Virus record (IMG/VR): IMGVR_UViG_3300045003_000054
Span: 1-33,288 of that record
Source of the DNA: a virus
Length of the DNA stretch: 33,288 nucleotides
Direction: 5' to 3' (one strand)
Positions 1 through 33,288 of this stretch are shown here, piece by piece (position 1 is the stretch's first letter; the number at the start of each line of letters is the position of its first letter). A model generated the notes under the pieces. The model did not search any database. It was not told the origin of the DNA and worked only from the letters and a program-made list of their open reading frames with translations. A program made the position numbers and the translations under genes.

Positions 1-236
1 CCGCCCCTTGCAGCGAATCATACCAAACCGGCCCCGAGTCGACCGGCGTCCGATTCAACACGGTCATGACGATCAGTTTGCCTAATGTTTGTACCACTAA
101 CAATATGGGATAGCCGGTTTCTATTGGACTCCGAAACAGGCGCGGTCTAGCGACGTGAGCAGCCGCATACATCGCCGCAAAATTGACCAGGGCGGGGCCG
201 AAACCGCTCGAAACGGTTGGATCGACGGATGGACGC
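1..236. other. Upstream region, no gene supported
   Basis: All plus-strand frames are interrupted within the first ~110 bases, so no complete gene is visible before the small terminase. A minus-strand frame is open from an ATG at 66 to the window edge, but it is only 22 codons long and lacks a good ribosome binding site. In this phage type the packaging (cos or pac) site usually lies just upstream of the small terminase, so it could be here; nothing in the sequence identifies it. Confidence 0.4.
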
Positions 237-746
237 ATGAAGGGACGCAAACCAACACCAACACATCTCAGGCTGATTACCGGGAATCGCGGCAAACGCC
301 CGTTGAATGCGTCGGAACCCACGCCGGAACAGGTAATGCCGTCAGTGCCGGTGCACCTGTCGGACGAGGCAAAAGTTGAATGGGAGCGCGTGGCCGGCGA
401 GTTGCACCAGCTCGGGCTGCTGACACGCATCGACCGCGCGGCCCTCGCGGCCTACTGTCAGGCGTATGCCGACTGGGTCGATGCGGAAGCGCAACTCAAA
501 CAGTTTGGCAAGGTCATCAACTCACCCGTGCGTACGATGACACGACGCAAGCGCGACGGTAGCGAGGTCACGGAGACCAGCGGCGGCTACCCGTTACAAA
601 GCCCGTTTCTCGCCATTCGCAACAAGGCCCTCGAATTGATGCACCGGTTCGCCGTTGAGTTTGGCATGACACCGTCAGCAAGGAGCCGCGTCAGTGCCAC
701 CGGGCAAGCGTTCGAAGACGACCCCGCGAAAAAATACCTCACGTAG
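237..746 (+). CDS. terS: Phage terminase small subunit, P27 family
   Basis: This protein should recognise the packaging site and load the large terminase onto phage DNA. The N-terminus (MKGRKPTPTHLRLITGNRG) is the characteristic start of P27-type small terminases, followed by a proline-containing stretch and a helical central region (about residues 40-90). ATG 237 is preferred over the in-frame TTG at 183 because the family motif begins there and a GGATGGA stretch lies just upstream. The 169-aa length is normal. The 3' end overlaps the large terminase by 53 bases in another frame, typical of co-translated packaging genes. Confidence 0.88.
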   Translation: MKGRKPTPTHLRLITGNRGKRPLNASEPTPEQVMPSVPVHLSDEAKVEWERVAGELHQLGLLTRIDRAALAAYCQAYADWVDAEAQLKQFGKVINSPVRTMTRRKRDGSEVTETSGGYPLQSPFLAIRNKALELMHRFAVEFGMTPSARSRVSATGQAFEDDPAKKYLT

Positions 747-2574
747 GGCGCGCGACCCGGTCACAGAATACGCGAATGCTGTTGTGTCGGGGAAACTCGT
801 CGCGGGTCCGCATGTCCGGAACGCGTGCCGACGCCACCTGTTAGACCAGCAGGAGGGATCGAAGCGGGGCTTATCGTGGGACCTCGCCGCCGCGAATTGG
901 GCGCTGGGTTTTTTCCCGCAGGTCTTGAGGCTCAACGGCGGGCAGTTCGAGGGGCTGCCGTTCAACTTGCATCCTTCGCAAGCGTTTATTGTTGGAAGTC
1001 TGTTTGGATGGAAGCGAAGCGACGGGACGCGGCGGTTCCGCCGTTGCTATTACGAGAGCTCGAAGGGGACAGGCAAGTCGCCCCTGTTGGCGGGCATTGG
1101 GCTGTATTGCATGCTGGCCGACGGCGAGTCGCGCGCTGAGATTTATGCGGCGGGTTCGAAGAAAGACCAAGCGATGGTGTTGTTTCGCGATGCCGTTGCC
1201 ATGGTCGATCAAAGCCCGCTATTGGCCCAACGCCTCACCAAGTCGGGGAGCAACCCCGTTTGGAATTTGGCGGACCTGCGCACCGGTTCCTTCTTCAAGC
1301 CGATCTCCAGCGACGACGGACAAAGCGGCCCACGTCCTTCGTGCGCACTGTGCGACGAGGTGCACGAGCATCGTGACGCCAACGTCATCGAAATGTTGGA
1401 ACGTGGGTTCAAGTGGCGTCGCAACCCACTGTTGGTCATGGCCACAAACAGCGGTTCAGACCGCAATTCGGTTTGCTGGCAAGAGCACCAACACGCCGTG
1501 CGTTCGGCGGCGGGGACGATGGCGGTCGATGACGCGGGGACCTTTGTCGGTGAGGTCATCGACGACGAGACCTTCGCGTATGTATGCGCTCTGGACAAGG
1601 GCGACGACCCGCTCGAAGACCCGTCATGTTGGATCAAGGCCGCGCCGCTCCTGGGCGTGACGGTGACGCAAGAATACCTCGCCAGCGTGGTTAAGCAGGC
1701 GAAGGCGATCCCCGGAAAGCTCAACTCGATTCTGCGGCTACACTTTTGCGTGTGGACCGAATCCGACACGGCGTGGATGGGTCGCACCGCGTTGGAAGGG
1801 GTGCTTTCCGATTTCGACCCGCGCGAACATACCGGGAGGCGGGTGTTTGTGGGGGCGGACCTGTCCGGCTCGCAGGACCTCACTGCCCTCGGGTTTGTGG
1901 TCGAGACGGGCTCGCTTGAGGTCCGACGCGATGACATACCGGTTAGGTTGCCCACGTACGACGGGTGGGTTGAGGCGTGGACACCGCGCGAGACGCTGGC
2001 GGAACGTGCGCTGCGGGACCAAGCACCCTATGATGTTTGGACCCGCGACGGCTGGCTGAATGCGGTTGACGGTCGCAACATCCGGTTAGACTTCGTCGCC
2101 GCGCGTTTGGCCGAGGCGAGCACGGAATATGAAATCGCGCTGTTGGCATACGACCGGTATGCCTATCGCCGGCTTCAGGACGAGCTTGACGCACTTGGTT
2201 TGACTCTAGCGCAGACCGAGCACCCGCAAGGCGGTGTCCGCCGGGCAAAGCCCACGGCCGACCAGCTCGATTCAGCGAAGCGCGCACGTCAGGAACCGCC
2301 GCAAGGGCTGTGGATGCCTGGCTCAGTACTCGCGTTGGAAACGTTGATTTTGGAGCGTCGCATCCGGCTACGCCGCAGTCCGGTGTTGATTTCAGCCATG
2401 ATGTCGGCGGCGGTCGAGCACGACCCTTTTGATAACCGTTGGTTTAGCAAGCGGCGCGCTGTCAACCGCATAGACGCGCTCGTCGCCTTGACGATGGCCG
2501 TTGGAGCGGCGACAGCAGCCCCGCCCGCTCGCGACTCAGTGTATGAAGATAGGGGCCTAATTCTACTCGGGTGA
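694..2574 (+). CDS. terL: Phage terminase large subunit (HK97-type ATPase/nuclease)
   Basis: This is the packaging motor: an ATPase that pumps DNA into the prohead and a nuclease that cuts concatemers. The Walker A motif is SSKGTGKS (about residues 122-129), and CALCDE (217-222) fits Walker B plus the catalytic Glu. A second domain with GADLSGSQD (387-395) supplies acidic residues expected of the RNase H-like nuclease, and more Asp residues follow in LLAYDRYAY and NRIDALVAL. The 626-aa length and layout match Terminase_1 (HK97 group). The start is GTG 694, with AAGGAG about 8 bases upstream inside terS. Confidence 0.93.
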   Translation: MPPGKRSKTTPRKNTSRRARDPVTEYANAVVSGKLVAGPHVRNACRRHLLDQQEGSKRGLSWDLAAANWALGFFPQVLRLNGGQFEGLPFNLHPSQAFIVGSLFGWKRSDGTRRFRRCYYESSKGTGKSPLLAGIGLYCMLADGESRAEIYAAGSKKDQAMVLFRDAVAMVDQSPLLAQRLTKSGSNPVWNLADLRTGSFFKPISSDDGQSGPRPSCALCDEVHEHRDANVIEMLERGFKWRRNPLLVMATNSGSDRNSVCWQEHQHAVRSAAGTMAVDDAGTFVGEVIDDETFAYVCALDKGDDPLEDPSCWIKAAPLLGVTVTQEYLASVVKQAKAIPGKLNSILRLHFCVWTESDTAWMGRTALEGVLSDFDPREHTGRRVFVGADLSGSQDLTALGFVVETGSLEVRRDDIPVRLPTYDGWVEAWTPRETLAERALRDQAPYDVWTRDGWLNAVDGRNIRLDFVAARLAEASTEYEIALLAYDRYAYRRLQDELDALGLTLAQTEHPQGGVRRAKPTADQLDSAKRARQEPPQGLWMPGSVLALETLILERRIRLRRSPVLISAMMSAAVEHDPFDNRWFSKRRAVNRIDALVALTMAVGAATAAPPARDSVYEDRGLILLG

Positions 2575-2589
2575 TGGAGAGGCGTGACG

Positions 2590-2757
2590 ATGAAAGGAAT
2601 TCTCGCCGCGCTTCCTATGGTCTTGCGCGATCTCGCGGGCCTGTCCGGTGCGGTGTTGGTCGCCTACGGCGCGTTTCTCGTCTATCCCCCGGCCGGTTAC
2701 ATCGTCGGCGGTGTGATGTTGCTTGCGGCGAGCCTGTTCCTCGCGCGAGCTGAATAA
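2590..2757 (+). CDS. Small membrane protein between terL and portal (55 aa)
   Basis: This short reading frame begins at ATG 2590 with AGAGG 7 bases upstream. Its TAA is shared with the portal start (TAATG), so the two are probably translationally coupled. The product is almost all hydrophobic, with two likely membrane segments (about residues 15-33 and 37-52) separated by the turn YPPAGY, and it ends LARAE. Function is unknown. Tiny membrane proteins occur at this place in some siphophages and may serve a membrane-linked step in head assembly or infection, but that is inference. Coding is supported by the tight fit between neighbours and the ribosome binding site. Confidence 0.65.
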   Translation: MKGILAALPMVLRDLAGLSGAVLVAYGAFLVYPPAGYIVGGVMLLAASLFLARAE

Positions 2758-4094
2758 TGGCGCGCGGTCTGTTTGGCAGCATCGCACGCGGAATGACCGC
2801 GCCGATGCAACGGAGCACGGCGGCGGTGCCTTCGTACGGCATGATTCCCCCGCTGGGGAGCGTACAGTCCGCCTCCGGTGTGCTCATCAGCCAAAATACG
2901 GCAATGAGCGTATCGGCGGTCTATCGTGCCGTGTATGTCCGCGCTCATGACGTCGCTCGCACAAAGCCATCGCTATACACGGAAGACGAATCGGGCACAC
3001 GCACAAAGGTGACCGACCACGCCATTGCGCGTTTGATGGTTCGGCCGAACCGCGTCCAAACGTGGTTCGAATTCATCCGCGACATGTGGGTCGCCTACCT
3101 GTTACGCGGCAACGCCTACGCGGCGATCATTCGCGACACGCGCGGCGACCCCACCCAGTTGATTTGGATTAACCCGGATGCGGTGATGGTGCTGGAAGCG
3201 GCAGACGGGTCATGGTGGTACAACGTCAATCGGATTGGCCTGTTTCAAATCGCCATGCTGCGGAATTTCCCGGTCGCTATTCCGGCCGAGGATATCCTGC
3301 ATATACGCGGCATTTCGTTCAACATGTTGGTTGCGGCGTCTACCATCGGTCTGGCCCGCGATTCCATTGGCCTCGCGATGAGCCAGGGCTTACAGGCGAG
3401 TCGCTGGGTCAACAACGGCGCGCGGCCATCCGGTGTTCTCGAAACACCCAACAAGCTGAGCGCGGATGCGGCGAAGCGCCTAAAGGCGCAGTGGGAGGAA
3501 TTTCAAAGCGGAGTCCAGAACACGGGGCGCACCGCGGTGTTAGAGGAAGGGTTGCAGTGGAAGGCGTTGCAACTCACGGCTGTCGACCTGCAGTTTATCA
3601 ATCAGCAGCAGATGAGCATTGCTGATATTGGCCGCTTCTTCGGTGTGCCTTTGCGAAAACTGATGCAACAGGACAACTCGCGCGGCTCGACCATCATTCA
3701 GGAAGATCAGAGTTATGTGAATGAGACGGTTGCGCCCGATCTTGAAATGTTAGAGCAAAAGATTGTTCAAACATTCGATCTTGACGCCGAGGGGTACGGC
3801 GTAGACCTCGACGAGAGCCCGTTGCTACGGGCTGACCCGCAAACGCGTTACAACATCGGTCGCATTGGCATCTTAAGCGGAATGATCAGCCCGAACGAAT
3901 GGCGCCGGAGTGAGCGGCTGCCGCCCGTTGACGGTGGCGATGAAATTCGCGCACCTGTCAATTTGGCCGCGTTGGGTTCCGACATGACAGGCACGTCACC
4001 GGATCAGGCGGGCAGACCACCGAACGGGCAGGCACCCAAGCCAACAGCCGAGCCTGGCGGCGATAGCGACACATCGGACGCACCCGAGGGTTGA
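2757..4094 (+). CDS. Phage portal protein, HK97 family
   Basis: The portal forms the dodecameric ring at the capsid vertex through which DNA enters and leaves, and it nucleates prohead assembly. Family signs are the N-terminal MSVSAVYRAVYVRAHDVA segment, LLRGNAYAAIIRD (about residues 118-130) followed by the P-Q-L-I-W-I-N-P-D strand, and the helical region around LKAQWEEFQSG and LQFINQQQMSIADIGRFFGVP. The last ~55 residues (after ALGSD) are Pro/Gly/Asp-rich and probably disordered. The 445-aa length is usual. It overlaps the preceding 55-aa gene by one base. Confidence 0.93.
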   Translation: MARGLFGSIARGMTAPMQRSTAAVPSYGMIPPLGSVQSASGVLISQNTAMSVSAVYRAVYVRAHDVARTKPSLYTEDESGTRTKVTDHAIARLMVRPNRVQTWFEFIRDMWVAYLLRGNAYAAIIRDTRGDPTQLIWINPDAVMVLEAADGSWWYNVNRIGLFQIAMLRNFPVAIPAEDILHIRGISFNMLVAASTIGLARDSIGLAMSQGLQASRWVNNGARPSGVLETPNKLSADAAKRLKAQWEEFQSGVQNTGRTAVLEEGLQWKALQLTAVDLQFINQQQMSIADIGRFFGVPLRKLMQQDNSRGSTIIQEDQSYVNETVAPDLEMLEQKIVQTFDLDAEGYGVDLDESPLLRADPQTRYNIGRIGILSGMISPNEWRRSERLPPVDGGDEIRAPVNLAALGSDMTGTSPDQAGRPPNGQAPKPTAEPGGDSDTSDAPEG

Positions 4095-4115
4095 GGCCAA
4101 CAGCGCGGTGGATAG

Positions 4116-5294
4116 ATGCCAAATCCCAACACACTCACAGTCGGCACGGTGAGCAACACCGACGTCGATGTTGACATGACATTACTTGACATCGGCGAGA
4201 CAGAATCGATCACGTTGACCGCCGACTACTCCATGCTGACGCCGCCCGGCTATCCCGTACGACCGAGCATGACAGGTGCCGAACCGGGGCGGTCAGGGGG
4301 CGCCCGAACGATTGCGAGCGGTACGACGTTAACTCTGATGAAACCGGAAGCTGACGCGCTCACTGCGGCGATGGGCGGTGGCGGCGGCTCTTGGTCCGTG
4401 GTGACAACCGGGGCCGAGAATACCTCCGGCACATGGATGGCCTTTGGCTTCTTTGACAATAAGTGGATCATCGTGACGCACGATGGCGTTAGCACGTCGG
4501 GTACCATCGTGTCGACTGACGGGTCGACATGGACCTATCACGCGGGCACGATCGCGAACGTTATCGCCTCCGATGAACTCACCTTCGGCGGAACGTCAAA
4601 CCTGTTTCTGATTGTCGCGCAGGACCCTAGCACGTTGGCTTTCACTCCGTGGACAAGCCCGGACGGTGTCGCATGGACTCAACGGTCGTTCGCGAGTTGG
4701 ACGGCTGGAGAGCTGCCCCAAATCGGTGGGAATGCTAGCGGGTTCGTGGCGTTGAGCGCGGGCAGCGGTCATTACGAGACCTCACCGGACGGGATCACAT
4801 GGACGGCGCAGAATGCCTACGATTCCGGCGGCAAGGTGTTCCTCTGCAACCCGTTTTGGGACGGGTCACAGTGGGTTAGCTCTGTCTGGAAAACGCCCAT
4901 CGTGTTGATCACCTCGCCTGACGGAATCCATTGGACCGAGAGCGGCATTCCAAACTCCATGAGTTGGCTAAGCACAGTCGCATACGACGGTTCGTCTCGA
5001 TACGTCATCGCGGGAACCAACGACGACAACGGCGCCTATGGAAGTCCCGGCAGTTGGACCGGGGTTAACCTGAATCAAGGTGGCGGCGCAATCGACGCCG
5101 GGTTGTCTTACGGTGGCGGGCGATTTGTCAGCGGCTGTAGCAACGGCACCGTGTCCCATTCTGCCGATGGCGGTGTCACGTGGGTGCGAGACGCCGTGCC
5201 AGGCGACATTTCTGGTCCGTTCGCCTTCGCTTACGGGCAAGGTCATATGATGCTCGCGTGTTCGGACGTCAACATGCTCCTCGTAATGAGCTAA
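4116..5294 (+). CDS. Beta-propeller-like protein with Asp-box-type repeats
   Basis: This 392-aa protein has a short N-terminal part (residues 1-85) with no recognised family. The rest carries at least five repeats of the form S-x-D-G-x-x-W: STDGSTW, SPDGVAW, SPDGITW, SPDGIHW and SADGGVTW, spaced about 40-60 residues apart. Such motifs are typical Asp-box/BNR turns of beta-propellers. No catalytic sialidase residues are evident, so a binding or structural role is more likely than an enzyme. Its place between portal and protease, in the same strand and transcription unit, suggests a virion protein such as a head-exposed adhesin or decoration protein; that role is inferred. GGTGG precedes ATG 4116. 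Confidence 0.72.
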   Translation: MPNPNTLTVGTVSNTDVDVDMTLLDIGETESITLTADYSMLTPPGYPVRPSMTGAEPGRSGGARTIASGTTLTLMKPEADALTAAMGGGGGSWSVVTTGAENTSGTWMAFGFFDNKWIIVTHDGVSTSGTIVSTDGSTWTYHAGTIANVIASDELTFGGTSNLFLIVAQDPSTLAFTPWTSPDGVAWTQRSFASWTAGELPQIGGNASGFVALSAGSGHYETSPDGITWTAQNAYDSGGKVFLCNPFWDGSQWVSSVWKTPIVLITSPDGIHWTESGIPNSMSWLSTVAYDGSSRYVIAGTNDDNGAYGSPGSWTGVNLNQGGGAIDAGLSYGGGRFVSGCSNGTVSHSADGGVTWVRDAVPGDISGPFAFAYGQGHMMLACSDVNMLLVMS

Positions 5295-5332
5295 CTCGCA
5301 CGCGATTCGAACTCACTCGCTAGGGATCGGCC

Positions 5333-6850
5333 ATGACGATGATGCGTCGCGTTGTCCCCGCGCAGGTAAGCGCATTGGGGGATGACGAGGTTGAGGTCAC
5401 AATGTCGACAGGAGGCGTGGCGCGCGACGGTCACGTGTTGGTTCCAGAAGGAGCCGAACTCGACGGCTACAAGAAAAACCCCATCGTGCTATGGCAGCAC
5501 GACCCGGAACACCCGGTAGGCCGCTCCGAATCCATCGGTGTCGAGGGCGACCGTATCGTCGCGCGAATCCGCTTTGCACCGAATGGCATTTCGGCCAAGG
5601 CGGACGAGATTCGGGGGCTCGTGAAATCGGGAATCATCAGCGGCGTGTCGGTCGGCTTTGAGCCGAAAGATGGGGAGCCGCTCGACCCGAAACGCCCGCG
5701 CGGCGGGATGCGCTTCAGGAAATGGGAACTGTTGGAATGCAGCTTTTGCTCCGTGCCCGTGGACACCGATGCCATGGTCACCGCGCGCGCTTCCCGCGAT
5801 CTCCCGGTCGATGAAGCGTCGCGACTCCCTCAAACGGACATCCCCGCCGAAGTGAAAAAGCCGGCAGGGAAAGTGTTGGATCGCTACAAGGAGAAGACGG
5901 GTATGAGCATGGATTCAGACGGCGGGCGCAGTTTGAAAGCGCGACACACCCGCGCATTGGAACGCGCCCCGAAGGTCCCGGTCTTCAAGCGCGGGTTATG
6001 CGAGGTCGCCCAGTTAGCCTACATGCTCCAACAGTTCGGCTACTGTCACGAGTGTGCGGAGTACGAAGCGGCACTCGAAGGCGATGAGAGCCCGGTGCCC
6101 GCGATGCTGGGCGAAGCAATGGTCAAGTTCGGCGAGGCCCTCATCGAAATGGCCCACGAGGAAGTCGAAGAACTCCTAGAGGAAATCCACGAAGACGGCG
6201 ACGGCGAAGACGGTGCGGACATGGAGACTCGCGAGCTACCTGATGACGAGCGGGCGTTCATCAGTGCAGGTCGCACACCCCGCGCCCGTGCCTGGCGGCG
6301 TGGGATTGCGTTGTGCCGCAGTGGCCGCACTCTCTCGGCCTCGAACGAGAAGCGACTCAATGAAGCCACCGCGCACCATGAACGCGCGATGAAGCATCAC
6401 CGGGCATTGGGCGAGCACCACGAAGCGGTGTCCGAGCACATGGAGGAAGTTCACGACCACCATGCGCGGGCAAGCGACGCCCATGGAGACCTCGGCGAGT
6501 CTCTGGAAGCCATGAAAGACGAACCCGATAAGGCCACCGAGCACGTCGCTCGCGCGCTCAGACATCACCGGGCGGTGGCCGGTCACCTCGAAGACATGGC
6601 CCACACGCACGCCGCGATGACCGACGCTCACGGCGATCTCGGCGACGCGCACCACTCGTTGGGACGCGCTCTCAAAGCGGCCCATCGAAGTGTGCGGGCA
6701 GTCGTTGAAGGCTCGAACCCCTCCGGGGAAGACAACGACAGCAAGCTCGTACAGAAATCGAGCGGGAGTGAGGAAGACGACGGCGCGCGCAGCCTCGACT
6801 TCGCCCGCCGACAAGCCGATCTCCGCGCGTTGGCCGCAGCCGCGCCCTAA
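5333..6850 (+). CDS. Prohead protease (HK97 family) with long His-rich C-terminal region
   Basis: Residues 1-150 match the HK97/S78 prohead protease, which trims capsid and scaffold inside the prohead. Candidate catalytic residues are His56 in WQHDPEHPVG and Ser106 in ISGVSVGFEP, followed by the conserved stretch ELLECSFCSVPVD. The usual enzyme is ~200 aa, but this one is 505 aa. Residues 200-340 form a Cys-containing and strongly acidic middle section. Residues 345-451 are a helical, very His-rich stretch (21 His in ~107 residues) with the phrase DAHGDLG twice. The extension may act as an internal scaffold, with the capsid gene next downstream; this is inference. AGGGATC precedes ATG 5333. 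Confidence 0.85.
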   Translation: MTMMRRVVPAQVSALGDDEVEVTMSTGGVARDGHVLVPEGAELDGYKKNPIVLWQHDPEHPVGRSESIGVEGDRIVARIRFAPNGISAKADEIRGLVKSGIISGVSVGFEPKDGEPLDPKRPRGGMRFRKWELLECSFCSVPVDTDAMVTARASRDLPVDEASRLPQTDIPAEVKKPAGKVLDRYKEKTGMSMDSDGGRSLKARHTRALERAPKVPVFKRGLCEVAQLAYMLQQFGYCHECAEYEAALEGDESPVPAMLGEAMVKFGEALIEMAHEEVEELLEEIHEDGDGEDGADMETRELPDDERAFISAGRTPRARAWRRGIALCRSGRTLSASNEKRLNEATAHHERAMKHHRALGEHHEAVSEHMEEVHDHHARASDAHGDLGESLEAMKDEPDKATEHVARALRHHRAVAGHLEDMAHTHAAMTDAHGDLGDAHHSLGRALKAAHRSVRAVVEGSNPSGEDNDSKLVQKSSGSEEDDGARSLDFARRQADLRALAAAAP

Positions 6851-6880
6851 CAACCGACACGCACTCATTTGTTTTCGGAA

Positions 6881-6899
6881 GCGCCGACCCGATCGGCGC
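6881..6899 (+). other. Hairpin upstream of the major capsid gene
   Basis: GCGCCGA and TCGGCGC form a perfect 7-bp stem with a CCCGA loop, between the protease stop (6850) and the capsid start (6918). No T-run follows, so it is not a standard terminator. It could stabilise or delimit a highly translated capsid mRNA, or partly attenuate transcription. Confidence 0.4.
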
Positions 6900-6917
6900 A
6901 TCACTGGAGCCTTACAC

Positions 6918-8384
6918 ATGGAAAAGGTCAACGACCTAGTGCGGCAACGTGCCACCGCGTTTGACGCATTTCAGGCACTCGCCCTGAAACAAACACTTAC
7001 CGCTGAAGAGGAAGCCGATTACATCAACCGCAAGCGGGCGGTGACGGACCTCGATGGACGTATCAAACGCGCTCGAGATGCCCAACAGCTTGCGGCAGCG
7101 ATGGCGACCCCAGTCGAGGGCCAGGACATTATCCGATTCGAAGTCCTCGACGATGACCCCTACACCAACGAAGAAGCGGCGCGCCGTCGAGGGTTGAAAA
7201 CCCACAAGGGTTTGCGCGCGGTCGCATGCGCGAAAATTTTCAACGCGGCCGGGTGCAGTATGGTCGGTGCTCGCGAAATTGCGCGCGATGCGCTCGGCGA
7301 GCGACATCCGATAACGCGTGCGTTTGAGCCGCGCAGGGACCCCCACTCGCGCGCGTTGGTCACGTCGGTTGGCGCAAGTGGAGGGTTTGTTGTTCCACCC
7401 GACTACGTGAACGAAGTAATCGAGTTGTTGCGGCCAAGGGCTGTCGTCAGATCATCCGGACCACGCGTGTTGCCCATGCCGCGCGGCACCCTCACGTTGC
7501 CCGGACAAAAGAGCGCCGCTACCGCGTCGTACGGGAACGAGACCCAAAAGATCGCAGCATCCCAACAGACGCTCAACCAAATTGTGGCGAGTTTCAAAAA
7601 GCTGACGGCCATGGTTCCGGTTTCCAATGACTTGATGCGCTACGCCGATCCTGCGGCGGACGCGTTCGTCAGGGATGATCTTGTGAAAGTGCTCGCCTTG
7701 CGCGAAGACCTCGCATTCATCTTGGGCGACGGTACGCAGGACACCCCGCGCGGGTTCTTGAGTTTCGCCAACGCGTGGGTTGCCGTGAATGGCGGCACCG
7801 TCGGCGCTTGGCTCACCACCGGCAACTCAACACTCGCCGTCAACGGAACCGACCCAGCCAATAGCACGGGCGGCAACTTCATCACCAGCAACGAGACCTA
7901 CACGTTGGCAACGGTCGCTCAGGAGTTGGGCGGCGCGATTAACCGGTTGGACACGGCGAATGTCCCCGACGAATCCCGTGTTTGGTTTATGCACCCGCGT
8001 TCATACAACTACCTTTTTAATGTTCAGAACTCGTTGGGTGTGTATGTTTACCGTGAGGAACTTTTGGCAGGAAAGCTACTGAGCTATCCCGTACGGAAGA
8101 CGACTCAGATCGGCACGAACTATTACGACGCCACCGGAGCGCATACTGATTGCAGCTTTGTCTTTTTCGCCGAAATGGATGAGGCGCTAATTCTCGACTC
8201 TATGACCTTGGAGCTTGCGGTATCGCGCGAGGGCATGTACGTCGATTCAGGCGGCAACACCGTTTCAGCTTTCCAAAATGATCAAACGTTGATTCGTGCG
8301 ATTGCCGAGCACGACTTCCAACTTCGCCACGACCAGTCTATCGCGGTCATCCAAAATGTGCGTTGGGCTCCTGCCATCAGCTAA
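6918..8384 (+). CDS. Major capsid protein, HK97 fold
   Basis: This is the shell subunit. Residues 1-65 are a charged helical region typical of the N-terminal delta domain that works as built-in scaffold and is removed by the protease. The mature fold probably begins near SRALVTSVGASGGFVVPPDYVNEVIELL (about 144-172). Family features follow: MPRGTLTLPGQKSAATASYGNE, the PVSNDLMRYADPAADAFVRDDL stretch and ILGDGTQDTPRGFL. ATG 6918 was chosen over upstream in-frame starts because GGAG lies 8 bases before it and the preceding codons overlap the protease gene. Length is 488 aa. A Gly/Thr/Asn-rich insertion follows residue ~285. Confidence 0.92.
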   Translation: MEKVNDLVRQRATAFDAFQALALKQTLTAEEEADYINRKRAVTDLDGRIKRARDAQQLAAAMATPVEGQDIIRFEVLDDDPYTNEEAARRRGLKTHKGLRAVACAKIFNAAGCSMVGAREIARDALGERHPITRAFEPRRDPHSRALVTSVGASGGFVVPPDYVNEVIELLRPRAVVRSSGPRVLPMPRGTLTLPGQKSAATASYGNETQKIAASQQTLNQIVASFKKLTAMVPVSNDLMRYADPAADAFVRDDLVKVLALREDLAFILGDGTQDTPRGFLSFANAWVAVNGGTVGAWLTTGNSTLAVNGTDPANSTGGNFITSNETYTLATVAQELGGAINRLDTANVPDESRVWFMHPRSYNYLFNVQNSLGVYVYREELLAGKLLSYPVRKTTQIGTNYYDATGAHTDCSFVFFAEMDEALILDSMTLELAVSREGMYVDSGGNTVSAFQNDQTLIRAIAEHDFQLRHDQSIAVIQNVRWAPAIS

Positions 8385-8390
8385 CAACCC

Positions 8391-8406
8391 ACTCGGGAAA
8401 CCGGGT
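8391..8406 (+). other. GNRA-type hairpin downstream of the capsid gene
   Basis: ACTCGG-GAAA-CCGGGT folds into a 6-bp stem (one G-U pair) closed by a GAAA tetraloop, 7 bases after the capsid stop. No T-run follows. It may protect the 3' end of the capsid message or set the ratio of capsid to downstream genes. Confidence 0.35.
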
Positions 8407-8436
8407 CCGTAGTGTCACTCTTCAGGAGTTACTTCC

Positions 8437-8916
8437 ATGCCTGATATTGTTGTTCAACGAAACGTCGGCGCACTGGGCGATCAGGTGCGCCTGACGGACC
8501 ATGGTACCTCAACAGCGGGGGGCACCGGCGATGCGACCACGATCACGGGCCTTACCATTGACCGCGAAGGATTCGGGAATGGCACCCCTCCGATGTCCGC
8601 ATTGATGGGCGTCATCTTCGAGGCGACGCTGGCCAGCGGCAAGACGCTGTCCATCGGTTACGCCGTGCAAGATTCCGCTGATGCGACCAACTTCAGCGAC
8701 TACCAAACGGCAACATATGCCGTCGCCTCGACGGGCGGATCGGGCGGTACGACCAACAAAGGTCAATTCAATGTCCAGGTGAACTTGACCAGTGCGCGAC
8801 GGTATATCCGGTTCAACTACAACCCGAAGTGCAGCGCCACGGGAACCGATACGACCTACTCCGATGGGGTCGGGTTCTTTGCGGGGTTCGACCGTCTCGC
8901 CGCGCCAAACACCTAA
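8437..8916 (+). CDS. Putative head decoration or minor head protein
   Basis: This 159-aa protein has AGGAG at the right distance before ATG 8437. It is rich in Gly, Thr and Ser with alternating hydrophobic residues, suggesting an all-beta fold, and has no signal peptide or membrane segment. No family is recognised with certainty. Its place directly after the major capsid gene is where decoration or accessory head proteins are commonly encoded. The C-terminal part (RRYIRFNYNPKCSATGTDTTY) resembles small beta-sandwich proteins of phage heads only in general character. Function is inferred from position. Confidence 0.6.
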   Translation: MPDIVVQRNVGALGDQVRLTDHGTSTAGGTGDATTITGLTIDREGFGNGTPPMSALMGVIFEATLASGKTLSIGYAVQDSADATNFSDYQTATYAVASTGGSGGTTNKGQFNVQVNLTSARRYIRFNYNPKCSATGTDTTYSDGVGFFAGFDRLAAPNT

Positions 8917-8928
8917 GCGCATCCAAAC

Positions 8929-9687
8929 ATGGAAGGCCCGTTCGAGCAGGAAGCTCGGTTGGACCGTGCGCGCTCTCGGTCCGTATTCCTGGCGACGCCC
9001 ATTGCCCGTCATCCCGTCAGGCAATACACCCTGTCGCTTGGCAAGACGTTGGTTCACCTGCAGCAGTTGGGAATCCAATGCTGGATTCAAAACGTTGTAG
9101 GCAGCTCGAACCTACCGAGGGCGCGTAACGACCTCGTTGCGGCGTTTCTCGCCTCAGCCTACGACGATCTCCTGTTCATCGATGATGATATGGGCTGGGC
9201 GGCTAACGATGTGGTCAGGTTGTTGGCATCCGATAAGGACATCATCGCGGGCGTTGGCTGCAAAAAGGTCCTACGACCGGACACCGACCCCAACAAGTGG
9301 TGTGTGGTGAGCCTACCCGGTCCCGTGCGTCAGGATGATATGGGAGCGGTTGAAGTGGCTGCGGTTGGAACCGGGTTCATGAAGATCAGCCGCGCCGTGT
9401 TTGCGCGCATGATGATGGCCCATCCAAACTGGAAACGGCGCGGTTGGCCAAACATGCCCGAGGCGGCACGCGCCTTCTACTACCAGTTCTTTCGTTTTGA
9501 TCCGCACGATCTCGACGAGGCCGGCGAAGACATCGCGTTCTGTCGCGAGTGGCGCGCTCTCGGCGGCACCGTCTGGGTTGACCCCACAATCCAACTAGTG
9601 CACGTCGGGGAATTCGAATACACGGGCAATTTTGAAGCCCTACTAGAGCGCGCACCCGAGACGGCGCACGCCGGAACCGATGCATGA
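8929..9687 (+). CDS. Glycosyltransferase, GT-A fold (family 2-like)
   Basis: This predicted enzyme transfers a sugar from a nucleotide-sugar donor. The beta-strand and DXD-type metal site is clear in DDLLFIDDDMGW (about residues 79-90), preceded by PRARNDLVAAFLAS and followed by VVRLLASDKDIIAGVGCKK. VGTGFMKISRAVF (147-159) and GEDIAFCREWRALGGTVWVDP near the C-terminus complete the pattern of small phage GT-A enzymes. No membrane segment is seen. Its place among head and connector genes suggests a virion protein as acceptor; a host surface glycan is an alternative. The start codon lacks a clear ribosome binding site. It overlaps the next gene by ATGA. Confidence 0.8.
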   Translation: MEGPFEQEARLDRARSRSVFLATPIARHPVRQYTLSLGKTLVHLQQLGIQCWIQNVVGSSNLPRARNDLVAAFLASAYDDLLFIDDDMGWAANDVVRLLASDKDIIAGVGCKKVLRPDTDPNKWCVVSLPGPVRQDDMGAVEVAAVGTGFMKISRAVFARMMMAHPNWKRRGWPNMPEAARAFYYQFFRFDPHDLDEAGEDIAFCREWRALGGTVWVDPTIQLVHVGEFEYTGNFEALLERAPETAHAGTDA

Positions 9688-9890
9688 AACTTGTAACGTT
9701 CAGGTGTGACATGAAGCCCTGGAACTGCGGCCAGGACGCCGTGCTTCCCGACGAGGTCGCATCCCGCCTGGTGGCGAGTGGGGAAGCTGCGAACCCGCGC
9801 CCCTATCCGCCACCCGACGTACGACCCCCGGAACCCAGGATTGAACCGCGCCGCGCGCCGCGCGGCTATCTGACACGCAAGCGGGCGTAA
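9684..9890 (+). CDS. Small proline/arginine-rich phage protein, unknown
   Basis: This 68-aa protein begins in an ATGA overlap with the glycosyltransferase, implying coupled translation. The N-terminal half (MKLVTFRCDMKPWNCGQDAVLPDEVASRLVASG) is a small folded-looking unit with two Cys. The second half is Pro/Arg-rich and likely extended. Small proteins of this look recur in the capsid-connector region of siphophages, but I recognise no named family. A structural or assembly role is inferred from position only. Confidence 0.6.
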   Translation: MKLVTFRCDMKPWNCGQDAVLPDEVASRLVASGEAANPRPYPPPDVRPPEPRIEPRRAPRGYLTRKRA

Positions 9891-9895
9891 TCCTC

Positions 9896-10300
9896 ATGAA
9901 CCTCTTGACACTCACGATCACCGGCGCGTTGGCGGCGACCGCGACCGCGCCCGTCAAGTTGTTGGGTGCGCCTCGCAACCTCGCCGTCCAGGGGACCTTT
10001 ACCTACGGCTCCGGTGGCACCACGACGGATGCCTACCTGCAAACCAGCCTCGACGGCGGCGCGACGTGGATCGACATAGCCAACTTTCACTTCTCGACCG
10101 CATCGGCCCGGTTCGTATTCAACCTGAATGGCCAAACACCGGTCACGACCGAGTACACACCCACGGACGGGTCGCTCACGGCCAACACGGCAAAGGATGG
10201 CATTCTCGGGCCTTGGCTGCGGATCAAGTATGCCAGCACCGGCACTTATGCGGGGAATACAACCCTCGCCGTTGACATCACCACCGACCAAGTCGTGTAA
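9896..10300 (+). CDS. Small beta-rich structural protein, unknown
   Basis: The 134-aa product is rich in Thr, Ser, Gly and Ala with alternating hydrophobic residues, consistent with a beta-sandwich. The phrase LQTSLDGGATWIDIANF resembles beta-turn motifs of secreted or virion proteins. It sits five bases after the previous stop and 12 bases before the head-tail connector gene. It shares overall character with the 8437 protein (a Ser/Thr/Gly-rich single beta domain), so both could be head surface proteins. No ribosome binding site is obvious before ATG 9896. Confidence 0.6.
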   Translation: MNLLTLTITGALAATATAPVKLLGAPRNLAVQGTFTYGSGGTTTDAYLQTSLDGGATWIDIANFHFSTASARFVFNLNGQTPVTTEYTPTDGSLTANTAKDGILGPWLRIKYASTGTYAGNTTLAVDITTDQVV

Positions 10301-10312
10301 GGGGCCGGCACC

Positions 10313-11191
10313 ATGGCTGTCGAGACCATCACAACGGTGTTGGTCGCCGCGAACTCTTACGACTTGACTGACCTTGCCACCGTTCACGACGAGTTGAGCA
10401 TCCCAGCAACCGACGTGTCCAACGACGCATTTCTGTCGCGGGCCATTACTCAAGCTTCCTCGGCGATTTCAAACTATTGCAACCGCGTGTTTCCAGTCGA
10501 GGCGGTGCAGGACCTTACGTATATTCAACAGGACCCCTACCCCTGGCAAGTTCCGGGCGGGGTCTATCCGTTGCAGCTCGCGCGTTGGCCCCTTACGGAC
10601 ACGGCGGTCGTCCCCTTCGTGGGGAACACGCACGGAAGCAACACAGTTGACGGCATCGCGAGCACGGCGGGACTCACACCCGGACTGTTGGTGTTCGCCG
10701 CAGATGGCAGCGTCCCGCCCGGAGCCGAGATACAAAGTGTTGCGGCGAACTCCATCGTCTTGACGTTGCCTACGGCCAGCTCGGAAGCCGGCCTCTCGCT
10801 CTCAACTGGTGTTCAAGTTGTTCAAACGCTCAGCGTCGGTGAGCTTCAAACCCTGATCTACGGGATCGATTTCACGATCGACGCCGCGCGCGGTTGGCTG
10901 GTCCGGCTCAATTCCTTCACTGGCGTGTCGGTTAAGTGGGAAGCGATTCCCGTCACCGTCCAATACAAGGGGGGCTATTCCCCGATTCCCCCTGACATTG
11001 TCGATGCCTGCTTGCGGCTCGTAACCGAACGGTTCCGGGGTCGCGGCCGCGACCCAATGCTGGTTGAGCGGAACCAACCGACGTTAGGCAGTGAGCGCTA
11101 TTGGGTTGGAGGTCTGCCGGGTCAGAAAGGCGCGTTTGCGCCAGAGATTACCAGCTTGCTCGATCCGTTCCGGGTTCCGGTAGTGGTCTAA
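10313..11191 (+). CDS. Head-tail connector protein, gp6-like, with inserted beta domain
   Basis: The ends match gp6-type adaptors that bind below the portal: an N-terminal helical part (DLATVHDELSIPATDVSNDAFLSRAITQASSAISNYCNR) and a C-terminal VTVQYKGGYSPIPPDIVDACLRLVTERF. Adaptors of this kind usually have 100-200 aa, and this one has 292. Residues ~111-168 (GIASTAGLTPGLLVF through LSLSTGVQ) form a Gly/Thr-rich inserted unit that resembles one in the tail terminator at 11682. AGGGG precedes ATG 10313. The stop overlaps the next start by one base (TAATG). Confidence 0.82.
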   Translation: MAVETITTVLVAANSYDLTDLATVHDELSIPATDVSNDAFLSRAITQASSAISNYCNRVFPVEAVQDLTYIQQDPYPWQVPGGVYPLQLARWPLTDTAVVPFVGNTHGSNTVDGIASTAGLTPGLLVFAADGSVPPGAEIQSVAANSIVLTLPTASSEAGLSLSTGVQVVQTLSVGELQTLIYGIDFTIDAARGWLVRLNSFTGVSVKWEAIPVTVQYKGGYSPIPPDIVDACLRLVTERFRGRGRDPMLVERNQPTLGSERYWVGGLPGQKGAFAPEITSLLDPFRVPVVV

Positions 11192-11685
11192 TGACTGAAA
11201 TTGTTCGCGGCGAGCGAGAGCTTAAGCAACTGTTTGAGACCTTCCCCGCCTGGGCACACAACCGACTGGAAGCGCGCATCCGGAGGATTGTCGAGACGTT
11301 GCAGGAAAGGTCGCAAGAGTCGGCTCCCCTGGGGAAGACCCACAAGCTCCGATCGGAATTCCGAAGTCGGGTATACGCAGACCAACCGCACCGTATTGCG
11401 GGTTACGTCAGCGTTTTCGCGGGCAGCGATACTCGGGAATACCCGAAGGCGGCAACGCTCGAATACGGAACCGACAAGCCCCGCAGGCTGTTCGAACGCG
11501 CAGCGGGCGGCGCTTTGGTGTTGGGGCGCAAGGGACGTAAGACGTTCCGAATCGTGCGCCGAATCACTAGGCCGGTGCATATCCGCGCATTTCGATTTCT
11601 GCGCCAGCCGTTTGAGGACATGCGTCCGGAGATCGAGGCGCAACTCGAAGAGGCGATCAGGCCCGAGGGCGTGGGGCGCCCATGA
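11191..11685 (+). CDS. HK97 gp10-like head closure/tail completion protein
   Basis: Proteins of this family join the finished head to the tail. The pattern is typical: a helical N-terminus (ELKQLFETFPAWAHNRLEARIRRIVETLQERSQ), then APLGKTHKLRSEFRSRVYAD, GYVSVFAGSDTREYPKAATLEYGTDKP, and a C-terminal RPFEDM-type helix. The 164-aa length is normal. ATG 11191 was chosen because it overlaps the connector stop. An upstream in-frame start at 11101 would overlap the connector by 90 bases with no gain in family match. It overlaps the tail terminator by ATGA at the 3' end. Confidence 0.8.
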   Translation: MTEIVRGERELKQLFETFPAWAHNRLEARIRRIVETLQERSQESAPLGKTHKLRSEFRSRVYADQPHRIAGYVSVFAGSDTREYPKAATLEYGTDKPRRLFERAAGGALVLGRKGRKTFRIVRRITRPVHIRAFRFLRQPFEDMRPEIEAQLEEAIRPEGVGRP

Positions 11686-12305
11686 CCCGACCCAGCCGTG
11701 AAGCAGTGCTCACTGCGCTGATCAACGTGCTGGTTGCCTCCGTGCAAACTGCATTCACCGCCGACACGGCCTCCGGTACCGCGACGCTTGCGAACCCCAG
11801 CACCACGGCGGGGCTGTTTGTTGGCTTGCCCGTCTTTGGTGTCGGAATCCCACGGGGCGCGGTCATTCAAACCATTGCACCGCTGACCCTGACATTGCCC
11901 GCGACCGCAACCGCCACGGGGATCGCGATGACGACCGGGTTCCTGACTTTCGGGAGACGGTTTCGACATTGGACCGATGTAACAGCGCAGCCGGCGCTAT
12001 TTTTGCGCGACGGCGACGAAGAACTCGAGTATCACAACATCATTCTCCAGCGGCAAACCATCAAGGCGGAAATCTGGATTTACAGCCGCGCGGGTGACAA
12101 TCCAGACATGGCACCCGCGACCGCCCTAAACAACCTGTTAGATGCGGTTCAAAGTGCGTTCGCACCCGATTCTCCCATGACTGGACGCTTTACGCTCGGA
12201 GGTCTTGTTGAGTGGTGCCGGCTTGCGGGGTCAATCCTGAAATCCCCTGGTGACCTCGACGGCCAAGCGATCGCGCTGGCCGATGTTGAGATCACCGTCC
12301 CTTAA
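11682..12305 (+). CDS. Tail terminator-like protein with inserted beta domain
   Basis: Its position between the gp10-like gene and the major tail protein, together with an N-terminal helix (REAVLTALINVLVASVQTAF) and a C-terminal core (FRHWTDVTAQPALFLRDGDEE, then AEIWIYSR and NNLLDAVQSAF), fits tail terminators that cap the tail tube. Length is 207 aa against a usual ~140. The excess is residues ~30-88, a Thr/Ala/Gly-rich unit (TAGLFVGLPVFGVGIPRGAV and onward) related to the insertion in the 10313 connector. Translation is coupled to the upstream gene by ATGA. Confidence 0.75.
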   Translation: MTRPSREAVLTALINVLVASVQTAFTADTASGTATLANPSTTAGLFVGLPVFGVGIPRGAVIQTIAPLTLTLPATATATGIAMTTGFLTFGRRFRHWTDVTAQPALFLRDGDEELEYHNIILQRQTIKAEIWIYSRAGDNPDMAPATALNNLLDAVQSAFAPDSPMTGRFTLGGLVEWCRLAGSILKSPGDLDGQAIALADVEITVP

Positions 12306-12333
12306 AGACAAGGACTGACATGGAGTCTGTCAA

Positions 12334-13110
12334 ATGCCTAACACGAATGTTGTACCCCAGGGCCTCTTTGGGCCGGGAATTCTCTGGCTGACCCGCACCG
12401 ACATCGCGAACGCGACGCCTGTCAACATCGGTTACATCAACGAATTCTCGACTGACTTCTCCTTCGACACCAAACAACTTTTCGGGCAAAACCAGTTTGC
12501 TCTGTTGAGTGCGCGAGGAACCGCAAAATCAACAGGTAAAATGAAAGCCGCAACGCTGTCAGGACAAGCTCTCAATGCTGTGTTGATCGGTGGAACATGG
12601 ACAGCCGGCACCCAGTACGACGCGACCACCGCGACCAACCAAGCGATCCCGGCTACGCCGTTCCAGATCACTCCCACCGTTCCAGGCTCGGGCACTTGGA
12701 ATTCCGATCTCGGCGTGACCAACTCGGCAACCGGCGAACCCCTTACCCTCGTCGCGTCCTCTCCCACAGCGGGGGAATACTCGGTCGCCGCTGGCGTTTA
12801 CACCTTTTCCAGTGCCGACCATGTCTCCGGCATCAATGTGAACATCAGTTTCGCGTATACGTTCACGGCCGGCACAGGCATGAGTCAGACGATTGCCAAC
12901 CAGTTGATTGGTACGACTCCAACATTTCAACTTGACTATAAAACAACACTCTACGGCGCGACCTACTACTTGCGGTTGTTCCAGGCGATCGGAGGCAAGT
13001 TTAGCTTGCAACACAAGCTCTCCGACTTCGCCATGCCGGAGTATGATTTCGAATTCTTCTCCAATGCAGCGGGCAACATCGGAATCATCAGTCTCGCGAC
13101 TCAAGCATAA
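12334..13110 (+). CDS. Major tail tube protein
   Basis: This 258-aa beta-rich protein lies between tail terminator and tail chaperones, the standard place for the tube subunit. The N-terminus (FGPGILWLTRTDIANATPVNIGYINEFSTDFSFDTKQLFG) and the mid-region GKMKAATLSGQALNAVL resemble tube proteins of siphophages from proteobacteria. The C-terminal FQLDYKTTLYGATYYLRLFQAIGGKFSLQHKLSDFAMPEYDFEFFS closes the fold. GGAG sits 8 bases before ATG 12334; an ATG at 12320 is out of frame. It likely forms hexameric rings around the tape measure. Confidence 0.85.
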   Translation: MPNTNVVPQGLFGPGILWLTRTDIANATPVNIGYINEFSTDFSFDTKQLFGQNQFALLSARGTAKSTGKMKAATLSGQALNAVLIGGTWTAGTQYDATTATNQAIPATPFQITPTVPGSGTWNSDLGVTNSATGEPLTLVASSPTAGEYSVAAGVYTFSSADHVSGINVNISFAYTFTAGTGMSQTIANQLIGTTPTFQLDYKTTLYGATYYLRLFQAIGGKFSLQHKLSDFAMPEYDFEFFSNAAGNIGIISLATQA

Positions 13111-13234
13111 CCAAACACGGCGACTCGTGGACCGCCCCGGCAGCCGGTCTCGTCCCCTCCATGCCCCATGTCGGTGGAGCGAGCGCGCTGCCGGTCTTCC
13201 GCTCGACTGACCTCGATCACAAGGACCGTTCTCC

Positions 13235-13576
13235 ATGGCTGGATCAATTTTCATCACGCTCGCCGGCAAGCCGTACAAAATTTCTCAGCTTACGTTGGGC
13301 CAATTGCGCAGCCTATCGATTGGCGTATCGACACCCGATACCAACGTTAACGACCCTGTCGGCGCGTCGTTTGATCGATCCGTCAACATCATCGTAACCG
13401 CGTTGAAAGCCGCTCATCCAGACCTGACCTCGGAACGACTCTTCGAAATGCCGATCAGCACGGTCGAAATGCGCGAGGCCGTTTCCGCTATTCTGACATT
13501 TGCAGGTCTCCTTCCGCAGGAAGCGAAACCGGGGGAAGCCGACGCGGGCGCGGGATCATCGACTGGCCTTGGCTAA
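13235..13576 (+). CDS. Tail assembly chaperone, gpG-like (upstream part)
   Basis: This 113-aa protein is encoded directly before the tape measure pair position, where siphophages encode the G part of a G/GT chaperone set. It starts MAGSIFITLAGKPYKISQLTLGQLRSLSIG, a pattern common to such chaperones, and has a helical rest with an acidic, Gly-rich tail. AAGGA lies 9 bases before ATG 13235. The reading frame at -1 is open throughout its 3' half and leads into the next chaperone part, so a fraction of ribosomes probably makes a longer fusion. Chaperones coat the tape measure during tube polymerisation and are not in the virion. Confidence 0.78.
   Translation: MAGSIFITLAGKPYKISQLTLGQLRSLSIGVSTPDTNVNDPVGASFDRSVNIIVTALKAAHPDLTSERLFEMPISTVEMREAVSAILTFAGLLPQEAKPGEADAGAGSSTGLG
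13531..13537 (+). promoter_or_regulatory. Candidate -1 ribosomal frameshift site
   Basis: A run of five G (13531-13535) followed by AA lies where zero-frame codons read CCG GGG GAA and the -1 frame reads GGG GGA. A tRNA on GGG can re-pair perfectly one base back. A slip here would fuse 100 residues of the G chaperone to 139 residues ending at 13953. It is not a classic two-site heptamer like lambda GGGAAAG, so the exact slip point is uncertain; the -1 frame has no stop over the whole overlap. Confidence 0.45.
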
Positions 13577-13617
13577 TTGGCCGTCTCGCCACGGCGCTCA
13601 AAAAGCTGCCGAGCGAG

Positions 13618-13953
13618 GTGTCGACGATGACGCTCCCGCAAGCCGAAGAGTTATTTGCCTACTGGCGCCAGAATCCCCCCGAGCACGAGTTGCTTTCCAC
13701 ATGGCTGAAGGCCGCTACAGACTGGGAAGCTGAACCTCCACCTATGACGGAAGAAGAGCGACAGGCACAACACCGCGCAAGCCTGGAGCGGCGCTGGAAG
13801 AGTGGGCATTACCTGAGCCCACGACAGATATGGGAAGCGTTCGGAGGAAAGGTAACGCCACCGAAGGGCGCGGCCGTCGCGCCCGGAACTTCAAACATTC
13901 TCAGGCCCGACAAATTCCCCGGCATCGGGCCATTCCCAGGCGCAGCGTACTGA
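13618..13953 (+). CDS. Tail assembly chaperone, gpT-like (downstream part, -1 frame)
   Basis: This frame encodes TLPQAEELFAYWRQNPPEHELLSTWLKAATDWE and an SLERRWKSGHYLSPRQIWEAFGG segment, as expected for the T part of a GT chaperone. The same frame stays open upstream, with a plausible continuous sequence IIDWPWLIGRLATALKKLPSEVSTMTL before the GTG at 13618 and ATG at 13627. That favours production by -1 frameshift from the 13235 gene. Independent starts cannot be excluded, since GAGG precedes ATG 13627 at about 8 bases. It ends 13 bases before the tape measure gene. Confidence 0.7.
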   Translation: MSTMTLPQAEELFAYWRQNPPEHELLSTWLKAATDWEAEPPPMTEEERQAQHRASLERRWKSGHYLSPRQIWEAFGGKVTPPKGAAVAPGTSNILRPDKFPGIGPFPGAAY

Positions 13954-13966
13954 TGGGACGGAAGGT

Positions 13967-16963
13967 ATGCCCAACAACCTGGCGGTAAATGTCACCGCAG
14001 ACATTGTTGACTTGCAGGCGAAATTTGCCGTTGCGAATGCGACAACGCAAAAATTGGCGGCCGAGATGCGAGCGCTCGCGCGACAAATCGCGAGCGGTTT
14101 CGTCGGTCCGACGCGGCTGTTGCAGGTCACCGATGACATGTTGAAGTCCAAGGCGGAGGCGCAGCGCCTTGCCGAGGAGTTGGGCAAAGCCGGTATATCG
14201 GTGAAGGGCTTCGGCGCGCATTCCGAAGAATCGCACGCTCACGTCGCGATCCTGGCGCGCGAGATTCACAGCCTGTTCCGCGAAGCCAGCGAAGGCAATG
14301 CGGCCGGCGCCGGCGTCACAATCCTTGCACTCGCACAACACCTGCTGTCCGTGTCGCCTGCCGCAATGCTGGCGCTCGCGGGGGTGACCGCGTTCACTGC
14401 CGGGCTGGCCTACTTGGGGATCAAAGCCTACGAAGCAGGCAAGGCCCTCGATGATATGCAGATGGGCGCGGCGATTGCCGACAACGCCGACCTGACTCGC
14501 GAGAAATTCAAGGGCATGGTCGAAGCCATTAAGGAGGGTGGCGTCATTTCCGAGTCTGAGGCGAACAAGATCGGTGTTGCATTATCGAGGGTCCCCAACC
14601 TGACAGGTCAGGCGGCCGATGCCGTCGCCGGGATTACGCCCCGTTTTGTCGAGGCGTTCAAGGTGCCCGCAGACAAGATGCCCGAGGTCTGGAGAAGAAT
14701 GCTCTCTCCGGGCACGACAGCCGCAGAAGCCGCCAACCAAATCAGCGAGCTGGGCGGTCACATCACGCAGGCACAACGCGAAGCTGCCGAGGCGGTCGAC
14801 AGAACGGGCAGCCGAAATCAAGTTCTCGCAGAGAAGTTGCAGCTCGTCGATCAGCAAATTCAGAAGACGACCCGCAATCAAATTGCGAATCGCTCCGCAG
14901 TCACGGACACGGCAAGCAACTTTCTCACGTTTATTGGCGCGGAAAACTCCGGCCTGAACGGCGAGCAGATACTGTTGGAGGGCAGTATCACGAAATGGCA
15001 GGCAAAGAGCGCGGCGATTCACGAGGCAATGGCTCAGCTTCGCAAGACGCCCGACACGCCCGAACAATCACTCGAAGTTGGAATGGAGGAGTCCAAGAAG
15101 GAAAACCCACTTAGCCGGCAGCTTGAAGAGGCGAACGCCCACGTCGGCAAGCTCAAGACAGGCTTGGAAGCTGCCAAGACGCTGAGCGCTAAAGTCAAGG
15201 TGACCGAATTGACCGAGTCGTTGGCATCCGCCAACGAGAAGCTGCAGGCGCTGCAATTCGGTCCCGTGTTGGAGCGGATGCGCGCCGACATGGCGAAAGT
15301 CGCCGCGACCTGGGAGGGCACGCAGACGGGCATGCTTCAGCGACAGCGGGCGGTCGCCGAACAGACGTTAGTCTCGATGCGTAACACGCTGGGTGCGCAG
15401 GCCACCGCGAACAAGGAATACATCAATATTCAAGAAGAGATTTCGCGGCTCGACGTGCAAATCCGCCGCAGCTCCGGCGAAGACATTATCAACGCCACGA
15501 GGCAGACTAATCAACTGATTGCCGCCAACACGCAACTTACCAGCATTGAGCGCCTGACGCTGGAGCGCGCGAACCTACAGAAGTTGTTGGACGCACATCG
15601 AGTCTCGGGTCAACAGCTCGTTCAGATACAAAACGAGGTCGCAGAGAAGACCGTTGAGATCAACAACCAGACCGAGGAGCGGAGCCACGCCATTGCGCGG
15701 TCAGATGTTGACACCAAGATTTCGATTGAACGCATGCACGTCGAGGCGACGAGAGAGAATCTCACGGCCGAGCTGTCTTTGCATCGAGCGCATGTGGCGC
15801 AGGTCTACGCGCAGCTCAGGCAGTTGACGACCGAAGAAAACGCACTGGATATCCAGCAGCTTGAGAATGAACGCTCGCAGTACAACGAGCAGTCGGCCGA
15901 CTATGCCCGTCTCACGAACCAAATCAAACAGCTTCGCGAAAAGTTGAATCTCGATCTCGCGAAGTTGGGCAATGAGGAGACGGCAGCAGCAAAACGTGAG
16001 GCGGAGGAGCAGGCGCAAGCCTGGCGCAAGGTCGATGACGAGATCGGCAGCGCTGAAAGCACGATGTTGCAGTCCCTCTTGAGCAAAAGGGCGTCATTCG
16101 CGCAAGCGGGCATTAAAGCCGTAGGCCAGCTCGTCGACCACGAGATCATTGCCGACGCGAGGGCGATGACCACGCGGCTACTGATCCGCGACCAGGGACT
16201 CGCGAAGCAAAAGGCCCTCGAAGAAGGGGGGGTGCTCTTTCACGCGCACATCGCCGCAGAGGAGGCGACGCAGACGACCGCAACGGAGGCGCAGAAGGTT
16301 GCAGCGGTCTCAGCCGGCAGTCAGGCGCAAGTCCACGCGCAACAGATAGCACAGGCCGAGGGCAAATCGGCCCAATCGGCTGCCGATTCGGGTTCGATCA
16401 TGTCGGCGGCGGGCACAGCGGCAGCCAACGTCTATAAATCAGTCGCTTCCATTCCGTATGTCGGCTGGATTTTGGCGCCGGTGGCAGCAATCGCAGCTTT
16501 TGCGGCGGTGGCCGCGTACAAGGCGTTTACTTCGTTTGACGTGGGTTCCTGGCAGGTACCTGAAGACATGCCTGCCCAGGTGCACAAGGGCGAGATGGTC
16601 ATACCGGCGACGCACGCCTCATCGCTCCGCTCCGCCATCGGAAAGGCGGGTGATTTCAGTTCCTTGGTGATGGCTGCAAAGGGTTCCTCCGGGGCGATCG
16701 GTCTTGAGGTCGGGGCCTGGAACATTCCCAGCACCATGACCGCAACACTGCACGAGGGAGAGGCCGTCGTACCGAAGCCGTTTGCGGCAGGACTGCGGGA
16801 GAGTGGTGTCGTCAATGGTGTTGCCGGGGGTGACACCTACGGCGATACCAACATCCACAATCATTTTCACCAACCGATGGTTTCGACCGATTTGATCATG
16901 GCTCACTTTGAGCGGGCCGTCCGTAACGGTCACCCAGTGATTCGCAAGATCATGCGAACGTAG
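13967..16963 (+). CDS. Tape measure protein
   Basis: This 998-aa protein sets tail length and leaves ahead of the DNA during injection. It is mostly helical and rich in Gln, Glu, Ala and Lys with long coiled-coil stretches (about residues 380-720). A hydrophobic segment at ~132-153 (MLALAGVTAFTAGLAYLGIKAY) and another at ~828-853 (YVGWILAPVAAIAAFAAVAAY) may cross the inner membrane. Near the C-terminus a 33-residue unit occurs twice: DVGSWQVPEDMPAQVHKGEM (from ~858) and EVGAWNIPSTMTATLHEGEA (from ~914). GGAAGGT directly precedes ATG 13967. Tail length predicted from the usual 1.5 A per residue would be ~150 nm. Confidence 0.93.
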   Translation: MPNNLAVNVTADIVDLQAKFAVANATTQKLAAEMRALARQIASGFVGPTRLLQVTDDMLKSKAEAQRLAEELGKAGISVKGFGAHSEESHAHVAILAREIHSLFREASEGNAAGAGVTILALAQHLLSVSPAAMLALAGVTAFTAGLAYLGIKAYEAGKALDDMQMGAAIADNADLTREKFKGMVEAIKEGGVISESEANKIGVALSRVPNLTGQAADAVAGITPRFVEAFKVPADKMPEVWRRMLSPGTTAAEAANQISELGGHITQAQREAAEAVDRTGSRNQVLAEKLQLVDQQIQKTTRNQIANRSAVTDTASNFLTFIGAENSGLNGEQILLEGSITKWQAKSAAIHEAMAQLRKTPDTPEQSLEVGMEESKKENPLSRQLEEANAHVGKLKTGLEAAKTLSAKVKVTELTESLASANEKLQALQFGPVLERMRADMAKVAATWEGTQTGMLQRQRAVAEQTLVSMRNTLGAQATANKEYINIQEEISRLDVQIRRSSGEDIINATRQTNQLIAANTQLTSIERLTLERANLQKLLDAHRVSGQQLVQIQNEVAEKTVEINNQTEERSHAIARSDVDTKISIERMHVEATRENLTAELSLHRAHVAQVYAQLRQLTTEENALDIQQLENERSQYNEQSADYARLTNQIKQLREKLNLDLAKLGNEETAAAKREAEEQAQAWRKVDDEIGSAESTMLQSLLSKRASFAQAGIKAVGQLVDHEIIADARAMTTRLLIRDQGLAKQKALEEGGVLFHAHIAAEEATQTTATEAQKVAAVSAGSQAQVHAQQIAQAEGKSAQSAADSGSIMSAAGTAAANVYKSVASIPYVGWILAPVAAIAAFAAVAAYKAFTSFDVGSWQVPEDMPAQVHKGEMVIPATHASSLRSAIGKAGDFSSLVMAAKGSSGAIGLEVGAWNIPSTMTATLHEGEAVVPKPFAAGLRESGVVNGVAGGDTYGDTNIHNHFHQPMVSTDLIMAHFERAVRNGHPVIRKIMRT

Positions 16964-16970
16964 ATGCACC

Positions 16971-17657
16971 ATGTCCGGCCCCCCGGTCACGTCAGTCCCC
17001 CCGGTGTTGAAAGCCTTTCCGAGTGTTTCGGTGTTGCCTGGGCTGGACATCAAAGTCGTGTGGAGACCGCGCGCGCAGAACTTTCCGCCGCAGACCGCCG
17101 CCTCGGGCCGCGAAGTCATCGTTGGAGCGGGCGCCTACCCGATTCACGAGTTTGATTTGATCTACAACGTGCTCCGGTCCCGTACGGTCACGGAGCTTGA
17201 GTTCCGAACCCTGATGGGTTTCTGGCTAAACGTGAACGGGCGACAGTATCCGTTTACGTTCGTCAATCCGTGGGACTCGTATGCAACCGGCTCCATCATC
17301 GGCCCCACGGTGGCCGGTCAGACGCAATACGTCATCACGCGTGACTACGGTGCCAACGGTTACATCGGAACCGAACCCATCGGGATCATCGATCAGACCG
17401 CCACATGGAACCTCTACATCGACGGCATCGTGAAGTCGCCCTCCGATCCAACCTGGGGCTATTCGGTCGACGCGTCGACGCCCTGGAATCAACTGATCGT
17501 ATTCAACTCCGGTACCGCTGCCGGTCACACCATCTCGGTCGATGGTGGATATATGTATTACTGTCGTTTGGGCGACGATGAGACCGAGTTCGAGCAGGTG
17601 TTGTATAACGTACTCCAAAACCGCAAGCTCACCATCGTCACGAAGAAGGGCGGCTGA
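16971..17657 (+). CDS. Distal tail protein, DUF2460 family
   Basis: DUF2460 proteins form the distal tail ring that joins the tail tube to the hub in gene transfer agents and similar siphophages. Features seen are an N-terminal segment (VVWRPRAQNFPPQTAASGREVIVGAGAYPIHEFDLIYNVLR), the LMGFWLNVNGRQYPFTFVNPWD motif (about residues 83-104), a beta-rich middle part, and the C-terminal RLGDDETEFEQVLYNVLQNRKLTIVTKK. The 228-aa length is normal. It starts seven bases after the tape measure stop and ends three bases before the next gene. Confidence 0.85.
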   Translation: MSGPPVTSVPPVLKAFPSVSVLPGLDIKVVWRPRAQNFPPQTAASGREVIVGAGAYPIHEFDLIYNVLRSRTVTELEFRTLMGFWLNVNGRQYPFTFVNPWDSYATGSIIGPTVAGQTQYVITRDYGANGYIGTEPIGIIDQTATWNLYIDGIVKSPSDPTWGYSVDASTPWNQLIVFNSGTAAGHTISVDGGYMYYCRLGDDETEFEQVLYNVLQNRKLTIVTKKGG

Positions 17658-17660
17658 CAG

Positions 17661-18587
17661 ATGGCCAGGCCAACGCGAGTCTTTGCGTCGAGCATCTTCA
17701 CGACGCCAGGGCGGTATTTCCGCAAGGCCGATGCCTACAACATCACGCTCAGCGATGGCGTGACCGTCTACACATGGACCGACTACGATCAAGACTTGAC
17801 TTGGCCGTTCACGCCTGGTCCGTTCACGTTCAGCTCCCTCGGCCCACGGATTACCCGCACGAGGCTTTCCGTGAAAAATACCATCGAGGTACCCGAGCTA
17901 ACCGTCAAACTCATCGCCCTCGATAACGACCTCGTCAACGGCATTGGCATCAAACAACAAATCCATGACGGTTATTTCGACCGCGCATTGATCCAACTTT
18001 CGCGGCTCGTCATCGTATATACAGCACCCCCGACCAACAACACTGGCATTTTCGAAATCGGGTCCATTGGAGACGTGCCCGGTGGAATGTTCACCGGCTA
18101 CATCGGGGCGGCGAAGCTCTCCGCGTACGGGGCCGAGTTGACCTGCAAGGGGGGCAACGTCGCGTTCAATCAGTATTCGCCGCGCAATCTCTATCAGCCC
18201 GCTTGTATGCACACCTTTTGTGACGCCGGGTGCACGCTCAATCCCAACACTTACACGATTACCAACACTGTCGGAGCCTTGCCTTCGCGCGTCAAAATTC
18301 CGTGGGGCTCCGTTCCGGGGAGTCCCGGCAACTACACGCAGGGCCGACTCATTCTCACGAGCGGCGCCGCCTCGGGCCAGCGTCGCACCGTGAAGTTCTC
18401 GGACGCCTCGGGCCTACTGCTGCAATACCCGCTTTACAACACTCCCGCGCCGGGTGACACATTTTCCGTTCTCGAAGGATGTGACAAACAATACAACTCG
18501 GGCTCCGGCCAGGACTGCACCGCAAGATCGAACACGACTCATTTCAAAGGCTTTCCGTTCACTCCCCAGGCGGAGACAGCATTCTAA
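17661..18587 (+). CDS. Tail hub protein, DUF2163/BR0599 family
   Basis: This 308-aa protein matches the DUF2163-type hub that follows DUF2460 in the GTA-like tail tip set. A Cys cluster is plain: C182, C187 and C191 in ACMHTFCDAGCTLN, then C274 and C286 in GCDKQY and GQDC. In the related GTA hub a comparable set of Cys has been reported to hold an iron-sulfur cluster; binding here is inferred from the residues only. The C-terminal HFKGFPFTP is a family ending. It follows the distal tail gene by three bases and abuts the peptidase gene. Confidence 0.82.
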   Translation: MARPTRVFASSIFTTPGRYFRKADAYNITLSDGVTVYTWTDYDQDLTWPFTPGPFTFSSLGPRITRTRLSVKNTIEVPELTVKLIALDNDLVNGIGIKQQIHDGYFDRALIQLSRLVIVYTAPPTNNTGIFEIGSIGDVPGGMFTGYIGAAKLSAYGAELTCKGGNVAFNQYSPRNLYQPACMHTFCDAGCTLNPNTYTITNTVGALPSRVKIPWGSVPGSPGNYTQGRLILTSGAASGQRRTVKFSDASGLLLQYPLYNTPAPGDTFSVLEGCDKQYNSGSGQDCTARSNTTHFKGFPFTPQAETAF

Positions 18588-19043
18588 ATGGATGAGTCGT
18601 CGCTGAGGTCGGCTGTCGTGGCCGAGGCCCGCTCATGGCTGGGGACACCGTGGCGTCACATGGGGGATATCAAGGGACAGTGCGTTGACTGCGCCATGTT
18701 CCTCCGCATGACTTACATCAACGCGGGGGTCATCGCGCCGTTCGACCCGCGACCCTACCCGCGCTTGTGGTTCCTCCATCACGACGAGGAGAGGTTTCTC
18801 GGATGGGTCGTCGATAAGTTGGGCGGGACGGAAATCGCCCTCGACCGCGCCAGGCCCGCCGACCTCCTAATCTACCGAATTGGCCGCTGTTTCGCGCACG
18901 GTTCTATTCTGGTCGATTCACGAACGATCGTTCACGCGTATCACAAGAATCGAGAAGTGATCTTGACTGAAGTGTTCGACGGATCGTTGCGGGAACTCGA
19001 GGTGCGGGCGTTTGATATGTTTGCCTCGCGAAGGATGATATGA
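18588..19043 (+). CDS. NlpC/P60-type cysteine peptidase, tail-associated
   Basis: This enzyme probably cuts murein peptide bridges during DNA entry. The catalytic Cys is C35 in GQCVDCAMFL (the family form is G-x-D-C), the catalytic His is H104 in CFAHGSILVD, and H116 fits the third polar site. The N-terminus AVVAEARSWLGTPWRHMG is the family's usual start. Length is 151 aa, a single-domain form. The gene starts directly after the hub stop and overlaps the tail tip gene by ATGA. In GTAs and many siphophages this enzyme is fixed between hub and tip proteins. Confidence 0.88.
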   Translation: MDESSLRSAVVAEARSWLGTPWRHMGDIKGQCVDCAMFLRMTYINAGVIAPFDPRPYPRLWFLHHDEERFLGWVVDKLGGTEIALDRARPADLLIYRIGRCFAHGSILVDSRTIVHAYHKNREVILTEVFDGSLRELEVRAFDMFASRRMI

Positions 19044-21931
19044 GCGGGTTCCTCGGTGGAGGCAACAACTCGACCGCTACGACCCGCTACACGGGCCTTC
19101 AACTCCAGACATCCGCTCAGGGCATCCCCATCACGCTCATGTGGGGAACGACCCGCATCAAGACCAACGTGTTTTGGTATGGCGATTTCGTCGCAACACC
19201 TGATGGCGGCAAGAAGGGGGGCAAGGGCGGCGATGGTAAAGGCGGTGCGGTTTACAACTATTCGACCGCTATCGAGATGGGTTTGTGTGAAGCCGACGGC
19301 GGACTAGTACAGGTTCTAACCGTATGGGCCGACAAACAAATCACATCGCTCTCCAAACTCGGGTTTACGCTCTTTGACGGCTCGCAGACATCGCCCTGGA
19401 GTTATCTCACCAGCAAACATCCGGACCAGGCGCTGACCTACAAGGGCGTCGCCTATCTTGCGAATTCGAGCTATCAACTAGGCAAAAGCCCGAACCTGCC
19501 CAACCATACCTTCGAAGTCCAGCGCCTGCGCTTTCCCTGGTCGTGGCCGGCGACCAAGGACGCAATCCTGTCGCAGGTCATGACCGACTTCTTGACCAAC
19601 ATTCAGTATTCGATCGCCATGCCCTCGGCGTGGATCGACTCGCTTAACACGTTCAGCAACTATCAAAACTATTTGCTTGCGCAGGGCCTGTGGTTCTCGC
19701 CCGCGATCGAATCGCAGGAGCAAATTTCTTCAATCGTTGATCGGTGGGCGCAACTCAGCAACACCTGGGTTTTCTGGTCCGGAAACCTGCTCAAAGCCAT
19801 TCCGCTGGGAGACCAGACGATCAGCTCGTCGGTCAACTATACGCGGTCGATCAACACGTCCGTGCCGCTTGACCCAGGACCCTATCAAATCACGTTTGCT
19901 AACATCGTGTCCGATGGGGGCGTGAAGTATCAACAGTCTGGAGTTTCACTCACGCCGGTAGGCAGTCCGCCATCCGCAGCGGGGCAATACTACTACAACG
20001 CGCTCGCGCTGGCGTACGAGTTCAATCAGGCCGACGCCGGCGCGGCCATTGTGATCACGGCGACGTTCCATCCGATCTTCAGTTACACACCCAACTCAAC
20101 GATCACATTCGACCTGAATTACGACAACCTCGTCAGGAATGGAACCGACTCGCCTATTCTGCCGACCCGCCAGGACCAGGCCGACCTCCCCAACCACGTC
20201 CGGATTGAATTCAAAAACAGAAACAATGCCTATAACACCGACGTTGCGGAGTGGAAGGACGATGACCTAATCAACCAGTACGGCGTCATCGACCACCCGA
20301 TGACCCAGGCGCACGAGATTTGCGACCCGTTGGTCGCCGCCACGGTGGCCCAATTGCTCGGGCAACGGGCTGCCTACGTTCGAAACACGTACGAGTTCAC
20401 CCTGAATTGGTGGATGGGCTCAATGTCGGAGCCGGGCGATCTCGTCACACTGACCGATCCGCACATCGGGCTTTCACTTTTCACAGTCATGTTGCGGGAG
20501 TTGGAAGAGGACGAGAGCGGCAATTGGAAGGTGCTGGCTGAGGAGCACACGGGCACCGTGGGCGATCCCAGCGGCACGATCCAGCAGAGCACGCCGGTCA
20601 ACACGACTGTCAATCCCAACATCAGCCCCGGCGCGATCAATCCACCGGGGGTATTCGAGCCGGCATCATCGCTCACGAACGGAGTCGCGCAACTTTGGGT
20701 CGCCGCATCCGGCGGTCCGAACTGGGGCGGCTGCGTTGTCTATGTCTCGTTCGATGCTGTCAACTATACAAACATAGGCACCATCTCAACGCCGGCCGCG
20801 CAGGGGACGCTCACGGCCGGGCTGGCCAGCCACGCGGACCCCGACACGGTCGACACGCTTTCGATCGACACGACCATCTCCGCTGTTGCGCTCAACAACG
20901 ATGCGACCCACGCCGACGCGGATAACTACCGAACCTTGTGTACGGTGGCGCCAGCGTTCACAACCGTATGCCCGCCCAACGGCGAGTGCATGAGTTATGG
21001 GGCGGTGGCCATCACGGGAACCTACACGGATAACATTACCTATTTGCGCCGGGGCTTGTACGGTACATCGCCGTCTGCCCACAGCTCCGGCGATTTCTTC
21101 ACACGGTTCGATTTGTCCAAAACGACCGAACCGGGCAACTCGGTGTTGGTCTACGATCTCCCGGCGCAGTACATCGGGCAAGCGGTCTATCTAAAGTTCT
21201 GCAGCTTCAATCGATTTGCCAATTCGCTCGAATCCCTTGCCTCGGTGACAGCTTACACCTACACACCCACGGGCGCTGGTTACGGCGGTGGCGCGGGCGG
21301 TGTGCCCACGACGCCGACCGGGCTGACGGCCACGGCTGGCATCGGCCAAAACGTCCTCACATGGAACGTCAACCCGAACACTGACAACGTCGACTATTAC
21401 GTGATCTACGCGGCTACGGGACTCTCCCAGCCGTTCGCATCGGCCACCCAAATCGGACAATCGACCTCGCCGAACTTCATCCATACAGCCCTTGGGGCTG
21501 GCAGTCAGTGGACCTATTTCCTCAAAGCGCACAACGCTGTCGGACTATCGTCGCCCACAGGTGGCGTCAACTGCACGACGCTCACAACGGTTCCGAATTT
21601 GTTTCGACTATCCGGTAACCTTGCCGGCCAGCCAAGCGCAGGACAGGTTCTCTTTGAAGTTGAAATGGTTGGAGGGGAACAGCTTCCTGCCGGTCTTAGC
21701 GGAAGTGTTGGAGGCTGCGATGTGGCTCCAACCGGCAGCGTCTCCCTGCCCCTAACAGCGGGAGGCACGGCTTTAGGCAGCATGAACATTGCTTCCGGCG
21801 CGACGACGGCAAGTTTCTCGTTCGCGTCGGCGCATACTTTCTCCAACGGCGACGTGTTGACTTTCGCTGCCCCCGCCTCCGTTGACCCCACCCTCTCGGG
21901 CCTCCACTACACCTTCATAGGGACTAGGTGA
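19040..21931 (+). CDS. Tail tip/host specificity protein, gpJ-like
   Basis: This large central tip protein (963 aa) completes the tail and participates in host binding and entry. The N-terminus (TRYTGLQLQTSAQGIPITLMWGTTRI) and the flexible Gly/Lys loop at ~56-69 (GGKKGGKGGDGKGG) before YNYSTAIEMGLCE are typical of this class. Hub-like domains fill residues ~80-550. Residues ~754-850 form a fibronectin type III domain (PTTPTGLTATAGIGQNVLTW onward). The last ~110 residues are a separate beta domain that may contact downstream fibre proteins. AAGGATGAT precedes the start, which overlaps the peptidase by ATGA. Confidence 0.88.
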   Translation: MSGFLGGGNNSTATTRYTGLQLQTSAQGIPITLMWGTTRIKTNVFWYGDFVATPDGGKKGGKGGDGKGGAVYNYSTAIEMGLCEADGGLVQVLTVWADKQITSLSKLGFTLFDGSQTSPWSYLTSKHPDQALTYKGVAYLANSSYQLGKSPNLPNHTFEVQRLRFPWSWPATKDAILSQVMTDFLTNIQYSIAMPSAWIDSLNTFSNYQNYLLAQGLWFSPAIESQEQISSIVDRWAQLSNTWVFWSGNLLKAIPLGDQTISSSVNYTRSINTSVPLDPGPYQITFANIVSDGGVKYQQSGVSLTPVGSPPSAAGQYYYNALALAYEFNQADAGAAIVITATFHPIFSYTPNSTITFDLNYDNLVRNGTDSPILPTRQDQADLPNHVRIEFKNRNNAYNTDVAEWKDDDLINQYGVIDHPMTQAHEICDPLVAATVAQLLGQRAAYVRNTYEFTLNWWMGSMSEPGDLVTLTDPHIGLSLFTVMLRELEEDESGNWKVLAEEHTGTVGDPSGTIQQSTPVNTTVNPNISPGAINPPGVFEPASSLTNGVAQLWVAASGGPNWGGCVVYVSFDAVNYTNIGTISTPAAQGTLTAGLASHADPDTVDTLSIDTTISAVALNNDATHADADNYRTLCTVAPAFTTVCPPNGECMSYGAVAITGTYTDNITYLRRGLYGTSPSAHSSGDFFTRFDLSKTTEPGNSVLVYDLPAQYIGQAVYLKFCSFNRFANSLESLASVTAYTYTPTGAGYGGGAGGVPTTPTGLTATAGIGQNVLTWNVNPNTDNVDYYVIYAATGLSQPFASATQIGQSTSPNFIHTALGAGSQWTYFLKAHNAVGLSSPTGGVNCTTLTTVPNLFRLSGNLAGQPSAGQVLFEVEMVGGEQLPAGLSGSVGGCDVAPTGSVSLPLTAGGTALGSMNIASGATTASFSFASAHTFSNGDVLTFAAPASVDPTLSGLHYTFIGTR

Positions 21932-21934
21932 CGC

Positions 21935-22402
21935 ATGCGCGTTTATACCATTGAGTTCGACAATGTTTCCGTCTCAGCGGCTCAGGATTTGCTCGCCGCC
22001 TACTGCGGGGCCAACATGGCGGTTGAGGTCCACTCATTTGTCATCGGGCAAGTGACCGCCTCGACGGTGGGCAACCTGCGGATTCGGCTGCGGCGACTGC
22101 CGGCCACCGTTACGGCCGGGTCCGGCGGCACGACCCCCACTCCGGCGAAGGTGGGCGGAACCAACGATAGCGCGGCGACCTTCACCGCGCATGCGAATGA
22201 TACGACCCAGGCCACCACCTCTGGCACAGCGGTGACGCTGCACGCCGACGCATTTAACGTCGTCAATGGGTATCAATGGGTGTTTTTGAAAGAGGACCGC
22301 CCATCTGCAAAGCCCAACGAGGCGCTAGTGCTGTCGCTCGATTCGCCGCCTGGATCGGCCGAGACAATGAGCGGGACGATGACCGTCGCGGAGCTGTTCT
22401 GA
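21935..22402 (+). CDS. Small tail-associated protein, unknown
   Basis: This 155-aa protein follows the tip gene by three bases with AGGTGACG before ATG 21935. It starts with an alpha/beta-looking unit (MRVYTIEFDNVSVSAAQDLLAAYCG), then a Thr/Gly-rich link, and a C-terminal section with NGYQWVFLKEDRPSAKPNEALVLSLDSPP and SGTMTVAEL. Proteins with this overall appearance are common after tip genes in proteobacterial siphophages. A virion role (tip accessory or fibre base) is inferred from position. Confidence 0.62.
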   Translation: MRVYTIEFDNVSVSAAQDLLAAYCGANMAVEVHSFVIGQVTASTVGNLRIRLRRLPATVTAGSGGTTPTPAKVGGTNDSAATFTAHANDTTQATTSGTAVTLHADAFNVVNGYQWVFLKEDRPSAKPNEALVLSLDSPPGSAETMSGTMTVAELF

Positions 22403-22409
22403 AAGTTCC

Positions 22410-23648
22410 ATGGGCACCGTTGCGAAGTTCGGTAACCCGACCGGGGCGCTTTCCGGGTCTCTGACCGGCAATAGCGGGGCCAACTCGCTATACCTGACGA
22501 AGTACATTACCGGCAATAAAGACATCTCGAACATTACCCAGGGGTTTGTCAAGCATTCTAACAATGGGGCGACTGTTAAAATCAAGATGGTCGTCTATGC
22601 CGATTCAAGCGGCTCGCCTGCGGCACTTATCGCAACTTCCAACGAGGTAACGAATCCGACCGGCACAGCCGTTTTTCAGGCGTTTACCTACGCAACGCCC
22701 TTCAGCCTAACTCCCGCAACAGCGTACTGGCTCGGATATATCACCGATAACGGCTTTCCGGTTTTTACAAACACGACCAACGGTCAGTCGCTGGGTCCTA
22801 GACTCGGTTGGAATGCGTCTGCCACTCCCGCGATCAGCTACGCCTCTGGACCGCCCGCGACGCTGTCCGGTGGTACTCCCTCGTTCGGGAGCGCGACCTT
22901 TTCCAACCTGACCGATATGTATTTGCAAGGGTCGTATTCCGGCCTGGTGTTCGCAACCCCGGAGTTCACGCCCTGCGATGGTTTTGGCAACAGTGGCGGC
23001 AACGAGTTGCTCGTTGCCCCGTTTGTCGCTCAGGACACGTTGTCCGGAACTGACGCATTCTTGCAAGTCAACACGACCAACAGTACGGCGAAGATGAAAC
23101 TCGTCGTGTACGCGGATAGCGCAGGCTCCCCCGGCAGCCTTATTGCGGCCTCCAACGAGGTGGTCGGACCCACGGCCGGCTGGCAACACTTCGTCTTTGG
23201 GACCCCGGTGTCGATCACGGCCGGGACGCAATACTGGTACGGGACCTTCGCGGACTCGGTCGTCGTCGTCAAACGAACCGGGCCATCCAATGCAAAGGCG
23301 AACGCGGCCACATACGCGTTTGGCGTCCCGACGACGTTTCCAACATCTGGCATGACCACCACCGTGGGCCAGAACCTATACATCGACGGCCTCGCGATCG
23401 TTCCACAGTTGCAAAAGAGCGGTCTGACGGTCGCAAGATTCCTGACCGATGAAGACGAGCTGCCGGTGTTAACCAGGCGGTTTGCCCAGCCCGCATACCA
23501 GCCGATCTCCGGAAGGTCTGCGAGGCCACCATGGCAGGTGGACCTCTACGATTCGGCATCCCTCTGGCTACCTCAGCAGCATAGAAACTTTGCACCGCCC
23601 TCTCGAGCGACATCGGTCGTCAGGCCAGTGTTGTTTGTCATCACGTAG
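22410..23648 (+). CDS. Putative tail fibre/receptor-binding protein with duplicated domain
   Basis: This 412-aa beta-rich protein is the last gene before lysis, a common place for receptor-binding fibres. It contains two copies of a jelly-roll-like domain, about residues 25-180 and 198-335. The most similar parts are VKIKMVVYADSSGSPAALIA (first) and AKMKLVVYADSAGSPGSLIA (second), each followed by T-P-x-S-(L/I)-T-(P/A)-x-T-x-Y-W. Such domains resemble carbohydrate-binding modules. The final ~75 residues are Arg/Pro-rich and differ in character. The start has only a weak ribosome binding site. Receptor binding is inferred. Confidence 0.65.
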   Translation: MGTVAKFGNPTGALSGSLTGNSGANSLYLTKYITGNKDISNITQGFVKHSNNGATVKIKMVVYADSSGSPAALIATSNEVTNPTGTAVFQAFTYATPFSLTPATAYWLGYITDNGFPVFTNTTNGQSLGPRLGWNASATPAISYASGPPATLSGGTPSFGSATFSNLTDMYLQGSYSGLVFATPEFTPCDGFGNSGGNELLVAPFVAQDTLSGTDAFLQVNTTNSTAKMKLVVYADSAGSPGSLIAASNEVVGPTAGWQHFVFGTPVSITAGTQYWYGTFADSVVVVKRTGPSNAKANAATYAFGVPTTFPTSGMTTTVGQNLYIDGLAIVPQLQKSGLTVARFLTDEDELPVLTRRFAQPAYQPISGRSARPPWQVDLYDSASLWLPQQHRNFAPPSRATSVVRPVLFVIT

Positions 23649-23673
23649 CGCTTGCCGAAAGGAAGGTAGGGAC

Positions 23674-23985
23674 ATGGACATTCCCGACGCAGTGTTTTGG
23701 GGTGGCGCAATAACCATCACATCGGCGCTTGTGGGGTATGTCGTCCGCATCGAGTCGCGACTCAATGAGCGGTTGACGCGAGACGAACACCAACGGATTT
23801 GCGACCGGAGCAACGGCGACCTCAACCGGAAGTTGGATGACGTTCGCCGCCTCCTTGAAGAGTCTCGCGAGGATCGACGCCGCCTTCACGAAACTATGCA
23901 ACTCGTTGCGACGGAGGTCGCCGTAATGCGGGGGCGCGCGCTACATCTTTCAGGCAGCTCGTCTAACAGAGAGGGATTGTCCTAA
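23674..23985 (+). CDS. Small membrane protein with coiled coil, lysis-region
   Basis: AAAGGAAGG lies 8 bases before ATG 23674; upstream in-frame starts overlap the fibre gene and were rejected. The 103-aa product has one N-terminal membrane segment (FWGGAITITSALVGYVV, about residues 8-24), then a charged helix rich in Arg and Glu (LNERLTRDEHQRICDRSNGD to RRRLHETM) likely to form a coiled coil. Its place before the endolysin suggests a role in lysis, for example as a holin partner or antiholin. The topology differs from XhlA-type proteins, where the membrane segment is C-terminal. Confidence 0.68.
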   Translation: MDIPDAVFWGGAITITSALVGYVVRIESRLNERLTRDEHQRICDRSNGDLNRKLDDVRRLLEESREDRRRLHETMQLVATEVAVMRGRALHLSGSSSNREGLS

Positions 23986-24000
23986 CAGGGAGGGATCGTG
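23963..24000 (+). repeat. 19-bp tandem duplication over the endolysin start
   Basis: Two adjacent 19-base units, 23963-23981 and 23982-24000, share CTAACAG-GAGGGAT-GT with three differences. The second copy supplies the GGGAGGG ribosome binding site and GTG start of the endolysin. The first encodes the last residues (SNREGLS) of the preceding gene. Confidence 0.75.
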
Positions 24001-24447
24001 AGCCAAGCGCTTGAACTGGCCTACCAACGTCTATCAGGTGGCGAAGAAGGCCGACGCGCGCACGCCTACAACGATGCGACCGGGGCGCGCGTGAGTTGCC
24101 TTCCGAGCGGCAACCTCACTATTGCGGTCGGCGTCGACTTGGAAGTTGGGTTGGATGACGAAGAGATCGATTGGCTCAGCAGGCACCGGCTCGCGAAGGT
24201 CGAGGCGGGTTTGTTGGTGTACTCGTGGTATCAACATTGCGACCCCGTGCGCCAGTCGGTGCTTCTCGATATTGCGTTCAACGTCGGGGTGGCGGGCCTG
24301 CTTCATTTCGTGCACATGATCGCGGCGATCGGGTGCGCGGACTGGAAAGCGGCACAAGCGGAATGCTCGGTGCAAGATGAAAAGTTGCGTCCGAGGTATG
24401 CGCGTTTGGGACGGATTCTTTTAACAGGGGAGGCTGGGACACCATGA
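23998..24447 (+). CDS. Endolysin, GH24 (T4-type) lysozyme
   Basis: This muramidase hydrolyses peptidoglycan at the end of infection. The GH24 catalytic signature is present: Glu17 in GGEEGRRAHAYND, Asp26 nine residues later (the same spacing as E11-D20 of T4 lysozyme), and Thr41 in NLTIAVGVDL. LLDIAFNVGVAGL provides the conserved helix. Length is 149 aa, normal for a single-domain enzyme. No signal peptide or signal-anchor is seen, so export should depend on a holin. The start is GTG 23998 with a strong GGGAGGG. It overlaps the next gene by ATGA. Confidence 0.88.
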   Translation: MSQALELAYQRLSGGEEGRRAHAYNDATGARVSCLPSGNLTIAVGVDLEVGLDDEEIDWLSRHRLAKVEAGLLVYSWYQHCDPVRQSVLLDIAFNVGVAGLLHFVHMIAAIGCADWKAAQAECSVQDEKLRPRYARLGRILLTGEAGTP

Positions 24448-24716
24448 CCATGAAGGAATACTGGCACAAACACGGAACGAAACTCATCGGATTCGTCTCC
24501 TCGGCGATCGGCGTGGTGGAATTGATCGACTCGACAACGTGGCAGGTTATCGAGCGCTTGCTTGGTCCGCAGTTAGGGAAGGTTGTCTCCAACGGCGTGC
24601 TGATCCTGTCGGGGGTGATGACGGCATACCGGGGGTTTCGCAACTCCGCGCAACGTGCGGACGTTCTTCCGCCGCCTCAGCCCCGTACGCCGCCTACCGG
24701 GGGAACTGGCTCGTGA
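24444..24716 (+). CDS. Putative holin
   Basis: This 90-aa protein between endolysin and spanins has a charged N-terminus (MTMKEYWHKHGTK), a first hydrophobic stretch (LIGFVSSAIGVVELI, ~14-28), a short linker, a second one (VVSNGVLILSGVMTAY, ~47-62) and a hydrophilic Pro-rich tail. Two membrane segments with this arrangement fit a class II-type holin that opens the inner membrane to release endolysin. The family was not recognised by name. Start and stop overlap both neighbours (ATGA, then GTGA), so lysis proteins are co-translated. Confidence 0.7.
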   Translation: MTMKEYWHKHGTKLIGFVSSAIGVVELIDSTTWQVIERLLGPQLGKVVSNGVLILSGVMTAYRGFRNSAQRADVLPPPQPRTPPTGGTGS

Positions 24717-25237
24717 ACCCGACTCTGTCGTTAGTTGCGGTGCTGATCGTTGTCGCCGCCTTGGTGGGCGCGGGCGCGGCGGTTCATCACCGGGGTTACC
24801 GCGCGGGCCAAGCGGAGCGGGAGGCGTACTACGCGCCGATACTGCGAGCGCAGTCGGCCGCGAAGCTCGCCGCCGATCAGCGCGCCGACCAACTCGCCGC
24901 CGCCGCTGACGCCGCAACCAGGGAATTGGAGGGCCGATATGCCGAACAGAACAGAATTCTTACGAACCGTGCTAATGCTGCTCAATCTCGTTTGGCTGAC
25001 ATCCTGCGCAACACCTCTCCCGGTACCTGTACCGGTCATCAGCAAATGCCCGAGCCTCCCGCAACCGCCCCCGGAGCTATTGGCACCCCCGGAAGCGACG
25101 ACCGCGTTGGACGACTTGCAACGAGCCTTGCAGGAGTGGGCGGACGGTGCGAAGCCGACGCCGCCCGACTCCAACACTGGCAGGAGTGGTTCCGAACACA
25201 ACAGGCGCTAGCGGACCGTGCCGCGACCCGACCGTAA
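24713..25237 (+). CDS. Rz: Rz-like i-spanin
   Basis: The inner-membrane spanin subunit helps fuse inner and outer membranes in the last lysis step. GTG 24713 overlaps the holin stop (GTGA). The N-terminus has one membrane segment (LSLVAVLIVVAALVGAGAAV), then a basic turn and a long Ala/Gln/Arg helix (QAEREAYYAPILRAQSAAKL to LEGRYAEQNRILTNRANAAQ) for periplasmic coiled coil. The C-terminal half has several Cys and a helix ending EWFRTQQALADRA. Length is 174 aa. Earlier in-frame starts overlap the holin fully and lack a signal. Its reading frame contains the Rz1 gene in another frame. Confidence 0.85.
   Translation: MNPTLSLVAVLIVVAALVGAGAAVHHRGYRAGQAEREAYYAPILRAQSAAKLAADQRADQLAAAADAATRELEGRYAEQNRILTNRANAAQSRLADILRNTSPGTCTGHQQMPEPPATAPGAIGTPGSDDRVGRLATSLAGVGGRCEADAARLQHWQEWFRTQQALADRAATRP
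24939..25211 (+). CDS. Rz1: Rz1-like o-spanin lipoprotein, nested within Rz
   Basis: This outer-membrane spanin is encoded entirely inside the Rz gene in a different frame, the lambda arrangement. ATG 24939 has GGAGGG at good spacing. The 90-aa product begins with a signal peptide and lipobox LTSC (Cys23), giving a mature lipoprotein with the Pro-rich section TPLPVPVPVISKCPSLPQPP. A short helix follows (TTALDDLQRALQEWADG). Mature o-spanins are usually 40-70 aa, so this is a normal to long member. It implies that the host has an outer membrane. Confidence 0.87.
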   Translation: MPNRTEFLRTVLMLLNLVWLTSCATPLPVPVPVISKCPSLPQPPPELLAPPEATTALDDLQRALQEWADGAKPTPPDSNTGRSGSEHNRR

Positions 25238-25474
25238 GCGACGCGCCGTGATTCGCACGACGGCGTGCTGACCTTTGTAACAGTCGGAAACCAAGTTTAA
25301 CGCCTCGTTGGCGAGGTCTTGCAACTCATCCATGTCGCTTACGCACATGTCACTTGTCTCCTGAAGCTGTTGGATACTGTTGTTCAAATCTTTGCGTTTG
25401 CGGTCGATCCGATGCAGTAGCGTGTGAACTCTCGGATCGTGTTTGTTTCTCGTCTTTATCGGCGTCTTCTTCAT
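25208..25474 (-). CDS. Small charged helical protein, unknown
   Basis: This leftward gene faces the lysis cassette and overlaps the ends of Rz and Rz1. ATG 25474 is preferred (GGTGGT ~6 bases upstream) over the in-frame GTG at 25483. The 88-aa product is Lys/Arg-rich at both ends, with a helical middle part (LLHRIDRKRKDLNNSIQQLQETSDMCVSDMDELQDLANEALNLV) that could dimerise. No membrane or signal segment is seen. No family is recognised. It is the last gene of the leftward accessory cassette. Confidence 0.5.
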   Translation of the reverse strand: MKKTPIKTRNKHDPRVHTLLHRIDRKRKDLNNSIQQLQETSDMCVSDMDELQDLANEALNLVSDCYKGQHAVVRITARRLRSGRGTVR

Positions 25475-25534
25475 TGTTACCACCGTTTCGGTTGGGCGAC
25501 GGGGACCTTCTTCCGCGCGGTATTGCGGATTTAG

Positions 25535-25798
25535 CTACCAGCGCGAACCGGCATGGTAGCGCGCCCGCGCTTCCCGCATATGCGCCTGGAGGGCCTTCCA
25601 TTCTTTCGGGTGCTGCTTGGCAAACGCTTCCGCTGCCGCCTTTGCGAGTTCCACGCCAGCCGCTAGATTGTTCTCTCTTGTAGGTGTGCAACTCGCGCCG
25701 ACCAGGCGCAACCATTGGGCATCACTCGGCTGTAACGAGATCGAGTAACTTTCCTTGATTTCCGCGCCCATGGGTTCACGGCCCTTACGCTTCGCCAT
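25535..25798 (-). CDS. Small basic protein, unknown
   Basis: ATG 25798 has a near-perfect AGGAGG seven bases upstream, which settles the start; further upstream starts are not needed. The 87-aa product has a basic N-terminus (MAKRKGREPMGAEIKESYSISL), then QPSDAQWLRLVGAS and a helix rich in Ala, Glu and Lys (NLAAGVELAKAAAEAFAKQHPKEWKALQAHMREARARY). The shape (short beta then helices) could suit a small nucleic-acid-binding protein, but nothing confirms this. It belongs to the leftward accessory group. Confidence 0.62.
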   Translation of the reverse strand: MAKRKGREPMGAEIKESYSISLQPSDAQWLRLVGASCTPTRENNLAAGVELAKAAAEAFAKQHPKEWKALQAHMREARARYHAGSRW

Positions 25799-25830
25799 GA
25801 CACGTCCTCCTAGCCAATCATTGTAACGTG

Positions 25831-26163
25831 TCACCCGTTGCTGACTTGGCCGGGATTTTGCGCACCTGTTCGAACGAGGTGTAGAGCACTCCGTCCGTGA
25901 GTCGCCCATCTAGACGGGTACATCTTCTCTTTGATTGTGTAGAGAATTTGGAGGTGTGTTGGTGTGCTGCAAATTACCTGAAGCTTGATATCCTTCGCGG
26001 CCATTGGCAACCGAACGTGCAACTCGTACAAGTGCATCATCGCCGTCGTTTCGTCGGGCGTCGCATCCCAACTCCAACACATCGCCTTGAAGTAGTCCAA
26101 AGCCCGTTCCGGCAGGATGTTCGACAATTCGACACTGACTTTGATATCTCCAACCATGTTCAT
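25831..26163 (-). CDS. Hypothetical protein, unknown
   Basis: The 110-aa product is encoded 32 bases upstream of the 25535-25798 gene on the same strand. GGGGTG precedes ATG 26163, and a second ATG lies two codons later. The first ~80 residues look like an alpha/beta domain (VGDIKVSVELSNILPERALDYFKAMCWSWD then LYELHVRLPMAAKDIKLQVI); the tail is Arg/Gly-rich and may be unstructured. No signal peptide or known motif is present. Confidence 0.5.
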   Translation of the reverse strand: MNMVGDIKVSVELSNILPERALDYFKAMCWSWDATPDETTAMMHLYELHVRLPMAAKDIKLQVICSTPTHLQILYTIKEKMYPSRWATHGRSALHLVRTGAQNPGQVSNG

Positions 26164-26188
26164 GGTCGCACCCCGTTTGTTTTTGGAT

Positions 26189-26611
26189 TTACGACTTAAT
26201 GCGAAGGTGTTGGTTGCGACGAGGTATCCTTGCTCCCATCATCACGCGTCGATCCTCTCTATACAACCGAATCAACTCCCGCTTGTAGTGCACAAACCAA
26301 CGCCATTGGAGCGAAATCCCGGCGTGTCGATTGAATGCCCGTTCCATCAGGCCCAGGTAGTGGCAATACCTCACTGTCAAAACCAGCAGCCCGATCGATG
26401 CGCGCAGGCCCTTCACACCCCGCAAGCGGGTGAGTCGGTGCGATGTCACGCCGTGGACCCAGCGCCACAGTGCTTTGGTGCCCGCGACCCTATTGTCGTC
26501 GCACAGCCCACACCAACGATAGAATACCTTCGCGGGAATTGTCCCCTTGCGCTTCTGACGGATTAGCGAGAATGCCCGCCGTTCCAACGGCCCACCTAAC
26601 AGTGGCTTCAT
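26189..26611 (-). CDS. Hypothetical basic protein, unknown
   Basis: This 140-aa protein is very rich in Arg, Trp and His (for example KALWRWVHGVTSHRLTRLRG and RWFVHYKRELIRLYRED). A moderately hydrophobic segment, GLRASIGLLVLTVRYCHYLGL (~68-88), might be a membrane or buried helix. Only AAAGGG about 11 bases before ATG 26611 serves as ribosome binding site. No family is recognised. The gene keeps strand and spacing with neighbours on both sides, which is the main support for it being real. Confidence 0.42.
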   Translation of the reverse strand: MKPLLGGPLERRAFSLIRQKRKGTIPAKVFYRWCGLCDDNRVAGTKALWRWVHGVTSHRLTRLRGVKGLRASIGLLVLTVRYCHYLGLMERAFNRHAGISLQWRWFVHYKRELIRLYREDRRVMMGARIPRRNQHLRIKS

Positions 26612-26658
26612 AGCATCACGACCCTTTGCTGTCGAATTACCCCAATCCAGCGCCGCCT

Positions 26659-27210
26659 TTACAACACAGTTAATCCGGTTTCCTTGATGCGCTCGTAATA
26701 TTGCACTTCGGATGTGATCAGGTAGCAGGTTGGTTTAATTTTGGGACAGGAGCGTTGTTCGATCTTATGCAATTCCACGAGCCGAATTTCCGCTGCGTGG
26801 ACTGACCCCTCGTCGCATCCTTCCGGAATACGCAAACCGGCCGACACGAGGCCAGCGCGAATTTTATTCATCAACGGTTGCTGCTCGCAAATATCGACCG
26901 TGTAAGACGCGCCTAAATGTGTGCCTGTTACACTCCCCGGTGTCATTTGACATATAACACCAGTGATGGCGCCGTCGTAAGCAGACAACTCGAGGCCGTC
27001 AAAGGTTAAATCGTGCACACCGGGTGCTCGAACATCGGGGCATAGTGCGACCAACATCTCGCGAATCGCATGCGTGACTCGGACCTTGGGCATCAAATCG
27101 ACGGATTCGCACCCAGCAAGGCCCGCAGTGATGGAGATGGTGGCAGCCAACGTCAGGAAGTTCGCGTGTTTCATTGCGTTTTTTGTATTGTTTGAGTGAG
27201 GGTAGATCAT
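26659..27210 (-). CDS. Predicted outer-membrane lipoprotein
   Basis: The protein has a signal peptide ending in a lipobox LAGC, so it should be lipid-anchored with Cys as mature residue 1. The next residue is Glu rather than Asp, which by the E. coli +2 rule points to the outer membrane. ATG 27210 overlaps the upstream gene stop (ATGA), suggesting coupling; an inner ATG at 27174 gives a more normal signal peptide (MKHANFLTLAATISITAGLAGC) but lacks a ribosome binding site. The mature part (~150 aa) has several Cys (CPD, ICQ, DICEQQ, EGCDEG, RSCPKIKPTCY) that may form disulfides in the periplasm. No family is recognised. Confidence 0.75.
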   Translation of the reverse strand: MIYPHSNNTKNAMKHANFLTLAATISITAGLAGCESVDLMPKVRVTHAIREMLVALCPDVRAPGVHDLTFDGLELSAYDGAITGVICQMTPGSVTGTHLGASYTVDICEQQPLMNKIRAGLVSAGLRIPEGCDEGSVHAAEIRLVELHKIEQRSCPKIKPTCYLITSEVQYYERIKETGLTVL

Positions 27211-28241
27211 CTTGCCATTGGATGTCGCGGCTGCAATAGATTGCGCAAATCTTCCGGCCTCTCATTGAACCAAGGCCACGAGTCCGATGGTGATATCAGC
27301 TCGCCGGGGCGCCTAAAGTCATCGAATCTGGACTCATGACGGTTTATCCCGCCCGGCTTCAGCAAACGAAACAAATTGAAATTTGGGTCAACATGGTCGT
27401 GCCAGAGTTGCGCGACGTCCCGCAATTGGCCGTTGTAAAACCATAGCACGCCCTCTCCCGTGCTTGCACTGTATGCAAAGCTGATGTTTGTTTCATCGAT
27501 TGCACGCCCCCAATGGTAATCGACAAACGAGTCCGCGCTGCGCGAGTTAGTTGCATCGGGAGGCGGAGGGATGATGATAATCTCGCCGTGTCTGGCAGGC
27601 GCATTGAGCGGTTGGCCGTAATCCCACACCAACGCGGTATAGACGCGCTGGTACATCGGGACGTTTTCCTGCGAGTGCTCATCGTAGGGAATCAATTTCG
27701 CTTCCGAGGTCTGGCTCGATTGCGTGTGATGAAAGCCGTAGATGCCGCAGACGCGGGCATCGTTGTAGATGGATTTCGGGACCGCTGAGGAGCCGGAGTA
27801 CACCGCGCAAACCTGAATGAGATAAGGAACAAGCAAGGCTCCGGTGCTCCTCAATAGAAGGGCTTCCGTGTGTTCGGTGTCGACGGACGCCATGTAATAA
27901 ATCGCCAGAACGGCGACCCCTCCGCCGGTGGTCGTGGTGTCAAAAGTTGGTTCCACGCACAACCCTTGTTTGTTGAAGTTTTGACAACTCCTACCATTGA
28001 TCTCGGTCGAGCTTCCCCACTTAGCAACCGCCGGCTCGGTGAGTAATCGCAAGTTAGGGTTCGTCGCATCGACCTGGGACAGCGCCTCACCCAAACGAAT
28101 TCCGCCGATCGGCCGTGGATCGAGCCGTGGGTCGCCCCGACCAGTATCGCCGTCTTGCGTCGACTGCTGATGCGCACATCCGCATAGCAGCAGGAGTGCC
28201 AACCATTTCACTACCGCCGCCCGGCGGTGCCATCCGGTCAT
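27207..28241 (-). CDS. Predicted outer-membrane lipoprotein, larger
   Basis: ATG 28241 has AAGGAG 9 bases upstream and starts a proper signal peptide, MTGWHRRAAVVKWLALLLLC, then the lipobox LCGC with Cys22 followed by Ala; an upstream in-frame ATG (28292) lies within the promoter -10 region and was rejected. Length is 344 aa. The mature protein has an N-terminal low-complexity section, then a mixed alpha/beta region with paired Cys (RSCQNFNKQGLC, QVCAVY, ARVCGIYG) and a C-terminal part with Trp and Pro. No known family. It is the first gene of the leftward cassette and is coupled to the second lipoprotein by ATGA. Confidence 0.78.
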   Translation of the reverse strand: MTGWHRRAAVVKWLALLLLCGCAHQQSTQDGDTGRGDPRLDPRPIGGIRLGEALSQVDATNPNLRLLTEPAVAKWGSSTEINGRSCQNFNKQGLCVEPTFDTTTTGGGVAVLAIYYMASVDTEHTEALLLRSTGALLVPYLIQVCAVYSGSSAVPKSIYNDARVCGIYGFHHTQSSQTSEAKLIPYDEHSQENVPMYQRVYTALVWDYGQPLNAPARHGEIIIIPPPPDATNSRSADSFVDYHWGRAIDETNISFAYSASTGEGVLWFYNGQLRDVAQLWHDHVDPNFNLFRLLKPGGINRHESRFDDFRRPGELISPSDSWPWFNERPEDLRNLLQPRHPMAR

Positions 28242-28292
28242 ATTACAGTACTCCTTAGCGTTCCTGCGGACCAAGGTCTTAGCGGTGGCCAT

Positions 28293-28301
28293 CCTATATC
28301 A
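28293..28301 (-). promoter_or_regulatory. Extended -10 promoter for the lipoprotein cassette
   Basis: On the minus strand TGATATAGG gives an extended -10 (TG-n-TATAGG). Transcription would begin near 28286, about 45 bases before ATG 28241. The mirror-image motif lies at 28419-28427. The region expected for -35 overlaps the first tandem repeat, so a bound protein could block it. Confidence 0.55.
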
Positions 28302-28303
28302 CT

Positions 28304-28400
28304 CGTGTGTACGGAGGTATCCCCCGTGTATATGGCGGGTATCCGACGTATGGACGGATTTCCGTGTATACGGCGGCTTTCCGTCACTCGGGTCCGGAAG
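28304..28400. repeat. Tandem ~20-bp operator-like repeats
   Basis: Four adjacent imperfect units begin at 28304, 28325, 28344 and 28363 with consensus near CGTGTATAYGGCGGNTWTCC; a weaker fifth may start at 28382. Units are 19-21 bases and abut each other. The core GTATAC is palindromic in unit 4 and partly so in the others. They fill the space between two divergent -10 elements, which fits cooperative binding sites for the adjacent XRE-type regulator. This is inferred from arrangement. Confidence 0.7.
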
Positions 28401-28418
28401 CATGGCAAAAAGGGAGGG

Positions 28419-28427
28419 TGATATAGT
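28419..28427 (+). promoter_or_regulatory. Extended -10 promoter for the XRE regulator
   Basis: TGATATAGT is an extended -10 element on the plus strand, the inverse of the motif at 28293-28301 (9-bp inverted copies GTGATATAG). The start of transcription would be near 28434, leaving a leader of about 12 bases before the TTG start at 28446. No good -35 is seen, as is common with extended -10 promoters. Confidence 0.55.
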
Positions 28428-28445
28428 TAGGACTGGATAAGAAAC

Positions 28446-28757
28446 TTGGCTCGGACGAAGAATAAACTCCCACGCACCACTGACGAGCTAGCCGCCCTGG
28501 TGCGCGAGCAGGAACAGGTGGCTCGTGTCAACATATCTATCCTCAGTGGGTGGCGTAAGGATGCGGATATCACGCAAGCGCAGATGGGACATGCACTCGG
28601 CCTTAGCGAGGATGTCATATCCAACATCGAGGCGCTGAAACGCCCGCTCTCCATGGCAGGCTCAATTGTGTGGGCGCGGCTCGCCGGTCGGACGCATATA
28701 GAGTATTTCGAGGAACTGGCTTTCCGGCTGCGGAAAATCTACCCGCGAAAGCGCTGA
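28446..28757 (+). CDS. XRE-family (Cro/CI-type) transcriptional regulator
   Basis: A helix-turn-helix of the XRE type spans about residues 33-75: LSGWRKDADITQAQMGHALGLSEDVISNIEALKRPLS. Length is 103 aa, too short for a CI with a cleavable domain, so it resembles Cro or small restriction controllers. TTG 28446 is the only workable start after the in-frame stop at 28428, since the next ATG lies inside the HTH; the ribosome binding site (GGATAAG) is weak and the leader short. It probably binds the tandem repeats just upstream and so controls itself and the lipoprotein cassette. A role in the wider lysis-lysogeny decision is possible. Confidence 0.78.
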   Translation: MARTKNKLPRTTDELAALVREQEQVARVNISILSGWRKDADITQAQMGHALGLSEDVISNIEALKRPLSMAGSIVWARLAGRTHIEYFEELAFRLRKIYPRKR

Positions 28758-28783
28758 CCTGCCCCCGCCTTGAGTGCGAGGAC

Positions 28784-28993
28784 CTAACGTCCGGTCGTGG
28801 TGCGCGTCCGCCCGGCGCGCGCCTCGACCAGCTCGCGCAGTCTCATGATTACGTCGGGGGTGATCGGGCACCGCCCGCGACACATGCGCCGGAACAATCC
28901 CTCGTCGATGTGCGCCAGGCGCGCGGCGGCTCGTTGACCCAACTGGAGTTGGGCGCACAACTCGCGCAGGGTGTCAGGTGCTAGGTCATCCAA
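28784..28993 (-). CDS. Small helix-turn-helix protein
   Basis: This 69-aa protein reads LRELCAQLQLGQRAAARLAHIDEGLFRRMCRGRCPITPDVIMRLRELVEA, a compact HTH like those of small phage repressors or Cro-like proteins. The start is TTG 28993, five bases after the excisionase-like gene stop on the same strand; there is no own ribosome binding site, so it may depend on coupling. The last ten residues are Arg/Thr-rich. The gene converges with the XRE regulator, 26 bases away. Confidence 0.62.
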   Translation of the reverse strand: MDDLAPDTLRELCAQLQLGQRAAARLAHIDEGLFRRMCRGRCPITPDVIMRLRELVEARAGRTRTTTGR

Positions 28994-28998
28994 TTATA

Positions 28999-29211
28999 TC
29001 AACCAGTCGGTGTGCCCGGCCGATTCACGGCAGCCAGCACAGAACGCACTGTTGAACGCCGCCACTTGTGACCCTCCCCCAAGCGTTGGGCGGGGTTTTC
29101 GGGTGGGGGGACAAGCCCAGCTTTCACGCGGGAAAAGAAGGTCCGCCGCGAGCAGTCGAGCAACCGAGCAAATTCCTTTGTACCAACGTAGCCGTCGAGA
29201 TTGTCGTCCAT
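28999..29211 (-). CDS. xis: Excisionase-like DNA-binding protein (MerR/HTH_17 type)
   Basis: The 70-aa product matches small winged HTH proteins used as excisionases: YVGTKEFARLLDCSRRTFFSRVKAGLVPPP gives the recognition helix and LGEGHKWRRSTVRSVLAAV the wing and end helix. ATG 29211 has GAGGA at proper distance, whereas the in-frame ATG at 29220 is too close to it. Such a protein would bind near attP and direct the integrase to excision, and may also repress its own promoter. It lies downstream of the integrase on the same strand, separated by a palindrome/hairpin. Confidence 0.75.
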   Translation of the reverse strand: MDDNLDGYVGTKEFARLLDCSRRTFFSRVKAGLVPPPENPAQRLGEGHKWRRSTVRSVLAAVNRPGTPTG

Positions 29212-29287
29212 GGCTAACATTCCTCGGGAGGCAAAAGCTGTGCAGAGCGCAGTAGTCTAAGGCGGCATCGTGCGGGAAGACAAATCG

Positions 29288-29323
29288 AAGGCGTGACGCT
29301 TCGAGTGACGCGTCACGCCTTTT
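29288..29323. terminator. 12-bp stem inverted repeat with internal perfect palindrome
   Basis: AAGGCGTGACGC (29288-29299) pairs with GCGTCACGCCTT (29310-29321) around a 10-base loop. On the plus strand the stem ends in TTTT, so it can act as a terminator in that direction; on the minus strand it would follow the integrase. The perfect 12-base palindrome GTGACGCGTCAC (29305-29316) overlaps the right arm and could instead be a protein-binding site upstream of the excisionase gene. Confidence 0.5.
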
Positions 29324-29329
29324 CCCCAT

Positions 29330-29351
29330 TGGGTCTTATGTGGGTCTTATG
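29330..29351. repeat. 11-bp tandem duplication at the integrase 3' end
   Basis: TGGGTCTTATG occurs twice in direct contact, 29330-29340 and 29341-29351. The second copy includes the integrase stop codon (TAA at 29349-29347, minus strand). No role is evident; it may be a slippage duplication. Confidence 0.7.
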
Positions 29352-30774
29352 CCGCGAGCGGTACCGCGACTTGCTCACGCCCGATGATGCGTTGTAGGCG
29401 GCGGTCCCACTTCTTCAGCGCCCGCAGCTTGCGCCCCCAGTAATCGTGACGGTCGTAGATTTCTGTCACGTCCGTGGGCTTGCTTTTCTTCTTCTTGCGA
29501 TGGTTGATGATCCTCTTGATCGTGAACCGACTGACCCCGAGGTCTGCGAGGTTCGTCACCACAGTGCGCCGCGAGTCGTGCGGAGTGAATGGTTCCAACT
29601 TCGCCAATGGGCCGTCGTGCAACCGCTTCGGCCGTTGCCCACGCTTGCCGTGCTTTTTACCGTAGCGCAAATTGCGCAGCGCCCGAGCGAAGGTGTGCTT
29701 CCCGATTGGCTTAGTAGCACATTTGGCCTTGTGCCTATGGGGGATGAGGTATTTGCAATTTACTGACAAAACCAACAGGCGCTCGACGATCTCAACAGCA
29801 AGGTCGGTTAGGGGCACCACGTGCTCGTGGCCGTTTTTCGTGTCGTGAATTGTCCAGCGGCGCGCTTTCAGGTCAAAGTCACCGGGCTTTGATTTGCGCA
29901 CCTCTCCGCCCCGTTGCCCCGTGACCAGTATCAATTGCAGCCCCAGGCGGATGCGCTCCTGCGCCACTTGGGCTGCAGGGTCGGCTAACGCCTGCCAGTA
30001 CACCCGGATTTCGTGCGCCTCCAGAACGCGCTCGCGCGATCCCTCCGCCCCTCCAGGCGCCTGGATGTCGGCGAAGGGGTTCAGGTCCAGCCCCTTTTCA
30101 TCCCATGCGCGGTCACGGATCAGAAATTTGCACATCTGTCCCGCCATCTGGCAGAAGCGGTTGGCCTCAACAGGTGCCCCGCGCCTCACAATCCCGTCGA
30201 GTAGTTGGACCGCATCACGCCGCCGCTTGAGGCGCAAGTCATGCGAGAACCATGGCCGCAGGTTCTTCTTCAGGAGCCACAGCGAATCGCGCGGGTTCTT
30301 GTGGCGCTTGCGCGCGTAGTGCCACACCCATTCCGCAATGGCATTGCGTGCCGTGAGCACCGCCCCCGCGCCGGCGTCGGACGGACCGCCTGAATCGGTG
30401 GGTCGCGTTGGGTTGTCGCCCCCTGGTGGCGGATTCTGCGGGCTTTGCGGCTCATGGGGGTGCGTGGGGCTCCACACCATCGTCCTGGGGTCAATCGCCC
30501 GCCGGACGAGTTTGCGCGCGGCCTCGTGGGCCTCGTGGGCCTGTTCTAGCGTCCATAGCGGCGGACCGCTGTCCCCGAATTCGCCATACGTGACAAACCC
30601 CGGCGACTGGCCCGCTATTTGGAACCGCGTCCCGAACGTGCGGGTCCCGGTCTCGGACACCCGGACCTGAAAGCCTTTGCGCCCCTTTTCGGTTACCGCA
30701 TAGCGCTTGCCGTCCGTGGGTCGCTTGAGGGACCGTATCCACGTAGCAGTGAACACACGCGCTGGGTGCTTCAT
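29347..30774 (-). CDS. int: Tyrosine-type site-specific integrase
   Basis: This recombinase inserts phage DNA into a host tRNA-Pro gene. Catalytic residues are visible: Arg288 in TGQRGGEVR, Lys313 in DTKNGHEH, His399 and Arg402 in TPHDSRRT, His425 in IINHR, and Tyr440 in TEIYDRHDYW. The N-terminal ~100 residues form the arm-binding domain (GKRYAVTEKGRKGFQVRVSETGTRTF). It is joined to the core-binding domain by a Pro/Gly/Ser-rich linker (about 104-138) unusual for the family. Length is 475 aa, slightly long. It starts at ATG 30774, 27 bases from the nearest arm-type repeat at attP. Confidence 0.93.
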   Translation of the reverse strand: MKHPARVFTATWIRSLKRPTDGKRYAVTEKGRKGFQVRVSETGTRTFGTRFQIAGQSPGFVTYGEFGDSGPPLWTLEQAHEAHEAARKLVRRAIDPRTMVWSPTHPHEPQSPQNPPPGGDNPTRPTDSGGPSDAGAGAVLTARNAIAEWVWHYARKRHKNPRDSLWLLKKNLRPWFSHDLRLKRRRDAVQLLDGIVRRGAPVEANRFCQMAGQMCKFLIRDRAWDEKGLDLNPFADIQAPGGAEGSRERVLEAHEIRVYWQALADPAAQVAQERIRLGLQLILVTGQRGGEVRKSKPGDFDLKARRWTIHDTKNGHEHVVPLTDLAVEIVERLLVLSVNCKYLIPHRHKAKCATKPIGKHTFARALRNLRYGKKHGKRGQRPKRLHDGPLAKLEPFTPHDSRRTVVTNLADLGVSRFTIKRIINHRKKKKSKPTDVTEIYDRHDYWGRKLRALKKWDRRLQRIIGREQVAVPLAA

Positions 30775-30800
30775 TGCCCGCCCCTCCTCCTTGCCCGATC

Positions 30801-30823
30801 CCCGGCTACAGTTCGGCTACAGT
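30801..30823. repeat. Left arm-type site pair at attP
   Basis: CGGCTACAGT occurs at 30803-30812 and 30814-30823, 11 bases apart, same orientation. The same 10-mer occurs twice more at 31081-31102 on the other side of the tRNA-derived core. These fit binding sites for the integrase arm-binding domain. Confidence 0.7.
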
Positions 30824-30893
30824 GAGCCAATTGCTGCACTGTATCCGGCTGTGCGCAGTGCAGAGTTGAGCAAGCCTCAGCGGGGCGCAAAAA

Positions 30894-30955
30894 AAGTTGG
30901 GAAACACCTATGTTTTTAGCACTTTCAGCGGATGCCCAAGTTGGGAAAACTTGGG
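30894..30955. repeat. Direct and inverted repeats beside the attP core
   Basis: AAGTTGGGAAA occurs at 30894-30904 and 30938-30948. The second copy lies in a perfect inverted repeat, CCCAAGTT (935-942) and AACTTGGG (948-955), with a 5-base gap, directly beside the core. It has no T-run, so it is more likely a protein site (excisionase or a host factor) than a terminator. Confidence 0.5.
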
Positions 30956-30961
30956 TAGAGA

Positions 30962-31011
30962 TGGTCGGGGCGACAGGATTCGAACCTGCGACCTTCTGGT
31001 CCCAAACCAGA
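30962..31011 (-). other. attP core: 3' half of tRNA-Pro(UGG)
   Basis: Read on the minus strand, this stretch holds an anticodon stem-loop (TCTGG, loop TTTGGGA with anticodon TGG, CCAGA), variable region, T-arm (CAGG-TTCGAAT-CCTG), acceptor strand CGCCCCG and ACCA. The 5' acceptor strand needed to pair with CGCCCCG is absent (GTTTGTA is found in its place), so it is not a working tRNA gene; only a weak D-arm-like stretch follows. A tRNA 3' end next to an integrase gene is the usual attachment core. Confidence 0.82.
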
Positions 31012-31054
31012 GAGACTACCGACCAAGTGCCCAGTACAAACAACAACTTAGCTG

Positions 31055-31282
31055 TCATGGGTTCCTCACATTTCCGGTTTCGGCTACAGTTTCGGCTACA
31101 GTTTTCTCCGCCCCCTTCCGCTTCGCTTTCCGCGCCTCGGCCATTGCCTTGTAGTGCTCTGGTGATCGCGCTTTACGCTTGCCTTTGGCCGTTCCGCCTT
31201 TCTTGCCGCCCTTTTTGCCGATACTCGCCAAGTAAGCGCGGACGGGGTCGTCCGAGGGGGGGGCGTCCGAGGGGCCGCTCAC
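31055..31282 (-). CDS. Small lysine-rich protein, unknown
   Basis: The 75-aa product starts at GTG 31282, overlapping the upstream gene stop (GTGA), so it is probably co-translated. It is very basic, with the patch IGKKGGKKGGTAKGKRKARSPEHYKAMAEARKAKRKG, resembling Gly/Lys/Ala-rich motifs of small bacterial nucleic-acid-binding proteins. Its 3' end runs through the right arm-type sites of attP, so the last residues (KTVAETVAETGNVRNP) are set by that DNA. Function is unknown; DNA or RNA binding is a guess from charge. Confidence 0.55.
   Translation of the reverse strand: MSGPSDAPPSDDPVRAYLASIGKKGGKKGGTAKGKRKARSPEHYKAMAEARKAKRKGAEKTVAETVAETGNVRNP
31081..31102. repeat. Right arm-type site pair at attP
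   Basis: CGGCTACAGT at 31081-31090 and 31093-31102, 12 bases apart and in the same orientation as the left pair. They overlap the 3' end of the small gene 31055-31282, where they encode the repeated residues VAETVAET. Confidence 0.7.
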
Positions 31283-31545
31283 GCCGCCACCCGCACTGCG
31301 TATTTGGCGACGAACGCCTCGCCTGCGGGCGTCAGAAACACCTCGTCGAATGCCTTGCTGTAGCTCACAAGCCCTTTGGAGCGGAGCGCGTGGAGTACTT
31401 CCGCGCCCCGGCTGAGATTCAACACGTCAGCGCCGAAGGCATTCACCACGACCTTGTACGCGGAGATGTAGCCGCCGTTCGTTGAAGTGGGACGCAGCTT
31501 GAGCAGTTCGGTTAGAAGGGCGAGGAACTTTTCGAGGCGGTTCAT
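31279..31545 (-). CDS. Small putative winged-helix protein
   Basis: ATG 31545 has a strong AAGGAG six to seven bases upstream, so the in-frame start at 31572 is not needed. The 88-aa product is helical with a likely turn and C-terminal beta hairpin (ISAYKVVVNAFGADVLNLSRGAEVLHALRSKGLVSYSKAFDEVFLTPAGEAFVAKY), which suits a winged-helix DNA-binding fold. It is divergent from the 31700 gene across a palindromic operator and precedes the Lys-rich gene with an overlap. A regulatory role is inferred. Confidence 0.62.
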   Translation of the reverse strand: MNRLEKFLALLTELLKLRPTSTNGGYISAYKVVVNAFGADVLNLSRGAEVLHALRSKGLVSYSKAFDEVFLTPAGEAFVAKYAVRVAA

Positions 31546-31571
31546 GTGTATCTCCTTCTCCAATGGAGACA

Positions 31572-31602
31572 ACTATAGCAAAGCCGCTTTGCGTATGAAA
31601 CC
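31572..31602 (-). promoter_or_regulatory. Promoter with palindromic operator in the spacer
   Basis: On the minus strand TATAGT (31577-31572) is a good -10 for the 31545 gene. Immediately upstream is GCAAAG-CCG-CTTTGC (31578-31592), a 15-base near-perfect palindrome, positioned between -10 and the expected -35. Such placement is classic for repression. The -35 itself is weak. Confidence 0.5.
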
Positions 31603-31699
31603 GCTGTTTTTGCTGCACTTGCTCGACCTCTCTGCGATTGATTTCATCGGGGGGCGCTATGTCACTCTTCTGATGGGGGAACCAAACAGGGGAAGGAAA

Positions 31700-31924
31700 A
31701 TGAAGCAAGACCTGTGCGCCTCGGATAGCGACATCAAAGCCCTCTTACTGCGCGAGACGGTAACGGTGGAAGAGCTGCGGGACCGAGTAGTGCAGCATTT
31801 TAGCCCCCGGCCCCCCCGAATCTGGCTCGATGGAGTTGTCACGGCTTCTTCGCCGAAGGCGCTTTCGGTCGCCCGTAGTCCGTCCGTAGCCGGTCGAAGC
31901 CGACCACTTAAGAAACAAACCTAA
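31700..31924 (+). CDS. Small phage protein, unknown
   Basis: GGAAGG lies five bases before ATG 31700; the longer in-frame version from 31487 would run antisense through the 31545 gene and has no such site. The 74-aa product has an acidic/helical N-terminal half (KQDLCASDSDIKALLLRETVTVEELRDRVVQHF) and an Arg/Ser/Pro-rich tail. No family is recognised. It is divergent to 31545 and its stop overlaps that of the convergent HTH gene by 4 bases. Position suggests an early regulatory gene. Confidence 0.5.
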   Translation: MKQDLCASDSDIKALLLRETVTVEELRDRVVQHFSPRPPRIWLDGVVTASSPKALSVARSPSVAGRSRPLKKQT

Positions 31925-32190
31925 CTCGCGAGGTGGGTGCGTGTACGCATCGCCCGACCCCACGCTCTGACTTTATTCGCCGACGCGAGTGTCGGCCAAT
32001 CCTCGCGCTTGATCCAACGCGATATCGTGCGTTGAGCCACTCCTATATCTTTCGCCACGCGACGAATCGAATGCCCGGACCGAATTGCGCGGCTGACTAA
32101 GGTGACAACGCAAGCCACATCAGAAGCGTTCAGCGGGCTGCGGCGTTTACCGGTGGGCCAGTGTCCCCGACCATCTCTGCGAGCGCTCAT
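31921..32190 (-). CDS. Helix-turn-helix protein (short paralogue)
   Basis: This 89-aa protein has a conserved lead RRDGRGHWPTGKRRS and an HTH at about residues 36-64 (SGHSIRRVAKDIGVAQRTISRWI). Its residues 4-76 match residues 110-182 of the 32595 protein at roughly half of the positions, so the two are paralogues. It begins at ATG 32190, overlapping the stop of a 30-aa upstream gene by ATGA. Likely a sequence-specific DNA-binding regulator; target unknown. Confidence 0.7.
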   Translation of the reverse strand: MSARRDGRGHWPTGKRRSPLNASDVACVVTLVSRAIRSGHSIRRVAKDIGVAQRTISRWIKREDWPTLASANKVRAWGRAMRTRTHLAS

Positions 32191-32279
32191 TTACCCGTGG
32201 CCTTATCGATGGCTTGCGACACGTAGTCGCTTACATACTTCGTGCGCTCCTCGTCTGAACGGAAGTCAGTGCGAGCCAT
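32187..32279 (-). CDS. Thirty-residue miniprotein coupled to the HTH gene
   Basis: ATG 32279 is preceded by AAGGTGAG and opens a 30-codon frame (MARTDFRSDEERTKYVSDYV and ten more residues, ending DKATGK). It ends in an ATGA overlap with the HTH gene at 32190. The peptide is charged and helical. It may be a real small protein or a leader whose translation sets HTH levels. Support is the ribosome binding site plus the overlap. Confidence 0.45.
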   Translation of the reverse strand: MARTDFRSDEERTKYVSDYVSQAIDKATGK

Positions 32280-32594
32280 ATCTGCTCTCACCTTGAGAAG
32301 CACATGTTAACAGTTCGCTTTTCGGCACCACGATGAACGCATCATGGACATACGGCTCGCCCCGTTTGCGCTGAAAGCTCTCTGGAAGGTCCAATGGCCT
32401 GGCTATTTACCTGTTCGATTGTCCAGCGGCCGGAGCGAGCGACTCCAGCGCATTTTCCGAGTTGGGATGCGATCACGCCTGTTTCAGCCTTGACCGCGCG
32501 TGTTTGACATACTTATTTTTGCTCGGGTTTACACCCCACCAGTCCAACCTATTGGACTCCGCAGGGAAAGTGCGCCATCTCGATATACTTTGAG
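32280..32594. other. Gene-free stretch with a small hairpin
   Basis: No convincing gene is seen. AGTCCAA-CCTA-TTGGACT (32541-32558) makes a 7-bp hairpin that may end transcripts of the 32595 gene, although no T-run follows. A TTGACA hexamer on the plus strand at 32504-32509 lacks a good -10. An 18-codon minus-strand frame (32549-32605) was not accepted. Confidence 0.4.
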
Positions 32595-33191
32595 TCAACG
32601 CTCATGGGTATGCTCCGTTTGATGGTTAGAGTCTATCGTGAGAAGCTGTAACTTTTCAGCGGAAGCCTTCGTCGGTTTGTCCTCGCCTGAAAACCAACGT
32701 CGAAGCGTACGTTCACTTATTCCAGTCACACGAGCCACAGCGCGCATAGACATTCCAGACGCCAAAGCCTCACTTAGCATACGCACTAGTCGTATCGCGT
32801 CCTCGGAAGATAAATCACTGCGACGCTTGTTCGCTTGCCAGTGACCTCGGCCATCCTTCCGGACGCTCCTTTTCGCGGGCGATCGGTCCTCAGGAAGCAA
32901 TAACGTTACATTGTAGAATTCACGATCTAAGCGATGGCGTCTAGCGATGCGCGAGCATTTTGGGCAATCAGCCTCATGAACCGTATGCTCCTTGCAGCCG
33001 AGTGTTTGCTCCGTCACGTATGCGGTGTACGATCTCTTGCAGCGTAGATGCTGATTAATTCGATTGAGGAAATTTGGGTTGTCGCGGTTGTAGAGAGCTC
33101 TCGCTCTCGATCTCGCTTTCGCTTTTTCTTTCGCGCTCACGACTGATCGCCCCGTTGATGCCGCCTTCGGCGTCAGCATCGGACTAGCCAT
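32595..33191 (-). CDS. HTH protein with Cys/His-rich N-terminal domain (long paralogue)
   Basis: AAGGG precedes ATG 33191 at about 8 bases. Of 198 residues, 1-35 are basic and flexible. Residues 48-88 are Cys/His-rich (C51; CKEH at 66-69; H72; C76 and C79 in DCPKC), plausible for a small zinc-binding unit. Residues 110-182 are the same RKDGRGHW-plus-HTH domain as the 31921 protein, with the HTH at ~145-167 (GMSMRAVARVTGISERTLRRWF). Likely a DNA-binding regulator or replication-region protein; no named family is recognised. The 97 bases beyond its start to the window end hold no clear gene. Confidence 0.68.
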   Translation of the reverse strand: MASPMLTPKAASTGRSVVSAKEKAKARSRARALYNRDNPNFLNRINQHLRCKRSYTAYVTEQTLGCKEHTVHEADCPKCSRIARRHRLDREFYNVTLLLPEDRSPAKRSVRKDGRGHWQANKRRSDLSSEDAIRLVRMLSEALASGMSMRAVARVTGISERTLRRWFSGEDKPTKASAEKLQLLTIDSNHQTEHTHER

Positions 33192-33288
33192 GCGTTTTCC
33201 CTTGGTTGTCGGGTTGTGACGGTGGCAATAACTGTTGTTTTCCTGTTAGTTGGTCAGGTCAGCCGTTAGACCGCATTACTTACTGGCA

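Follow-up and report, generated by a model that had tools for sequence, protein, structure and literature searches.

The region between the integrase gene and the right end of this phage genome contains, with high confidence, the complete and unrecombined attP of a temperate siphophage with a P4-type tyrosine integrase, which is expected to work by the mechanism proposed below. The window, i.e., the whole stretch of DNA analysed, is a complete IMG/VR contig of 33,288 bases, classed there as linear. The terminase, portal, head, tail, and spanin genes of a siphophage-like tailed phage lie on the + strand and are followed by a block on the − strand that includes the integrase. The features relevant to the attachment site are the following.

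29347-30774 (−): tyrosine integrase of P4 type, 475 aa, assigned from Pfam and PHROG matches and catalytic residues
30803-30812 and 30814-30823 (+): int-side arm pair, two copies of CGGCTACAGT with a start-to-start period of 11 bp
30838-30847 (−): inverted near-copy CGGATACAGT, one mismatch to CGGCTACAGT, on the core side of the int-side pair
30962-31011 (−): attP core, the 3′ 50 nt of tRNA-Pro(TGG) from the anticodon stem to the CCA, assigned by identity to the intact tRNA-Pro in L117
30995-31011 (−): putative strand-exchange region, anticodon stem arms TCTGG/CCAGA around the 7-nt loop TTTGGGA (31000-31006), assigned from the sequence and the end of the identity
31038-31050 (+): IHF-like site AAACAACAACTTA, one mismatch to WATCAANNNNTTR, between the core and the distal arm pair
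31055-31282 (−): small basic ORF of 75 aa, ending (3′) in the distal arm pair, which reads TVAE-TVAE
31081-31090 and 31093-31102 (+): distal arm pair, two copies of CGGCTACAGT with a start-to-start period of 12 bp

The decamer CGGCTACAGT has exactly four exact copies in the window, all on the + strand, and a search of the whole contig found no exact copy beyond these sites. The initial annotation had described four copies in two close pairs, with spacings of 11 and 12 bp, flanking the core. Its coordinates are right, and the 10-mer, which might have been a frequent word of the genome, is restricted to these positions. That all copies point the same way is true of the exact ones and not of the one-mismatch inverted copy at 30838-30847. 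The latter may be a fifth arm site, or it may belong to an operator palindrome; a perfect 7-bp inverted repeat spans 30818-30843 in the region of the int-side pair. No inverted arm copy was found in the contig near the int start (30774). A further inverted repeat, CTGCACTG/CAGTGCAG at 30834-30863, adjoins the arm-like palindrome at 30818-30843 upstream of int and is a possible operator.

The two pairs lie 278 bp apart. Their layout was scored as the longest k-mer forming two tandem pairs 100-400 bp apart, with dinucleotide shuffles as the null. The real sequence scores k = 10, the maximum being k = 5 among 1000 shuffles of the local 600-bp region and k = 6 among 30 shuffles of the whole contig, and no shuffle reproduced a two-pair layout comparable to the real one. 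The distal pair lies in frame within the 75-aa ORF, which has no family match, and its 12-bp period amounts to four codons, so that one could regard it as a coding repeat whose likeness to the int-side pair is coincidental. This is extremely improbable, because the exact 10-mer is common to the noncoding int-side pair, which has an 11-bp period, because shuffles reach only 5-6 nt, and because the distal pair of phage P4 is also within a predicted ORF.

An environmental genome (L117) has an intact tRNA-Pro(TGG) gene, and positions 30961-31011, between the pairs, match its 3′ part without a difference over 51 nt. Base 30961 is past the CCA, and the true tRNA part is 30962-31011. The tRNA-Pro core noticed earlier between the repeats is therefore real, and it consists, as expected of an attP in a tRNA, of the 3′ part of the gene. 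ARAGORN calls a whole tRNA at 30962-31034. This call was rejected, since the Rfam tRNA score at the site is 24 bits, below the gathering cut-off of 29, and since only 10 of the 28 positions 5′ of the identity block agree with the intact tRNA-Pro gene. Hence, the tRNA is a fragment. The identity with the intact tRNA ends exactly at the 5′ side of the anticodon stem. Judging from the sequence, the stem arms TCTGG/CCAGA are likely to be inverted core-type sites and the 7-nt loop the overlap, which would put the crossover in the loop. Just beyond the tRNA 3′ end there is a perfect 8-bp hairpin without a T run (CCCAAGTT-gggaa-AACTTGGG, 30935-30955).

The product of the adjoining gene (29347-30774) matches Phage_integrase (1.2e-16) and Arm-DNA-bind_3 (2.7e-9) in Pfam, both above the curated cut-off, and the integrase family phrog_1 (6.6e-44). 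Arm-DNA-bind_3 is also known as DUF4102, and its pairing with Phage_integrase is that of a P4-type tyrosine integrase module. The catalytic set R-K-H-R-H-Y is complete: R288, K313, R402, H425, and Y440 do not vary across the aligned relatives, and H399 is within HDSRR. A single-sequence scan of viral and genome contigs revealed no close relatives. The initial annotation had proposed a lambda-type integrase that binds arms flanking the core; the gene adjoining the site does encode a tyrosine integrase, and one with an arm-binding domain, but its type is that of P4 and not simply that of lambda. A perfect 11-bp tandem duplication (TGGGTCTTATG, 29330-29351) overlaps the 3′ end of int.

The start of int is 29 bp from the nearest arm site, and its transcription runs away from attP, an orientation also found in P4 and KplE1. 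Because the int-side pair is so close upstream, int is probably negatively autoregulated through it. The same proximity, together with the adjoining palindrome, might suggest that the 10-mers are operator sites of a repressor or of an excisionase (recombination directionality factor, RDF) instead of arm sites of Int; RDFs, too, have sites that are direct repeats spaced by one helical turn. This is quite improbable, since paired sites flanking a core are what the P4 record annotates as Int arms, and they also agree with the arm motifs of ICEMlSym-R7A (PMC11963761). Autoregulation by Int would have precedents: in KplE1, Int and the RDF repress int owing to the overlap of its promoter with att (PMC2951348), and the title of a reference on P4 indicates that its int is likewise repressed by Int and the RDF through an overlap of promoter and att.

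The closest model of the site is phage P4 rather than lambda. In P4 (NC_001609), an integrase with the same arm domain is transcribed away from attP, a tandem arm pair in one direction stands on each side of the tRNA core at similar distances, and the distal pair is inside a small predicted ORF, all as here. The record annotates 'attP arm sequence repeat' at 3942-3953 and 3954-3965, at 4151-4162 and 4163-4174, and, inverted, at 3915-3926; the annotated core (4078-4097) is between the two 12-bp tandem pairs. Among the differences, P4 has a GGGGGCA-type motif with a 12-bp period in both pairs, an annotated core of 20 bp, and a sixth annotated repeat inside int. Its inverted fifth arm is at the int start, whereas here it is degenerate and on the core side. 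The distances from the core centre to the distal and int-side pairs are 88 and 190 bp here, 75 and 134 bp in P4, and 78 and 146 bp in Salmonella phage PT1, so that the int-side spacing is longer here than in the other two. Lambda attP shares the arm-core-arm logic of the intasome, but its core is not in a tRNA, and the arm-domain family and the orientation of int relative to att differ.

Pseudomonas phage F116 and Stenotrophomonas phage S1 also have two tandem pairs with a 12-bp period upstream of int and an IHF-like site in the corresponding place, but with other motifs (TAGTACAT and GGGGTAT, respectively) and with a fifth inverted copy near the int start. Such an inverted extra arm is common (P4, F116, S1), without being a demonstrated strict requirement. 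PT1 has two 12-bp tandem pairs upstream of int with the motif TACCCTAA. In PT1 and Serratia phage MQ-4, a whole tRNA-Arg gene is annotated separately from the core, which is a bare anticodon stem-loop (GCTTAGAAGGC) between the arm pairs (L024:2018-2099 and 2225-2235, with similar positions in L025 and L028). This arrangement resembles the tRNA-dependent lysogeny of mycobacteriophages (PMC10865867). Alux-21 (L028) has repeats of the MQ-4/PT1 type, but the part of it that was covered carries no annotated tRNA. Int arm sites around a tRNA core, with the int promoter within the att region and hence autoregulation by Int, are also found in KplE1 intS attL and ICEMlSym-R7A attP (PMC2951348; PMC11963761). 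These two differ from the present site in being experimentally proven and in their tRNA targets and motifs.

Two-pair repeats with k ≥ 6 are present in 8 of the 30 testable IMG/VR regions upstream of related integrases and in none of 33 control stretches (Fisher p = 0.0015). In the other 22 relatives the exact test gives no layout at k ≥ 6, which means that the layout is common but not universal, or that it is degenerate, or that the region was not attP. A close parallel is L191 (UViG_3300030104_004797), with a related integrase, pairs of AAGTGTGCCACA of 11-bp period on both sides of the core, and between them the 3′ half of a tRNA-Pro, which begins at the anticodon stem, but with another arm motif and an integrase only ~25% identical. 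L140 has a tRNA-Lys-like 3′ half between two pairs. The closest integrase homologue (36%) is in L127, where two copies of ACTGTACC, similar to ACTGTAGCCG on the − strand of our contig, are 11 bp apart; this is suggestive only, because the pair is on just one side of the tRNA-like fragment. When viral contigs were searched for the arm-pair pattern, 20 stretches came up, but no related integrase and no like four-copy layout was among them. One may speculate that Arm-DNA-bind_3 integrases have a general and motif-independent signature, namely two tandem arm pairs and a variable fifth site flanking a tRNA half; this phage would then be a variant in which the int-side arm is longer and the fifth site is inverted and relocated. 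We consider this possible but rather unlikely.

An attL or attR keeps one arm, the other being missing. Both arms are present here, the 5′ half of the tRNA is absent, and a second arm pair lies beyond the core, which argues for an unrecombined attP instead of an attL or attR. These observations, with the arm-domain integrase adjoining, support the earlier reading of unrecombined phage DNA. The attP anatomy also agrees with its mention of episomal DNA and is the one basis for it, as the searches brought to light neither an integrated copy nor an attL/attR or a host strain. Neither the tRNA 5′ half nor a recognisable host gene was found beyond the core, where chromosomal DNA would have contradicted that reading and the second arm pair stands instead. 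If the region were nevertheless the attL or attR of an integrated prophage, one flank of the core would be host DNA and the second repeat pair incidental. The linear class of the contig speaks for this, and so does its right part of 2.2 kb, which lacks close phage relatives and has a slightly lower G+C content (56% versus 59%). But an attL beside int, in this orientation of the tRNA, should hold a whole tRNA, which the poorly matching 5′ part and the Rfam score speak against; an identical 10-mer pair is on both sides of the core, and two right-hand helix-turn-helix (HTH) proteins match phage DNA-binding families, if weakly (phrog_664). A prophage junction is therefore very improbable.

The right flank deserves some description. 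Beyond the 75-aa ORF are the HTH genes with these weak phage-family matches. Two HTH proteins (31921-32190 and 32595-33191, − strand) share a C-terminal region (R-DGRGHW...KRRS...) and, from their sequences, look like paralogues or a duplicated regulator. An 88-aa ORF (31279-31545) was considered as an excisionase, and the candidate was dropped, as its predicted structure (pLDDT 55) is unusable. Because no close relatives of the genes to the right of the core turned up in the phage set, the phage origin of this flank is deduced from the anatomy and not from homology. The nearest relatives of the terminase are in environmental contigs, at up to 87% identity, and in rhizobial phages, at 61%. An integrase match, even a weak one, is present in only 3 of 41 terminase-relative records; hence, the integrase module is not common to that lineage.

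The search of genome contigs for the core, which had been proposed as a way to the host, gave a single exact 50-nt match and no integrated copy. The match is the intact tRNA-Pro(TGG) of a planctomycete bin from Lake Erken (L117:6224-6301), which lies 15 bases short of the end of the available contig stretch. Since the planctomycete sample holds many near matches to the core, this match is not decisive, and the bin is a weak clue to the host. Nucleotide searches of phages and plasmids gave only short matches, at the tRNA-Pro core.

In the proposed working of attP, the N-terminal Arm-DNA-bind_3 domain of Int would bind both CGGCTACAGT pairs, while its core-binding and catalytic domains would bind the two halves of the tRNA anticodon stem. 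An IHF-like host bending protein may fold the arm at 31.0-31.1 kb, bridging arm and core sites. A one-mismatch IHF-like match within 460 bp is not rare by itself, and the argument is its shared position, as P4, F116, and S1 have a match with 0-1 mismatch between the distal pair and the core. Strand exchange at the 7-bp anticodon-loop region with a host tRNA-Pro(TGG) gene would integrate the phage, and because the core holds the 3′ part of the tRNA, this phage-borne half would restore the host gene. The int-side pair, just upstream of the int start, would in addition make int negatively autoregulated. In ICEMlSym-R7A, attP has five IntS arm motifs, all needed for efficient integration (PMC11963761).

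In conclusion, this is a well-preserved but ordinary P4-type attP, which leaves the understanding of the integration mechanism unchanged; new are only the motif, the assignment of the target, and a small variation in arm spacing and in the position of the fifth site. If the two-pair signature were general, its geometry would suffice to recognise attachment sites and arm motifs in raw phage DNA. The site provides a clean set of arm sites for an uncharacterised integrase, which could serve integration vectors or the prediction of attP in other phages. As to the phage itself, the contig very probably represents a temperate phage captured unintegrated, with the anticodon loop of tRNA-Pro(TGG) as its probable target.
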